Position numbers and translations under genes: made by a program
Source of the DNA: Thermoleophilaceae bacterium
GTDB taxonomy: Bacteria; Actinomycetota; Thermoleophilia; Solirubrobacterales; Thermoleophilaceae
Assembly: GCA_036378175.1 (NCBI GenBank)
Contig: DASUWY010000032.1
Location: 1 to 53,281, forward strand
DNA length: 53,281 bases
Direction of reading: 5' to 3'
Shown here: piece after piece, positions 1 through 53,281 of the stretch
How positions within the stretch are numbered: the first letter of the stretch is position 1
Layout: each line of letters opens with the position of its first letter
The notes under the pieces: model-generated
The model's input: only the letters and a program-made list of their open reading frames with translations
Told to the model about the DNA's origin: nothing
Database searches by the model: none

Positions 1-1
1 C

Positions 2-1453
2 GAAGAACTGTGAGTCGCAAGCCACCTGGTTCGTCATCGACGGGTTCGGATCGGGTGCCGCGTTCGGCCCGCACTTCGGCTTCGACTGCTGGAGCCCCGA
101 CGGCGAGCTGGTGGGCTGGCCGCCGCCCGCCTCCACGTTGCCGTGGAAGCAGTTGGTGGGCGCGTTCGTCTCAGTGATCTCGCCGAAGTCGCCGTTCGTG
201 TCGTTGCCGAAGAAGCCGTTGTGGCTGAAGGTGTTGCCGGAGAGCTCGTTGCCCCAGTCGTCGTAGAGGCACAGGTTGGACGGCGGCCCGCCCTTCACCC
301 CGCCCTGGCAGTCCTGCCCGGGCGGCGGGGTCTCCGTGTCGGGATACGGCACGAGGATCACGCCCCACGCGCCGTTGTTCTCGAAGCGGTTGTTCATAAC
401 CGTGTTGTCACGCCCGCCGGAGATCGACATCCCCGTGCCCACCGGGCCCGCAGCCGCCGCCCCCGCGCCCGGCACGTTGGGGTCGTTGTTGTCGTGCACG
501 TAGTTGTTCATGAACACCCAGCACGAGTGCGTGTGGGTGATCGGGCTGATGCCGCCCGACGGGCACGCGCCGTCCTGCGGCGACGGCGAGTCGTCGTTGT
601 TCTGGCTGTTGGTGTCGAAGCCGTCCTTGTTGTTGTCGAACTCGGAGTTCTCGATCACAAGGCTGCCGCCCGCATTCGTGCCCGAGTAGCCGAGCGCGGA
701 GTACTGGGCGTGCGCGTGGTTCATCACCTGGTCGCACTGCTGCTGGCACGCGCCGATGTAGTACGCGCCGTCGTTGAAGTTGCTCGCGTACGTCTGATCC
801 CAGGTGCCGCCGCTGTCGTTGCTCGAGAAGATGCCGTACTCGGCGGCTGTGGTCTCGTCCTTGTAGAACGTGCTCGTGGCATTGAGGTAGTTGCCCCAGT
901 AGCCGTGCATGCCGATCTTGCCGCTGCCGTCCCCGCCGTTCCACCAGATCTCGTTGCCCGCCGAGCCTGAGCCGCCGAGGAAGTTGCAGACCGTGAGGTT
1001 CTCGACGTAGGTGTTGTCGGCCTTCCAGACGAGGATGCCGTTGCGGCCGAGCGGCGTGCCGTCGGGGCCCTTCACGCCGAAGTCCTGCTGCGACTCCGCC
1101 GAGCTGCACGGGGGTGAGCCGGGAAGCGTGCCGTCCACGATCACGCCGTTGCGGTCCATCCCGCGCAGGTGAAGGCCGGACTTCGCGATCACCACTCCCG
1201 CGGGCGTGTCATCAGGCTGAGGGCCGCGGCTCGCACGGTGGTCGGCCTGCTCGTGGTAGTCGCCGGGCCCGACGAGCACCCAGTCACCCGGGTTGGCCGC
1301 GTCCACCGCGTCCTGGATCGTCGTGTACTGCCCCGGGATGCCCTTGTAGCTCCCCACGAGCAGCACGCGCGGCGCGGCAGCCGCCGTCGTCGCACTCATC
1401 GCCGCCGCCACCACCGTCAGCACTGCCAGGACCAACAGCCGCCTGAAATTCAA
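2..1453 (-). CDS. Secreted right-handed parallel beta-helix protein, C-terminus outside window
   Basis: Open frame on the minus strand from a TTG at 1453 that runs off the left edge (484 codons seen). The N-terminus (MNFRRLLVLAVLTVVAAA) is a signal peptide with likely cleavage near residue 25 in an Ala-rich stretch. Next comes TTIQDAVDAANPGDWVLVGP, the usual first turn of pectin-lyase-fold/parallel beta-helix proteins, followed by repeated strand-turn units such as NTYVENLTV, SLVIENSEFDNN and NTVMNNRFENNGAWG. Family proteins bind or cleave polysaccharides outside the cell; no catalytic residues could be assigned. A GGGGGAG run upstream of the TTG may act as ribosome binding site. The substrate is unknown. 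Confidence 0.72.
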   Translation of the reverse strand, partial: MNFRRLLVLAVLTVVAAAMSATTAAAAPRVLLVGSYKGIPGQYTTIQDAVDAANPGDWVLVGPGDYHEQADHRASRGPQPDDTPAGVVIAKSGLHLRGMDRNGVIVDGTLPGSPPCSSAESQQDFGVKGPDGTPLGRNGILVWKADNTYVENLTVCNFLGGSGSAGNEIWWNGGDGSGKIGMHGYWGNYLNATSTFYKDETTAAEYGIFSSNDSGGTWDQTYASNFNDGAYYIGACQQQCDQVMNHAHAQYSALGYSGTNAGGSLVIENSEFDNNKDGFDTNSQNNDDSPSPQDGACPSGGISPITHTHSCWVFMNNYVHDNNDPNVPGAGAAAAGPVGTGMSISGGRDNTVMNNRFENNGAWGVILVPYPDTETPPPGQDCQGGVKGGPPSNLCLYDDWGNELSGNTFSHNGFFGNDTNGDFGEITETNAPTNCFHGNVEAGGGQPTSSPSGLQQSKPKCGPNAAPDPNPSMTNQVACDSQFF

Positions 1454-1519
1454 TTCGCCCCCACTCCCCCGGAACCGGGCGGGAAGATAGAGAAGCTCGC
1501 GGACGCGCGCGCCGGTCGT

Positions 1520-2260
1520 CTAACCGGAGAGTCGGCGCGCCACGCCCGGCAGGCCGTATCGCAGGCGCGGGACGAGGCCCCAGGGCCGCGGCACGGCCAC
1601 CTCGGGCTTACCGTCGGCCGCCCGCACGATCGCGTCCGCCACCTTGTCCGGCGTCGACACGATCCAGCGCGTGCGCGCGCTGCGCCTGAGCTCTTCCTGC
1701 GGGAAGCCCTCCGTCGAGACGAAGCCAGGCAGTACCAGCCCAACGTGCACCCCGTGCGCCTTCTCCTCCATGCGGAGGCACTCGCTCCATCCCGCCACGG
1801 CGAACTTCGACGCCGTATAGGCGCCCATCTTCGCCCGCCCCACGCGGCCCGCGATCGAAGACACGTTCACGATCGCGCTCGGCGCGCACTCGCGCAGAAG
1901 CGGCAGCAGCGCCTCCGTGAGCCGCAGCACGGCGTCGAAGTTGATCTCCATCACGCGCTTCACGTTGTGGTAGCCGCCATCCGCGAAGGCCGCGCGCTCT
2001 GACCAGCCCGCGTTGTTCACGAGCAGGTCGAGCCTGCCCCACAGCTCGTCCACGCGAGCGCGCACTCGCGCGGGCGCGTCCTCGTCCGTCAGGTCCACCG
2101 CGAGGTACGCCGAGTCGCGCAGCTCGGCGGACAGCGCCTTCAGTCGCTCCTCCCGCCGCGCCACGAGCAGCACGCGCCAGCCTTCGCGCGCCAGCCGCCG
2201 CGCCGTCTGCTCGCCGATGCCGCTCGACGCACCGGTGACCACCGCGGTCCGCTCGCTCAT
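1520..2260 (-). CDS. Short-chain dehydrogenase/reductase (SDR)
   Basis: 246-residue classical SDR. TGASSGIG (9-16) is the cofactor loop, NNAG (82-85) the structural motif, N107, S134/S135, Y148 and K152 (YTASK) the catalytic set. An Arg after the second strand (ARREER, 35-40) favours NADP(H). It overlaps the preceding gene by 4 nt (ATGA at 2260-2257), so it is the last gene of a three-gene coupled unit starting at 2951. The substrate cannot be read from the sequence. Confidence 0.9.
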   Translation of the reverse strand: MSERTAVVTGASSGIGEQTARRLAREGWRVLLVARREERLKALSAELRDSAYLAVDLTDEDAPARVRARVDELWGRLDLLVNNAGWSERAAFADGGYHNVKRVMEINFDAVLRLTEALLPLLRECAPSAIVNVSSIAGRVGRAKMGAYTASKFAVAGWSECLRMEEKAHGVHVGLVLPGFVSTEGFPQEELRRSARTRWIVSTPDKVADAIVRAADGKPEVAVPRPWGLVPRLRYGLPGVARRLSG

Positions 2261-2589
2261 TGCGACGCCAGCCTATCCACGAGCGCCCCCATCTCGCGCG
2301 CCATGCGGGAGCGCGGCACCACGAGGTCGAACCCTGCATCCTGGGCGCGCACGCGCGTGTCGTGCTCCACGTGCGAGTAGAAGGCGAGCGTCCGCACGTC
2401 CTCGGTGTGGCCGAGACCCACCCGCTCGTCCACGTCGGACGTGAGGTCCACCACGAGCACGTCAGCGTCGGCCGAGCGCGCCTCCTCCACGGAGGCAAAG
2501 CGCGTGACCTCGTGACCGGCCGCCCGCAGGCCGCCTTCCACGTTCGACCCGAACAGGAGGTCCGGGCACAGCAGCGCCACGCGCGCCAC
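2257..2589 (-). CDS. Small receiver-like (Rossmann) protein
   Basis: 110 residues starting at a GTG whose G is the last base of the upstream stop codon (TAG/GTG at 2591-2587), so the start is fixed by translational coupling. The pattern VARVALLCPDLL, GLRAAGHEV, ADVLVVDLTS and FDLVVPRSRM follows the beta-alpha order of a response-regulator receiver, with Asp in DLTS at the phospho-acceptor place, but the conserved acidic pair after strand 1 and the late Lys are missing or replaced. It is probably a non-canonical receiver or nucleotide-binding sensor. The function is unknown. Confidence 0.7.
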   Translation of the reverse strand: MARVALLCPDLLFGSNVEGGLRAAGHEVTRFASVEEARSADADVLVVDLTSDVDERVGLGHTEDVRTLAFYSHVEHDTRVRAQDAGFDLVVPRSRMAREMGALVDRLASQ

Positions 2590-2951
2590 TACTGGTGGCG
2601 GCGTCGCGCGAACTCGCGGCGGACCGACTCGGGCCGGCCCCACATCTGGGTGATCTCCACCCGGCCCGACCGCGCGTCGCGAGCCACCAGCTCGCCCTCG
2701 ATGCCCTGCTCGTCGAGCAGGGAGAGCGTGCCGTGCACGGTCTCCGCCGCGGCGGCATGCCCGAAGTCGTGAGCCACCTGGATCCGCCAGTGCCAGTCGT
2801 GCTTGGAGTACGGCGCCGCGTTTATCTGCACGAGCAGCGTGGCCGCCTCGATGTAGCGATCCTCATCGAAGATCCGCAGGTCGAGCGAGAGATCGGTCCA
2901 GTCGGGCGGCAGCGTGTCGAGCACGGCCTGGAAGTCGTCCGCCAAAGCCAT
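2589..2951 (-). CDS. Conserved-looking hypothetical protein, 120 aa
   Basis: First gene of the unit 2951-1520. It starts MALADDFQAVLDTLPPDW and contains a long acidic/aromatic beta-strand region (DLSLDLRIF, WHWRIQVAHDFGHAAA) and a basic tail. No signal peptide or membrane segment. I do not recognise the family. The ATG lies 7 nt after TAGGCT, so the transcript is probably leaderless. Coupled translation with the receiver-like protein and the SDR suggests the three work together. Confidence 0.7.
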   Translation of the reverse strand: MALADDFQAVLDTLPPDWTDLSLDLRIFDEDRYIEAATLLVQINAAPYSKHDWHWRIQVAHDFGHAAAAETVHGTLSLLDEQGIEGELVARDARSGRVEITQMWGRPESVRREFARRRHQ

Positions 2952-2989
2952 GCGGGAGAGCCTACAGAGCGCTCCCTAGAATCGATCTG
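2952..2989. promoter_or_regulatory. Back-to-back leaderless promoters
   Basis: Between two divergent starts only 38 nt exist. On the minus strand TAGGCT (2964-2959) ends 7 nt before the ATG at 2951; on the plus strand TAGAAT (2977-2982) ends 7 nt before the GTG at 2990. Neither start has a Shine-Dalgarno. This spacing puts transcription start at or next to the start codon on both sides. The -35 boxes are weak. Confidence 0.5.
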
Positions 2990-3907
2990 GTGATCGCCAC
3001 GACCGAATACGAGCGCCTGCGCGAGACCGTCGGCCTCGTGGATCGCTCCGAGCGCGGCAAGTTCCTGCTCAACGGCGCCGAGGTGGCGGAGTTCCTCCAG
3101 GGCCAGGTGACGAACGACGTGGAGGCGCTCGAGCCCGGCACCGGCTGCTACGCCGCGCTGCTCGACCACAAGGCCAAGATCCGTGCCGACATGCGCGTGC
3201 TGCGCGGCACGGACTGGTTCTGGCTCGACTGCGAGGCGATCGGACACGCGGCGCTGGCGCACACGATCAAGATGTACAGCCTGGGTCGCGACGTCCACAG
3301 CCGGGACGTGACCGAGGAGCGGGCAATCCTGTCTCTCATCGGGCCCGCCGCGCGCGAGGCACTCGACGTCGCGCCGCCGGACGGGGAGCATTCGTTCGTT
3401 GAGGGCGAGCACGGCATCTACGTGGCCGCCCACCTCGGCGTCGACGTGATCTGCCCGGCGGACCAGGCGGACGGCGTCCGCGAGGCGCTCGGCATCGAGC
3501 CGGTGTCCGAGGAGGCCGCCGAGTGCCTCCGCATCGAGTCCGGCCGACCGCGCCACGGCCTCGACATGGGCGGCCAGACGATTCCCCAGGAAGCCGGCCT
3601 CAACGATCGCGCGGTGAGCTTCGAGAAGGGCTGCTACGTGGGCCAGGAGACCGTCGCTCGGCTCCACTACAAGGGCAAGCCCAACCGTTTCCTGCGCGGC
3701 CTGCGCCTCACCGCGGAGGCCGAACACGGAGCCCCCATCACCTTCGGCGACCGCGAGGTGGGCACCATCGGCTCCACCTGCGTCAGCCCCGCCCACGGGC
3801 CCATAGCCCTGGCGTTGATCAGGCGCGAGGCCCAACCTGGGGCCACAGTCACCGTCGGCGAGGGCATCGAAGCCGAGGTGGTCGAGCTGCCGTTCGAAGC
3901 GCCGTAG
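2990..3907 (+). CDS. ygfZ: Folate-binding protein YgfZ (GcvT-like), iron-sulfur cluster repair
   Basis: 305 residues of the aminomethyltransferase/YgfZ family. The family signature KGCYVGQET is at about residues 213-221; the N-terminal half has FLLNGAEVAEFLQGQVTNDV, typical of the folate-binding domain. YgfZ proteins are about 300-330 residues and take part in maintenance of certain Fe-S enzymes through a tetrahydrofolate-dependent step; this is family knowledge. The GTG start without Shine-Dalgarno fits the leaderless promoter upstream. Glycine cleavage T-protein is the alternative, but the signature and length favour YgfZ. Confidence 0.85.
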   Translation: MIATTEYERLRETVGLVDRSERGKFLLNGAEVAEFLQGQVTNDVEALEPGTGCYAALLDHKAKIRADMRVLRGTDWFWLDCEAIGHAALAHTIKMYSLGRDVHSRDVTEERAILSLIGPAAREALDVAPPDGEHSFVEGEHGIYVAAHLGVDVICPADQADGVREALGIEPVSEEAAECLRIESGRPRHGLDMGGQTIPQEAGLNDRAVSFEKGCYVGQETVARLHYKGKPNRFLRGLRLTAEAEHGAPITFGDREVGTIGSTCVSPAHGPIALALIRREAQPGATVTVGEGIEAEVVELPFEAP

Positions 3908-3944
3908 TTCGTCGAGCCGCGGTCTTTAGATCTGGGATCCGGGG

Positions 3945-3950
3945 TACGAT
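3945..3950 (+). promoter_or_regulatory. Probable -10 box of leaderless promoter
   Basis: TACGAT ends 8 nt before the GTG at 3959; no Shine-Dalgarno is visible before that GTG. This is the same geometry as at 2977, 6644 and 16635. Confidence 0.35.
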
Positions 3951-3958
3951 GGCTTCAA

Positions 3959-4162
3959 GTGCCCGCTCTCACCCACGAACAGGTCAGCCGCAAGCTCAGC
4001 GAGATCGACGCGAGAACCAGGCAGGCCTGGGCCGCCTACACGGAGAGCCTGCGCGATCTGAAAGGGCGCGAATACGAGGAGGCCGAGCACCAGTCGTGGG
4101 ATCGCCTGCAGAAGAGACTTCGCGAGCTCGACGGCGAACGCCAGCTAGTCGTGGGCGGCTGA
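3959..4162 (+). CDS. Small charged helical protein, 67 aa
   Basis: GTG start, 67 residues, rich in Glu, Arg and Gln with heptad-like spacing (SRKLSEIDARTRQ, LQKRLRELDGERQ), so probably a short coiled coil. No signal or membrane segment. Its stop TGA lies inside the open frame that leads into the acyltransferase, so the two are probably one transcript. The function is unknown. Confidence 0.6.
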   Translation: MPALTHEQVSRKLSEIDARTRQAWAAYTESLRDLKGREYEEAEHQSWDRLQKRLRELDGERQLVVGG

Positions 4163-4287
4163 GCGCCGAGAGCCCGCTGCTCGGCGGGCCGCTCAACTCG
4201 ATCGCCGGTGCGGAGGACCCCCGCCCGGCCCCGATCGAGTACGACCCCTCCCGCGACATCTACGAGCTCGGCGAGCGCCCGCGCGTG

Positions 4288-5136
4288 ATGGACGGCGCGC
4301 CCGAGCCGGATCCGCGCCGCCTGCGCGAGCTGATCCCCACCACGGATCCGTCGCGCGAGGTGGACGACTGGGGCCGCTCGGAGCGCGTGTTCTCGCTGAT
4401 GGAGCCGGTGCTCAACTTCTACTACCGCTACTGGTTCCGCGTGGAGCAGGAGGGCGTGGAGAACGTGCCGGCCGAGGGCGGTGCCCTGCTCGTGTCGAAC
4501 CACTCGGGCGCCCTGCCGCCGGACGCACCGATGATCATGCAGGCGATCCGCAACGAGCACCCGCATCCGCGCCCGCTCTACATGCTCGGCGAGCACTGGT
4601 TCAAGGGCTATCCGGGCGTGGGCATGCTCACCAACAAGATCGGCCTCGTGGCGGCGCATCCGGCAAACGCGCAGCGCCTGCTGCGCGACGAGGGGCGCCT
4701 CGCGCTCGTGTTCCCCGAGGGGCAGAAGGGATCGCGGAAGCTGTACTGGCAGCGCTACCGGCTGAGGCGATTCGGCCGCGGCGGCTTCGTGAAGACGGCG
4801 CTGCGCTCCGGCGTGCCGATCGTGCCGATCGCGGTGGTGGGCGCCGAGGAGGCCATGCCGATCTTCGCCCACGTGCCGGCGCTCCAGCGGCTCACCGGCC
4901 TCATCTACTTCCCGATCAACCACGCCTTCCCGCAGTTCGGCCTCGCCGCGGCGATGATGTACCTCCCGGCGAAGTTCAAGATCCGCTTCCTCGAGCCCGT
5001 CACGCTCGACGGCTACGGCCCTGAGGACGCTGACGACCTCGAGCTCGTGCAGAACCTGGCTGAGCAGATCCGCGGCCGCATCCAGACCGAGGTGGACCGT
5101 CTGGTAGCTGCGCGAACGTCGGTCTGGTTCGGTTAA
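4288..5136 (+). CDS. Lysophospholipid acyltransferase family protein (PlsC-like)
   Basis: 282 residues from ATG 4288 (GTG 4285 is an alternative). Motif I is NHSGALPPD (71-79), a His-x6-Asp spacing seen in the MGAT-like branch rather than His-x4-Asp; motif III is FPEG (142-145); IVPIAVVGAEEAMP matches motif IV. The enzyme should acylate a lysophospholipid or glycerol lipid at the membrane. The frame stays open and protein-like upstream (EYDPSRDIYELGE) back to the stop of the small gene, with only CTG 4159 as candidate start there (CTGA overlap), so the N-terminus may be about 40 residues longer. Confidence 0.82.
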   Translation: MDGAPEPDPRRLRELIPTTDPSREVDDWGRSERVFSLMEPVLNFYYRYWFRVEQEGVENVPAEGGALLVSNHSGALPPDAPMIMQAIRNEHPHPRPLYMLGEHWFKGYPGVGMLTNKIGLVAAHPANAQRLLRDEGRLALVFPEGQKGSRKLYWQRYRLRRFGRGGFVKTALRSGVPIVPIAVVGAEEAMPIFAHVPALQRLTGLIYFPINHAFPQFGLAAAMMYLPAKFKIRFLEPVTLDGYGPEDADDLELVQNLAEQIRGRIQTEVDRLVAARTSVWFG

Positions 5137-5156
5137 CCTGCCGCGCCAGGAGAGGG

Positions 5157-5597
5157 ATGAGCTACGGGGGACGTATCCGCATCGGGGCGCTCGCCCCGGG
5201 AGTGGCCGCGGCGGCGCTGCTCGTTGCAGGCTGCGGGGGTGGCCAGGACTTCGCCAACAAGCCTCGCCCGGCGGCCACGCTCATGCTCAGCGGCGTGATC
5301 ACGAATTCCGGCGTGACGGTCTCGCCCAACCACGTGGGCGCCGGACCCGTGGTGATCAAGGTGTCGAACCAGACGAACGCCGCGCACACGCTCGAGCTCG
5401 ACGGGGCCAACATCCAGCCTGTGGAGAGCGACTCGATCGGCCCCACCAACACCGGGCAGATCCAGACCACGCTCTCGCCGGGCGTCTACACGGTCAAGGC
5501 GGGTTCGGCCAAGGCCGTGAAGAGGGAGCTTCCCGCCGCGCGGCTCGTGATCGGCAAGCCGCGGCCCGACTCGAACAACCAGGTCGGGCTTCCGTAG
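5157..5597 (+). CDS. Lipoprotein with cupredoxin-like (EfeO-type) domain
   Basis: 146 residues. A signal peptide ends in the lipobox LVAGC with Cys26 as lipid anchor. The rest reads as a small beta-sandwich (VTVSPNHVGAGPVVIKVSNQ, HTLELDG, LSPGVYTVKAG), like the cupredoxin-like domain of EfeO iron-uptake proteins. A good Shine-Dalgarno (GGAGAGGG) precedes the ATG. It is convergent with the FTR1 permease, so a role in iron handling is plausible. I do not see the full copper site (only one His in the sandwich), so redox activity is doubtful. Confidence 0.7.
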   Translation: MSYGGRIRIGALAPGVAAAALLVAGCGGGQDFANKPRPAATLMLSGVITNSGVTVSPNHVGAGPVVIKVSNQTNAAHTLELDGANIQPVESDSIGPTNTGQIQTTLSPGVYTVKAGSAKAVKRELPAARLVIGKPRPDSNNQVGLP

Positions 5598-6593
5598 CTA
5601 GCTCACCAGCGCGGGCTCGTGCTCTGGCCGGCGTGCCGGTTCGCGCCCCTCGCGCTTGGGCTTCTTCACGAGCATGTACTCGCTGACCATGTAGGAGCCG
5701 ATCACGGCTCCCGCGGCCAGTGCCTGCGCGGCGAGCGTCTCGACGGTGGGGAAGAAGGCCAGCCACGTGCCCATCCAGCCGGGGAAGGTCACGCCGATGT
5801 TGGTGGTGGGAAGCCAGCCCGCGAGCTGGAGCTCCTGAGCGCTCTCCCCCACCATCACCACGAGCACGAAGCCGATCATCGCGCCCGTCAGCACGAGCAT
5901 CTGCTTGTAGGGCAGCTTCTTGTGCGCGTAGAACGTGAGCACGCCCACCACGGCGGTGAACGCGAGTCCCACGGCCACTCCCTCGAGCACGGTGCCGGCG
6001 CCGTACTTGAGCCGCATGTTCTGCAGGAAGAGCACGATCTCGAAACCCTCGCGGTAGACGGCGGTGAAGCCGAGCAGCACGAGGCCGGCGGTCACACCGG
6101 CACCGGCGCCCGCCAGGAGCTTGCGACGGCGGCGGTGATGATGCGCGATCCAGCCCGTCCAGTACACGCGATGGAAGAACCAGTTCATCACCACGAGCAG
6201 GACGCCCACGGCGATCAGACCTGTGGCTGCCTGGAGGTCGAGGCCGGGCCCGCCAAGCTGCCCGATCACCCACGCGGCGGCGAACCACGTGGCCACGCTC
6301 ACGCCGATGCCCACACCCGCGCCGGCCGCAACGGGACGGCGGCGAACGGCGTTTGCGCCGCGGAAGCTGGCCGTCACCGCGGCCAGAACGAGGATTGCCT
6401 CGAGTCCCTCACGCAGAACGAGCAGCCCGCTGTTCAGGACCACGGCGCCGGTGCTGAGGTTTGCCTCCTGCGTAGGATCGGGCACTCCGCCCTTGGCGGT
6501 GAGCGCCGCGTACAGCAGCAGCGCGAGCCCGGCGAGGCCCATCACCAGCCAGCTTTTCCGCCCGAATCCCTTCACGGGAAAGCAGACTAACAC
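5598..6593 (-). CDS. efeU: FTR1-family high-affinity iron permease (EfeU-like)
   Basis: 331-residue membrane protein with about seven hydrophobic segments and the two iron-binding motifs of the family: REGLE (61-65) and REGFE (181-185). A His/Arg-rich loop (IAHHHRRRRK, about 149-158) lies between. FTR1/EfeU takes up iron after ferrous oxidation, usually with EfeO and EfeB; here a small EfeO-like lipoprotein is the convergent neighbour and no EfeB is present. The GTG start at 6593 is taken; GTG 6575 is possible. It is divergent from marR, with the palindrome at 6602-6615 close upstream. Confidence 0.88.
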   Translation of the reverse strand: MLVCFPVKGFGRKSWLVMGLAGLALLLYAALTAKGGVPDPTQEANLSTGAVVLNSGLLVLREGLEAILVLAAVTASFRGANAVRRRPVAAGAGVGIGVSVATWFAAAWVIGQLGGPGLDLQAATGLIAVGVLLVVMNWFFHRVYWTGWIAHHHRRRRKLLAGAGAGVTAGLVLLGFTAVYREGFEIVLFLQNMRLKYGAGTVLEGVAVGLAFTAVVGVLTFYAHKKLPYKQMLVLTGAMIGFVLVVMVGESAQELQLAGWLPTTNIGVTFPGWMGTWLAFFPTVETLAAQALAAGAVIGSYMVSEYMLVKKPKREGREPARRPEHEPALVS

Positions 6594-6601
6594 GGTCGGA
6601 G

Positions 6602-6615
6602 TTAGGGCGCCCTAA
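6602..6615. promoter_or_regulatory. 14-bp perfect palindrome upstream of iron permease
   Basis: TTAGGGCGCCCTAA, perfectly self-complementary, ends 8 nt upstream of the permease GTG and just before the marR -35 box. Its ends (TTAGG...CCTAA) match the outer parts of DtxR/IdeR iron boxes, but the centre differs and the site is shorter than the usual 19 bp. Probable metal-responsive operator. Confidence 0.5.
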
Positions 6616-6620
6616 TGGCG

Positions 6621-6667
6621 TTGACGATTCGATGCTTGCATGCAATACTTGCGTGCGTGCAAGCATC
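6621..6667 (+). promoter_or_regulatory. marR promoter with overlapping inverted-repeat operator
   Basis: TTGACG (6621-6626), a 17-nt spacer and AATACT (6644-6649) form a promoter; 7 nt later is the GTG at 6657. An inverted repeat with 14-nt arms and one mismatch (6631-6644 and 6654-6667, spacer 9 nt) covers the -10 box, the probable start site and the start codon. This is the expected place for MarR self-repression. Confidence 0.65.
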
Positions 6668-7160
6668 CACTGCGTCAAAGCAAGCTGTCACCAACGATCA
6701 GCTCGTTGGCACGCTCGCCGCGTTCCTCCATCACATCTTCAAGACGTGCGGCCCCAAGGGGGGCATGCTCGAGGTGATCGATGAGCTCGGCCTGTCCCTG
6801 ACGCAGCTCAAGGCGATCCAGCTCCTCTGCTCCGTAGACGCGCCCGAGATGTCCGTGAAGCAGCTGGGCGACTCGCTCGAGCTCTCGCTGCCGGCGATCA
6901 GCCGTGCGGTGGACGGGCTCGTGCACCGCGGCCTCGTCACCCGCACCGAGGACGAGGAGGATCGCCGCATCAAGAGGGTCCGTCCCACGAAGGAGGCCGA
7001 CCAGCTCGTGGCCCGCCTCACCGACATCCGCTTCTCCCAGCTCGGGGAGTTCGTGGACACCCTCAGCCCGCGCGAGCGCAACAAGCTCGCCGCCGCGCTC
7101 GACGTACTGGCCGAGCGCGAAGACATCGCAGAGCTTCTGTCTGAGAAGGAGACCCGCTAA
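6657..7160 (+). CDS. MarR-family transcriptional regulator
   Basis: 167 residues from GTG 6657. A winged helix-turn-helix is seen in MSVKQLGDSLELSLPAISRA followed by the wing VTRTEDEEDRRIKRV, with DRR typical of MarR wings. The dimerising helices are at both ends. Start chosen because the promoter -10 ends 7 nt upstream, which would make the mRNA leaderless; the longer frame from 6615 would cross the promoter. The stop directly abuts the ATG of the MFS gene, so it most likely represses its own operon until a ligand binds. Confidence 0.85.
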   Translation: MQASTASKQAVTNDQLVGTLAAFLHHIFKTCGPKGGMLEVIDELGLSLTQLKAIQLLCSVDAPEMSVKQLGDSLELSLPAISRAVDGLVHRGLVTRTEDEEDRRIKRVRPTKEADQLVARLTDIRFSQLGEFVDTLSPRERNKLAAALDVLAEREDIAELLSEKETR

Positions 7161-8738
7161 ATGCCCGAACGTTTCCGCCTGACCGAGGACAACCGCAAGT
7201 GGTGGACCCTCGGAGCCATGTGCTTCGCGCTGTTCATGATCATGCTCGACAACACGGTCGTGAACGTGGCGCTGCCGTCGATCCAGCGCTCGCTCCACAC
7301 CACGCTCGGCAACCTCGAGTGGACGGTGAACGCGTACACGCTCACCTTCGGCGTGCTGCTGGTCACCGGCGGGCGGATGGGCGACATCTTCGGCCGCAGG
7401 CGCATGTTCCTCGCGGGCGTAATCCTGTTCGCGGCCTCGAGCGCGGCGATCGGCCTTGCGCCCAGCGACTCGCTGCTGATCGCCGGCCGTGCGGTTCAGG
7501 GCATCGGCGCGGCGTTCATGATGCCCGGCACCCTCTCGATCATCTCGAACACCTTCCCGCCGTCGGAGCGCGGTCGCGCGATCGGCACCTGGGCGGGCGT
7601 TTCCGCGCTGGCGCTCGCGCTCGGCCCGGTGGTGGGCGGCGCGCTCACGCAGTACGTGTCCTGGCGCGCGATCTTCTTCATCAACGTGCCGGTGGCCGTG
7701 GGCGCCGTGGCGGTCACGCTGTTCGCCACGCGCGAGTCGCGTGACGAGTCGATCGACCGCACGGTCGACATCCCCGGCATCGCCAGCCTTTCGATCGGGC
7801 TCACCGCCCTGATCCTCGCGCTCGTGGAGAGCAACAGCTGGGGCTGGGGCTCGGCCCGGGTGGTCGGCCTGCTCGCCGCCGCCGCGGTCGCCCTGGTGGC
7901 GTTCATCTGGGTGGAGCTGAAGTACTCGGCCGCCCCGATGGTGCAGTTCGAGTTCTTCAAGTCGCGGACCTTCTTCGGCGCGAACGTGATCGCTTTCATC
8001 ATCTCGTTCGCGATGCTGGCGATGTTCTTCCTCACCGCCCTGTACATCCAGAACATCCTCGGCTACTCGCCGCTCCAGGCGGGCGTGCGCTTCCTCCCCA
8101 CCACGCTGATGATCGTGTTGATCGCGCCTCTCGCGGGCCGGCTCGTGGACAAGATCGGGTCCCGCGCACCGATGACGGTGGGCCTCGCGCTCGTGGCGGT
8201 GGCGCTCTACCTGCAGACGAAGATCACCGTCTCGAGCGGCTACAGCGACCTCCTGCCCGCGTTCGTGCTGATGGGCATCGGCATGGCGCTGACGATGGCG
8301 CCGATGTCCACGGCCGCTATGAACGCGGTGCCGGCCGCCAAGGCTGGCGTGGCTTCCGGGATCCTCTCGATGAACCGGATGGTGGGTGGCACGTTCGGCG
8401 TGGCGCTCCTCGGAACGATCTTCCAGACGCTCAGCCGCAACCGCCTGGAGAGCAACCTGGCGGGGCTCCATCTGCCGGCGGCTCAGAAGGCGGCGATCGC
8501 GGAGAACATCGGTCAGAGCTCCACGGGCGCGGCCCATCCGAGCCCGCAGATCGTGCAGGCCGCGCACGACGCGTTCATCCACGGCTTCACCGGCTCGATG
8601 ATCCTCTCCACCGGCGTGGCGGCGCTGGGCGCGCTGCTCGCGTTCACGCTGATCAAGTCGGTGAAGCGGACGCGGCCGGAGACGGCGGCCGCACCGGCGG
8701 AGCGTGCGGAGCACGCAGCCGAGCCCGTGGGCGTCTAA
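7161..8738 (+). CDS. MFS drug/solute exporter, DHA2 (14-TM, EmrB/QacA) family
   Basis: 525 residues, about 14 hydrophobic segments. LDNTVVNVALPSIQ in helix 1 is the DHA2 motif D1, GGRMGDIFGRRRMFLAG (loop 2-3) is motif A, and GPVVGGALT (helix 5) is motif C of drug antiporters. Proton-driven export of hydrophobic compounds is the family role. No gap to marR, so the two are co-transcribed and export is likely induced by the MarR ligand. A strong terminator follows. Confidence 0.9.
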   Translation: MPERFRLTEDNRKWWTLGAMCFALFMIMLDNTVVNVALPSIQRSLHTTLGNLEWTVNAYTLTFGVLLVTGGRMGDIFGRRRMFLAGVILFAASSAAIGLAPSDSLLIAGRAVQGIGAAFMMPGTLSIISNTFPPSERGRAIGTWAGVSALALALGPVVGGALTQYVSWRAIFFINVPVAVGAVAVTLFATRESRDESIDRTVDIPGIASLSIGLTALILALVESNSWGWGSARVVGLLAAAAVALVAFIWVELKYSAAPMVQFEFFKSRTFFGANVIAFIISFAMLAMFFLTALYIQNILGYSPLQAGVRFLPTTLMIVLIAPLAGRLVDKIGSRAPMTVGLALVAVALYLQTKITVSSGYSDLLPAFVLMGIGMALTMAPMSTAAMNAVPAAKAGVASGILSMNRMVGGTFGVALLGTIFQTLSRNRLESNLAGLHLPAAQKAAIAENIGQSSTGAAHPSPQIVQAAHDAFIHGFTGSMILSTGVAALGALLAFTLIKSVKRTRPETAAAPAERAEHAAEPVGV

Positions 8739-8768
8739 AGCCTCCCCCTCACCAAGTCCCCTCCCCCA

Positions 8769-8808
8769 GCGCGGCGCCGATTGCCCAGGTCGGCGCCGCG
8801 CATTTCTT
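8769..8808 (+). terminator. Rho-independent terminator after MFS gene
   Basis: Perfect 12-bp stem (8769-8780 with 8790-8801, GCGCGGCGCCGA) with a 9-nt loop, followed by ATTTCTTT. It ends the marR-MFS unit. Confidence 0.75.
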
Positions 8809-8912
8809 TGCGCATGGCCGGGCGGATTCAGCAGCCGCTGACCTGCGGAGTGGAGGACATCGGCGCCCGGCCTTTTCCCCAACTTTCCGGCGCATCGCGC
8901 GTTGACTAATTG

Positions 8913-9569
8913 ATGAGCGCAACCGTCGATGTCACAGACGGCGCTGAACGGCAGGCCGCCGAACGCGCCGAACGGCCGATCTTCGTTGCCGAGCACGGGC
9001 GACGGGCACGCATTCTCAAGCTCGTTGGGCTTGGCCTCGCCGCTGTCACGGCGGTCTGGCTGGTCGCGCTGATCGGCGGCGCCACCGGCGTCGTGCGCTT
9101 CCCGGGGTTGCCACTGCCGAGCGTGGGCGCCATGCACGACAAGGGCTCGAGCCGCGCAGGCGACGCCGCGGTGCCGCCGGCACGCAGGGCGAAGCCGGGC
9201 GCCTCGCGCCCGGCGACTGCCGGCGCGCGACCGGCGACCGGGCGGCGGCTCGACCCAACACGCGGGCCTGCGCTGACCACCAGCCCGGGGCCGAGCGACC
9301 CGGTTTCGCGCCGGGCTCCGCAGCGGCGCTCAGACGCGCCGCGCGCGAGAGTCCGTCCGACTCCGCGCGCACCGCGGGCCCCCGCAGCGTCACCGGCGCC
9401 GGGGCAGAGCAAGACCGCTCCCGCGCCGCGGGGACACGGGAAGCCGGCGTACACGCCGTCGGGCAAGACCGTCCCCGCCGGGCCGGGTTCGTCCGCCGGC
9501 GGGAGCAACAAGTCGCACACCAGAGACGGATCGGGAATCGCCCCCGCCCAGGGCCCCGAGCTGCGCTGA
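8913..9569 (+). CDS. Single-pass membrane protein with Pro/Ala/Arg-rich external part
   Basis: 218 residues from ATG 8913. A short cytoplasmic head, one transmembrane segment (VGLGLAAVTAVWLVALIGG), then about 150 low-complexity residues rich in Pro, Ala, Arg and Ser. It ends 7 nt before the deacetylase-glycosyltransferase gene, so it may be an accessory or wall-spanning partner of that enzyme. No enzymatic motif; composition alone gives no function. Confidence 0.6.
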   Translation: MSATVDVTDGAERQAAERAERPIFVAEHGRRARILKLVGLGLAAVTAVWLVALIGGATGVVRFPGLPLPSVGAMHDKGSSRAGDAAVPPARRAKPGASRPATAGARPATGRRLDPTRGPALTTSPGPSDPVSRRAPQRRSDAPRARVRPTPRAPRAPAASPAPGQSKTAPAPRGHGKPAYTPSGKTVPAGPGSSAGGSNKSHTRDGSGIAPAQGPELR

Positions 9570-9576
9570 CGGTTCG

Positions 9577-11709
9577 GTGCTGCGCCGCGGCAGACTCACC
9601 CAGGCCCAGCGCGACGCGGCGCTGCGACGCCGGATCAGGCGCCCGCCCGCCCACTGGACGCTGATCGGTTTCTGCGTGGTGGCGCTGCTCCTGCTGCTGC
9701 TCGTGCAGGGCTTCTCCACGCTCTCCACCGGGGGGAGCGGAACGCCGGCCGGCGCGGCCGCGCACGCCGCGCCCGTGCCCGGCACGCTGATCGCGAATGC
9801 TCGTGGGCAGCTCGTCTCGCGGGAGCGGCCTTCGGGCCGTCAGATCGCGCTCACCTTCGACGACGGGCCCGACCCGCACTGGACGCCCCGCATCGCCTCG
9901 CTGCTGCAGAGCCAGCACGTACCGGCCACCTTCTTCGTGGTCGGAAGCGATGCGGTCCGGCACCCGGGGATCATCCGGATGCTCCACCGCGGCGGCTTCG
10001 AGCTCGGCGACCACACGTTCACGCACTCCGACCTCACGAAGCTGCCGGGGTGGCAGCGGTCGCTTCAGATCGACCTCACCGAGAACGCGATCGCCGGCAT
10101 CGTCGGTGTGCACTCACGGTTGGTCAGGCTGCCGTACTCGTCCACGCGCGCGGCCGTGACGCGCCCTCAGGCCCGTGTGATCAGGCAGCTCGCGGACAAG
10201 GGCTACATCGTCGCGCTCACCGACTTCGACAGCGACGACTGGACCCGCCCCGGCGTTGGAGCAATCGTGCGCGCCGCCAGCCCCGGCGGGTCGCGCGGCG
10301 GCGTCGTGCTGATGCACGACGGCGGCGGCGATCGCTCGCAAACGCTGGCTGCACTCAAGCGGCTGATCCCGCAGCTGCGTGCGCGCGGCTTTCGGTTCGT
10401 TCGCTTGTCCGAGCTGTCGCGGCTGCCCGTCGCCGCCGTCGAGCCGCCGGCCCGGAGTTGGGATCGCCTGCGCGGGCGGCTCCTGCTTGCCACGCTCGCC
10501 GTCGCGCGCTTCACGACCACGGTGCTGACCTGGATGCTGGTCGCGGTCGCCGTGCTCACCGTATTGCGCACCGTGCTGGTCCTCGCGCTCGCGCGCGGTC
10601 ACGCGCGGCACACACGCCGCATCGTGCCGGACGCGACGTTCACACCGCCGATATCCGTCGTGGTCCCGGCGTTCAACGAGGCGGTCGACATCGGACGGAC
10701 GGTCCGGGCTCTCGCGGCCAGCGATTACCCCGAGTTCGAGGTGATCGTGGTGGATGACGGCTCCGTGGACGGAACGGGCGACATCGTCGAGCGCCTGGAG
10801 CTGCCGCGTGTGCAGCTCCTGCGGCAACTCAACCTGGGCAAGCCCGCCGCACTGAACCGCGGCGTCGCCGCCGCGCGCCACGACCTGATCGTGACGGCGG
10901 ATGCGGACACGATCTTCGAGCCGCACAGCCTCAGACGGCTGGCGCAGGCGTTCCGCGACCCCGCGGTGGGCGCAGCGTCCGGCAACACCAAGGTCGGAAA
11001 CCGCCAGGGTCTCCTCGGTCGCTGGCAGCACATCGAGTACGTGATGGGCTTCAACCTCGACCGACGCCTGTATGACGTGCTGCGCTGCATGCCCACGGTG
11101 CCCGGCGCGATCGGCGCGTTCCGGCGGGCCGCGCTTGCGGACATCGGCGGCGTCTCTGACGCGACCCTGGCCGAGGACACGGACGCCACGCTCGCCATCG
11201 GGCGAGCCGGCTGGACCGTCGTATATGTCGAGGACGCGCGCGCTTGGACCGAGGCGCCCTCGTCGCTCGCGGCGCTCTGGCGCCAGCGCTACCGCTGGTC
11301 GTACGGCACGATGCAGGCCGTCTGGAAGCACCGCGCCGCGCTCTGGCGGCCGGGCGAGGGTCGCATCGGCCACCGCGGTATCCCGTATCTCTCGACGTTC
11401 CAGATCGTGCTGCCGAGCCTGGCGCCGCTCGTGGACCTGTTCGCGCTCTACGGGCTGGTGTTCTACGACTCGCTGGCCGTGCTCGCCTACTGGGTCGGCT
11501 TCAACGCGCTCCAGCTACTGCTAGCCGTCTACGCGTTCCGGCTGGACGGCGAATCGCTCCGCCCGCTGTGGCTCATGCCACTGCAGCAGTTCGTCTACCG
11601 CCAGTTGATGTATCTCGTCGTGATCGAGTCGGTGGTGAGCGCTCTGCTCGGGGTGCGGCTGCGCTGGCACCGCTCCGAGCGGACTGGCGAAGTTCGCATC
11701 GCTGCCTGA
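9577..11709 (+). CDS. Bifunctional polysaccharide deacetylase / processive family-2 glycosyltransferase
   Basis: 710 residues. TM helix about 28-46; external NodB deacetylase domain about 88-285 with TFDDGPDP (93-100, metal/base Asp pair), HTFTH (146-150, metal His) and LMHDGG (245-250); TM region about 305-340; cytoplasmic GT2 domain with VVPAFNE (362-368), DDGS (393-396), DAD (442-444), ED (533-534) and QRYRW (570-574), the set of NodC/PgaC/hyaluronan-synthase-like processive enzymes; C-terminal TM helices. It should make and partly deacetylate an N-acetylhexosamine polymer at the envelope. This fusion order is known in actinobacteria. Confidence 0.88.
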   Translation: MLRRGRLTQAQRDAALRRRIRRPPAHWTLIGFCVVALLLLLLVQGFSTLSTGGSGTPAGAAAHAAPVPGTLIANARGQLVSRERPSGRQIALTFDDGPDPHWTPRIASLLQSQHVPATFFVVGSDAVRHPGIIRMLHRGGFELGDHTFTHSDLTKLPGWQRSLQIDLTENAIAGIVGVHSRLVRLPYSSTRAAVTRPQARVIRQLADKGYIVALTDFDSDDWTRPGVGAIVRAASPGGSRGGVVLMHDGGGDRSQTLAALKRLIPQLRARGFRFVRLSELSRLPVAAVEPPARSWDRLRGRLLLATLAVARFTTTVLTWMLVAVAVLTVLRTVLVLALARGHARHTRRIVPDATFTPPISVVVPAFNEAVDIGRTVRALAASDYPEFEVIVVDDGSVDGTGDIVERLELPRVQLLRQLNLGKPAALNRGVAAARHDLIVTADADTIFEPHSLRRLAQAFRDPAVGAASGNTKVGNRQGLLGRWQHIEYVMGFNLDRRLYDVLRCMPTVPGAIGAFRRAALADIGGVSDATLAEDTDATLAIGRAGWTVVYVEDARAWTEAPSSLAALWRQRYRWSYGTMQAVWKHRAALWRPGEGRIGHRGIPYLSTFQIVLPSLAPLVDLFALYGLVFYDSLAVLAYWVGFNALQLLLAVYAFRLDGESLRPLWLMPLQQFVYRQLMYLVVIESVVSALLGVRLRWHRSERTGEVRIAA

Positions 11710-11765
11710 GACGTCCAGGTAGCATCCCCCGCCCGAAAGCCGACCTCGGAGGACCGAACAGCACG

Positions 11766-13019
11766 ATGGCGCAAGTTGACCTGACGAACGTGGCGGATGT
11801 GGGCGTTGAGCCCGGCACGCTGCCCGAGACGATGTCCGCCTGGGTGATTCGCCAGGATCGCGAAGGCCAGCCCACGGACGCCTTCCAGCTCGAGCAGATC
11901 GAAGTACCGGAGCCCGGCCCGTTCGAGGTGGTCGTGCGCGTGATGGCCGCCGGCGTGAACTACAACAACGTGTGGGCGGCGCTCGGCAAGCCGGTTTCGG
12001 TGTTCCGCTACCACCCCGAGGACGACCACCACATCGGCGGCTCGGACGCGTCCGGCGTCGTGTGGAAGACCGGCGAGGGCGTGACGCGCTGGAAGCCCGG
12101 CGACGAGGTGGTGATCCACTGCAACCAGGCCTCGTACGAGGACCCGGAGGTGCACGGCTTCGATCCGCTTGCGGCCCCGTCGCAGCGCATCTGGGGCTAC
12201 GAGACCTCGTGGGGCTCGTTCGCGCAGTTCACGAAGGTGCAGGAGCAGCAGCTGCTCCACAAGCCCGCGAATCAGACCTGGGAGGAGGCCGCCTCCTACG
12301 GCCTCACCTACTTCACCGCCTACCGGATGCTGATCACGCAGTGCAACCTCCAGGCCGGCGACAAGGTGCTGATCTGGGGCGCGGCGGGCGGCCTCGGCGT
12401 GTTCGCCATCCAGCTCTGCAAGCTGGCCGGCGCCCACTGCGTGGGCGTGGTCTCGTCGGAGGAGAAGGGCGAGCTGTGCAAGCAGCTCGGCGCCGACGGC
12501 TACATCAACCGCAACGACTTCGCCGGCATGATGCGCAAGGGCGGCGAGACACCCGAGGAGGAGAAGGCGCGATTCAAGGAGTCGCGCCGCTTCGGCGCGG
12601 CGGTCGAGGAGATCCTCGGCGAGCCGCCCAACATCGTGTTCGAGCACGTCGGGCAGGCCACCTTCCCCACCTCGGTGCTCGTGTGCCGGCCGTTCGGCAA
12701 GGTCGTGATCTGCGCGGGCACCACCGGCTACAACCTCGACTTCGACGTTCGCTACCTCTGGATGCGCCAGAAGCAGATCATCGGGTCGCACTTCGCGAAC
12801 GCTTGGGAGTGCCACAAGGCCAATGAGCTGATGGCGGCCGGGCAGATCCGGCCCGTGCTGTGGCGCACCATGGGCTTCGAGGGCGTGGCCGAGGCGCACC
12901 AGCTGATGCTCGAGAACAAGCACCTGGGCAAGATCGCGATCCTGGTGGGCGCGGACAAGGAGGGGCTCGGCAAGACCGCCGAGGGCCCGGGCGCAATCCA
13001 CGCGGAGGTGGGGGCATGA
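11766..13019 (+). CDS. ccr: Crotonyl-CoA carboxylase/reductase
   Basis: 417-residue MDR-superfamily enzyme. VNYNNVWAALGKPVSVF (64-80), DDHHIGGSDASG, IWGYETSWGSF (142-152) and IIGSHFANAWE (338-348) are characteristic of Ccr, and GAAGGLG (205-211) binds NADPH. It reductively carboxylates crotonyl-CoA to ethylmalonyl-CoA, the key step of the ethylmalonyl-CoA pathway. H342 is a candidate CO2-site residue; I did not map the others. Shine-Dalgarno CGGAGG lies before the ATG. It overlaps the next gene by 4 nt. Ethylmalonyl-CoA mutase lies 3.6 kb downstream. Confidence 0.9.
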   Translation: MAQVDLTNVADVGVEPGTLPETMSAWVIRQDREGQPTDAFQLEQIEVPEPGPFEVVVRVMAAGVNYNNVWAALGKPVSVFRYHPEDDHHIGGSDASGVVWKTGEGVTRWKPGDEVVIHCNQASYEDPEVHGFDPLAAPSQRIWGYETSWGSFAQFTKVQEQQLLHKPANQTWEEAASYGLTYFTAYRMLITQCNLQAGDKVLIWGAAGGLGVFAIQLCKLAGAHCVGVVSSEEKGELCKQLGADGYINRNDFAGMMRKGGETPEEEKARFKESRRFGAAVEEILGEPPNIVFEHVGQATFPTSVLVCRPFGKVVICAGTTGYNLDFDVRYLWMRQKQIIGSHFANAWECHKANELMAAGQIRPVLWRTMGFEGVAEAHQLMLENKHLGKIAILVGADKEGLGKTAEGPGAIHAEVGA

Positions 13020-13351
13020 TCGGCAAGCCGGGCGACTCGCTGCTCGAGATCAACTGGATCACCAACCCGTTCCGGGCGGAGAAGTTCAGAGACATCTGGC
13101 TCCCGGCCGCCGAGGCGGTGCTGGACTACGGCGCCACCGGCTGGTCGTTCATCCGCTCCGGTGACGATCCGCAGCACTTCGTGCAGCTCGCGCTGTTCGC
13201 GAAGAAGCTCGACTTCGAGCGCTACTGGTACTCGGAGGAGATCACGGACGTCCGCGTGCAGGCCACCGGCCTGTTCCAGGTGCCGATCCAGCCGGTCTGG
13301 TACACGGTTGAGGGCACGGGCGTGATCCTGCCGGAGAGCGTGGAGAGCTAA
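13016..13351 (+). CDS. Small protein coupled to ccr, possible ferredoxin-like (ABM-type) fold
   Basis: 111 residues; ATG overlaps the ccr stop (ATGA at 13016-13019). Pattern LLEINWITNPFRAEKFRDIW, WSFIRSGDDPQHFVQLALF, DFERYWYSEEI resembles the strand-helix-strand of dimeric alpha-beta barrel proteins (antibiotic biosynthesis monooxygenase-like). I do not know a specific function. Coupling suggests it assists Ccr or clears a by-product. Confidence 0.65.
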   Translation: MIGKPGDSLLEINWITNPFRAEKFRDIWLPAAEAVLDYGATGWSFIRSGDDPQHFVQLALFAKKLDFERYWYSEEITDVRVQATGLFQVPIQPVWYTVEGTGVILPESVES

Positions 13352-13358
13352 CTGGCGC

Positions 13359-15491
13359 ATGCCGCCTCCGCGCGGCCTACTCTTCCCCCTTGTGAGGAGG
13401 GGTCTCGCACTTTGTGGGGTGGTGGCGGCACTCGTTTTGGCGGCCCCCGCGCTGGCCGCGCCGGCGCCGCTCGGCCGCACGTGCAGCCCCGCCCAGGGAG
13501 TGCGCTTCTGCGCCGGCAGCGACGCCACCCGGGTGCCCAGCTTCGACGGCGTGCCGCTCGATGTGGACGTCACGCTCCCGGCCACCGGCGACGGGCCGTG
13601 GCCCACGATCGTGATGCTGCACGGATGGGGCGGGTCGAAGTCGGACTTCGAATCCACCACCGGGCCGAACGGCGACGGCAACGAGACCTACCACTGGAAC
13701 AACGTCTACTTCGCTCAGCACGGGTACGCGGTGGTGAACTACACGGCGCGCGGCTGGGGCGACTCCTGCGGCACGGCCGCGTCCCGCGCCTCGAACCCGA
13801 GCGGCTGCGCGCAGGGCTGGATCCACCTCGCTGACCAGCGCTACGAGGCCCGGGACACCCAGTATCTGCTCGGCCTGCTCGCGGACGAGGGGATCACGAA
13901 GCCGGACGGGATCGGCGTGACCGGCATCTCGTACGGCGGCGGGCAGAGCATGGAGCTCGCGTTCCTGCGCAATCGCGTGCGGCAGCTGCCTTCGCAGGGC
14001 TCCGGCTTCGTGCCGTGGACGAGCCCGCACGGAACGCCCATGTCGATCACCGCGGCGTACCCGCGCTGGCCGTGGTCGGACCTGGTCAATTCCCTTGAGC
14101 CGAACGGCCGCTTCCTCGACTTCAACGTCCCCGGCCCCACCGACACCCGGGTCCCGCTGGGCGTGGCGAAGACGAGCTACGTGCAGGGCCTGTATGCGCT
14201 CGGGCTCGCCGGTGGCTACTACTCGCCTCCGGGGGTGGACCCGAATGCGGACCTCACCACGTGGAACGCGCGCGTGCTGGCGGGCGAACCGGAGGACGCT
14301 CAGTCCACGGCGATCTCCAATGAGATCTACAGCTTCCACGGCGCCTTCGGGCTATCCGGCACTCCGGCGCCGATGCTCCTGCAGAGCGGATGGACGGACG
14401 ACCTCTTCCCGCCGGAGGAATCGCTGCGCGCGTACAACCTGATCCGCGCGGGCAACCCGTCTGCCCCGGTGTCGCTGCAGTTCGGCGACCTCGGCCACGC
14501 GCGCGGCACGAACGACGCGACGATGGACAAGGCGCTGCAGGACCAGGGCTCCGCGTTCTTCGACCACTACCTGAAGGGCGCGAGCGGTGGCCCGGCGCCG
14601 GGCAGCGTGACCGCTTACGCGCAGGTGTGCCCGCCCGGCTCGCCGGTGAGCGGCCCGTTCAATGCGGCGAGCTGGCCCGCTATCCACCCAGGCTCCGTGG
14701 TGTTCGGCTCGGCGGCGGCGCAGACGGTCACCTCCAGCGGTGGCAACCAGTCCACCGCCACGAAGTACGACCCGATCGCCGGCGGGTCGAACTCGTGCAC
14801 GCAGATCCCGGTGGAGAACGCCTCCGGCACGGCGGTGTACGTCGGCCGGGCGAGCAATGGCTACACGATGCTCGGCCTACCCACCGTCAGCGCGCACGTG
14901 AACGTGAGCGGCCAGTTCGGCCAGCTCGACTCGCGGCTGTGGGACGTCGGCCCGGATGGCAAGCAGACGCTGATCTCGCGCGGCGTCTACAGGCTGCTCG
15001 ACAACCAGCAGGGCAACATCGTGTTCCAGCTGCACGGCAACGGCTGGCGCTTCGCGCCCGGACACAAGCCCAAGCTCGAGCTGCTCGGCCGCGACAGCCC
15101 CTACCTGCGCCCGAGCAACGGGTCGTTCTCGGTGACGATCACCAACGTGCGGGTGGAGCTGCCCACGCTCGAGGGACCCGGGGCCGCCGGTGGCCAGGTC
15201 GGCACGCCGGGCGCGCGGCGGATCAAGCTGAGCGTGCGTCCGCGGCGCCCACACGCCGGACGGCGGGTGCGCCTCATCTTCTACGCCAAGATCACGCCCG
15301 CGGGTCACCGCCTGCCGGTGAAGGGCGCAACCATCCGCTTCGCGGGACACAGGGTGAAGACGAACCGCCACGGCCGCGCCGTGATGCACGTGCGCTTCAG
15401 GAAGGCCGGCCGCAGGCACGCGACAGCCACGCGCTCAGGACTCTTGAAGGGGAAGACGGTCGTGCGCGTGCGGAGACGCGCGAAGCACTAG
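13359..15491 (+). CDS. Secreted CocE/NonD-type alpha/beta hydrolase (X-Pro dipeptidyl-peptidase S15-like)
   Basis: 710 residues with a signal peptide (RRGLALCGVVAALVLAAPALA, cleavage near 34). Oxyanion region MLHGWGG (86-92), nucleophile elbow GISYG with Ser191, candidate acid in SGWTDDLFP and His in GDLGHARG. Then the jelly-roll C-terminal domain of CocE-type enzymes and a very basic tail (KLSVRPRRPHAGRR onward), which looks like a small Ig-like or wall-binding extension. Acts outside the cell on an ester or amide; substrate unknown. Convergent with clpS, overlapping its stop by 4 nt. Confidence 0.82.
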   Translation: MPPPRGLLFPLVRRGLALCGVVAALVLAAPALAAPAPLGRTCSPAQGVRFCAGSDATRVPSFDGVPLDVDVTLPATGDGPWPTIVMLHGWGGSKSDFESTTGPNGDGNETYHWNNVYFAQHGYAVVNYTARGWGDSCGTAASRASNPSGCAQGWIHLADQRYEARDTQYLLGLLADEGITKPDGIGVTGISYGGGQSMELAFLRNRVRQLPSQGSGFVPWTSPHGTPMSITAAYPRWPWSDLVNSLEPNGRFLDFNVPGPTDTRVPLGVAKTSYVQGLYALGLAGGYYSPPGVDPNADLTTWNARVLAGEPEDAQSTAISNEIYSFHGAFGLSGTPAPMLLQSGWTDDLFPPEESLRAYNLIRAGNPSAPVSLQFGDLGHARGTNDATMDKALQDQGSAFFDHYLKGASGGPAPGSVTAYAQVCPPGSPVSGPFNAASWPAIHPGSVVFGSAAAQTVTSSGGNQSTATKYDPIAGGSNSCTQIPVENASGTAVYVGRASNGYTMLGLPTVSAHVNVSGQFGQLDSRLWDVGPDGKQTLISRGVYRLLDNQQGNIVFQLHGNGWRFAPGHKPKLELLGRDSPYLRPSNGSFSVTITNVRVELPTLEGPGAAGGQVGTPGARRIKLSVRPRRPHAGRRVRLIFYAKITPAGHRLPVKGATIRFAGHRVKTNRHGRAVMHVRFRKAGRRHATATRSGLLKGKTVVRVRRRAKH

Positions 15492-15778
15492 CCCTGCTCG
15501 AGCGGGGCCATGGTCAGCCCCGCCTCGTTCAGCTGCTCCCAGTAGAACTCGGCAGTCTCCTTCGGCCCCGCCCAAACGATCGCCTGACCGGTGTTGTGGA
15601 TCTTGTCCGCGATCGCGTAGCCCTGGTCGAGGGTGACGCCGGGGAGCACGCGCGACAGCGCGGCGGCCACACCGTCGAACGTGTTGTGGTTGTCGTTGAG
15701 GACGATCACCCGCCAGTTGCCCATCAGGGCATCGTCCGGTCCCGAGGTGCGCGGAAGCTCGACGGTCTGGCCCGTCAT
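15488..15778 (-). CDS. clpS: ATP-dependent Clp protease adaptor ClpS
   Basis: 96 residues. WRVIVLNDNHNTFDGVAAAL is the N-end-rule pocket region of ClpS (LNDxxNTF), and AIVWAGPKETAEFYWEQL the conserved C-terminal helix. ClpS brings substrates with N-terminal destabilising residues to ClpA/ClpC. Its ATG overlaps the stop of the upstream MBL-fold gene (ATGA at 15778-15775), giving coupled translation. Confidence 0.92.
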   Translation of the reverse strand: MTGQTVELPRTSGPDDALMGNWRVIVLNDNHNTFDGVAAALSRVLPGVTLDQGYAIADKIHNTGQAIVWAGPKETAEFYWEQLNEAGLTMAPLEQG

Positions 15779-16620
15779 GCGGCCTCCCGCTCCGCCTTCT
15801 TCGACCAGTAGCGCTCGAGCCCGAGGTACGCCTGATCGGGCGGCACTGCCTGGAAGTAGGACTCGGCGGTGTCGTCATCGCCCGCTGAGGCGCGCACCTC
15901 GGCCTCCACGACCTCGATGTAGCGCTCCTGGTCCGCCGTCTTCGCCACCTCGCCCCACATGGCGAGGCGCGCGCGCAACTGGGCGATGTGCTCGTGGACG
16001 TTCTCGTGGGCCCCGAAGTGGGTGAGCCGTAAACGTTGCGGCGAGCGCGACTCGATGAGATCGAGCGATGCATTCCACTTCTCGAGGTCGATGTCGGGCG
16101 GCGGCGTGGGCGCCATCACGAAGTCGCATGGCGGTATGCGGACGCCGGCCGTATCCCCGACGTACGCGTCGCCGGCGGCCTCGTCGAAGTAGGTGACGTG
16201 GTGCGAGGCGTGGCCCGGCGTGTACTCCACATGCAGGCCCTCCACCGTCTCGCCCCCGCTGAGCACGCGGATGTTCTCCTCGGGCACGGGGACCACCTCG
16301 CCCCAGAGGCGATCCATGTCGTCGCCATAGAGCTGCGTGGCGCTCTTCAAGAGCTTCGCGGGATCCACCAGGTGAGGCGCGCCGCGCTCATGCACGTACA
16401 CGGTGAGCTTCGGGAAGCGCCGCACCAGCGCGCCGCTGGCGCCGGCGTGATCGAGGTGAATGTGGGTGAGCAGCAGGGCCCGCGGTTCCTGGCCGCCGAG
16501 CGCGTCCAGCAGGGTCTCCATGCAGCTCGTCGGCCCCGGATCGATGATCAGACCGTCCAGCTCGTGCGCGCAGATAACACGATCTCGGCCGAGATGCATG
16601 ACGTCTATCTCACGACTCAT
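15775..16620 (-). CDS. Metallo-beta-lactamase-fold hydrolase
   Basis: 281 residues from ATG 16620. THIHLDHAG carries the zinc motif HxHxDH; later ligands are in TPGHASHHV (His) and YVGDTAG (Asp), and THFGAH gives the last His. A C-terminal helical part of about 90 residues follows. Overall similar to glyoxalase II/quorum-lactonase type enzymes. Upstream in-frame ATGs at 16626 and 16635 are alternatives; the open frame continuing to 17802 is the antisense shadow of the mutase gene. Coupled to clpS. Confidence 0.85.
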   Translation of the reverse strand: MSREIDVMHLGRDRVICAHELDGLIIDPGPTSCMETLLDALGGQEPRALLLTHIHLDHAGASGALVRRFPKLTVYVHERGAPHLVDPAKLLKSATQLYGDDMDRLWGEVVPVPEENIRVLSGGETVEGLHVEYTPGHASHHVTYFDEAAGDAYVGDTAGVRIPPCDFVMAPTPPPDIDLEKWNASLDLIESRSPQRLRLTHFGAHENVHEHIAQLRARLAMWGEVAKTADQERYIEVVEAEVRASAGDDDTAESYFQAVPPDQAYLGLERYWSKKAEREAA

Positions 16621-16634
16621 CGGCATCAGGACCA

Positions 16635-16640
16635 TACAAT
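16635..16640 (+). promoter_or_regulatory. -10 box of leaderless promoter for the mutase gene
   Basis: TACAAT ends 7 nt before the GTG at 16648; no Shine-Dalgarno precedes that GTG. The divergent MBL gene starts only 27 nt away. Confidence 0.5.
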
Positions 16641-16647
16641 TCCCAGC

Positions 16648-18651
16648 GTGGGAGCCTCCGAACCAAGACTTCCCGAGCGCGACCGCCCCTGGGTGATGCG
16701 CACCTACGCGGGTCACTCCAACGCCCGCGAGTCCAACGCGCTCTACAGAAAGAACCTGGAAAAGGGCCAAACCGGCCTCTCGATCGCCTTCGATCTGCCC
16801 ACGCAGACCGGCTATGACCCGGATGCCGAGCTGGCGCGCGGGGAGGTCGGAAAGGTGGGCGTGTCCATAGCCCATAAGGGGGACATGCACACGCTGCTCG
16901 ACGGCATCCCGCTCGGCGAGATGAACACGTCGATGACGATCAACGCCACCGCCGCCTGGCTGCTCGCGCTGTATTTGACGGTGGCCGAGGAGAACGGCGT
17001 GGAGCGCGCCTCTCTCCAGGGCACCACGCAGAACGACATCATCAAGGAGTTCCTCTCGCGCGGGACCTACGCGTTCCCGCCCGACCCGTCGATGCGGCTG
17101 ATCGCGGACATGATCGCGTTCACGGTCGACGAGGTCCCGAAGTGGAACCCGATCAACATCTGCTCCTACCACCTGCAGGAGGCGGGAGCCACGCCGGCGC
17201 AGGAGATCGCGTACGCGCTCTCCACCGCGATTGCGGTCCTGGACGCCGCGCGCGAGCGTGTGCCGGAGGACACGTTCCCGCGCGTGTTCGGGCGCATCTC
17301 GTTCTTCGTCAATGCCGGGATCCGGTTTGTGGAGGAGCACGCGAAGCTGCGCGCGATGGGGCAGCTGTGGGAGGAGATAGGGCGGAATCGCTACGGCGTG
17401 GAGGACGAGCGGTTCCTGCGCTTCCGCTACGGCGTGCAGGTGAACTCGCTCGGGCTCACGGAGGCGCAGCCTGAGAACAACGTGATCCGGATCGTGCTGG
17501 AGGCTCTCGCGGTGACGATGGGCCGCGACGCTCGCGCGCGGGCGCTGCAGCTGCCGGCCTGGAATGAGGCGCTTGGCCTGCCCCGGCCGTGGGACCAGCA
17601 GTGGTCGCTGCGGATCCAGCAGATCCTCGCCTACGAGACAGACCTGCTCGAGTACCCCGACATCTTCGAGGGCTCGGTGGTGATGGATGGACTGGTGGCC
17701 GAGCTCGTGGAGGCAGCGCGCGCCGAGATGGCGACCGTGGAGGAGCATGGCGGCGCGGTGGACGCGGTGAACTACATGAAGACCCAGCTTGTGGAATCGC
17801 ACCGCGCGCGGGTGGCGGCGATCGAGCGGGGTGAGCTCAAGGTTGTGGGGCAGAACACCTTCACTTCGAGCGAACCCTCACCGCTTCAGCGGGGCGAGGA
17901 CGGCGGGATTCTTACCGTCGACCCTGCTGTCGAAGAAGCGCAAAAAGCAGCAGTGAAGGAGTGGCGTTCTAGCCGTGATCAATCTGCCGTGGACGCCGCG
18001 CTGTCCCAACTCAGCGAAGCGGCGCGCGATGAGTCGGAGAACCTGATGCCGGCGACCTTGGCCTGCGCGGCCGCGGGCGCCACCACGGGCGAGTGGGCGA
18101 GTGCGTTGCGCGAGGTGTTCGGCGAGTACCGCGCGCCCACCGGCGTGGCGGACGCTGCGATGGCCCCGGACGACGAGGCGCTGTCCGAGCTGCGCGACCG
18201 GGTGGAGCAGGTGTCGGAGGGGCTCGGCCGCCGTTTGAAGATCCTCGTCGGCAAGCCCGGTCTTGACGGACACTCGAACGGCGCCGAGCAGATCGCGGTG
18301 CGCGCGCGGGACGCTGGAATGGACGTGGTGTACGAGGGCATCAGGCTCACGCCTGAGCGGATCGCGCAGACGGCGGTGCAGGAGGGCGTGCACGTGGTCG
18401 GGCTCTCGATCCTCTCGGGCTCCCATCTCGAGCTGATCCCGAGCGTGCTGGAGGAGCTGCGCTCGGCGGGCGCCGACGTGCCGGTGGTGGTCGGCGGAAT
18501 CATCCCGGAGGCGGACGCCGCGAAGCTGCGCGAGGCCGGCGTGGCGCGCGTGTACACGCCGAAGGACTTCGAGATCAGCCGCATCATGGGCGACATCGTG
18601 GATCTCGTGGCCGAGCGCAACGGCTTGGCCGCAGCGCCCGCCGCGGCGTAG
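16648..18651 (+). CDS. ecm: Ethylmalonyl-CoA mutase (B12-dependent, single chain)
   Basis: 667 residues. N-terminal acyl-CoA barrel: RTYAGHSNARESNALYR, GLSIAFDLPTQTGYD, MNTSMTINATAAWLLALY, GVQVNSLGLTEAQPENN, LPRPWDQQWSLRIQQILAYE. C-terminal cobalamin domain with LDGHSNG (DxHxxG, His542), SILSGSH and VGGIIPEAD. The wording of these motifs and the single-chain layout fit Ecm/MeaA better than methylmalonyl- or isobutyryl-CoA mutase. Ecm converts ethylmalonyl-CoA to methylsuccinyl-CoA, the step after Ccr and epimerase. MeaB follows with a 1-nt overlap. The long frame extending up to 16036 is antisense to the MBL gene and is not included. Confidence 0.88.
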   Translation: MGASEPRLPERDRPWVMRTYAGHSNARESNALYRKNLEKGQTGLSIAFDLPTQTGYDPDAELARGEVGKVGVSIAHKGDMHTLLDGIPLGEMNTSMTINATAAWLLALYLTVAEENGVERASLQGTTQNDIIKEFLSRGTYAFPPDPSMRLIADMIAFTVDEVPKWNPINICSYHLQEAGATPAQEIAYALSTAIAVLDAARERVPEDTFPRVFGRISFFVNAGIRFVEEHAKLRAMGQLWEEIGRNRYGVEDERFLRFRYGVQVNSLGLTEAQPENNVIRIVLEALAVTMGRDARARALQLPAWNEALGLPRPWDQQWSLRIQQILAYETDLLEYPDIFEGSVVMDGLVAELVEAARAEMATVEEHGGAVDAVNYMKTQLVESHRARVAAIERGELKVVGQNTFTSSEPSPLQRGEDGGILTVDPAVEEAQKAAVKEWRSSRDQSAVDAALSQLSEAARDESENLMPATLACAAAGATTGEWASALREVFGEYRAPTGVADAAMAPDDEALSELRDRVEQVSEGLGRRLKILVGKPGLDGHSNGAEQIAVRARDAGMDVVYEGIRLTPERIAQTAVQEGVHVVGLSILSGSHLELIPSVLEELRSAGADVPVVVGGIIPEADAAKLREAGVARVYTPKDFEISRIMGDIVDLVAERNGLAAAPAAA

Positions 18652-19604
18652 TGGCCTTTGACGGCGCTTCGCTAGGTCGCCGGCTCCGCGAGGGTGATCG
18701 GTCCGCCGCGCCTGCTGCCTTGAACGTGATCGAGGACCGGACTCCGGCTGGGCGATCTGCGGCGCGCGCCCTGCTCGCCGAGGTGTCCACAGCGGCAATG
18801 AAGGGTGAGGCTCCGGCACACCTGGTTGGCGTCACCGGGCCGCCAGGGGCCGGCAAGTCGTCTTTGTTGTCCGCCTTGGTCGCGGCCTGGCGGGCCGATG
18901 GCCGGACGGTGGCAATCCTCGCAGTAGATCCTTCTTCCAAGCGGAGCGGCGGCTCGCTGCTCGGGGACCGCGCGCGCATCGCGCACGAGCCGGGCGACGA
19001 CGGAGTATTGATCCGGAGCACGGCCGCCGGCACGCGGCTCGGCGGCCTCGCTCCGCCCACGCGCGAGGCGGCGGAGGCGCTGGCGGCGGCGTTCGACGTG
19101 GTGGTGGTGGAGACCGTGGGCGCCGGCCAGTCGGAGACTGACGTGGAGCAGGTGTGCGACACGGTCGCCGTGATCGTCCAGCCCGGCTCCGGGGACACGC
19201 TCCAGTTCCTGAAGGCCGGGATCATGGAGGTGCCGGACGTTTTGGTGGTGACGAAGGCGGACCTGGGCGACGTGGCTTTGGCGGCGCGCCGGGACCTCGC
19301 CGCGGCTTTGCGCTCACTCGGACGGCGGGAAACACCGGTATTAGCCGTGTCCTCCGTGCCGCCGGCGTCCGGGATCGACGAGCTGGTGGCAGCGCTGGAT
19401 ACCCACCGGGAGTCACTCGACCTCCCGGCCGTACGCGCGCGCCAGCGTCGCCTGGCGGCCCTGGCGGAGCTGATCTCCGAGAACGGAGAGCGCGCGCTGC
19501 GCGCGCTGGGCGGCCGCCGCGAGGCCGAGAAGCTCCTGGCCGCGCAGGACCCGGCGCTGAGCGTCCCGGAGCTCCTCGCCGTGCTGGAACAACGCACCTC
19601 CTAG
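18651..19604 (+). CDS. meaB: MeaB/ArgK-family GTPase, B12-mutase chaperone
   Basis: 317-residue G3E GTPase. P-loop GPPGAGKS (63-70), VDPSSKRSGGSLLGDR switch region, ETVGAGQSE (Walker B/switch III area) and VVTKAD (NKxD variant). MeaB proteins load and protect adenosylcobalamin in acyl-CoA mutases. Start GTG overlaps the mutase stop by one base (TAG/GTG), so the pair is coupled and this copy should serve ethylmalonyl-CoA mutase. Confidence 0.92.
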   Translation: MAFDGASLGRRLREGDRSAAPAALNVIEDRTPAGRSAARALLAEVSTAAMKGEAPAHLVGVTGPPGAGKSSLLSALVAAWRADGRTVAILAVDPSSKRSGGSLLGDRARIAHEPGDDGVLIRSTAAGTRLGGLAPPTREAAEALAAAFDVVVVETVGAGQSETDVEQVCDTVAVIVQPGSGDTLQFLKAGIMEVPDVLVVTKADLGDVALAARRDLAAALRSLGRRETPVLAVSSVPPASGIDELVAALDTHRESLDLPAVRARQRRLAALAELISENGERALRALGGRREAEKLLAAQDPALSVPELLAVLEQRTS

Positions 19605-19620
19605 GGGGCGAAATTTCGAT

Positions 19621-19663
19621 GCGTTGGGACTTAACCGCCATATGCGCGGTCAAATCCCAACGC
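19621..19663. repeat. Long inverted repeat over a gene start
   Basis: Arms of 18 nt (19621-19638 and 19646-19663) with two mismatches and a 7-nt centre containing CATATG. In RNA of the minus strand both mismatches become G-U pairs. GGCGAAATTT occurs on both flanks (19608-19617 and 19677-19686). It lies 17 nt after the meaB stop and covers the start of the next gene. Confidence 0.7.
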
Positions 19664-20547
19664 TTGACGTCGCGGCGGCGAAATTTGCCGTCGGGCAGCA
19701 CGGGATCGTTGCGTTCTGGCAGTTGATCGAGCTAGGGATGGGGGCTGACGCCATCCAGTACCGGGTTAACGCCGGCCGCTTGCATCCGATCCACCGTGGC
19801 GTGTATGCGCTGGGATATCCGGCACGAACAGGCGAAGCGTTCGAGATGGCGGCGGTGCTGGCATGCGGTGAGGACGCGGTGGTGAGCCATTGGACGGCCG
19901 CGGTCCGATGGACTCTGCTGAGACCGGTGCGCGGGCCGATCCATGTCACTGCTCCCACGGATCGCCGCGGGCATAAGGGGATACAGCCTCATGTGGCGCT
20001 GCTCCACCCGCACGACAAGACCAAGCGGGACGGGATTCCGACCACGTCCGTGCCGCGCACGCTGCTGGACCTCGCGGCGGTGGCGGACGAGCGCATCCTG
20101 CGGCGCGCGGTGAACCAGGCGGACCGGGCGGGATGGCTCAACCGCAGAGCCATCGAGCAGCTGCTCGAGAGAAATCCCCGCCGGAAGGGCCGCAAGCAGC
20201 TAGGTGCCGTAATTGCTTCCGTGAACCCCTCAACCCGCCGCACGCGCTCCGACCTCGAGGTCGCGTTCCTCAACCTCTGCCGCAAGTACGGCATACCCAA
20301 GCCAAAGACGAACGCCAAGGTGGAAGGCCTCGAGGTCGACTTCTACTGGCCGCACGCCAGGCTCATCGTCGAGCTCGACAGCTACGAGTACCACCGCACA
20401 CCTGCGGAGTTCGAGCGCGACCGAAGACGCGACGCGTACTTCAAGAAGAAGAGCTACGAGGTGCTGAGAATCCCCGAGAAGTGGTTCGACGACGAACCCC
20501 GGGAGGTAGCCGAGACGGTGGAGGCGCTGCTTACTCGTCAGAGCTGA
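19642..20547 (+). CDS. AbiEi-like HTH plus DUF559 (VSR-like nuclease fold) protein
   Basis: About 301 residues from ATG 19642 (TTG 19624 is in frame). The N-terminal part FAVGQHGIVAFWQLIELGM, then RVNAGRLHPIHRGVYALG, is the AbiEi-antitoxin-like winged helix; the C-terminal part SDLEVAFLNLCRKYGIPKP, VDFYWPHARLIVELDSYEYH and FERDRRRD is the DUF559 domain related to VSR endonucleases, with Asp and Glu of VDFxWP and VELD at metal sites. Such proteins are frequent in actinobacteria without a known function. The gene ends inside the convergent LuxR-type gene (17-nt overlap). ATG is in the loop of the inverted repeat. Confidence 0.75.
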   Translation: MRGQIPTLDVAAAKFAVGQHGIVAFWQLIELGMGADAIQYRVNAGRLHPIHRGVYALGYPARTGEAFEMAAVLACGEDAVVSHWTAAVRWTLLRPVRGPIHVTAPTDRRGHKGIQPHVALLHPHDKTKRDGIPTTSVPRTLLDLAAVADERILRRAVNQADRAGWLNRRAIEQLLERNPRRKGRKQLGAVIASVNPSTRRTRSDLEVAFLNLCRKYGIPKPKTNAKVEGLEVDFYWPHARLIVELDSYEYHRTPAEFERDRRRDAYFKKKSYEVLRIPEKWFDDEPREVAETVEALLTRQS

Positions 20548-20893
20548 GCGACGGGTGGATCGCGTCCTCTGCGTACGCGATCGCCACCGCATGCGCCCGG
20601 GTGCGGGCGTCCAGCTTGCGGAGGATGTTCTTGATGTGGGTGCGAACGGTGTGGGGGCTCACATGAAACTTCGCTGCGATCTCCTCCGTGGAGGTGCCGG
20701 TGGCCAGCTCCTCGAGTACGGCGATCTCGCGCTCGGAGAGCGCATGCGAGCGAGGGGTGACGGCTGCCTGAGCATCACGCACCTGTCGATCCGTTCCCCG
20801 CCCCCGGCGCTCTGCCCGCGCACTGCCGGAGAACTTTCGTTCGCCTCTGCCCTGCACGCCGGACAACATAGCGGTCAAAACTGTTTGCCGCAT
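20531..20893 (-). CDS. LuxR-type helix-turn-helix regulator without receiver
   Basis: 120 residues: a basic, disordered first half, then a GerE/LuxR HTH (LSEREIAVLEELATGTSTEE, SPHTVRTHIKNILRKL). No receiver or ligand domain. It begins 10 nt after the stop of the CHAP gene and so should be read from the sigma-28-like promoter at 21532-21558, which would make it a late flagellar gene. The overlap with the opposing DUF559 gene is small and at the 3' ends. Confidence 0.78.
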   Translation of the reverse strand: MRQTVLTAMLSGVQGRGERKFSGSARAERRGRGTDRQVRDAQAAVTPRSHALSEREIAVLEELATGTSTEEIAAKFHVSPHTVRTHIKNILRKLDARTRAHAVAIAYAEDAIHPSLSSDE

Positions 20894-20903
20894 TGACGCG
20901 CTA

Positions 20904-21527
20904 CTAGCTCATGCGAACGAAGCCGACAGCCTCGCTCGGTGAGTGAACTCGGCGCGCGACCTGGTCGCTCGAATTGCCCTCGATCGTGTGAATCTGGCCA
21001 TTCGCGTCGACACTCTCCACCAACCCGATGTGCTCATGGAACACGATCAGGTCGCCGGGCTGAGGCGTTCGCCCGGATCCCGCGGCGTAAGCGCGGCCGG
21101 CGCGCTGGGCCCACGCATAGAGCGCATCCACGGAGCCGAAGCCCTGCCCCTGGTCGCCGAGCGGAACGCCCGCCTGGCGCGCCACCCATGAGGTGAAGTA
21201 CGCGCACCACGGGCCAGGCCCGGGATTCCCGGCCGCGGCCGTGCGGTACTGCGCGATGCGCGGCGAGTTGTTCGACCCGGGCGGCTGCTCCGCCTGGCCC
21301 ACCTCGCCAGACGCGATCGCGACCATGCGCGCGCCCACACCGCTGCCGGAAACAGGCCCTACCGGAGCGGTGGCCGCGCTTGCAGTCGTGCCCATCGCAC
21401 TCTGAAGGGCGGAGGCGAAGCTGGTGCCGCCCCCGCTCGATGAGACGGCGGGGGGAGCGGCCTGGGGAGGCGCAAACGCAGTGTCCAGCGCCTGGATTCG
21501 AGTCAGGACGGATTCAAGACTCACCAC
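20904..21527 (-). CDS. CHAP-domain peptidoglycan hydrolase of the flagellar locus
   Basis: 207 residues. N-terminal helix (ESVLTRIQALDTAF), a Ser/Ala-rich linker with SFASAL (36-41), then a CHAP domain: Cys108 in GPWCAYFTSWV, His166 in FHEHIGLVESV and E183/N185 in IEGNSS. CHAP enzymes cut peptide or amide bonds in peptidoglycan. No Sec signal peptide; the N-terminal layout matches that of the lytic transglycosylase at 52118, so export by the flagellar apparatus is possible. Two GTGs (21527, 21524); the second lies 7 nt after the -10 box and would be leaderless. Confidence 0.82.
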   Translation of the reverse strand: MVSLESVLTRIQALDTAFAPPQAAPPAVSSSGGGTSFASALQSAMGTTASAATAPVGPVSGSGVGARMVAIASGEVGQAEQPPGSNNSPRIAQYRTAAAGNPGPGPWCAYFTSWVARQAGVPLGDQGQGFGSVDALYAWAQRAGRAYAAGSGRTPQPGDLIVFHEHIGLVESVDANGQIHTIEGNSSDQVARRVHSPSEAVGFVRMS

Positions 21528-21531
21528 CGTG

Positions 21532-21558
21532 TAGTCGGACGGGCGGTGAGGTCCTTTA
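21532..21558 (-). promoter_or_regulatory. Sigma-28-like promoter, CHAP-luxR unit
   Basis: On the minus strand TAAA (21558-21555), 17 nt, CGACTA (21537-21532). This is the closest of the set to the enteric/Bacillus TAAA consensus. The -10 ends 4 and 7 nt before the two GTG starts, suggesting a leaderless transcript. Confidence 0.65.
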
Positions 21559-21560
21559 AC

Positions 21561-21613
21561 GACCTGGGGCGGAGGCTCACCGGGATCTTCCGGCTCGCCC
21601 CCGCCCCGGGGTC
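21561..21613 (-). terminator. Imperfect hairpin after flagellin 1
   Basis: GC-rich stem of about 16 bp with bulges (GACC-GGGGCGG at 21561-21572 against CCGCCCCGGGGTC at 21601-21613, inner CCGG/CCGG), 16 nt after the flagellin stop. No clear U-run; likely terminator or 3' stabiliser. Confidence 0.45.
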
Positions 21614-21628
21614 AGTGAGTCCCTTCGA

Positions 21629-22435
21629 CTACCGAAGCAGCGACAGGACGCTGTTCGGAAGCTGGTTGGCCTGCGACAGCATGCTCGTGCCGGCCTGCTG
21701 CAGGATCTGGTCCTTGGTGAAGTCGACCATCTCGCTGGCCATATCGACGTCACGGATCTGCGACTCCGATGCGGTCAGGTTCTCCTGGTAGGTGGCGAGG
21801 TTGTTGATGGTGTGCTCGAGACGGTTCTGCACTGCACCGAAGTCGGCACGCTGAGCAGAAACCGCGTTGATCGCATCGTCGATCTGCGAGATGTCGGACG
21901 TGCCGGTGAGGCTAAGCGAGAAGACGCTGGTGCTCACGGCCTGGCCGAGGCTGATCGTCGACACCGCGATCGTGTCGCCGTCGTTGGCGCCGATCTGGAA
22001 CGTGATCGAGCCGTTGCTGGCGAGCAGTGAGATGCCGTTGAAGGCGGCCGCCTGGCCGATGCGCTCGATCTCCGAACCGAGCTGGTTCACCTCGGACTGA
22101 ATCGCCGTGCGGTCGTCCGTGGAAAGGGTGCCGTTCTTGTACTGGACGGCGAGGTCGCGCACGCGCTGGAGCATGGCGTGCACCTCGTTCATCTGGCCCT
22201 CAGCCGTCTGGACGAGCGAGATGCCGTCCTGGGCGTTGCTGTTGGCCTGGGCGAGGCCGCCGATCTGCGCACGCAGCTTCTCGCTGATCGCGAGGCCGGC
22301 GGCGTCATCAGCGGCGGTGTTGATGCGGTAGCCCGACGACAGGCGGGCCATCGACTGCTGCAGCTTTGCGCTGGTCGAGTTGAGGTTGCGCTCGGCGTCG
22401 AACGCAGCGATGTTGTTCTGAATGCGAAGGGACAT
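21629..22435 (-). CDS. fliC: Flagellin (copy 1)
   Basis: 268 residues. D0/D1 N-terminal region MSLRIQNNIAAFDAERNLNS, SMARLSSGYRINTAADDAAG, ISEKLRAQIGGL; C-terminal D1/D0 region ending in LSQANQLPNSVLSLLR. The middle is only about 70 residues, so D2/D3 are essentially absent. About 16 of 268 positions differ from copy 2, mostly in the short central part. Exported by the type III apparatus and polymerised into the filament. Has its own sigma-28-like promoter and a leader with a GGA-loop hairpin and Shine-Dalgarno AAGGAGA. Confidence 0.95.
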   Translation of the reverse strand: MSLRIQNNIAAFDAERNLNSTSAKLQQSMARLSSGYRINTAADDAAGLAISEKLRAQIGGLAQANSNAQDGISLVQTAEGQMNEVHAMLQRVRDLAVQYKNGTLSTDDRTAIQSEVNQLGSEIERIGQAAAFNGISLLASNGSITFQIGANDGDTIAVSTISLGQAVSTSVFSLSLTGTSDISQIDDAINAVSAQRADFGAVQNRLEHTINNLATYQENLTASESQIRDVDMASEMVDFTKDQILQQAGTSMLSQANQLPNSVLSLLR

Positions 22436-22469
22436 CGTTCATCTCCTTGATGACGTTGGTGTTTGTCCC

Positions 22470-22490
22470 GAGGCAACTCCCTGTCACCTC
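22470..22490 (-). promoter_or_regulatory. Flagellin 1 leader hairpin, candidate CsrA site
   Basis: In the mRNA an 8-bp stem (22490-22483 with 22477-22470, two G-U pairs) carries loop AGGGA, giving ACAGGGA, which matches the ACARGGA core of CsrA sites. A second GGA is in the Shine-Dalgarno at 22446-22444. The same hairpin with compensatory changes precedes flagellin 2. Confidence 0.6.
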
Positions 22491-22506
22491 GTAAAGCCAG
22501 CCGGGT

Positions 22507-22532
22507 TAATCGGAGCCGGCCGAGTCGTTTGA
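22507..22532 (-). promoter_or_regulatory. Sigma-28-like promoter, flagellin 1
   Basis: TCAA (22532-22529), 16 nt, CGATTA (22512-22507) on the minus strand; predicted start about 65 nt before the ATG. Confidence 0.65.
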
Positions 22533-22623
22533 AGGGGGCCTGGACGGCTGTTCGAGGGGTGGGCTGCCACAGGTCCGCGCCGAGCGGATCGCAGCCCTCC
22601 CCACTCCTCCTCCCAACTGGAAA

Positions 22624-22645
22624 AGGCGGGCCCGAAGGCCCGCCT
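22624..22645 (-). terminator. Rho-independent terminator after flagellin 2
   Basis: On the minus strand a 9-bp stem (AGGCGGGCC with GGCCCGCCT) closed by a UUCG tetraloop and followed by TTT. Lies about 80 nt after the flagellin 2 stop and isolates it from flagellin 1. Confidence 0.8.
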
Positions 22646-22726
22646 CTTCCTTGATCCGTCCCTCGAGGTGGCTCAAACCTCGATGGTTATGTTCGCCCCT
22701 GAATCGGAGCGTTATGAGGCTCCGAG

Positions 22727-23533
22727 CTAACGGAGCAGCGACAGAACCGAGTTGGGCAGCTGGTTGGCCTGCGAGAGCATGCTCGTGCCGGCCTGCTGCA
22801 GGATCTGGTCCTTCGTGAACTCGACCATCTCGCTGGCCATGTCCACGTCCCGGATCTGCGACTCCGACGCGGTCAGGTTCTCCTGATACGTCGAGAGGTT
22901 GTTGATGGTGTGCTCGAGACGGTTCTGCACCGCGCCGAAGTCGGCACGCTGAGCAGAAACCGCGTTGATCGCGTCGTCGATCTGCGAGATGTCGCTCGTG
23001 CCGGTGAGGCTAAGCGAGAACACGTTGGACGCCACGGCCGTGCCGAGGCTGATCGTCGACACTGCAATCGCGTCGCCGTCGTTGGCACCCACCTGGAAGG
23101 TGATCGTGCCGTTGTTGGCGAGCAGGGAGATGCCGTTGAACGCCGCGGACTGGCCGATGCGCTCGATCTCCGACCCGAGCTGGTTCACCTCGGACTGAAT
23201 CGCGGTGCGGTCGTCGGTGCTGAGCGTGCCGTTCTTGTACTGAACAGCCAGGTCACGCACACGCTGAAGCATCGCGTGAACCTCGTTGAGCGAACCCTCA
23301 GCGGTCTGGACGAGCGAAATGCCGTCCTGAGCGTTGCTGTTCGCCTGGGCGAGGCCGCCGATCTGGGCACGCAGCTTCTCGCTGATGGCGAGGCCAGCGG
23401 CGTCGTCGGCCGCCGTGTTGATGCGGTAGCCCGAAGAAAGACGAGCCATCGACTGCTGGAGCCGGTTGCTCGTCGCGTTCAGGTTACGCTCGGCATCGAA
23501 CGCGGCGATGTTGTTCTGAATACGAAGGGACAT
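22727..23533 (-). CDS. fliC: Flagellin (copy 2)
   Basis: 268 residues, same length and architecture as copy 1 and about 94% identical by eye; differences cluster at residues 20-24, in GSLNEV versus GQMNEV, and in the central part (LLANNGTITFQVGANDGD). Conserved D0 ends (MSLRIQNNIAAFDAERNL; ANQLPNSVLSLLR). Own promoter, leader hairpin and terminator, so the two copies are tandem duplicates kept as separate units with similar but not identical leaders. Ser/Thr in the short exposed region would be the natural glycosylation sites. Confidence 0.95.
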   Translation of the reverse strand: MSLRIQNNIAAFDAERNLNATSNRLQQSMARLSSGYRINTAADDAAGLAISEKLRAQIGGLAQANSNAQDGISLVQTAEGSLNEVHAMLQRVRDLAVQYKNGTLSTDDRTAIQSEVNQLGSEIERIGQSAAFNGISLLANNGTITFQVGANDGDAIAVSTISLGTAVASNVFSLSLTGTSDISQIDDAINAVSAQRADFGAVQNRLEHTINNLSTYQENLTASESQIRDVDMASEMVEFTKDQILQQAGTSMLSQANQLPNSVLSLLR

Positions 23534-23570
23534 CGTTCATCTCTCCTTGATGACGTTGACATTGAGTCCC

Positions 23571-23591
23571 CGGGCAACTCCGTGTTGCCCG
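23571..23591 (-). promoter_or_regulatory. Flagellin 2 leader hairpin, candidate CsrA site
   Basis: Perfect 8-bp stem (mRNA CGGGCAAC, 23591-23584, with GTTGCCCG, 23578-23571) and loop ACGGA. Second GGA in the Shine-Dalgarno at 23546-23544, 35 nt downstream; in flagellin 1 the distance is 34 nt. Confidence 0.6.
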
Positions 23592-23613
23592 TACTGCGGT
23601 GCTGCAGGCGGAG

Positions 23614-23640
23614 TAATCGACCGCCGTTCCGCCGCATTCA
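23614..23640 (-). promoter_or_regulatory. Sigma-28-like promoter, flagellin 2
   Basis: TGAA (23640-23637), 17 nt, CGATTA (23619-23614) on the minus strand. The -35 lies in the loop of a small GC stem (23630-23646) that may also end the cheB transcript. Confidence 0.6.
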
Positions 23641-23658
23641 GCGGCGTGGACGTTTGTC

Positions 23659-24756
23659 CTAAGCGGCCACGCGGAGGCGGCCGCGGTTCCAGCCGTCCAC
23701 GATCGCGCCGGCGATCTCGGGCAGCGGAAGAACCTGGCTCACGGCGCCGCGAGCGGCCGCTTCACGGGGCATTCCGTAGACCACGCAGGTGGCCTCGTCC
23801 TGGCCGATCACCCAGCCGCCGGAACGTCGAAGGTCCACGAGGCCGTCCGCCCCGTCGTCGCCCATCCCGGTGAGGATCACACCCAGCGCGTGCGCGCCGT
23901 AGACGCTCGCCACGGAGCGGAAGAGGTGTGTGGCCGACGGCCTGTGGCCGCGCACGGGCAGCTCCTCGGTGAGCTTGAGGCGCTTGCTCAGGTCGACTGA
24001 CATGTGGTGCTCGCCCGGAGCGAGGATCACCTCGCCTGGCATCGGCGCGTGCCCCTCCTCCCCCAGCCTCACCCTGAGCGGGGTGATGTTGTTCAGCCAG
24101 TCCACGAGGCCCTGGTGAAAGCCCACCGTGATGTGCTGCACGATCAGGATCGGCACGGGCGCATTGCCCGGCAGGGCGCCGATGATCTTGCCGAGCGCGT
24201 CAGGGCCGCCCGTGGACGATCCGATCGCGACGACCTCTATCTTGCGCCGTGACGAGGCGCCTGCCGGCGCGGCCTTTGGGGTCGCAGTGGCCGCGCCGGC
24301 GGCTGCCGTCGGCACGCTGGCCGGCTGTGGGCGCGTGAGTCGCGGGCGGCGCTTGACCACCCGCACGCCGGCCATCGTCTTGATGGTGGAAACGATCTCC
24401 TTCGCGCGGTCGTTGAAGTCCGGCGCGGTCGGTCCACTCGGTTTCGCGAGCACGGCCAGGGCGCCGGAGCTCATCGCCTCGACCGACATCTTCACGTCCT
24501 TCGGGTCGACCGCGCTGATGACGACGATCGGCTTCGGCGTCTCCGCCATGATCCGCCGGGTGGCCTCCAGGCCGTCCAGCTTCGGCATGTGGACGTCCAT
24601 CGTGATGACGTCCGGCTGCAGCTCGGCCGCCATCTTCACGGCCTGCTCGCCGTCGCGTGCCTCACCAACGACCTCGAGGTCGGGATCACGGTTGATAATC
24701 GACACGAGCAGCGCCCGGGCGACCACCGAATCCTCGGTGACCAGTACGCGCGTCAT
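23659..24756 (-). CDS. cheB: Chemotaxis response regulator protein-glutamate methylesterase CheB
   Basis: 365 residues. Receiver with phospho-acceptor Asp54 (ITMDVHMP), a Pro/Ala linker (about 137-168), and the methylesterase domain with catalytic Ser181 (GSSTGG), His208 (VQHIT) and Asp301 (GMGDDG). It removes methyl groups from receptor glutamates (or deamidates glutamines) when phosphorylated by CheA. Starts 4 nt after the cheA stop; last gene of cheW-cheA-cheB. Confidence 0.96.
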   Translation of the reverse strand: MTRVLVTEDSVVARALLVSIINRDPDLEVVGEARDGEQAVKMAAELQPDVITMDVHMPKLDGLEATRRIMAETPKPIVVISAVDPKDVKMSVEAMSSGALAVLAKPSGPTAPDFNDRAKEIVSTIKTMAGVRVVKRRPRLTRPQPASVPTAAAGAATATPKAAPAGASSRRKIEVVAIGSSTGGPDALGKIIGALPGNAPVPILIVQHITVGFHQGLVDWLNNITPLRVRLGEEGHAPMPGEVILAPGEHHMSVDLSKRLKLTEELPVRGHRPSATHLFRSVASVYGAHALGVILTGMGDDGADGLVDLRRSGGWVIGQDEATCVVYGMPREAAARGAVSQVLPLPEIAGAIVDGWNRGRLRVAA

Positions 24757-24760
24757 GCGG

Positions 24761-27088
24761 TCAGATCAGGCGGCGAACCGTCTCGAGCAGGTGGTCCTGC
24801 TCGGCGGAACCCTTGATCACGTAGGCGTCGGCGCCCGCGTCGATTCCGCGCTTGCGGTCCTCGTCAGAGCTCAGAGTGGTCACGAGCACGAGCGGCATGC
24901 CCTTCAGCCGCTGGTCGCCGCGCACCTTCTCGGTGAGCTCGAAGCCGGTCATGTTCGGCATCTCGACGTCAGAGACGATCAGGTCGCAGGACTTCTTCTG
25001 CAGGAAGTGCCACGCCTCGAGACCGTCGGACGCCGCAGTCACGTCGTAGCCGGCCGCCTCGAGAAGAGCCTTCTCGAACGTCCGGATCGTCACCGAGTCG
25101 TCCACAACAAGGATCGACTGCTTCTCAGCAGGCTCCGCCTTCGCAGCACCCTTCTTGACCTCCGACCCCGCCGTACGCGGTGCGACAGCTGGAGCGCTTT
25201 TGGCAGACGCGCGCAACAGGTCAAGGACATTCAAGATCGGCACCACCTCGCCCGTGCCAACGATCGTCGCCGCCGCGATGTGCCGCACGCGAACGAGCGG
25301 CTTGGGCAGCGTCTTCGTCGCGATCTCCTGGGCGCCGAGCAGTCCGTCCACGAGGAACGCCGCGCGGCGGTCGGCCGAGCCGAGGATGATCGCCGGCTGG
25401 TTCACGGCCTCGCTCACCTCGGTGGGCACGCCCAGCACGTCGCCGAGGCGCATGAGCGCCATCGGCCGCTCGTCGATGCGAATCGCCTCGTGGCCCTCGG
25501 TGTGACCGATGTCCTCGGCCGAGAGGCGCACGATGCGCTCCACGTTCGTGATCGGGATCCCGAAGGTCTGGTCGCCCGCCTCAACGAGCAGGCAGCGGGT
25601 GGTGGCCACGCTGAGCGGCACGCTCAGGGTGAACGTGCTGCCCTCGCCGAGCGTGGACTCCACGTCGATCATGCCGTGGAGGCGCTCGATGTGCTCGCGC
25701 ACGACGTCCATGCCCACGCCGCGGCCGGACAGGTCGGTGACCTCCTGCTTGGTGGAGAAGCCGGAGCGGAAGATCAGCCAGAGCGCCTCGCGCTCCGTCA
25801 TGCCCTCGGCGTTCTCGGCGGTGATCAGGCCCTTCTCGATCGCCTTTGCCTTTACCTTCTCGACATCGATGCCGGCGCCGTCATCCACAACCTCGATCAC
25901 GAGGTCCGCGGCGCGCTGGAAGGCCCGTAGGACGACCTTCCCCTCGCGCGGCTTGCCGGCGGCCTCGCGGGCATCGGGCATCTCCATGCCGTGGTCCACG
26001 GAGTTGCGGACCATGTGCGTGAGAGGCGAGCGCAGCTGCTCGAGCACCTGCTTGTCCACCTCGGTCTCGCCACCCTCGATCGTGAGCTTGACCTCCTTCG
26101 AGAGCTCACGAGTCATGTCGCGGACCATGCGGGGGAACGTGTCGAAGATCGTCGACACCGGCAGCATGCGCGTACGGCGCACGTCGTCCTGAAGGTCGGT
26201 GGTGACCTGGGCCATGCGGCGGCTGTCGGCCTCGAACTTGCGGCGAAGCTCGCCGAGCCCGTTGCACACGTCGCGCATCTTCTCATCGCTCGACTCGAGG
26301 AACTCGACGAGGTGGCGAGCGTCGGCGAGCGCGCCCTGGTCACCCTCGAGCGCGAGCTCGAGCGTGCGGGCGGGGCGGCTCTTGCGCCAGCTCTCCTCGA
26401 TGTCGAGCATCGCCTCGAACAGTGAGCGGACCTCGGCCATGCGATGCTCGGCGCCGATGCGGGCGGCGAGCAGCTCGCCCACCTGCGCCATGAGCGCGTC
26501 GAGCTTCGAGGTGGCCACGCGGACGGTCTCGTCGGCCTGGGGCTTGGCCTTCGGCTTCGGCTTCGCCGGTGACTGGTGACTGGTGACTGGTGACTGGTCC
26601 GCCGCGGGCTCCGGCTTCGGCTCCGGCTTTGCCTCGGCGGCCGGGGCCTCAGGCTCCGCCACCTGCGACCCGCCACCTGCGACCCCGGCCTCGGCGGCCG
26701 ACACAAGGGCGTCGCAAAGCGCATCCACATCCACGTCGGCCGGCGTTCCGGCCAGACCCTCCTCCACAAGCGCCGTGAGGGCGTCGAGGGCCTTGTAGGC
26801 CAGGTCGAACACCTCGGCGTCAGCCTCGAGCTCGCCCTTCTGGATCACGCTGAAGAGGCTCTCGAGCTTGTGCGCGACGGCCTCCACACGGCCCAGGTCC
26901 ACGGCGCGCGAAGCGCCCTTGAGGCTGTGGGCCTCGCGGAAGATCTCCTCGAGCAGCGGGCCCTTCTCGTCGCCCTCCGCCTCCTCCAGGGAGAGCAGGC
27001 GCTCGTTGATCGTCTGAAGCTGCTCCTTCGCCTGGTCCGCGAAGGTGGCGAGAAGAAGCTGCTGGAGCTCGTCGTTGGACATAGACAT
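24761..27088 (-). CDS. cheA: Chemotaxis histidine kinase CheA with C-terminal receiver
   Basis: 775 residues. HPt domain with His54 in REAHSLKGAS; long Pro/Ala/Lys linker; dimerisation and HATPase regions (HMVRNSVDHGMEMPD, DDGAGID, DLSGRGVGMDVV); CheW-like domain; and a receiver from about residue 656 with Asp707 (IVSDVEMP) and Lys in YVIKG. The extra receiver makes it a hybrid kinase (CheA-REC), which can act as phosphate sink or extra output next to the free CheY. The linker contains the four-heptamer repeat, encoding SPVTSHQSPVTSHQSP. Confidence 0.96.
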   Translation of the reverse strand: MSMSNDELQQLLLATFADQAKEQLQTINERLLSLEEAEGDEKGPLLEEIFREAHSLKGASRAVDLGRVEAVAHKLESLFSVIQKGELEADAEVFDLAYKALDALTALVEEGLAGTPADVDVDALCDALVSAAEAGVAGGGSQVAEPEAPAAEAKPEPKPEPAADQSPVTSHQSPAKPKPKAKPQADETVRVATSKLDALMAQVGELLAARIGAEHRMAEVRSLFEAMLDIEESWRKSRPARTLELALEGDQGALADARHLVEFLESSDEKMRDVCNGLGELRRKFEADSRRMAQVTTDLQDDVRRTRMLPVSTIFDTFPRMVRDMTRELSKEVKLTIEGGETEVDKQVLEQLRSPLTHMVRNSVDHGMEMPDAREAAGKPREGKVVLRAFQRAADLVIEVVDDGAGIDVEKVKAKAIEKGLITAENAEGMTEREALWLIFRSGFSTKQEVTDLSGRGVGMDVVREHIERLHGMIDVESTLGEGSTFTLSVPLSVATTRCLLVEAGDQTFGIPITNVERIVRLSAEDIGHTEGHEAIRIDERPMALMRLGDVLGVPTEVSEAVNQPAIILGSADRRAAFLVDGLLGAQEIATKTLPKPLVRVRHIAAATIVGTGEVVPILNVLDLLRASAKSAPAVAPRTAGSEVKKGAAKAEPAEKQSILVVDDSVTIRTFEKALLEAAGYDVTAASDGLEAWHFLQKKSCDLIVSDVEMPNMTGFELTEKVRGDQRLKGMPLVLVTTLSSDEDRKRGIDAGADAYVIKGSAEQDHLLETVRRLI
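26568..26595. repeat. Four-heptamer cassette in cheA linker
   Basis: GGTGACT repeated exactly four times (28 nt) plus GGT, inside the coding region between HPt and dimerisation domains. The same 28 nt are in flhF at 40363-40390. Confidence 0.9.
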
Positions 27089-27132
27089 GGTCGTGGTTTC
27101 TCCTGGGGGCTCGGAAAGGGGTGGGCTGGGTC

Positions 27133-27717
27133 TTACGAGGCGTTGTCCTCGACCACCAGGGCCGGGTCGGACAGCAGGGCCTCGAGATCGAGGACCGAGA
27201 GCATGTCCGGGGTCACGCCCCGCACCACCTCGGCCTTGCTCGAGCCGTCGGCCACGGGCGGGCCGATCTCGGAGCTGCGGACCTTGCGAATCTCGGCCAC
27301 CTCGTCCACGAGCAGGCCGACGCTGAGGCCGGCGCGCGAGACGAGTGCCACCTTCGGGTTCTCGACCCCCTCCGACGGCGGAAGGCCCAGGTAGCGCTCG
27401 ATGTCGAGCACGGGGTACATGCTGCCGCGCAGGTTCACCACGCCGGTCCAGAACGCGGGCGTGCCGGGGATCGGGGTGAGCTTGTCGAGCGGCTCGATCT
27501 CCTGCACGTCCTGCACCTCGACGCCGTAGCGCTCGTCGCCCACCACGAGCACGACCATGCCGATCATCTCGCCATTCGTCTCCTTACCTTCTGAGGAGCG
27601 GGCAAGCGCGGCGGCGCGCTCCTCGAGGACCTTGTTGAGGTCCTCGGCGGCGGCGGGCGCCTCGCGGGCGACCTCCTCGGCGGGAGCCTCGAGTGGAAAG
27701 TCTTGGATGTCTGACAT
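27133..27717 (-). CDS. cheW: Chemotaxis coupling protein CheW
   Basis: 194 residues: an acidic, Ala/Glu-rich N-terminal extension of about 50 residues, then the CheW fold (MVVLVVGDERYGVEVQDVQE, TGVVNLRGSMYPVLDIERYL, GLLVDEVAEI). Links receptors to CheA. Head of the cheW-cheA-cheB unit, 44 nt before cheA, with a sigma-28-like promoter 55 nt upstream. Confidence 0.93.
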   Translation of the reverse strand: MSDIQDFPLEAPAEEVAREAPAAAEDLNKVLEERAAALARSSEGKETNGEMIGMVVLVVGDERYGVEVQDVQEIEPLDKLTPIPGTPAFWTGVVNLRGSMYPVLDIERYLGLPPSEGVENPKVALVSRAGLSVGLLVDEVAEIRKVRSSEIGPPVADGSSKAEVVRGVTPDMLSVLDLEALLSDPALVVEDNAS

Positions 27718-27772
27718 CTGAGGGGTTTCCTTCCTTGGATAAGCGGGCGGCTCCCGCCGTCCATGGCCCGGA

Positions 27773-27799
27773 TGATCGGCTTCAGAGGGCGCGTCTTGA
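27773..27799 (-). promoter_or_regulatory. Sigma-28-like promoter, cheW-cheA-cheB
   Basis: TCAAG (from 27799), GCCGATCA with core CGATCA at 27778-27773; 17 nt between TCAA and CGATCA. Confidence 0.65.
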
Positions 27800-27810
27800 G
27801 CGGGCGCCGA

Positions 27811-27859
27811 GGCCGGAGGCCGAAGACCGGAGGCCGGAGGAAATGACTCCTCCGACCTC
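27811..27859. repeat. Four-heptamer cassette and hairpin behind receptor 1
   Basis: Units GGCCGGA, GGCCGAA, GACCGGA, GGCCGGA at 27811-27838; partly overlapping is a 12-bp inverted repeat (27830-27841 with 27848-27859, one G-U). It lies just after the receptor stop at 27881, so it may end that transcript. Confidence 0.7.
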
Positions 27860-27880
27860 CCTTCCTCCGACCCCGGATCC

Positions 27881-29503
27881 TTAGATCCGGTACTGCTCCG
27901 CCAGCTCCTTGAGCTCGGTCGAGACCTGCGTGAGGCCCTCGACCGCGATCTGGGACTGCTGGACTGAGCTCACGAACTCGCTCGTGGCCTGGCTCGTCTC
28001 CTGCATGCCCTGAGCGATCTGGTCCATGCCCGCGTTCTGCTGCTGGACCGCCATCGCGATCTGCTGCGCGGACTGCGCGGCCACGCCGTTGGTGTCGGCG
28101 AGCTGGGCGATGATCTCGCCGGCGCGCTGGGCCAGCTCGGCACCGTGCTCCACGACCTCCGTGCCCTCCTGGGCGGCGGCCACGGCGGCACGTGTGGCGC
28201 GGTCGATCTCCTCGAGGATCGTCTGCACCTGACCGGTGGACTGCTTCGACTGCTCGGCGAGGTTGCGCACCTCGTCGGCCACGACGGCGAAGCCCTTGCC
28301 CTGCTCACCGGCACGGGCGGCCTCGATCGTCGCGTTCAGCGCCAGCAGGTTCGACTGATCCGCGATGTCGTTCACCGCGTTCGTGATCTCACCGATCTGC
28401 GCCGTCTGGTCGGACAGCGCCTGCACGTCGGACGCGATGGCCTCAACCTTCTCGCGGATGGCCGCCATGCCCTCGACGATCGCCTCGACCGCCTGGGAGC
28501 CCTCATCGGACACGCGCACGGCCTCCTGTGCCTGAGTCGCCACCTCGTCGGCCTTCTGCGCGGCCTGCTCGGCCGTCGCACGGATCTCCTCCGTGGCCGT
28601 TGTGGTCTCGTTGATCGCCGCCGACTGCTGGTTCGCGCCGGCGGTCTGCTGGTTCACGCTGGCGAGGATCTCGTTCGCGGACGAGGAGATCGTCACCGCG
28701 CCCTCGAGCACGCGACCGGACATCTGCGCCAGGTTCTCGACCATCTCGTTGAGATGCGTACCGAGGTCGGCGAGCTCGTCGCGGCCCTCGGCGTCGACGC
28801 GCACCGTGAGGTCGCCCTCGGCCACCTTGCCGGCGAAGCCCGCGTATGCGCGCACGCGCGGAACGATGTTGCGCACGAGCAGCACAGCAAGCGCCGCGGC
28901 CGCGAGCAGGCCGATCACGAGGAACACAAGGAGCAGCGAACGGGTGGACCCATAGGTGCTGTCGGCCGAGCTCTTGGCGGCCTCGCCGCTGGCGGCGGTC
29001 TTCGCCTGGATGGCGTCGCCCTCGCCGTTCACGACGTCGATGTCGCCCGCGATCTTCGCGAGGACGGTGTCCTCGTCATTGCCGTCGGTGCTGTACTCGT
29101 TGCCGTTGTCCCACGGCTGCTTCATGTGGTTGAAGGCCGTGGTCAGCTCGTTGGCGAGCTTCAGCCGAGCGGGGTCGTTCGCGTATCGGGCGCGCATGTC
29201 GCGCAGACCCGTGGTGATCTGCGGGAACAACACAGCCAGCCGGTCGTGGAGCTTGGTCTTCAGGGCGAGCTGGTCGTTGTCCGTGACCGTGTAGAAGCGG
29301 ATCACGCCGCCGAGCTCGCTCAGGTTGCTGATCACCTGCCCGTCCTTGTTGCCTTCGGTCACAGCGTTCCCGACCTGGCCGGTGTCCTTCTTCAGCGAGC
29401 CGAGGCCGCTGATGCCGGCAATGCCGACGATGAGGATCACCGCAGCCAGCGCACCGAGAACGAGACCGAACTTCGCGCCGAGGCGCAGCTTTACGTTCTT
29501 CAT
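27881..29503 (-). CDS. mcp: Methyl-accepting chemotaxis protein 1
   Basis: 540 residues. TM1 about 12-32, an external helical sensor of about 155 residues (4HB-like), TM2 about 188-212 ([20 protein letters not shown]), HAMP ([20 protein letters not shown]), and a cytoplasmic coiled coil with the signalling tip ([35 protein letters not shown]). No C-terminal pentapeptide tether. The signalling half is almost identical to receptor 2, while the sensors differ. Own sigma-28-like promoter. Confidence 0.95.
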
Positions 29504-29564
29504 TCAGAGGCTCCTGCTGGGGGTAGTGGATTGCCGCCCGGGGCTGGGCGGCCAACAGTCCTCT

Positions 29565-29590
29565 TAGTCGACTTACCCGAGGTAAGTTGA
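29565..29590 (-). promoter_or_regulatory. Sigma-28-like promoter of receptor 1 with palindromic spacer
   Basis: TCAA (29590-29587), 16 nt, CGACTA (29570-29565). The spacer is nearly filled by an inverted repeat, ACTTACC-CGA-GGTAAGT (29571-29587), which could bind a regulator on top of the sigma factor. Confidence 0.6.
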
Positions 29591-29619
29591 ACCCCTCAAC
29601 AGGTGTAGAGGCAGAGGCG

Positions 29620-29670
29620 AGAGGCCGGAGGAAACGACCTCCGACCTCCGACCTCCGACCTCCGGCCTCT
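29620..29670. repeat. Four-heptamer cassette inside a hairpin behind receptor 2
   Basis: CGACCTC four times (29635-29662) flanked by a perfect 12-nt inverted repeat (AGAGGCCGGAGG at 29620-29631, complement at 29659-29670). Begins 2 nt after the receptor 2 stop; likely a terminator-like 3' structure. Confidence 0.8.
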
Positions 29671-29672
29671 GC

Positions 29673-31274
29673 TCAGACCTTGTACTGCGACGCAAGCTCG
29701 TTGAGCACCGACGCCACCTGGTTCAGCCCCTCGGCCGCGGCCTGGGACTGCTGCACCCCGGCCACGAACTCGGTCGTGGCCTGGCTCGTCTCCTGCATTC
29801 CCTGCGCGATCTGGTCCATGCCCGCGTTCTGCTGCTGGACCGCCATCGCGATCTGCTGCGCGGACTGCGCCGCCACGCCGTTGGCCTCCGAGAGCTGCGC
29901 GATGATCTCGCCCGCCCGCTCGGCCAGCTGCGTGCCGTGCTCGACCACCTCGGTGCCCTCCTGGGCGGCGGACACCGCGGCGCGCGTCGCGCGCTCGATC
30001 TCCTCGAGGATGGCCTGCACCTGGGCCGTCGACTGCTTCGACTGCTCGGCCAGGTTGCGCACCTCGTCGGCCACAACCGCGAACCCCTTGCCCTGCTCGC
30101 CGGCACGGGCGGCCTCGATCGTCGCGTTCAGCGCCAGCAGGTTCGACTGATCCGCGATGTCGTTCACCGCGTTCGTGATCTCACCGATCTGGGCCGTCTG
30201 CTCCGACAGCGCCTGCACGTCACCGGCGATCGCTGCGACCTTCTCGCGAATGTCGCCCATCCCGGCCACGATCGCCTCCACTGCCTCGGCACCCTCGGCC
30301 GACACCCGCACCGCGTTCTCGGCCTGAGCGGCGACCTCGTCGGCCTTCTGCGCCGCCTGCTCGGCGGTCGCACGGATCTCCTCCGTGGCCGTTGTGGTCT
30401 GGTTGATCGCCGCCGACTGCTGGTTGGCGCCGGCCGTCTGCTGGTTCACGGTCGCCAGGATCTCGCTGGCGGACGAGCTCACGGCCTGCGCGTTCTCCAG
30501 GACGTTCCCCGACATCTGCGCGAGGTTCTCCACCATCTCGTCGAGGGTGCTGGAGAGCTGGCCGAACTCGTCCTTGCTCGTCGCGTTCAGCCGCTCCGTG
30601 AGATCGCCCTGCGCAACCTTGCGGGCAAAGGCCGAGACCCGCGACACGGACACCGCGACCACGCGGGAGAGCAGGAAGGTTACGACCGCGGCGACGAGGA
30701 GCGCGATGGCCGCAAGGATCAGCATGAGCGTCTGCTTGCTCGACTCGGTCGACGAGCCCTGCTGGTCGGCATCCTTCTTGACGGAGGCGGCGTACGAATC
30801 CAGCTGCGAGGACAGCTGATCGCCCAACGTGTTGGCCTGACCGTCGCCCAGCTTGATGGCTTCAGCCCTATTGCCGGCCGCAGACAGCGCCAGAACCCTT
30901 GCGTCCATCGCCGTCCAGCGCTGGTAGTCCGCCGTGATCCTCGCGACGGCCGCGCGCTGCGCGCCGGAGCTCGCCTCCCTGCGGAGGTGGGCGAGGGTCT
31001 GCTCAAACGCAGCCTTGTCACCGCGGTGCATCGCGATCAGCTTGTTGCCATCGGCGACGTTCTGTGCCTGCGAGACGCGCATGTTGAAGGCGTTGGCGCT
31101 GGCGGTCTCGGCGACGACGGCCTTGTTGTAGCCCGTCTTGAACTTCGTGGACACAGTCCCGATGCTGGTCCAGCCGATCAATAGCGCGATCACGAACAGC
31201 AGCGTGACCGCGGCGAATGAGACGAGGATCTTGGTGCGAACCTTCAGGTTCGCGAGAAGCTTTTGCGGGTGCAT
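29673..31274 (-). CDS. mcp: Methyl-accepting chemotaxis protein 2
   Basis: 533 residues with the same layout as receptor 1: TM1 about 15-35 ([18 protein letters not shown]), helical external sensor with its own sequence, TM2 about 186-208, HAMP, and a signalling coiled coil with [20 protein letters not shown]. The 3' halves of both receptor genes are very similar at DNA level, which points to duplication or gene conversion. Own sigma-28-like promoter. Confidence 0.95.
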
Positions 31275-31314
31275 GTCTGCGGGGTCCTTGGTTGGGTTAC
31301 ACCGGTTGGGCCGG

Positions 31315-31341
31315 TAGTCGACCTCGCAGCTTGGAACTTCA
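31315..31341 (-). promoter_or_regulatory. Sigma-28-like promoter, receptor 2
   Basis: TGAA (31341-31338), 17 nt, CGACTA (31320-31315) on the minus strand. A further inverted repeat, TCACT-N7-AGTGA (31339-31355), overlaps the -35. Confidence 0.6.
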
Positions 31342-31373
31342 CTTACAAATAGTGAGTTTGGGGTATTCCGGCG

Positions 31374-32879
31374 CTACGCCACAAGCTGCTGCTGGAGCGA
31401 CACGAGCTCGTGCAGGCGCCCGACCGTGAGGCCGTCGCCCTCGGGCAGCACCTCGGTCGCGGGACGGCCGGCGATCAGCTCCGCCACCGTCGCCAGTGAC
31501 TTCTTGGCGCGCGCGGTCTGGCCCGTGCGGCCGAACAGGCCCGCGGCCGCGAAGTGGCCGAGCACGAAGCCCTGGTCGAGGAAGACGCTGCGGCGAAACG
31601 CCTCGAGCGCCTCGTCGAGCCTCTTCTGCTCCTGCAGCACGATGCCGCGGAGATAGTGGGCCTCGGCGGCGAGCTCGCGGTTCTTCAGAGCCACGTCCAC
31701 CCATCGCTCCGCCTCCGGGAAGCGCATCTTGCTCGCGAAGATCTTCGCCAGGAGGTATGGCGCCCGGTAGTCCATCGGCTTGTCGGCGGCGATCTTCTCG
31801 AGCTCGTTGATCGCGTCGCCCGCCCGCCCGGACTCGAACAGCTTGAACGCCTCGTCAGCAGGATTCGCATTGGCAACGCCGGCGAACTGCTTGCCGCCTA
31901 CAGGCCGGAGCGTCCGGACCTTCGGAACAGGCTTGACCGGCGCAGCGGGCGGCTTTGGCGTCCGAATCGGGGCCTGTGGCCTCACCGGCACAGCCGGCGC
32001 AATCGGCTTCCCCTGCTGCCGGCCCCTCGTCCGCCGATACACGATCGTTCCCGGGTAATTAGTCACCTCGAACCGGTGGAAGATCTCCTGCGACGGCTCG
32101 GCATGACCCACCACGAGCCAGCCGCCCTCCACGAGCGACTCGTGGAAGCGGTCGACGATGCGCTGGATCGTCGCCTCCTTGAAGTAGATGAGGACGTTGC
32201 GGCACACCACCAGGTCCATCCGGTCGGTGACCGTCTCGACCGACGGGTAGAGGTCGTCCACGAGGTTCAGCCGCGAGTAGCGAACCATTCGCCGGATCTT
32301 CGGCGCGAGCTCGAGGCGATGCTCGTCGGCGGGTGTGAAGTAGGTGTCCTTGATCTCCTGCGGCACCTCGCGGAACGACCAGTTGCCGTAGAGCCCCGTG
32401 TGCGCCTTCTGCAGGGCGAGGTGGTCGATGTCCGTGCCGTGGATGAGCACGTCCCACCTGTCGCGGTCGGGCAGCAGGCGATCGATCAGGATCGCGAGCG
32501 AGTACGGCTCCTCGCCGGACGAACAGGCGGCGCTCCAGATGCGGAGCTTGCGCGTGTCCCGGCGCGCCTCGATCAGCTGCGGCAGGATCTCCGTCTCGAG
32601 CGCCTTCATCTGCGGCCGGTTGCGGAAGAAGTGCGTCTCGTTGATGGTGATCGCGGGCACCATCGCCTCGAAGGCGGCGGCGCCGCGCGGCCCCTTCTCC
32701 GCGAGCAGGTCGTACAGGGCGTCCACGCTCGCCGCGCGGCTCACCTCGAGCGCCGCGGCGATGCCCTTCTCCAGGTCGACCTTGCGGGCGTCCGGGATCT
32801 CGATGCCGGCGCGCTGACGGACGATCGCGCGGTAGCGCTCGAAGTCCGCGGGGCTGAGCGTGACCTCGCCCGCCCCCAC
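31374..32879 (-). CDS. cheR: Chemotaxis methyltransferase CheR with C-terminal TPR-like part
   Basis: 501 residues. CheR methyltransferase in about 1-285: NETHFFRN, SAACSSGEEPYSLA (SAM-binding), CRNVLIYF and GHAEPSQEIFHRF. Then a Pro/Lys linker and helical repeats (LFESGRAGDAINELEKIAAD, YLRGIVLQEQKRLDEALEAF) of TPR type, as in other extended CheR proteins. It methylates receptor glutamates. GTG start 2 nt after the cheW stop. Confidence 0.93.
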   Translation of the reverse strand: MGAGEVTLSPADFERYRAIVRQRAGIEIPDARKVDLEKGIAAALEVSRAASVDALYDLLAEKGPRGAAAFEAMVPAITINETHFFRNRPQMKALETEILPQLIEARRDTRKLRIWSAACSSGEEPYSLAILIDRLLPDRDRWDVLIHGTDIDHLALQKAHTGLYGNWSFREVPQEIKDTYFTPADEHRLELAPKIRRMVRYSRLNLVDDLYPSVETVTDRMDLVVCRNVLIYFKEATIQRIVDRFHESLVEGGWLVVGHAEPSQEIFHRFEVTNYPGTIVYRRTRGRQQGKPIAPAVPVRPQAPIRTPKPPAAPVKPVPKVRTLRPVGGKQFAGVANANPADEAFKLFESGRAGDAINELEKIAADKPMDYRAPYLLAKIFASKMRFPEAERWVDVALKNRELAAEAHYLRGIVLQEQKRLDEALEAFRRSVFLDQGFVLGHFAAAGLFGRTGQTARAKKSLATVAELIAGRPATEVLPEGDGLTVGRLHELVSLQQQLVA

Positions 32880-32881
32880 CG

Positions 32882-33361
32882 CTAGTGCCCTGCCAGGTGC
32901 TGCTGCGACCCCGCGCAGACGCGCTCGAGGTCGAAGATCAGGATCAGGCGCTCGCCCGCCCGGGCCACGGCCTCGACTGCGTTGGCGTTACCCACGCGAA
33001 CGTCCGGCGGCTCGACGGACTCGAGCGGCACGGTGAGTAGCTCGGTGACGGAGTCCGCCACGAGGCCCACCATCTGACCCTCGGTCTCGGCCACCACGAT
33101 CGGCGTGTTCAAACCCACGTCAACGCGCGGTAGACCGAGCCGGGTGCGCAGATCGATCACCGGGATGACCTTGCCGCGAAGGTTGATCACGCCCGGCAGC
33201 CAGTCCGGCGCCTCGGGGACGGGCGCGATCGCGACCATGCGGAGGATCTCCCCCACGTTGCCGACCGGCACGGCGCACTCGGACTTGTCGATGCGGAAGA
33301 CGACGAGCTGAACGGCTTCGGCCGAGCCGGCCTCGTTCTCGCTGAGGGCGGTGGTGGTCAT
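32882..33361 (-). CDS. cheW: Second CheW-type coupling protein
   Basis: 159 residues from ATG 33361 (the frame extends upstream to 33457 but through a promoter and repeats). CheW fold: LVVFRIDKSECAVPVGNVGE, LPGVINLRGKVIPVIDLRTR, MVGLVADSVTELL. The -10 box ends 8 nt before this ATG, so the mRNA is probably leaderless and the start is well supported. Followed by cheR. Confidence 0.92.
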   Translation of the reverse strand: MTTTALSENEAGSAEAVQLVVFRIDKSECAVPVGNVGEILRMVAIAPVPEAPDWLPGVINLRGKVIPVIDLRTRLGLPRVDVGLNTPIVVAETEGQMVGLVADSVTELLTVPLESVEPPDVRVGNANAVEAVARAGERLILIFDLERVCAGSQQHLAGH

Positions 33362-33369
33362 GGACGGAT

Positions 33370-33396
33370 AGATCGGCGGGGGAGCGCGGTTTTGTA
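33370..33396 (-). promoter_or_regulatory. Sigma-28-like promoter, cheW-cheR
   Basis: TACA (33396-33393), 17 nt, CGATCT (33375-33370), with GC before CGA. The -35 is one base off the set. Leaderless geometry with the ATG at 33361. Confidence 0.5.
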
Positions 33397-33421
33397 GGGC
33401 TCGGTCGACGGCTGTACGACA

Positions 33422-33435
33422 AGGTCGCAGGTCGC
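33422..33435. repeat. Two-unit heptamer repeat
   Basis: AGGTCGC twice in tandem, followed by AGG, between cheY and cheW. Related in core (GACCT on the other strand) to the CGACCTC family. Confidence 0.6.
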
Positions 33436-33447
33436 AGGAACGACGAA

Positions 33448-33468
33448 GCGCCCGCACGTGGCGGGCGC
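33448..33468 (-). terminator. Hairpin after cheY
   Basis: 8-bp perfect stem GCGCCCGC/GCGGGCGC with a 5-nt loop 22 nt after the cheY stop; followed on the minus strand by TTCGTCG, no strong U-run. It separates cheY from the cheW-cheR promoter. Confidence 0.55.
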
Positions 33469-33489
33469 CTAAAGAGCTTCGATGCGGCT

Positions 33490-33861
33490 CTAGACGGAGC
33501 CGATCGCGGTGGTCAGCGCAGTGGCGAGGGCGTCGGGAGCGAGGCCCTTGTCGATGTAGTCCTGAGCACCGAGCTTGAGCGCGAGAGCCTTGTCCTCGTC
33601 CTCGTTCACCGTCGCGCTGTTGAGCACGATCGCCGTGCCGGCCACGGCCGGGTCGCCACGGAAGGCCTCCGTGAGCTGAAAGCCGTCGAGGCCCGGCATA
33701 CGCACGTCCGAGAGAACCACGTCGGGGTTCTCAGCCTTGGCCGTGTCGATCGCCTGGCGGCTGTCGTTGACGATGGAGACCTCGAAGCCCTGTGACTCGA
33801 GCGCGATGCGCGTGCGCAGCGCCTGCGTGGGACTGTCTTCGACGATGAGCACCTTGGGCAT
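33490..33861 (-). CDS. cheY: Single-domain response regulator, CheY-like
   Basis: 123 residues, one receiver: acidic pair in VEDSP, phospho-acceptor Asp in LSDVRMPG, Ser/Thr in LNSAT and Lys in YIDKG. Only this domain, so it is the probable diffusible signal to the flagellar switch. Residues differ from enteric CheY around the output face. Own promoter; the 81-nt leader has a weak Shine-Dalgarno (AGGAAA). Confidence 0.88.
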   Translation of the reverse strand: MPKVLIVEDSPTQALRTRIALESQGFEVSIVNDSRQAIDTAKAENPDVVLSDVRMPGLDGFQLTEAFRGDPAVAGTAIVLNSATVNEDEDKALALKLGAQDYIDKGLAPDALATALTTAIGSV

Positions 33862-33942
33862 TGTCGTGATTTCCTGTTCTCTACGGCTGGATTTGGAGCC
33901 TCAGCGCTGCTTCCGCGGAGGACCGACATCTGTCAATCCGTC

Positions 33943-33969
33943 TATTCGGCAGCCGGAAAAGGTTCTTGA
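33943..33969 (-). promoter_or_regulatory. Sigma-28-like promoter, cheY
   Basis: TCAAG (from 33969), GCCGAATA with core CGAATA at 33948-33943; 17 nt between TCAA and CGAATA. It is in the short gap behind the glycosyltransferase gene. Confidence 0.65.
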
Positions 33970-33976
33970 CCGGTCG

Positions 33977-35554
33977 TCAGGAGGCGAACGGCAGCGCGAA
34001 GAGCGATTCCGCATGGGAGCGGAGGCCGTCAATCGTAAGATCGCCGAACCGCGGTAGCGCTCCGAGAGCCCACTCCGGCGTCCGCTCCGAAAGCAGCGCG
34101 TCAACCGCCGCCGCCAGCAGCCGGACGTCATCGAGGCGCTTGCCGAGAGGCAGCGCGAGCAGGTCCGCGCTGTCGTCTGCATCGAGTCCGGCCGCGCCCG
34201 CCGCCGCGAGCAGCTTGGGCTCGAGCTCCGCGGGATCCGCGCCCGGTGAGTAGATCACGAGCGTCACGTCGTCACGCGCGCTGAAGCGCTCGCCGAACGC
34301 GCGCAGAAGCTCCGGCCGCTCCACGAGCTCGTCGGCGAACGCGAGCACGCCCACGCTGCGGGCGTCTTCCACCTCGCAGCGGCTCCGGGCCTGCGCGCGG
34401 TCGGGCTGCGCGGCGCGCGAGCCGAGGTCGTCCACGATCCCGTCCGCCAGCTCCCCGATGCGCGCCGCCGTGGCGTCAGGCCCGAGCTGCGCGATCAGCT
34501 CCGCGCGTGCGCCGGCCGCAACCGCGCGTGCGGCGGCGGGATCGCCGGCAACGCGGCGCATCACGTCCGCGAGCGCGTCCACGTCAGGTTCGAACCAGCG
34601 GTGGCCGCGGTAGAGGTCATTGATCAGCTCAGCGTCGTCGGGCACCGGCACGAGCTCTCCGTCCACCAGGAAGCTGTTGCCGTCATTCATGAACTCGAGG
34701 TTGCCGCTGAAGCGGCTGGCGATCGTGGGGAGGCCCATCGCCATCGCCTCCATGTACGGACGGCCCCAGCCCTCCCCGCGCGACGCGAGCACGTAGGCGT
34801 CCGCGGCGGCGTACAGGCGCGGAAGCTCGTTCGACGGCACCGTGCCGGTCATCACCTTGATCGGCGCCGCGCGATCCGCTCCACCCACGTCGTCACGGAT
34901 GAAGCTCTCGATCCGCTCGCGCACCTCGGAGTCGTCCTGCCAGTAGGAGCCGGTCTTCAGCACGAGGCAGACGGGGTCGGTCGGCGCGAACGCCCGCGCC
35001 CACGCGCGGATCAGCTGGGTCCAGCCCTTGCGCTCGGAGAAGTCGAAGTTCGTGATGAACACGAAGGAGCCCTCGGGCACGCCCAGGTCGAGCGGCTCCG
35101 CCCCCGGTTTGAAGAGATCGAAGTCGAGGGTGCCGCCCAGAATCCGCAGCTTCTCCTCCGGCACGCCCGCCTCGGCGAAGGTCTCGAGGTTGAACCTCGT
35201 GGGCACCCAGACCTGGTCGCGCGCCAGCAGGGGTGACAGCCAGCTGTGCGGCACCGAGTCGGTCTCGAACATCACCCGCGCGACGTTGGTGGCGCCCTTC
35301 ACGGCGGCCTGGCCCGGCCCCGGCAGGTAGTGGTGCACCGCCACCCCCGGCGGCAGAATCTCGCGCCGAGCCTGGCGATCGAGCATCGCGGCGTCGTACG
35401 CGGTCAGTCCCGCGTCCGCGTCCACACCGCCCACCGAGGCAGCCACAGGCTGCGCGCCGGCGCGCTCGAGCGCACGCAGGAAGCCGCGGGCCTCATCCGA
35501 GTAGCCCGATGGATCGCGCAGCGGGCCAAGCCAGACGAGCGTGGGACGCGTCAA
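33977..35554 (-). CDS. GT4-type glycosyltransferase, probable flagellin glycosylation
   Basis: 525 residues. GT-B glycosyltransferase core in about 1-390: WLGPLRDPSGYSDEARGFLR, ARVMFETDSVPHSWL, DEVWVPT-like strand, FVFITNFDFSERKGW and the E-x7-E loop SRGEGWGRPYMEAMAMGLP. The last 130 residues are a separate alpha/beta module (DDVTLVIYSPGADPAE) shared with the next gene. TTG start overlaps the upstream stop (TTGA, 35554-35551). Same transcript as the larger glycosyltransferase. Confidence 0.82.
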   Translation of the reverse strand: MTRPTLVWLGPLRDPSGYSDEARGFLRALERAGAQPVAASVGGVDADAGLTAYDAAMLDRQARREILPPGVAVHHYLPGPGQAAVKGATNVARVMFETDSVPHSWLSPLLARDQVWVPTRFNLETFAEAGVPEEKLRILGGTLDFDLFKPGAEPLDLGVPEGSFVFITNFDFSERKGWTQLIRAWARAFAPTDPVCLVLKTGSYWQDDSEVRERIESFIRDDVGGADRAAPIKVMTGTVPSNELPRLYAAADAYVLASRGEGWGRPYMEAMAMGLPTIASRFSGNLEFMNDGNSFLVDGELVPVPDDAELINDLYRGHRWFEPDVDALADVMRRVAGDPAAARAVAAGARAELIAQLGPDATAARIGELADGIVDDLGSRAAQPDRAQARSRCEVEDARSVGVLAFADELVERPELLRAFGERFSARDDVTLVIYSPGADPAELEPKLLAAAGAAGLDADDSADLLALPLGKRLDDVRLLAAAVDALLSERTPEWALGALPRFGDLTIDGLRSHAESLFALPFAS

Positions 35555-38211
35555 GGCGCCACCTGCGCGACGGGCGCCTCACCACGCACGGATGCGGCGT
35601 AATCGAGCAGCCCCTCCGGGGTGGCGTGAAGCACGCGGCGAGCGCGGCGGCAGAGCTCCGGGCGTCCGGCTGAGGCGGGATCCACCAGCACAGCGTCGGC
35701 GGCGGCCACGAGGCTCGCGAGCGTGACCGAGTCCGGCTCGCAGAGCGCGAGGTCGGGCAGCGCGTGCTCGCTGTGTCCAGCGGCCTCGAGCCTGGCGAGG
35801 ATGCGGCCGGCGAGCACCGCCGGATCGCCCGCGGGAAGGTGAAGCGCAAGCGTGATCGGGTCCTCCTGGCGCACGGCGGCGGCCCACCGCTCGATGGTCG
35901 GGCCCCATGCGTTCTCGTCGTCCCAGTCAGGCGAGTAGAGGACGAGCTCGGCCCGATGCTCGAGCTCGGCGGCGCCGATCTCGCGCGCGAGCGGGAGGCC
36001 CTCGCGCTCGAGCGTGGCAAGCGACTCCTCGGCGATCGCGGCCACACGCTCCCAGTGATGGTCCTGCGCGCGGGCGTGAGCCACGCCGGCGCGTGCGCGC
36101 CGCTCCTCGGGAGCGGCCGCCGCCTCGCGCAGGATCCTGGCGAGCGCGTGCGGATCGGCCTCGTGCACGTACCCGTCCGCCACCAGCTCGGGCAGGCGCG
36201 TACCGGGCTTGAGAGACGCACGCTTGGCGGGGATCGGCCAGCCGCCGTCCTCGGGCACGAACTCGTTGGTGGGGCCGATGCCGGTGTGGATCACGGGCAG
36301 CCCGCACGCCATCGCCTCGAGCGCCGGCAGGCAGAAGCCCTCACCGCGGTAGGGAGTGACGAACACGTCGCACGCGCGGTACAGCGCCGCAAGCTCGTCC
36401 AGCGACATGTCCTCGTCCATGTAGACGATCCGCGCAACGTCGTCGCGCTCGGCGTACTCGACCACGGCGGGTCCGTGGGTCTGGTTGCGGTAGTGGCTCG
36501 TGGTGCCGAAGTCCTTGATCACGAGCTGCACGTCGTCGCCCGGCCCAAACGCCTCTGCCCAGGCCTCGAGCAGGATGTCCACACCCTTGCGCCAGATGCT
36601 GCCGCCGACGAAGAGGAACGTGCACCCGGCTTCACTGGGGAGGTTGAACGCCGGGCCGCGGGGGCTGAAGCGCTCGAGGTCCACGCCGTTCGGCACCACG
36701 TCGATCACGCCCGGGGGCATGCCGGCCTCCACGTAGCCGTCGCGCACGTACGCGCTGGGTACCCACACGCGATCGGCGCGGGCGTGCACCTCGCTCACCC
36801 ACTCCTTGGGCGGCGACCCGTACTCCCACGGCAGGATCACCACGTGCGCCCCCACTGTGATCGAGTCGAAGTTCGGCGGCCACGAGTGGCTCACGCCTGG
36901 GTACTTCTCCACCACGGTGTCGGCCGTCGCGGCGCAATACAGCACGTTCCCGCCGCGCGCTTCCATCGCCGCGCCGATGCCGTCGTTCACCACCGCGAGC
37001 GAGGCGTTGCTCCCGAAGGGGCCGCGGATCGCGCACGTGAACGGGCGGCTGCGACGGTCCCAGAGGTCGGACGCAAGCTCCACGATCCGCGCGACGATCG
37101 CATCGCTCCCGAAGCGCTCGATCAGCTCCTCGCGCGTGCCTTCGGTGCGGGCCTTCACCGCCTCTCCCCCGGCGGCCACCTCGCGCAGCGCGACCGCGAG
37201 TGAGTCCACATCGGGCTCGAACCAGTTGTGCCCCTTGGTCAGATGGGTCGGAAACAGCTCAGCATCCTCGGCCACGGGCACGAGCTGGCCGTCCACGAGC
37301 CAGCTGTTGCCATCGTTCATGAAGTCGAGGTTGCCGCTCCAGCGGCTGCCGATCGCGGGCAGGCCCATAGCCATCGCCTCCATGTACGGGCGGCCCCAGC
37401 CCTCCCCGCGCGACGCGAGCACGTAGGCATCGGCCGCCGCGTACAGGCTCGGAAGCTCGGCCGCTGGAAGGCGCGCTGACACGATCTCGATCGGCGCCAT
37501 GCGCTCCACCGCGCCAGCGCCGAAGCGGTCGCGCACGAACGCACGGATGCGCTCGGCGGCGTAGTCCTCGCCGTGCGTGTAGGAGCCGGTCTTGAGGACG
37601 AGGCAGACCGGATCGTCGGCGCTGAACGCCTTCGCCCAGCCGGCGATGAGCTGGCGCCAGCCCTTGCGCTCGCCGAAGTCGAAGTTCGAGAGGAAGACGA
37701 AGCGGCCGTCCTCCATCTCCAGCGGATAGGGCTCGGCGCCCGGGGCAAACAGGTCGAAGTCGATGGTCTCGCCGAGCACCCGGAGCCGCGAAGCTGGGAT
37801 GCCGCCCATGCGGAACGCCTCGGCGTTGTGCTCGCAGGGAACCCACACCTCGTCGCGCTGCAGGAGGAGGTCGCGCCAGCCGAGCGGCAGGCGATCGGTC
37901 TCGAACATCGCGCGCGCGACATTGGCGGCGCCAGGTATCTGCACCTGGCTCTTGATGGTGATGTAGTGGTGCACCGCCACAAGCGGCGCGGTGAGCTCGC
38001 GGCGGCTCTGCACCTCGACCATCTGCTGGTCCTCGCGCGACAGCTCCACCGCGTGCCGCGGCTTGTAGAAGCGGCGGACCGCCGGGTGGTGCCCGCGTGA
38101 CTCGAGCGCGCGCAGAAAGCCGCGAATCTCGTCGGCTAGGCCGGTGGCCTCCTCATAGCCGCCGAGCCAAAGCAGAGCAGGGGCGCCCGAAGCTGTGTGG
38201 GACGGATCCAC
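35551..38211 (-). CDS. Two-module GT4-type glycosyltransferase with C-terminal extra domain
   Basis: 886 residues. Module A (about 1-395) resembles the 525-residue neighbour: WLGGYEEATGLADEIRGFLR, FVFLSNFDFGERKGW, SRGEGWGRPYMEAMAMGLP. Module B (about 400-735) is a second GT4 unit: VWVPSAYVRDGYVEAGMPP, NGVDLERFSPRG, FLFVGGSIWRKGVDILLEAW, EGFCLPALEAMACGLPVI. The tail (ELVLYSPDWDDENAWGPTI) repeats the small module of its neighbour. GTG start lies 8 nt after a sigma-28-like -10 box. Position in a late flagellar promoter unit suggests transfer of sugars to flagellin; lipid- or wall-linked glycans are alternatives. Confidence 0.85.
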   Translation of the reverse strand: MDPSHTASGAPALLWLGGYEEATGLADEIRGFLRALESRGHHPAVRRFYKPRHAVELSREDQQMVEVQSRRELTAPLVAVHHYITIKSQVQIPGAANVARAMFETDRLPLGWRDLLLQRDEVWVPCEHNAEAFRMGGIPASRLRVLGETIDFDLFAPGAEPYPLEMEDGRFVFLSNFDFGERKGWRQLIAGWAKAFSADDPVCLVLKTGSYTHGEDYAAERIRAFVRDRFGAGAVERMAPIEIVSARLPAAELPSLYAAADAYVLASRGEGWGRPYMEAMAMGLPAIGSRWSGNLDFMNDGNSWLVDGQLVPVAEDAELFPTHLTKGHNWFEPDVDSLAVALREVAAGGEAVKARTEGTREELIERFGSDAIVARIVELASDLWDRRSRPFTCAIRGPFGSNASLAVVNDGIGAAMEARGGNVLYCAATADTVVEKYPGVSHSWPPNFDSITVGAHVVILPWEYGSPPKEWVSEVHARADRVWVPSAYVRDGYVEAGMPPGVIDVVPNGVDLERFSPRGPAFNLPSEAGCTFLFVGGSIWRKGVDILLEAWAEAFGPGDDVQLVIKDFGTTSHYRNQTHGPAVVEYAERDDVARIVYMDEDMSLDELAALYRACDVFVTPYRGEGFCLPALEAMACGLPVIHTGIGPTNEFVPEDGGWPIPAKRASLKPGTRLPELVADGYVHEADPHALARILREAAAAPEERRARAGVAHARAQDHHWERVAAIAEESLATLEREGLPLAREIGAAELEHRAELVLYSPDWDDENAWGPTIERWAAAVRQEDPITLALHLPAGDPAVLAGRILARLEAAGHSEHALPDLALCEPDSVTLASLVAAADAVLVDPASAGRPELCRRARRVLHATPEGLLDYAASVRGEAPVAQVAP

Positions 38212-38219
38212 GTCCCGTT

Positions 38220-38246
38220 AGGTCGGCAGCGGGACCGGTTGCTTGA
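38220..38246 (-). promoter_or_regulatory. Sigma-28-like promoter, glycosyltransferase pair
   Basis: TCAAG (from 38246), 17 nt, CGACCT (38225-38220), preceded by GC. The -10 ends 8 nt before the GTG at 38211, so the message would be leaderless. It starts 2 nt after the stop of the preceding gene. Confidence 0.65.
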
Positions 38247-38247
38247 G

Positions 38248-38442
38248 CTAGCAGCAGATGTCGATGTGCGGCAGCCCGTCGTCCTCCTCGGGCTGCTCTT
38301 CGTCGTCGCGACGCTCGCGCTGCTTCTGCTGTTCGCGCTTCCGCTGCTCGCGCTTCTGCTGCTCGGGGTCTACGCGCTGCGAGACCCGCTCAACGCCCGG
38401 GATCTCGTACACCCGCGGGCCGATTGGCTGGATCGGCTCCAT
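38248..38442 (-). CDS. Small highly charged protein ending in Cys-Cys, 64 aa
   Basis: 64 residues: MEPIQPIGPRVYEIPGVERV, then a Gln/Arg/Glu/Lys-rich helix (QQKREQRKREQQKQRERR), an acidic stretch and HIDICC at the end. It starts 11 nt after the stop of the preceding flagellar-operon gene. I do not recognise the family. The basic-acidic helix and terminal cysteines suggest a binding or chaperone-like role. Confidence 0.6.
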   Translation of the reverse strand: MEPIQPIGPRVYEIPGVERVSQRVDPEQQKREQRKREQQKQRERRDDEEQPEEDDGLPHIDICC

Positions 38443-38453
38443 GACTCACCCGG

Positions 38454-38810
38454 TTATGCCGCGCCCTTCTCCCTGGCGGCGTCGAGCGCGGCGAACTTCC
38501 GCTCGGCGACGATGCGCGCCTGCTGGCGCACCTCGGCGAGAGCGATCTGGCGCCACACGTAGACCGCGGCGGCCCACACGGCCACATAGCCGATCATGCC
38601 GCCCAGCAGAGCGCGCAGCCCTAGATGCACGAAGTCGGTGCCCGAGCGATGCGAGTACCACGCCATGAGGAGGAAGCCGGCCAGTCCGCCCATTCCCTTC
38701 CAGCGGCGGATCTGCGCCTGCGCGCGCGGGTGCGCTGAGACCTTCACGTCCTCCGCCCCGGCGGGCGTGATCGTGGTGGGCTGATCTTCCTGGTTCTTCT
38801 TCTTAGCCAT
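38454..38810 (-). CDS. Small membrane protein of the flagellar operon, 118 aa
   Basis: From ATG 38810 (MAKKKNQEDQPTTI), one base after the PilZ gene stop; a longer frame to 38840 overlaps that gene. Two hydrophobic segments (GMGGLAGFLLMAWY and LLGGMIGYVAVWAAAVYVW) and a charged C-terminal helix (EVRQQARIVAERKFAALDAA). Function unknown. Confidence 0.7.
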   Translation of the reverse strand: MAKKKNQEDQPTTITPAGAEDVKVSAHPRAQAQIRRWKGMGGLAGFLLMAWYSHRSGTDFVHLGLRALLGGMIGYVAVWAAAVYVWRQIALAEVRQQARIVAERKFAALDAAREKGAA

Positions 38811-38811
38811 C

Positions 38812-39471
38812 TCAGACTGCTCCTCGCTTGCGCTGCTCACGCTCCTGGCGCATCACGAAGCGGACGAGGCGTTCCTGATCGCTCTCGCTGATGTGGTCGA
38901 AACGCACGCCGACCGAGCCTTTGTGGGCTTCCCGCACGACCGTGCCGCGCACGCTGATCGCGTCCTTTCCGTCGTACAGCGGAACCTTCATCCAAAGGAA
39001 CATCCCCAACTGGAGGGTCAGCACGCCCGCGCTCGGCGCGCCTAGGAGAATCCCGTTTGCGCTCAGGTTGATGGCATCGAACGACATCGGCCAAGGCTTG
39101 TCCTTCAGCGACACGTCGACCGACATGTTCACCGCCACCCTGACGAACTCGCGACGCTGCATCAGCTGTGGTTCCTCGCGGCCGACGAAACGGACCTTGT
39201 CGCCGTCCTGGCGGTTGTAGGTCGCGTACCCCTTCTGCCTGTAGAGGCCCCGGAGGGTCGGGTACTCGAGTACCGCGTCGGGCGCCTCGAGGGCCATTGC
39301 GTCCGCGTTCGCCGGTACCACGAGCGCGATCACCACGCCGTCGTCCTCGATCTCCTCCACGACCCCGGACGTGCGCCCCACTCCGCGAATCTTCAGCTCG
39401 ACCCGCTGATTTGTCGTGAGCTCGGAACCGCTCCGATCCTCGTCTGTCTTCGTGCGCCCGAAGAGCTTCAT
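38812..39471 (-). CDS. ycgR: PilZ-domain c-di-GMP-binding flagellar brake protein (YcgR-like)
   Basis: 219 residues. N-terminal YcgR-type domain about 1-100; PilZ domain from about 105 with the RxxxR element in QRREFVRV and the (D/N)xSxxG element in AINLSANGILLG. Such proteins bind c-di-GMP and slow or block the motor. It overlaps flhF by 3 nt and occupies the place where flhG often lies. Confidence 0.88.
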   Translation of the reverse strand: MKLFGRTKTDEDRSGSELTTNQRVELKIRGVGRTSGVVEEIEDDGVVIALVVPANADAMALEAPDAVLEYPTLRGLYRQKGYATYNRQDGDKVRFVGREEPQLMQRREFVRVAVNMSVDVSLKDKPWPMSFDAINLSANGILLGAPSAGVLTLQLGMFLWMKVPLYDGKDAISVRGTVVREAHKGSVGVRFDHISESDQERLVRFVMRQEREQRKRGAV

Positions 39472-40619
39472 GTCACGATGATCGACGCGAGCGCCGCTGG
39501 GTTTACAGGTAGAAGCCCACCGTCGACCTTCGTTCCGCTCGAGATGTAGGAGAACGGACGGCCGCTTCTGATCGCGAGACCCACGGCGGGACCGACGTGG
39601 CCCGTCTCGTCAGCGTGCGTGAGGACGATGCGCGACACCCCGAGCTGGGCAAAGCCGCGCATCACGTCGTCAGCCGCCTGCGCGCCCACGGTGGCCGGAA
39701 GCGTGAGGTGGATCTCGTAAACGCCGATGCGCTCGAGATCCGCCGTCAGGCGCTCGACCTCGCTCGGGACGGCAGGCGAGACCGTGGGCGTGTCGATCAC
39801 GATCAGCGCATGCTCGCGCGCTCCGGCTATGCGGGCGCGGGCCTCGGCGGGATCGTCGATCGCGTACACCGGCACGCCGTGCGGGTGAAGCAGCGACTTG
39901 AGCTCGGCGCCGCCGTCGCGCGGGCGCAGCGTCAGGCAGATCACCGGCAGGTCGCTGCCGGTGGCGTAGGCCGTGGCGAGCCGCGCGGTGCAGAGCGTCT
40001 TGCCCGAGCCTCCGGGGCCGACGAAGGCGATCGTGCGGCCCCTGCGAGTCCAGGTGGACTGCACCGGAATGCGCCGCGCCAGCGTGTCGCGCACGAGCCG
40101 CTCGAGGGAGGAGTGCGGCGCGAACGGCAGCACATGCGACACCGTCTCGGTGACCACGCCTTCGGCAAGCGCCGGATGCAGCCCCGCCTCAACGAGGTCG
40201 TCCACGATCTCGGCGGCCACGGCCGGCGTCCGCCGCCCGGCAACCAGCGGCGCCATGGCGGTGCCCGGCGCCGGCTCGGTGCGCTCGAGCGCAGCCGAGA
40301 ACTGGTCGGCAAAGGGAGCGGCCTGCTCGCGGATCTTCTGGATGGCCGGAGGTTCAGGCGCGGGTGACTGGTGACTGGTGACTGGTGACTGGGCCTGCAG
40401 CGCGTCCGGCAGAGCGTCCGAGTCATCGAGCACCTCAAAGCGAGGAGCCCCCGCATGAGCCTCAACCTCCACGAACTGCTTCTGGAAGAAGCCGGCCACG
40501 CCGCCGGTGAGCCCCTCGCGCCGGCGCGTGATCACGGCGTCGGGACCGAGCTCGGCCCTGATGCGCGGCAGGATCTCCTCAAGCGAGCTGCCGCGGTATG
40601 TGCGCGTTGCGGCGCTCAT
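39468..40619 (-). CDS. flhF: Flagellar SRP-like GTPase FlhF
   Basis: 383 residues from ATG 40619, which overlaps the flhA stop. The N-terminal B domain (TYRGSSLEEILPRIRAELGP, then GFFQKQFVEVEA) is typical of FlhF; a disordered linker with the heptamer-coded SPVTSHQSP follows; then N domain and G domain with P-loop GPGGSGKT (201-208), LTLRPRDGGAELKSL, IDTPTVSP and LTHADETG. FlhF sets flagellum number and place. Long reading upstream to 41315 is an artefact of the flhA antisense frame. Confidence 0.9.
   Translation of the reverse strand: MSAATRTYRGSSLEEILPRIRAELGPDAVITRRREGLTGGVAGFFQKQFVEVEAHAGAPRFEVLDDSDALPDALQAQSPVTSHQSPAPEPPAIQKIREQAAPFADQFSAALERTEPAPGTAMAPLVAGRRTPAVAAEIVDDLVEAGLHPALAEGVVTETVSHVLPFAPHSSLERLVRDTLARRIPVQSTWTRRGRTIAFVGPGGSGKTLCTARLATAYATGSDLPVICLTLRPRDGGAELKSLLHPHGVPVYAIDDPAEARARIAGAREHALIVIDTPTVSPAVPSEVERLTADLERIGVYEIHLTLPATVGAQAADDVMRGFAQLGVSRIVLTHADETGHVGPAVGLAIRSGRPFSYISSGTKVDGGLLPVNPAALASIIVT
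40363..40390. repeat. Four-heptamer cassette in flhF linker
   Basis: GGTGACT exactly four times, identical to the cheA cassette 13.8 kb away, again inside a disordered linker. Confidence 0.9.
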
Positions 40620-42682
40620 CCGTTGACCACCCCCACGGTCTCTACCCGGATACCCGGCATCACCTCGTTGTAGGAGCACACCGGCAGCTGCGGCAGAGCC
40701 TGCTCGCAGAGACGGCGCAGATGGCGGCGCACGCGCGCCGAACAGAGCAGCACCGGGCGCCCCCCGTGCGCGAGCGAGTTCTCCATCTGCTCCTTGAGCA
40801 TCGACACGAGCTGCTGTGCGCGCGACGGCTCCATCACGAGGTACTCGCCGTCGGCGGTCTGAGCGATCGAGTCGGACACCTCCTGCTCCACCACCGGGTC
40901 GAGCGAGATGGCGCGCAGCTTCCGCTCCGCGTCGAGGTGCGGCGCGGTGATCGCGCGGCCGAGAGCCTGGCGCGCGTACTCGGCGAGCAGCGACGGGTCG
41001 CGGGTGACGCGAGCCTTGTCGCCCACCGCCTCCACGATCGTGCCGAGGTCGCGCACGGACACGCCCTCGCGCAGCAGGTTCTGCAGCACGCGCTGCACCT
41101 CGCCGAGCTGGAGCACGTCGGGCACGACCTCCTCCACCACCGCGGCGTTGGTCTCCTTGAGCTGGTCCAGCAGCTGTCGTGTGTCCTGCCGTGTGAGCAT
41201 GTCCCCTGCGTTCGCCCGGATGGTCTCGGTGAGGTGCGTGACGATCACCGACTCCCGGTCCACCACCGTGTACCCAAGAGCCTCCGCCTCCGCACGCGCC
41301 GCGTCCGGAATCCACGTTGCCGGGATGCCGAACGCGGGCTCCGTGGTCGGCACGCCCTGCAGCTGGCCGACGGCGTCGCCCGGGTCCATCGCAAGCTGGT
41401 GCCCGGCGAGGATACGGCCCTGCGCCACCTCGGCGCCGCGAACCTTCACCACGTACTCGTGGGCGTCGAGACCCACCTCGTCGTGGATGCGCACCGGCGG
41501 GATCACCACGCCGAGCTCGGAAGCTATCTGGCGGCGGATCGTCTTCACGCGCGCGAGCAGCGAACCGCCGGCCGACTCGTCCACGAGCGGCACGAGGCCG
41601 AAGCCGATCGCGAGCTCGAGCGCGTCCACCTGGAGCGCCTCGAGCGCCGCGTCCTTGGGAGCGGGCAGCTCCTTCTGCGCGCCTGCCTGCTCGAGCTGCG
41701 ACTGCTGTTCGGCGGCCTTCACGGGATCCGGGCGGTCCTTGATGCGGCGCCAGAGGAAGAGGAAGAGCCCGCCGATCACGACGAACGGCAGCTTGGGGAG
41801 GCCCGGCACGAGCGCCAGGACCATCATCATCGCGCCGGCCACGAGCGGCGCCTTCTTCTGGCCGGTGATCTGGCCCGCGATGTCGTTGCCGAGGTCCTTC
41901 TCGGAGGCGGTGCGCGTGACGATGATGCCGGTGGCCACCGAGATCATCAGCGCCGGGATCTGTGCCGAGAGGCCGTCGCCGACGGTGAGCAGCGAGAAGT
42001 GCTTGCCCGCCTCGCCGATCGACATGTGCTGCTGGAGCAGGCCGATCACGATGCCGCCGAGGAGGTTGATCGCCACGATGAGGAGGCCCGCCATCGCGTC
42101 GCCCTTCACGAACTTGGAGGCACCATCCATCGCGCCGTAGAAGTCGGCCTCGCGGGCGATCAGCTTCCGGCGCTGCCGCGCCTCCTCGTCGGTGATCTGG
42201 CCGGCGTTGAGGTCGGCGTCGATCGCCATCTGCTTACCGGGCATGGCGTCGAGGGTGAAGCGGGCGGCCACCTCGGCCACGCGGCCGGCGCCGTTCGTGA
42301 TCACCACGAACTGGATCACGATGAGGATCAGGAACACCACGAGGCCGACGATCACGTTGCCGCCCACCACGAACTGACCGAAGGAGCGCACCACTCCGCC
42401 GGCGTCGCCGTGGAGCAGCACGAGGCGCGTGACGGACACGTTGATCGCGAGCCGGAACAGCGTGGTGAGAAGCAGGAGGCTCGGGAACGAGCTGAAGTCG
42501 AGCGCGCTCGGCAGGTACAGCGTGGTGACCACGATCGCGAGCGCCGCCGAGATGTTGAGGCTGATGCAGAGGTCCACCAGCGCCGGCGGCAGCGGGATGA
42601 TCATCATCAGCACCACGAGCACCACCGCGCCCGCGGCGAGCAGGTCGGTGTGCTTCGTCAGACGACCCATCGTCGCTTCCAT
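40616..42682 (-). CDS. flhA: Flagellar type III export gate protein FlhA
   Basis: 688 residues. N-terminal half with eight TM helices: VDLCISLNISAALAIVVTTL, LLLLTTLFRLAINVSVTRL, then the FHIPEP-type signature ARFTLDAMPGKQMAIDADL; cytoplasmic domain from about 330. It is the central export-gate component that uses proton motive force and docks substrates. Overlaps flhB and flhF by 1-4 nt. Confidence 0.97.
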   Translation of the reverse strand: MEATMGRLTKHTDLLAAGAVVLVVLMMIIPLPPALVDLCISLNISAALAIVVTTLYLPSALDFSSFPSLLLLTTLFRLAINVSVTRLVLLHGDAGGVVRSFGQFVVGGNVIVGLVVFLILIVIQFVVITNGAGRVAEVAARFTLDAMPGKQMAIDADLNAGQITDEEARQRRKLIAREADFYGAMDGASKFVKGDAMAGLLIVAINLLGGIVIGLLQQHMSIGEAGKHFSLLTVGDGLSAQIPALMISVATGIIVTRTASEKDLGNDIAGQITGQKKAPLVAGAMMMVLALVPGLPKLPFVVIGGLFLFLWRRIKDRPDPVKAAEQQSQLEQAGAQKELPAPKDAALEALQVDALELAIGFGLVPLVDESAGGSLLARVKTIRRQIASELGVVIPPVRIHDEVGLDAHEYVVKVRGAEVAQGRILAGHQLAMDPGDAVGQLQGVPTTEPAFGIPATWIPDAARAEAEALGYTVVDRESVIVTHLTETIRANAGDMLTRQDTRQLLDQLKETNAAVVEEVVPDVLQLGEVQRVLQNLLREGVSVRDLGTIVEAVGDKARVTRDPSLLAEYARQALGRAITAPHLDAERKLRAISLDPVVEQEVSDSIAQTADGEYLVMEPSRAQQLVSMLKEQMENSLAHGGRPVLLCSARVRRHLRRLCEQALPQLPVCSYNEVMPGIRVETVGVVNG

Positions 42683-43740
42683 CAGACGGCCCTCCTACCG
42701 GCCACGCGGTACACGAAGGCGAGCAGCTGGGCCACCGCGTGGAAGAACTCCTCGGGGATCTCCTGCCCCACCTCCACGCCGGCGTGGAGCGCGCGGGCGA
42801 GCGGCGGGTCCTCGACGATCGGCACGCCATGCTGCTCCGCTATGCGGCGGATCTGGAGCGCGACGAGGTCCGGGCCCTTGGCGATCACCTCGGGGGCCCC
42901 CTTGTTGCCGTCGTAGGCGAGCGCGACGGCGAAGTGGGTCGGGTTCGTGACCACCACGTCCGCCTGCGGCACCGCCGACATCATGCGGGCGCGCGCGGCC
43001 TGGATCTGCTTGCGGCGGATCGCCCCGCGCACCTCCGGCGGAAGCTGCTGGGACTTGCCCTCCTCCTTGATGTCCTCCTTCGACATCTTCAGGGACTTCT
43101 CCACGCGGTGGCGCTGGAAGAAGTAGTCGCCGATCGCGATGATCAGGTACGCGACCGCCAGGCGCCGCGCAACCGCGAGGATCGTGGACCCGGCGGTGGA
43201 GAGGAAGTCCTGGGGCGACATTCCCACGGACGCCGCGATTTCGGTGATCTTCGGCCTGATCGTGATGAACGCGATCACGCCGAGCAGGGTGACCTTTAGC
43301 AGCCCCTTGCCCGCCTCGAACGCGCCCGAGGGGCCGAATAGCCGCTTGATTCCCGCCGTGGGGTTGAGCTTCTTGGGGTCCGGCTTGAGCGCCGACATGT
43401 TGAGCTTCGGCCGCACCTGCATCACGTTGGCGAGCACGCCGGCGAGCATGCACACGCCCGCGATCGGCCCCACCGCGGTGAGCACGCCGGAGAAGGTGGA
43501 CACCAGCACCTTGCCGAGGCCCTGCTGGCTCACCACGTCCGGGTGCGAGATCTGGCCGAGCCCGGTGATCATCGAGGCCTCGAGCGTCTGCACCACCTTC
43601 GGCCCGAACGACCCGAGGGCGAACAGCGCCGCCAGCGTCACGAGCGAGCCGTTGATGTCCGACGACTTGGCGACCGTCCCCTTCTTGCGCGCCTCATTAC
43701 GGCGCTTGGGAGTCGGCTTTTCTGTGCGCTCGCCCGGCAT
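42682..43740 (-). CDS. flhB: Flagellar export switch protein FlhB
   Basis: 352 residues with N-terminal KPTPKRRNEARKKG, four TM segments, and the self-cleavage site NPTH (266-269) in VVVTNPTHFAVALAY. FlhB cleavage, read with FliK, changes export from hook to filament substrates. Four-gene overlap chain fliR-flhB-flhA-flhF. Confidence 0.96.
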   Translation of the reverse strand: MPGERTEKPTPKRRNEARKKGTVAKSSDINGSLVTLAALFALGSFGPKVVQTLEASMITGLGQISHPDVVSQQGLGKVLVSTFSGVLTAVGPIAGVCMLAGVLANVMQVRPKLNMSALKPDPKKLNPTAGIKRLFGPSGAFEAGKGLLKVTLLGVIAFITIRPKITEIAASVGMSPQDFLSTAGSTILAVARRLAVAYLIIAIGDYFFQRHRVEKSLKMSKEDIKEEGKSQQLPPEVRGAIRRKQIQAARARMMSAVPQADVVVTNPTHFAVALAYDGNKGAPEVIAKGPDLVALQIRRIAEQHGVPIVEDPPLARALHAGVEVGQEIPEEFFHAVAQLLAFVYRVAGRRAV

Positions 43741-43743
43741 TGC

Positions 43744-44523
43744 TCAGGCCACGTGGATCGATTGGAGGGCGGACGAGACGGACACCTGCACCTGGTCCGA
43801 GATCCAGCCGCCCACGAACGGCAGCGAGATGCCCATCACCAGCAGGCCGACGGCGATCTTCGCCGGGAAGCTCACGGCGAACACGTTGAGCTGCGGCATC
43901 ACGCGAGCCACGAGCCCGAGCGCGCAGTCGGTGAGCAGCGCGGCCAGCATCACCGGGGCCGCCAGCTCGATCGCCGAGCCGAAGATCGAGATGAACGCTT
44001 TGTCCGCTCCGCCCACGAGCGCGCCGATCGACGGGAACTTCGTGATCGGCACGAGCTGGTAGGTGCGCGCGAGCCCCTCGATCATCCAGTGGTCGCCGTC
44101 GAGCGCGATGAAGATGAGGACGCCCACCATCGCGTAGAGCTGGGCGAGGATCGTGGACTGCGTGCCGGTGATCGGATCGAGGAGCGAGCCGTAGGAGAAG
44201 CCGATCGCGGTGTCGAGCAGCGAGCCCGCCACGCTGATCGCGGCGAACACCGCCGCCAGCGCGAACGCGTACGCGAGGCCCACGAGGATCTCCTTGCCGA
44301 GCAGCCCGCCGAGCGTCATGGCGTCGAACGAGAGCTTCTGGCCGTGAAGCGCCAGCGGCGCGAGGCCAAACGAGATCGCCACGGCGAGCACGCCGCGGGC
44401 CCGCGCCGGCACCATCCGCGACGAGAAGATCGGCGCGAGCAGGAACAGCGGGCTCACGCGCGCGAGCACGAGGATGAAGCCCACGAGCTGCCGCTCGCTG
44501 AACTGCTGGAGGAGCGCGTTCAC
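43744..44523 (-). CDS. fliR: Flagellar export gate protein FliR
   Basis: 259 residues, about six TM helices (QLVGFILVLARVSPLFLLAP at the start; LGLVARVMPQLNVFAVSFPAK near the end, a FliR hallmark). The start is GTG 44523, overlapping the fliQ stop (GTGA); the frame up to 44589 would run through fliQ. Confidence 0.93.
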   Translation of the reverse strand: MNALLQQFSERQLVGFILVLARVSPLFLLAPIFSSRMVPARARGVLAVAISFGLAPLALHGQKLSFDAMTLGGLLGKEILVGLAYAFALAAVFAAISVAGSLLDTAIGFSYGSLLDPITGTQSTILAQLYAMVGVLIFIALDGDHWMIEGLARTYQLVPITKFPSIGALVGGADKAFISIFGSAIELAAPVMLAALLTDCALGLVARVMPQLNVFAVSFPAKIAVGLLVMGISLPFVGGWISDQVQVSVSSALQSIHVA

Positions 44524-44789
44524 GAGACGATCCCCGGAATGCCCTGCCAGAGCTGCTCCGTGTAGCTGATGATCTGGTTCAGCATCCACGGGCCGCCCAC
44601 CACCATCACCACGATCGCGGCCAGGATCTTCGGGATGAACGTGAGCGTCATCTCCTGGATCTGCGTGATCGCCTGGAAGATGCTCACGAGCAGACCCACC
44701 ACGAGGCCGGCGAGCAGCAGCGGCAGCGCCACCTTCACGGCGACGGTGATGGCCTGCATCACGAGGTTGATGACGACGTCCTGGCTCAC
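44520..44789 (-). CDS. fliQ: Flagellar export gate protein FliQ
   Basis: 89 residues, two TM helices, with VGLLVSIFQAITQIQEMTLT, the family signature, and FIPKILAAIVV. Forms the gate helical core with FliP and FliR. Confidence 0.95.
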   Translation of the reverse strand: MSQDVVINLVMQAITVAVKVALPLLLAGLVVGLLVSIFQAITQIQEMTLTFIPKILAAIVVMVVGGPWMLNQIISYTEQLWQGIPGIVS

Positions 44790-44797
44790 TCTCTACC

Positions 44798-45439
44798 TCA
44801 GTGGAAGCTCTGCACGAGCGATTGGGTGACGAGGTTCCAGCCGTCCACCAGGACGAACAGGAGGATCTTGAAAGGCAGGGAGATGAACGCCGGCGGCAGC
44901 ATCATCATTCCCATGCTCATCAGGGTCGACGAGACCACCAGGTCGATCACGAGGAACGGCAGGAAGATCAGGAAGCCGATCTGGAACGCCGTCTTGAGCT
45001 CGCTGATGATGAACGCCGGGATCAGCGTGTAGGTGGGGATGTCCGCGCGCGTCTTCGGCTGCTTGAGGTGGGCGAGCTTGGCGAACAGCGCGAGGTCCTT
45101 CTCCCGCGTCTGCTTGAACATGAACTGCCGCAGCGGCTCCTGACCGCGCTGGATCGCCTGGGACTGGCTGATCTTGTGGTGGCTCAGCGGGTCGATGGCG
45201 TCCTTCTTGATCGCGTTGAAGGTGGGCGCCATCACGAAGATCGTGAGGAACACTGAGATGCCCACGAGCACCTGGTTCGGCGGCGCGGTGGGCGTGCCGA
45301 GGCCGCTGCGGATGAAGCCGAGCACGATCAGGATGCGGGTGAAGCCCGTGACCGTGAAGAGCAGGGCCGGGACCAGCGAGATCCCGGCGATGATCAGGAA
45401 GATCTCCACGGCGTTGCCGCCTGAGGTGTGGATGCTCAC
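44798..45439 (-). CDS. fliP: Flagellar export gate protein FliP
   Basis: 213 residues. Signatures FTRILIVLGFIRSGLGT, PTFNAIKKDAIDPL, IPAFIISELKTAFQIGF and VSSTLMSMGMMMLPP. It lacks the long cleavable signal peptide of enteric FliP. ATG overlaps the fliO stop. Confidence 0.97.
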   Translation of the reverse strand: MSIHTSGGNAVEIFLIIAGISLVPALLFTVTGFTRILIVLGFIRSGLGTPTAPPNQVLVGISVFLTIFVMAPTFNAIKKDAIDPLSHHKISQSQAIQRGQEPLRQFMFKQTREKDLALFAKLAHLKQPKTRADIPTYTLIPAFIISELKTAFQIGFLIFLPFLVIDLVVSSTLMSMGMMMLPPAFISLPFKILLFVLVDGWNLVTQSLVQSFH

Positions 45440-45981
45440 TTGCGCACCGTCCTGCGGCGGATCTCGTCGAGAACGTCCTTAATGAGGATCCCGCTCTTCT
45501 GCGGGCGGGCCGGCAGCGGGGCCTCGAGCTCGGACTCGACGGGGTCGGGCACGAGGCCGGCGTCGTGCGCCTCCTCCTCGGAGTAGGTGCGGATCGGCGT
45601 GACACCGTTCTCGCTGGCGCCGACGAGCACGTACTCGCGGCCGCTCTTGACGAGGTGAACGGAGCGGTTGGGGCCGAGGGCGAGGGTGGCGACGCTGGAG
45701 AGTCCCTGGCCGGAGGAGCGCTCCTCGCGGCTCGCCTTCACCTGCTTCAGCACCCAGTAGAGCCCGTAGATCACTGCCAGCACAATCGCGAGGCCGATGA
45801 AGGTGTGGACGAGACTGCCGCCGCTGGCGCCCGGGGTGCTCGAGCTGTGCGTGGTCTGCACCGGAAGGTTCAGCGGCGTGTTCTCACCGGGCCCGGAGGG
45901 CTTGGCGAGCGCCACGTGTGCCGGCACGAGAACGCCGGCCATAGCCGCGGATGCGGCGATCGAAAGTTGAGCCAATCGCAT
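45436..45981 (-). CDS. fliO: Flagellar assembly protein FliO
   Basis: 181 residues. A signal-like N-terminus (LSIAASAAMAGVLVPAHVALA), one TM helix (VHTFIGLAIVLAVIYGLYWVL), then the FliO cytoplasmic domain (LGPNRSVHLVKSGREYVLVG). It helps FliP oligomerise. No Shine-Dalgarno; the leader holds CGTCCCTCAA twice on the mRNA (45990-45981 and 46006-45997). Confidence 0.88.
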   Translation of the reverse strand: MRLAQLSIAASAAMAGVLVPAHVALAKPSGPGENTPLNLPVQTTHSSSTPGASGGSLVHTFIGLAIVLAVIYGLYWVLKQVKASREERSSGQGLSSVATLALGPNRSVHLVKSGREYVLVGASENGVTPIRTYSEEEAHDAGLVPDPVESELEAPLPARPQKSGILIKDVLDEIRRRTVRK

Positions 45982-46019
45982 TGAGGGACGGTCAAGTTGA
46001 GGGACGTGACCATCCGACG

Positions 46020-46046
46020 TATTCGGCCGCTTCGACCGGGGCTTTA
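46020..46046 (-). promoter_or_regulatory. Sigma-28-like promoter within the flagellar operon, upstream of fliO
   Basis: TAAAG (from 46046), 17 nt between TAAA and CGAATA (46025-46020), with GC before CGA: the best match to the canonical TAAAG-N-GCCGATAA form. Start would be about 30 nt before fliO. Confidence 0.55.
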
Positions 46047-46049
46047 GCC

Positions 46050-46065
46050 CGAGTCTCGAGACTCG
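46050..46065. repeat. 16-bp perfect palindrome between fliN and fliO
   Basis: CGAGTCTCGAGACTCG, directly upstream of the fliO promoter -35 and 7 nt after the fliN stop. Could be an operator or a short terminator stem (no loop when paired as DNA). Confidence 0.6.
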
Positions 46066-46072
46066 ATACGCG

Positions 46073-46405
46073 CTACTGCTCTAGCGAGGACTCAGCCTCA
46101 CGCAGCCGCCGGGCAGGCGACACCACTTCAGTGAGGCGTAGTCCGAACTCCTCGTCGATCACGACAACCTCGCCCTGCGCGATCCGCTTCCCGTTCACCA
46201 GCAGGTCGACGGGCTCGCCGGCCAACCGGTTGAGGGAGACGATGGAGCCGGGGCCGAGGGCCAGGGTCTCGCCGATCGTCATGTGGGTGCGACCGATCTC
46301 CACGGCCAGCTCGACCGGCACGTCCTCGAGGCGGTGGAGGTCCGCCGCGCGCTGCTCGGCGACCGTCGTGCTCTCAAGGGCCTGGTATTCGATCTCTTGG
46401 GACAC
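46073..46405 (-). CDS. fliN: Flagellar switch protein FliN
   Basis: 110 residues, a single SpoA domain: LHRLEDVPVELAVEIGRT, LGPGSIVSLNRLAGEPVDLL, GEVVVIDEEFGLRLTEVV. Part of the C-ring rotor. fliM, which usually lies between fliL and fliN, is not here; the fliL stop is only 10 nt upstream. Confidence 0.95.
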   Translation of the reverse strand: MSQEIEYQALESTTVAEQRAADLHRLEDVPVELAVEIGRTHMTIGETLALGPGSIVSLNRLAGEPVDLLVNGKRIAQGEVVVIDEEFGLRLTEVVSPARRLREAESSLEQ

Positions 46406-46415
46406 GAGTTCTCCT

Positions 46416-46844
46416 CTACTGGACCGCGACGTCGGTGAACAGGATCTCGTCGACCTTCACGTCGGTGTTCTGGCGGATCCCCTTGAGGATCTGCTTCTTG
46501 AGGTCCTCGCGACCGGTGCGGTCGATCAGGTCCTTCGAGGGGGCGTCGGTGACGATGTTCGTGATCACGTCGCGCACGGCCGGCTCCTGCTCGAGCGCGC
46601 CGTAGTTCTCGTTCGTCGAGCCCTCCGCCTTCGGGAGGACCTCCGACTTGTCGAGCACGAGCGACACGTCAAGCTTTGCGTAGCGGCCATCGGCCATGTT
46701 GAGCAGGAACTCCTTCGGCATCACGTACACCGTTCCGGCGATCTTCGGCTTCGGAAGCTTGGCCGGCTTGGCGAGCACCGTCTTGTAGACACCCCCGAAC
46801 AGCACCAGCACGATCGGGATCACGAACTTCAACTTCTTCTTCAC
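46416..46844 (-). CDS. fliL: Flagellar basal-body protein FliL
   Basis: 142 residues: one TM helix at the N-terminus (LKFVIPIVLVLFGGVYKTVL) and a periplasm-facing FliL domain (PKEFLLNMADGRYAKLDVSL, VRDVITNIVTDA, LKKQILKGIRQ). Supports stator function. Confidence 0.92.
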   Translation of the reverse strand: MKKKLKFVIPIVLVLFGGVYKTVLAKPAKLPKPKIAGTVYVMPKEFLLNMADGRYAKLDVSLVLDKSEVLPKAEGSTNENYGALEQEPAVRDVITNIVTDAPSKDLIDRTGREDLKKQILKGIRQNTDVKVDEILFTDVAVQ

Positions 46845-46871
46845 TTGGAACTCCCTCCATGGAGCTGCTGC

Positions 46872-47702
46872 TTATCCGTTCCCTGGAATGTCGGGTGTGA
46901 TCTGCTGGTCCTGCCGGAGCAGCACGATTTCCACCCGTCGGTTCTTTGATCGGCCGATTGCCGTGGAGTTGGAGGCCACGGGGTAGAGATTTGCGTAGCC
47001 CGCGGCCCCGAGCCTGAACTTGTCGATGCCCGTATGGATCAGGAAGCGCACGACCACTGACGCTCGAGCCGTGGACAGCTCCCAGTTGCTGGGGAACTGA
47101 GATCCCGAAATCGGCACGTTGTCGGTGTGGCCCTCGACCATGATCGGATGCGTCTTGTCGATGTTCAGCGCATGCGCCACGCCCGTGAGCACGGGGAGCG
47201 CGGGGGCCTTCAGGACGGCCTGACCTGGATCGAACACCACCTGGTCGGTGAGCAGCCGCACCACGAGTCCGCGTCGCGCGATCTGGGTCTGGAGCTGCTT
47301 CGACAGCCCGTGCCTGCGCGCGTAGGCGTCGATCTGGGCCTTGATCTTCCGGAACTCCCTGTCGTCCTTCGCCTTTTGGCTGGACGTGCTGGTATTGCCG
47401 ATCTGCGGCTTGATCGGGACGATCGCGGGCGAGGCCTGATCGCTCGGGCTCTTGCCGTCGCTGCCGCTGTTCATCACCTGCTTTCCGCCGGTGAGGATCT
47501 TCCCCGAGAAGGCGTCCTGGAGCGACTTCTGGAGGTCCTTGTACTTCGACGTATTCACGGACGAGATCGAAAACAGCACCATGAACAGCGCCATCAGCAG
47601 CGTGATCATGTCCGAGTAGGTGAGGAGCCAGCGCTCCTCGTTCTCGTGGCCGCCGCCGTGACCTCCCCGGCGCCCCCGGCGACCGCCCCGGTGCGCGCTC
47701 AT
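46872..47702 (-). CDS. motB: Flagellar motor stator protein MotB
   Basis: 276 residues. His/Gly/Arg-rich head, TM helix with the proton-binding Asp31 (LTYSDMITLLMALFMVLFS), linker, and OmpA-like peptidoglycan-binding domain (VEGHTDNVPISG, NWELSTARASVVVRFLI, GRSKNRRVEI). Anchors the stator to the wall. 5 nt after motA. Confidence 0.95.
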   Translation of the reverse strand: MSAHRGGRRGRRGGHGGGHENEERWLLTYSDMITLLMALFMVLFSISSVNTSKYKDLQKSLQDAFSGKILTGGKQVMNSGSDGKSPSDQASPAIVPIKPQIGNTSTSSQKAKDDREFRKIKAQIDAYARRHGLSKQLQTQIARRGLVVRLLTDQVVFDPGQAVLKAPALPVLTGVAHALNIDKTHPIMVEGHTDNVPISGSQFPSNWELSTARASVVVRFLIHTGIDKFRLGAAGYANLYPVASNSTAIGRSKNRRVEIVLLRQDQQITPDIPGNG

Positions 47703-47707
47703 GAGCG

Positions 47708-48523
47708 TTATGCGGCCGCCGCGGCGGGCTCGCTCGCGGCGGATGTCGCAGCCTCGGCCTCACCCTCGGCGCCGCGCGCCTCGGGAGCCACGTAGCTGAG
47801 CAGCTTGCTCTCCACCACTCGCGGGTTGTCACCGGCCTGGATGGCGAGGATGCCCTCGATGGTGAGGTATCCGAGCTCCATCTCGAGTGAGGAGAGGAAC
47901 TTCAGCTTGTTCGCGACGGGAAGGAAGACGATGTTGGCGGAGCCCACGCCGTAGAGCGTGGCGATGAAGGCGCCGGAAATGGCGGGTCCGAGCGTGGACG
48001 GCTGGGACAGGTTCTCGAGCACGTGGATCAGGCCCATCACGGTGCCGGTGATGCCGAGTGTCGGGCCAAAGCCGCCGGCCTTCTCGAACGGCTCGACACC
48101 CTTGGTGTGGCGGCCGGCCATCGCCTCCAGCTCGATCTCGAGGATCTGGGCGACGAGCTCCGGGTCGGTGCCATCCACCACGAGCTGCATGCCCTTGCGG
48201 GTGAACTCGTCCTCGACGTTCTGCAGCTCGTCGTCAAGTGCCAGGAGACCCTCGCGGCGCGCCATTTCAGCGAACTTCACGAGCAGCGCCACGCGCTCGC
48301 GGAGGTTGTACTCGGGGGGGCCGAACGCGAGCTTGTAGAGCTTCGGGACCAGCTTGATCTGGTCCATGGAGGTGCCCGCCATGGTCACGCCGAGCGTGCC
48401 GCCGAACACCAGCATCATCGCCGGGATGTTGATGAAGGCGGGGATCTGGGTCCCCTCCATCATCGCGCTCATCAGCACGCAGGCGACGGCGGCGCCAATC
48501 CCGATTGCAGAAATAGCTTTCAC
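47708..48523 (-). CDS. motA: Flagellar motor stator protein MotA
   Basis: 271 residues, four TM helices. TM3/TM4 region GGFGPTLGITGTVMGLIHVL with the conserved Pro, and the cytoplasmic loop ARREGLLALDDELQ; C-terminal Ala/Glu-rich tail. Sigma-28-like promoter 22 nt upstream. Confidence 0.95.
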   Translation of the reverse strand: MKAISAIGIGAAVACVLMSAMMEGTQIPAFINIPAMMLVFGGTLGVTMAGTSMDQIKLVPKLYKLAFGPPEYNLRERVALLVKFAEMARREGLLALDDELQNVEDEFTRKGMQLVVDGTDPELVAQILEIELEAMAGRHTKGVEPFEKAGGFGPTLGITGTVMGLIHVLENLSQPSTLGPAISGAFIATLYGVGSANIVFLPVANKLKFLSSLEMELGYLTIEGILAIQAGDNPRVVESKLLSYVAPEARGAEGEAEAATSAASEPAAAAA

Positions 48524-48545
48524 AGCACAGAGCCTCCGCTCCCGG

Positions 48546-48572
48546 TAGTCGGCCGGGACAGGGAAATCTTTG
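48546..48572 (-). promoter_or_regulatory. Sigma-28-like promoter, motA-motB
   Basis: CAAAG (from 48572), 17 nt, CGACTA (48551-48546) with GC before CGA. Gives a short leader of about 15 nt before motA. Confidence 0.6.
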
Positions 48573-48589
48573 GCCTCAGACGGCCTTAC

Positions 48590-48796
48590 CTAGACGGTCC
48601 GGAGTGACGCGAGCCGGATGCTGGCACGCCATTCGCGTACCGCATCGGCGATCTGCTGAGGGCTCTCCGACACGACGATCTTGTTGCCCGTGGCGAGCGA
48701 GATGTGCGTGTCCGGGCAGGCCTCGACGGCGACGATGAGATCGCTATTGAGCAGAAACGGCTCGTCGGAGTGGCCTAGGCGATGCAGAGTGATCAT
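48590..48796 (-). CDS. flbD: FlbD-family flagellar protein (SwrD-like)
   Basis: 68 residues: MITLHRLGHSDEPFLLNSDL, then VEACPDTHISLATGNKIVVSE, the complete FlbD/SwrD family pattern. In Bacillus the homologue raises stator power; located as there between flgE and motA/fliL. Confidence 0.9.
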   Translation of the reverse strand: MITLHRLGHSDEPFLLNSDLIVAVEACPDTHISLATGNKIVVSESPQQIADAVREWRASIRLASLRTV

Positions 48797-48814
48797 TGGT
48801 TCGAGTCCTGGTTG

Positions 48815-48923
48815 GGTGACTGGTGACTAGTGACCGGTGTGGTGGCTAGTCACCAGTCACCAGTCACCAAGGTCCGTGCCACGCGGCACGACAGAGGTCC
48901 CTCAACCCTGCCGTGCCGCGTGG
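48815..48923. repeat. Two consecutive inverted repeats between flgE and flbD
   Basis: First: heptamers GGTGACT, GGTGACT, AGTGACC (48815-48835) face AGTCACC three times (48848-48868); 19 of 21 positions pair around a 12-nt loop. Second: 16-nt arms with one mismatch (48879-48894 and 48908-48923, core CACGCGGCACG). No U-run follows on the transcribed strand, so a processing or stability element is as likely as termination. Confidence 0.8.
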
Positions 48924-48948
48924 TCACGCTCTTTAGGTCAGCGCACTA

Positions 48949-49812
48949 CTAGTGCTTCATGTTCACCACGTCGTTGAGCATGTCGTCAGCGGTGGTGATC
49001 ACGCGCGAGTTCGCCTGGAAGCCGCGCTGGGCGCTGATCATGTTTGTGAACTCGGTGGCGAGATCGACGTTCGACATCTCGAGCGTGCCCGAGGTCGTCG
49101 CGCCGAAGTCGCCGCCGGGGGTGCCGAGCTCCTCGTTGCCCGAGGCGGCGTTGGAGAGCCAGCGGTTGCCGGAGGCACGCTGCAGGCCACTCTCGTTCGG
49201 GAACTTCGCGAGCGAGATGTAGCCGGCCGTCGTGCGCGTGGTCGAGCCCGCGGGCACGTAGCTCACCGAGCCGTCCTGGCCGATCGCGACGTTGGACGCG
49301 CCCGGCGGGATGTTGATGAGCTGGTCCGCGCCCGGAGGCGTGGTGGTCACCGTCGTGCTCGGCACGGTGCGGCCGATCACGTAGTAGCCGTCAGCCGTGA
49401 CCAGGTAGCCCTGGTCGTTGCGGCTGAAGTTGCCCGCGCGCGTGTACTGCTGCGTACCGGCGGTGAGCGTGGCGGTGGTGCCGGCGACCGTGGCCTGGCC
49501 GATACGGAACCAGCCCTCGCCCTGGATCGCCACGTCGAGCGCGTTGCCCGTGGACTGGAGCGCGCCCGAGCCCATCACGTTGTCGATCGTGCCGAGCTGG
49601 GTGCCCAGGCCGACCTGCGCGGGGTTCGAGCCGCCCTGGCCGGGACCCTGACCCGCACCGCCGCGCTGAAGCTGGGCGAGCGAGTCCTTGAAGGTCGTGC
49701 GGCTGGACTTGTAACCGATGGTGTTGACGTTGGCGATGTCGTTCGCCGTCACGTCCATCATGATCTGATGGGACTTGAGGCCGCTGATCGCGGCAAACAT
49801 GCTCCGCATCAT
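48949..49812 (-). CDS. flgE: Flagellar hook protein FlgE
   Basis: 287 residues. N-terminal rod/hook signature SGLKSHQIMMDVTANDIANVNTIGYK (in part), middle IQGEGWFRIG and DGYYVIGR, C-terminal EFTNMISAQRGFQANSRVIT. The length is near FlgG, but position after flgD/TIGR02530 and before flbD indicates the hook protein. Second ATG at 49809 is an alternative start; AAAGGAAA is upstream. Confidence 0.88.
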   Translation of the reverse strand: MMRSMFAAISGLKSHQIMMDVTANDIANVNTIGYKSSRTTFKDSLAQLQRGGAGQGPGQGGSNPAQVGLGTQLGTIDNVMGSGALQSTGNALDVAIQGEGWFRIGQATVAGTTATLTAGTQQYTRAGNFSRNDQGYLVTADGYYVIGRTVPSTTVTTTPPGADQLINIPPGASNVAIGQDGSVSYVPAGSTTRTTAGYISLAKFPNESGLQRASGNRWLSNAASGNEELGTPGGDFGATTSGTLEMSNVDLATEFTNMISAQRGFQANSRVITTADDMLNDVVNMKH

Positions 49813-49888
49813 CGGGGCATCGTTTCCTTTCGTGGAAGCGGCCTCCCCGTCCTTGGGGTCCGGCCGTCGTGGTTACGCGGGTCGCGCA

Positions 49889-50281
49889 TCAGGCGATGAC
49901 CGCAGAGTCGATGTTCGTGAACACGTGCTCGCGCATGTGCTCCTGGTCTACCGCCGTGATGACGGTCTTGTTGCGCACGGACACCACGAATGCGGTGCCG
50001 TCCACAAAGACGACAGAGTCGCGTGAGCCCTTGCTCGCGGCACGGGCGGCGCCCGTCTCGAGACGCTGAAGCGTCCCGTCCGAGAGGTCGATGCCCCTGC
50101 GCTCGATTCGCTGCAGCGCATGCTGAGAGAACTGCAGCTTGCCGGCCTGCTGCTGCCGGAAGATCTCCTGGAACGACGGGCCCGTGACCGGGCGCGTCTG
50201 GGCGCTCGCCGGCGCCGCGGGCGTCGCGGCTGGCGCGAGCCCGGGCGGCAGCAGCGCCGGATTCTGGGCGGGACCCGTCAT
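49889..50281 (-). CDS. TIGR02530-type flagellar operon protein
   Basis: 130 residues. Disordered Pro/Ala head with SFQEIF (36-41), then LQFSQHALQRIERRGIDLSD, RAASKGSRDSVVFVDGTAFV and NKTVITAV, the pattern of the small conserved protein between flgD and flgE in Firmicutes. Role unknown there too. ATG overlaps the flgD stop. Confidence 0.85.
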   Translation of the reverse strand: MTGPAQNPALLPPGLAPAATPAAPASAQTRPVTGPSFQEIFRQQQAGKLQFSQHALQRIERRGIDLSDGTLQRLETGAARAASKGSRDSVVFVDGTAFVVSVRNKTVITAVDQEHMREHVFTNIDSAVIA

Positions 50282-50700
50282 TGGACCCCCGCAACGTCAC
50301 TCGGAGTGATCACGGACCCGCTGTCGAGCGTGAGCTTGGTCGTGCCATCGCTTCCGAAGTCGACCTTCTGCACCACGCCGGAGCTCGCCGTGCCGCTCGA
50401 GTCCGTGTAGCTCACGGTCTTGCCGAGCAGCGCGAGACTCTGCGTCTGCTTCTGCGCCGACAGCGTGCTGTCGGCGGAGGCCGACAGGTTGGTGAGCTGC
50501 TCCAGCATCGAGAACTGCGCCATCTGCGCGACCGACTGAGTCGGGTCCTGACTGCTCGCGGCCATCGGGTCCATGTTCTGGAGCTGCGCGACCATGATCT
50601 TCAGGAAGCTGTCCTTGTCGAGCCCGCTGCCGCTGCGCTGGGCCTGGGTCGCCGACGACGTCGGAGTGCTCACCGCCGAGCCTGTGGGATCTACGGCCAT
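50278..50700 (-). CDS. flgD: Flagellar hook-assembly scaffold FlgD
   Basis: 140 residues. Core DKDSFLKIMVAQLQNMDPM, QDPTQSVAQMAQFSMLEQLT, then LLGKTVSYTD and a short beta part; lacks the larger C-terminal tudor/FnIII domains. Caps the growing hook. Confidence 0.93.
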   Translation of the reverse strand: MAVDPTGSAVSTPTSSATQAQRSGSGLDKDSFLKIMVAQLQNMDPMAASSQDPTQSVAQMAQFSMLEQLTNLSASADSTLSAQKQTQSLALLGKTVSYTDSSGTASSGVVQKVDFGSDGTTKLTLDSGSVITPSDVAGVQ

Positions 50701-50721
50701 CTGTCTCTTCTCCTTGTCGTC

Positions 50722-52116
50722 TCAGGCGAGGACGTCGACCAGAACGCCGTTGGGCAGGCTGATCGTCGTCTCCTCGAGGTTGTCGGTGGATGAGTGGAGC
50801 TCCGCGTCGTTCGGCTGGCTTGGGGCGCCGCGACGGTCATTCGAACCGCCGTTCCCGAAGGCAGCCCCCCGCTGCTCGCCGCCGGTCGTGCCGACGTCGA
50901 AGTGCGTGAGGTTGATGCCCTGGGACGCGAGCTGGCGGCGAAGCTCGTCGCCGCCGTCCCGCAGCACGGCCGCCGCCTGGGACGCATCGGCCACCACGCG
51001 CGCCACCACACCGTCCGGCGTGGAACGCAGGTGGATGTCGATGCTTCCGAGCTCCTGCGGGTGAAGCTGCACGCGCGCCTGCGTGATCCCGTTCGTCTGG
51101 GAGATGCGGATCACCTGGTGCACGGTCTCGACTGCCTGTTCAAGGCGCATGCCTGGAACAGGGGTCGGCGGTCGGAGGTCGGCGGTCGTAGGGGCTGGAG
51201 CTGCCGGCGCCGCCGGCTGAACCGGCGCGGCGACGGGAGCCGTCGGTGCGGGCGCCGCCGGCGCGGCCACCTGAGCGGCCGGTGCGGCGTTAGCCGTGGC
51301 GGGTGCCGCAGTATGCGCGGGCGCCGGCGCGGGTGCGTCCTGCGCGGGAGCCTGCGACTGCGGCTGTGCCTGCTTGGGGGCCGCAGGAGCGGCAGCCTTC
51401 GGCTTTGCCACAGGCTCCGCCTGCGGTTGGTCGGAGGACGGAGGACGGAGGTCGGAGGCTGGGGTCTTCGCCTCGCCCTTGCCCTTACCGGGATCCACCA
51501 CCGGCGGCTGCGGCGCCGCCGGCTTCGCCGGGTCGGCCACGACCGGGGCGGCGGTCTTGGGCAGCTGCGGGACCGCCTGCTTCGCCGCGTCGGCGCGCAG
51601 GGCGGGGTCCGCCACCGGCAGCTCCGCGTCCTGATCGGGCGCAGCTACAGCAGTAGCGCTGGCCGTAGCCGTAGCCGTAGCCGTAGCCGTGGCGGCGAGC
51701 TGCACGGGCGCGGGGAGGGCGGGACCGTCCTGAGCCACCTTGCCGGCCACCTGCGAGATCGAAACCGCATCAGCGGCCGGAGCAATAACGGGCACCGGCA
51801 CAACGGCTGCAGCAACCACCGGCGCCTCAGCCGGATCGACCGGCTGCGCATTGGCGGGAGCGGAATCCTTGGGCTGGCCGTCATCGGCCTTGCCCTGAGG
51901 CTTCGAGGGTTTCGGTCGAGAGTCCTCTGACCTATGACCTACGACCTCTGACCTGTCGTTCTTCGGGCCTTCCGCATCGGCGGTCCGGGCCTGGTGCTGA
52001 TCCAGCACGGTTGCGAAGGGATCCCCCGTCGCCTCCGGCTTGCCCCTGGAGGGCGGCCTTCCTGGCGGTGGCTGCGAGGCGAGTGCCTCGGCGGCTGCTG
52101 CTCTATTCGGTGTCAT
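50722..52116 (-). CDS. fliK: Flagellar hook-length control protein FliK
   Basis: 464 residues from ATG 52116, one base after the transglycosylase stop. Very long Ala/Pro/Gln-rich ruler region, then the conserved C-terminal domain RVQLHPQELGSIDIHLRSTP and RDGGDELRRQLASQGI. It measures hook length and triggers FlhB. Three heptamer cassettes lie in the ruler, encoding DLRPP-like strings, so the ruler length itself may vary with repeat changes. Confidence 0.9.
   Translation of the reverse strand: MTPNRAAAAEALASQPPPGRPPSRGKPEATGDPFATVLDQHQARTADAEGPKNDRSEVVGHRSEDSRPKPSKPQGKADDGQPKDSAPANAQPVDPAEAPVVAAAVVPVPVIAPAADAVSISQVAGKVAQDGPALPAPVQLAATATATATATASATAVAAPDQDAELPVADPALRADAAKQAVPQLPKTAAPVVADPAKPAAPQPPVVDPGKGKGEAKTPASDLRPPSSDQPQAEPVAKPKAAAPAAPKQAQPQSQAPAQDAPAPAPAHTAAPATANAAPAAQVAAPAAPAPTAPVAAPVQPAAPAAPAPTTADLRPPTPVPGMRLEQAVETVHQVIRISQTNGITQARVQLHPQELGSIDIHLRSTPDGVVARVVADASQAAAVLRDGGDELRRQLASQGINLTHFDVGTTGGEQRGAAFGNGGSNDRRGAPSQPNDAELHSSTDNLEETTISLPNGVLVDVLA
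51163..51190. repeat. Heptamer cassette 1 in fliK
   Basis: Four units: GGTCGGC, GGTCGGA, GGTCGGC, GGTCGTA. Confidence 0.75.
51429..51456. repeat. Heptamer cassette 2 in fliK
   Basis: Four units: GGTCGGA, GGACGGA, GGACGGA, GGTCGGA. Confidence 0.75.
51928..51955. repeat. Heptamer cassette 3 in fliK
   Basis: Four units: TGACCTA, TGACCTA, CGACCTC, TGACCTG, in the opposite orientation to the other two (GACCT core on the plus strand). Confidence 0.75.
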
Positions 52117-52117
52117 G

Positions 52118-52753
52118 TCAAACCGTGGAGTAGGTGGTGGACTGGGACTGGGCTGCGGTCGCCGCCGCACCGCCGTCCTGGCGGTACTGCTGCGCGAACG
52201 CGAGGATGCTTTTCACGTAGTTCTGGGTCTCCGCGTAGGGCGGAATGCCGCCGTAGCGCTGCACGGCGCCGGGACCCGCGTTGTAGGCCGCGAGCGCCTT
52301 GCTGTAGTCGCCGCCGAAGCGGTCGAGCTGCTGCTTCAGGTAGCGCGCCCCGCCGTCGATCGACTGCGCGGGGTCGTGCACGTCCGTCACTCCCAGGGCG
52401 GCAGCCGTGCCGGGCATGAGCTGGGTGAGACCCTGCGCGCCCGCCGGGCTGCCGGCATTTGGGTTGAAGCCGGACTCCTGCTTGATGAGGCCCTTGAGGA
52501 TCGCCGGGTCGATCCCGTACTTCTGAGCGGCAGCATCGATCTGCTGCTCGTACGGAACGCTTCCCGAGCCGGTGGCCGTCGAGCTCGTGCCGGTTGCGGC
52601 GGTGGCGGTCGCCGCCTGCGCGCTCGTGGCCTGCGAAAGCTGGTGGTCGAAGCTCGTCGAGGTCGCGACCGAGGGCGAGGGCGATCCGCCGTTCGCGGCA
52701 GCGATCATCGCCTCGAGCTGCGACACGCGGGCCACTACGGTGTCCACGCTCAT
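52118..52753 (-). CDS. Lytic transglycosylase of the flagellar operon
   Basis: 211 residues. N-terminal helix VVARVSQLEAMI, Ser/Thr/Ala linker with SFDHQL (34-39), then an SLT domain: catalytic Glu93 in KQESGFNP, GLTQLMPGTA, AAYNAGPGAV. It opens the peptidoglycan for the rod, taking the role of the FlgJ muramidase domain. No Sec signal, so export through the flagellum is likely. Overlaps fliJ by 4 nt. Confidence 0.88.
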   Translation of the reverse strand: MSVDTVVARVSQLEAMIAAANGGSPSPSVATSTSFDHQLSQATSAQAATATAATGTSSTATGSGSVPYEQQIDAAAQKYGIDPAILKGLIKQESGFNPNAGSPAGAQGLTQLMPGTAAALGVTDVHDPAQSIDGGARYLKQQLDRFGGDYSKALAAYNAGPGAVQRYGGIPPYAETQNYVKSILAFAQQYRQDGGAAATAAQSQSTTYSTV

Positions 52754-53205
52754 CGCGCGAGGCCCTCCCGGCGATGCATCGTGATCGCCATCTCGTCGAG
52801 CAGCGCGCCCTGGCGGCGCTCGGACTCGCGACGGTGCTCGGTGCGGCGGCGCTCCTTGAGGCGCTCGAGCACCTCACGCTCGCGCGCGGCGTTCTGGAGC
52901 GCGACGCGGCGGGCGTCGACTTCCGCGTCGCGCCGGTCGAGGTCGAGCTCGGCGGACAGCCGCTCGCGCTCGGTGCGCTCGAGGTAGGCCTGGGCGGCCT
53001 GAAGCTCTTGGGCGGTCATCGCGGCGCCTGCTGCGGCACGCTGCACGCCCCGGGCCTGCTCCACGCTCTCGGCGGCGGCGCGCAGCATCGCCTCGCCGCG
53101 AAGGCGAAGGGCGAGCGAAGCGGCGAGCTCCTCCTTGGCGAGCTCTTCCTTGCGCTCCCTGAGCGCGCGAACGCGCTCGAGCTTGAACGTGAAGGGACGG
53201 TCCAC
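52750..53205 (-). CDS. fliJ: Flagellar export chaperone FliJ
   Basis: 151 residues, almost entirely one charged coiled coil: FTFKLERVRALRERKEELAK at the start, typical of FliJ, and ERRQGALLDEMAITMHRR at the end. Part of the export ATPase complex with FliI/FliH. GTG start. Confidence 0.9.
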   Translation of the reverse strand: MDRPFTFKLERVRALRERKEELAKEELAASLALRLRGEAMLRAAAESVEQARGVQRAAAGAAMTAQELQAAQAYLERTERERLSAELDLDRRDAEVDARRVALQNAAREREVLERLKERRRTEHRRESERRQGALLDEMAITMHRREGLAR

Positions 53206-53227
53206 GGCCCGGTTGATCGACGGTCCC

Positions 53228-53281
53228 TCAGGCTCCTGAACCTGAGTTGGACGCCTGTTCGAAGGCGCCGGGAGTGGCGAC
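53228..53281 (-). CDS. C-terminal end of upstream flagellar gene, possibly fliI
   Basis: One frame entering from the right edge ends in a TGA at 53230-53228 after 17 codons (VATPGAFEQASNSGSGA), 22 nt before fliJ. The position suggests fliI, but the residues are not diagnostic and two other frames are also open. Confidence 0.3.
   Translation of the reverse strand, partial: VATPGAFEQASNSGSGA

What the first reader, a model, noticed from the sequence alone, without database searches (positions are those of the whole stretch)
22436..23613. Covarying GGA-loop hairpin in both flagellin leaders, a CsrA-type switch
Near each predicted 5' end is an 8-bp stem with a 5-nt loop, A(G/C)GGA. Four stem pairs differ between copies (C-G to G-C, G-C to A-U, C-G to U-G, A-U to G-U) yet pairing is kept, while the loop GGA is unchanged. 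ACAGGGA fits the CsrA core ACARGGA. A second GGA lies 34-35 nt downstream in the Shine-Dalgarno. This is the two-site arrangement of Bacillus hag, where CsrA blocks translation until FliW releases it. I know of no description in this type of actinobacterium.
Basis: partly seen in the sequence, partly recalled or inferred. Interest (0 to 1): 0.78.

Follow-up and report, generated by a model that had tools for sequence, protein, structure and literature searches.

The report
Flagellin leader switch for CsrA–FliW
Both flagellin genes start with a conserved RNA fold that very probably lets the protein CsrA switch flagellin production off until FliW frees it: a switch known in Bacillus and Campylobacter, here shown by sequence evidence across a group of actinobacteria where I found no published description.

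Summary
Each flagellin leader has an 8-bp hairpin with GGA in its loop; chance gives this in at most 1 of 5000 shuffles. In relatives (order Solirubrobacterales) it occurs in 41 of 43 stand-alone flagellin leaders, with real covariation. The Shine-Dalgarno GGA sits in the loop of a second small hairpin (34/43 against about 2 expected).

The genome has fliW and csrA side by side, upstream of a third flagellin. FliW occurs in 23 of 25 flagellin-bearing relatives and in none of the 76 others. The fliW-linked CsrA keeps N55, the residue FliW needs, in 13/13 cases; a second, stand-alone CsrA has it in 3/30. Eleven flagellins inside fliW–csrA operons, and the flagellin of a genome without FliW, lack the first hairpin.

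This is the architecture proven for Campylobacter flaA and functionally for Bacillus hag: CsrA bridges both loops and blocks translation; FliW relieves it. I rate it a new member of a known kind. One feature may be new: a GGGAC:GUCCC helix pairing the leader with the start codon and Ser2 codon (TCC in 27/27 stand-alone genes, 2/11 others). Protein binding is inferred, not shown.

The parts
22470..22490 (-). SL1 of flagellin A leader: 8-bp hairpin, loop AGGGA (22482-22478), GGA 22480-22478; proposed first CsrA site
   Evidence: Sequence; 1/5000 shuffles; covariation in relatives; model R1 E 5.6e-21 in the window
22439..22453 (-). SL2 of flagellin A leader: TCATC-AAGGA-GATGA, Shine-Dalgarno GGA (22446-22444) in the loop; proposed second CsrA site
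   Evidence: 34/43 leaders against about 2 with shuffled flanks; 12/80 control starts
22464..22469 (-). 5' strand of proposed helix P3 (GGGACA), directly 3' of SL1
   Evidence: MFE fold; duplex test
22429..22434 (-). 3' strand of proposed helix P3 (UGUCCC: start codon and codons 2-3)
   Evidence: MFE fold; Ser2 codon TCC 27/27 against 2/11
21629..22435 (-). Flagellin A, 268 aa
   Evidence: Pfam Flagellin_N and Flagellin_C
22506..22532 (-). Sigma-28-like promoter of flagellin A: TCAA-N14-TCCGATTAA
   Evidence: Sequence; family-wide TNAA-N15-NNCGAT pattern; this copy has a spacer of 14 and does not match the strict pattern
23571..23591 (-). SL1 of flagellin B leader: 8-bp hairpin, loop ACGGA (23583-23579), GGA 23581-23579
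   Evidence: Sequence; 0/5000 shuffles; R1 E 1.3e-23 in the window
23537..23553 (-). SL2 of flagellin B leader: TCATC-AAGGAGA-GATGA, Shine-Dalgarno GGA (23546-23544) in the loop
23566..23570 (-). 5' strand of proposed helix P3 (GGGAC)
23527..23531 (-). 3' strand of proposed helix P3 (GUCCC)
22727..23533 (-). Flagellin B, 268 aa, 94% identical to A
23614..23640 (-). Sigma-28-like promoter of flagellin B: TGAA-N15-GTCGATTA
22621..22645 (-). Intrinsic-terminator-like hairpin after flagellin B (AGGCGGGCC-TTCG-GGCCCGCCT-TTT), so flagellin A probably has its own transcript
   Evidence: Read directly from the sequence

Best explanation
Each flagellin mRNA starts with a leader made from a sigma-28-type promoter and holding two GGA-loop hairpins: SL1 near the 5' end and SL2 around the Shine-Dalgarno. 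When unexported flagellin is abundant it holds FliW, and free CsrA (most likely the fliW-linked paralogue, CsrA2) bridges both loops as a dimer and hides the Shine-Dalgarno. When flagellin is exported, FliW is freed, binds CsrA2 through N55 and opens the mRNA. Shown here by sequence: both hairpins, their conservation and covariation, fliW-csrA in the genome, co-occurrence and N55. Inferred from Bacillus and Campylobacter: binding, repression and FliW release. A third helix (leader GGGAC with GUCCC at the start codon) may close the initiation region in this order (about even odds).
For: SL1 score >=6 in 36/55 leaders against 0.12 expected; GGA is by far the favoured loop triplet, 36 against 6 for the next. 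SL1: 7 of 8 pairs change on both sides, covariation 0.372 against 0.140, 0/500 shuffles. SL2 in 34/43 against about 2 with shuffled flanks and 12/80 at other gene starts, p 2e-12. Invariant AAGGAG and near-invariant ANGGA loops. GGA spacing 22-42 nt. csrA and fliW in the genome, adjacent and upstream of a third flagellin. FliW in 23/25 flagellin-bearing genomes and 0/76 others; across the phylum 48/49 flagellin-bearing genomes outside the order have FliW and 48/49 CsrA. N55 in 13/13 fliW-linked CsrA, 3/30 stand-alone CsrA, p 1.5e-8, and in all 16 readable CsrA of flagellin-bearing actinobacteria outside the order. N55 is essential for FliW binding (PMC7829508). Flagellins without a promoter of their own lack SL1. 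C. jejuni flaA has the same two ANGGA stem-loops with proven CsrA binding (PMC4894983).
Against: No binding, expression or structure-probing data exist for this organism. Leaders of related genes are not independent, so raw counts overstate significance. Some of SL2 follows from Shine-Dalgarno self-complementarity (15% of control starts reach the threshold). SL1 mostly has a 5-nt loop, where the high-affinity CsrA motif has 6. Two paralogous leaders (G092:4581519, G098:55937) have lost the SL1 GGA loop.
Confidence: 0.88

Rival explanations
1. SL1 is a 5' hairpin that only stabilises an abundant mRNA against ribonucleases; the GGA is incidental.
For: It lies near the predicted 5' end and the stem is strong.
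Against: A stabiliser does not need an invariant GGA loop: the stem changes while ANGGA does not. It does not explain SL2, the link to FliW, or the absence of SL1 in the genome without FliW and CsrA2 (G050).
Confidence: 0.05
2. The leader is a CsrA target, but of the stand-alone CsrA1, which FliW probably cannot control; flagellin would then follow general metabolism.
For: CsrA1 is in the genome and keeps R44 and L4; nothing in the RNA alone says which paralogue binds.
Against: CsrA1 is widespread in relatives without flagella, whereas the hairpins go with fliW-csrA2. Flagellated actinobacteria outside the order have, with one exception, a single CsrA, with N55 in all 16 read.
Confidence: 0.1
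3. Conserved shape by descent or chance in GC-rich leaders, with no regulatory role.
For: The leaders are related and GC-rich.
Against: Shuffles with the same dinucleotides give 0.12 hairpins against 36; compensatory changes exceed all 500 shuffles and all slid versions.
Confidence: 0.02

Closest known systems
Campylobacter jejuni flaA 5'UTR (SL1 + SL2, CsrA-FliW; PMC4894983)
   Same: Two stem-loops, ANGGA in both loops, the second over the ribosome-binding site, compensatory changes in relatives, FliW in the genome, flagellin gene, sigma-28 promoter.
   Different: Campylobacter has hexaloops 21 nt apart; here mostly pentaloops 22-42 nt apart. Here there is a possible third helix to the start codon and a second CsrA that lacks N55.
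Bacillus subtilis hag leader (CsrA-FliW; PMC7652899, PMC6529632)
   Same: Two CsrA sites in the flagellin leader, one on the Shine-Dalgarno; fliW and csrA adjacent; CsrA N55.
   Different: Different phylum; the genome here has a second csrA; several flagellin genes carry the leader, and one flagellin sits in the fliW-csrA operon without SL1.
Clostridioides difficile fliC-fliW-csrA (PMC8523840)
   Same: The same three-protein circuit controls flagellin.
   Different: The leader architecture was not compared here.

Membership tests
CsrA-FliW-controlled flagellin leader (hag/flaA type) | Two GGA motifs in the leader, one overlapping the Shine-Dalgarno | tested here: met
CsrA-FliW-controlled flagellin leader (hag/flaA type) | GGA presented in hairpin loops (ANGGA), supported by compensatory changes | tested here: met
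   SL1; SL2 by enrichment:
CsrA-FliW-controlled flagellin leader (hag/flaA type) | Inter-site distance that one CsrA dimer can bridge (optimum 18 nt, flaA 21 nt) | tested here: met
   22-42 nt, 34 and 35 in the window; the optimum is from PMC4894983. Whether the longest spacings are bridged was not tested
CsrA-FliW-controlled flagellin leader (hag/flaA type) | CsrA with RNA-binding residues (position 4, R44) in the genome | tested here: met
   CsrA2 has I4 rather than L4
CsrA-FliW-controlled flagellin leader (hag/flaA type) | FliW in the genome, linked to csrA, with CsrA N55 for FliW binding | tested here: met
CsrA-FliW-controlled flagellin leader (hag/flaA type) | CsrA binds the leader and represses translation | not testable with these tools
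   Needs gel shift, toeprint and reporter assays
CsrA-FliW-controlled flagellin leader (hag/flaA type) | FliW binds flagellin and antagonises CsrA | not testable with these tools
   Needs purified proteins or mutants
Any described Rfam family | Match to an Rfam covariance model | tested here: not met
   No Rfam family hits the leaders above chance

The most novel reading that the evidence does not exclude
In this order the switch has a third, coding-sequence element: GGGAC next to SL1 pairs with GUCCC made of the start codon and codons 2-3, enclosing SL2. The flagellin N-terminal codons are then under RNA-level selection, and CsrA locks a closed three-helix initiation region in place of two free hairpins. 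Alongside, two CsrA paralogues are split into a FliW-responsive one (N55) and a FliW-blind one kept in species without flagella.
Probability: 0.5. Interest if true: 0.6.

Novelty: new member of a known kind. Interest (0 to 1): 0.5.

Why it matters
It extends a flagellin feedback switch proven in Firmicutes and Campylobacter to Actinobacteria, where FliW and CsrA genes are near-universal in flagellin-bearing genomes but where I found no described RNA target. It gives precise, testable target sites, and natural paralogues (CsrA with and without N55; flagellins with and without SL1) to ask which CsrA does what.

Tried and rejected
Rfam: no match. Genome-wide use of the leader model R1 to find further CsrA targets: beyond flagellin leaders the best hits (27 bits and below) lie at unrelated genes or inside reading frames, so no regulon is claimed. 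P3 covariation in genomes whose codon 2 differs (GGC, GCC): per leader it is mostly within shuffles, and with the linker shuffled a P3 of >=4 pairs still forms in 25 of 42 against 36 observed (one search used a wrong shuffle boundary and was replaced), so P3 is kept as probable only. RNAalifold on the full alignment finds SL1 but pairs AGG of the Shine-Dalgarno with CCU of codons 2-3 instead of P3: an alternative that cannot be excluded, because those columns do not vary. P3 outside the order: no signal. CsrA2 autoregulation through its own Shine-Dalgarno hairpin: 5/13, inconclusive. P3 pairs could not be counted on MAFFT alignments because variable linkers misalign.

Full report
WHAT IS THERE. 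The window is contig C32 of a 4.29-Mb genome in 89 contigs. Named near relatives of its flagellin are Solirubrobacteraceae such as Svornostia abyssi, so I place it in or near Solirubrobacterales. Two flagellin genes (268 aa, 94% identical; Pfam Flagellin_N and Flagellin_C) lie on the minus strand downstream of cheB and cheA. In 5000 dinucleotide shuffles of each leader, a hairpin as good was seen once and never. An intrinsic-terminator-like hairpin follows the upstream flagellin gene (22645-22621, read). Each gene has a sigma-28-like promoter: TGAA-N15-GTCGATTA for the 23533 gene, and a weaker one with a 14-nt spacer for the 22435 gene. Across relatives TNAA-N15-NNCGAT is found in 28 of 43 stand-alone leaders against 0.1 by shuffling, with the spacer peaked at exactly 15. 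Two FliA/WhiG sigma factors are in the genome.

SECOND HAIRPIN. The Shine-Dalgarno GGA is itself in a loop: TCATC-AAGGA-GATGA, and TCATC-AAGGAGA-GATGA in the other copy. A stem scoring >=4 is present in 34 of 43 stand-alone leaders, against about 2 when the flanks are shuffled and 12 of 80 other gene starts in these genomes (Fisher p 2e-12). In other species the stem letters differ (CGATC/GATCG, CAAC/GTTG, TTCC/GGAA) while AAGGA stays.

CONSERVATION. Of 101 genomes (this one and its relatives), 25 have flagellin. I extracted 55 flagellin leaders. Eleven belong to flagellins directly downstream of csrA in a fliW-csrA-fliC operon and one to a genome without FliW (G050). Of the remaining 43, 41 have a GGA-loop hairpin. 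One exception keeps the stem with loop ATGAG, and one is degenerate. Strict hairpins (score >=6) number 36 of 55 against 0.12 expected; the next best loop triplet gives 6. On 40 distinct leaders, 7 of 8 stem pairs change on both sides, with covariation 0.372 against 0.140 shuffled, 0 of 500 shuffles, and well above all slid versions (inner pairs again on another alignment). A covariance model (R1) finds the flagellin leaders with E below 1e-8 and nothing coherent beyond them. Relatedness inflates these counts; the compensatory changes are the stronger evidence.

THE PROTEINS. The genome has one fliW (C19:19683-20138), directly followed by csrA2 (C19:20179-20409) and a third flagellin, with a flgL-like gene upstream, and a separate csrA1 on C12. 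FliW matches solved FliW (5dmb) and CsrA2 matches solved CsrA. FliW is in 23 of 25 flagellin-bearing genomes and none of the other 76; CsrA in general is in 82 of 101, flagella or not. Across the phylum, of 49 flagellin-bearing genomes outside the order 48 have FliW and 48 CsrA. Residue N55 of CsrA is needed for FliW binding in C. jejuni and B. subtilis and was identical in all FliW-containing species examined there (PMC7829508). It is N in 13 of 13 fliW-linked CsrA2, in 3 of 30 CsrA1 (p 1.5e-8), and in all 16 CsrA that could be read from flagellin-bearing actinobacteria outside the order. So FliW most likely acts through CsrA2.

BEYOND THE ORDER. In 61 flagellin leaders of other actinobacteria, GGA hairpins upstream of the Shine-Dalgarno reach score >=5 in 19 against 0.6 by shuffling, mostly with six-base loops. 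Similar hairpins appear in Bacillus, Clostridium and Treponema hits, not in the proteobacterial ones. The arrangement is therefore old and widespread. What I did not find in the open literature is a description in Actinobacteria; the survey of actinobacterial flagella names CsrA and FliW only once each, among the searched proteins (PMC10746217). Most subscription papers are not covered.

POSSIBLE THIRD HELIX. Folding the window leaders gives, directly after SL1, GGGAC paired with GUCCC, made of the start codon and codons 2-3 and enclosing SL2. Folding 41 distinct leaders one by one gives SL1 in 41, SL2 in 37 and a P3 of at least 3 pairs in 40. Leader-start duplex energy averages -10.0 against -6.5 kcal/mol with shuffled linkers and -6.5 with starts of a different codon 2. 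Ser2 is encoded by TCC in 27 of 27 stand-alone genes but in 2 of 11 operon-type or FliW-less genes, with TCC about 22% of serine codons in window genes; across genera codon 2 is the only fully fixed synonymous choice among codons 2-20 in stand-alone genes. Against: shuffled GC-rich linkers also pair often (25 of 42 against 36 observed), single variants are mostly not significant, and RNAalifold prefers pairing the Shine-Dalgarno with CCU of the same codons. I rate P3 as about even odds. It shows no signal outside the order.

MECHANISM. The best reading is the CsrA-FliW-flagellin feedback loop. CsrA bridges SL1 and SL2 and hides the Shine-Dalgarno; secretion of flagellin frees FliW, which removes CsrA. 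In C. jejuni flaA both stem-loops with ANGGA loops were shown to bind CsrA, by mutation, gel shift and footprint, and their structure is conserved by compensatory changes (PMC4894983); in B. subtilis CsrA binds two hag sites, one on the Shine-Dalgarno (PMC7652899). Works like: very likely. Member of that kind: every feature testable by sequence is met; binding, repression and antagonism are untested. The flagellin inside the fliW-csrA2 operon lacks SL1 and is probably controlled differently.

VERDICT. It is a new member of a known kind, with a possible order-specific addition (P3) and a clear paralogue split that make good experiments.

Noticed in passing
L001 1501-1734 (G000:C12:61599): A second, stand-alone CsrA without N55, present in most relatives including those without flagellin; its targets and any antagonist are unknown.
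   Followed up: partly
L002 1744-2556 (G000:C19:20425): A third flagellin directly downstream of fliW-csrA2, without SL1 or a sigma-28-like promoter; eleven operon-type flagellins of this kind were found in this genome and its relatives.
   Followed up: partly
L041 (G092:C1:4581519) and L045 (G098:C30:55937): Natural variants: one leader keeps the SL1 stem but its loop is ATGAG without GGA, the other is degenerate; both are in genomes with other, intact flagellin leaders.
   Followed up: no
L044 (G074:C1:2320800-2330000): An array of nine flagellin genes in one genome, nearly all with their own SL1 and SL2.
   Followed up: no
L022 (G050:C21): A relative with a flagellin gene but no FliW and no fliW-linked CsrA; its flagellin leader has neither hairpin. 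Whether it has working flagella was not checked.
   Followed up: partly
L002 1474-1498 and L053: The csrA2 Shine-Dalgarno is in a small GGA-loop hairpin in 5 of 13 genomes, which might mean autoregulation.
   Followed up: partly
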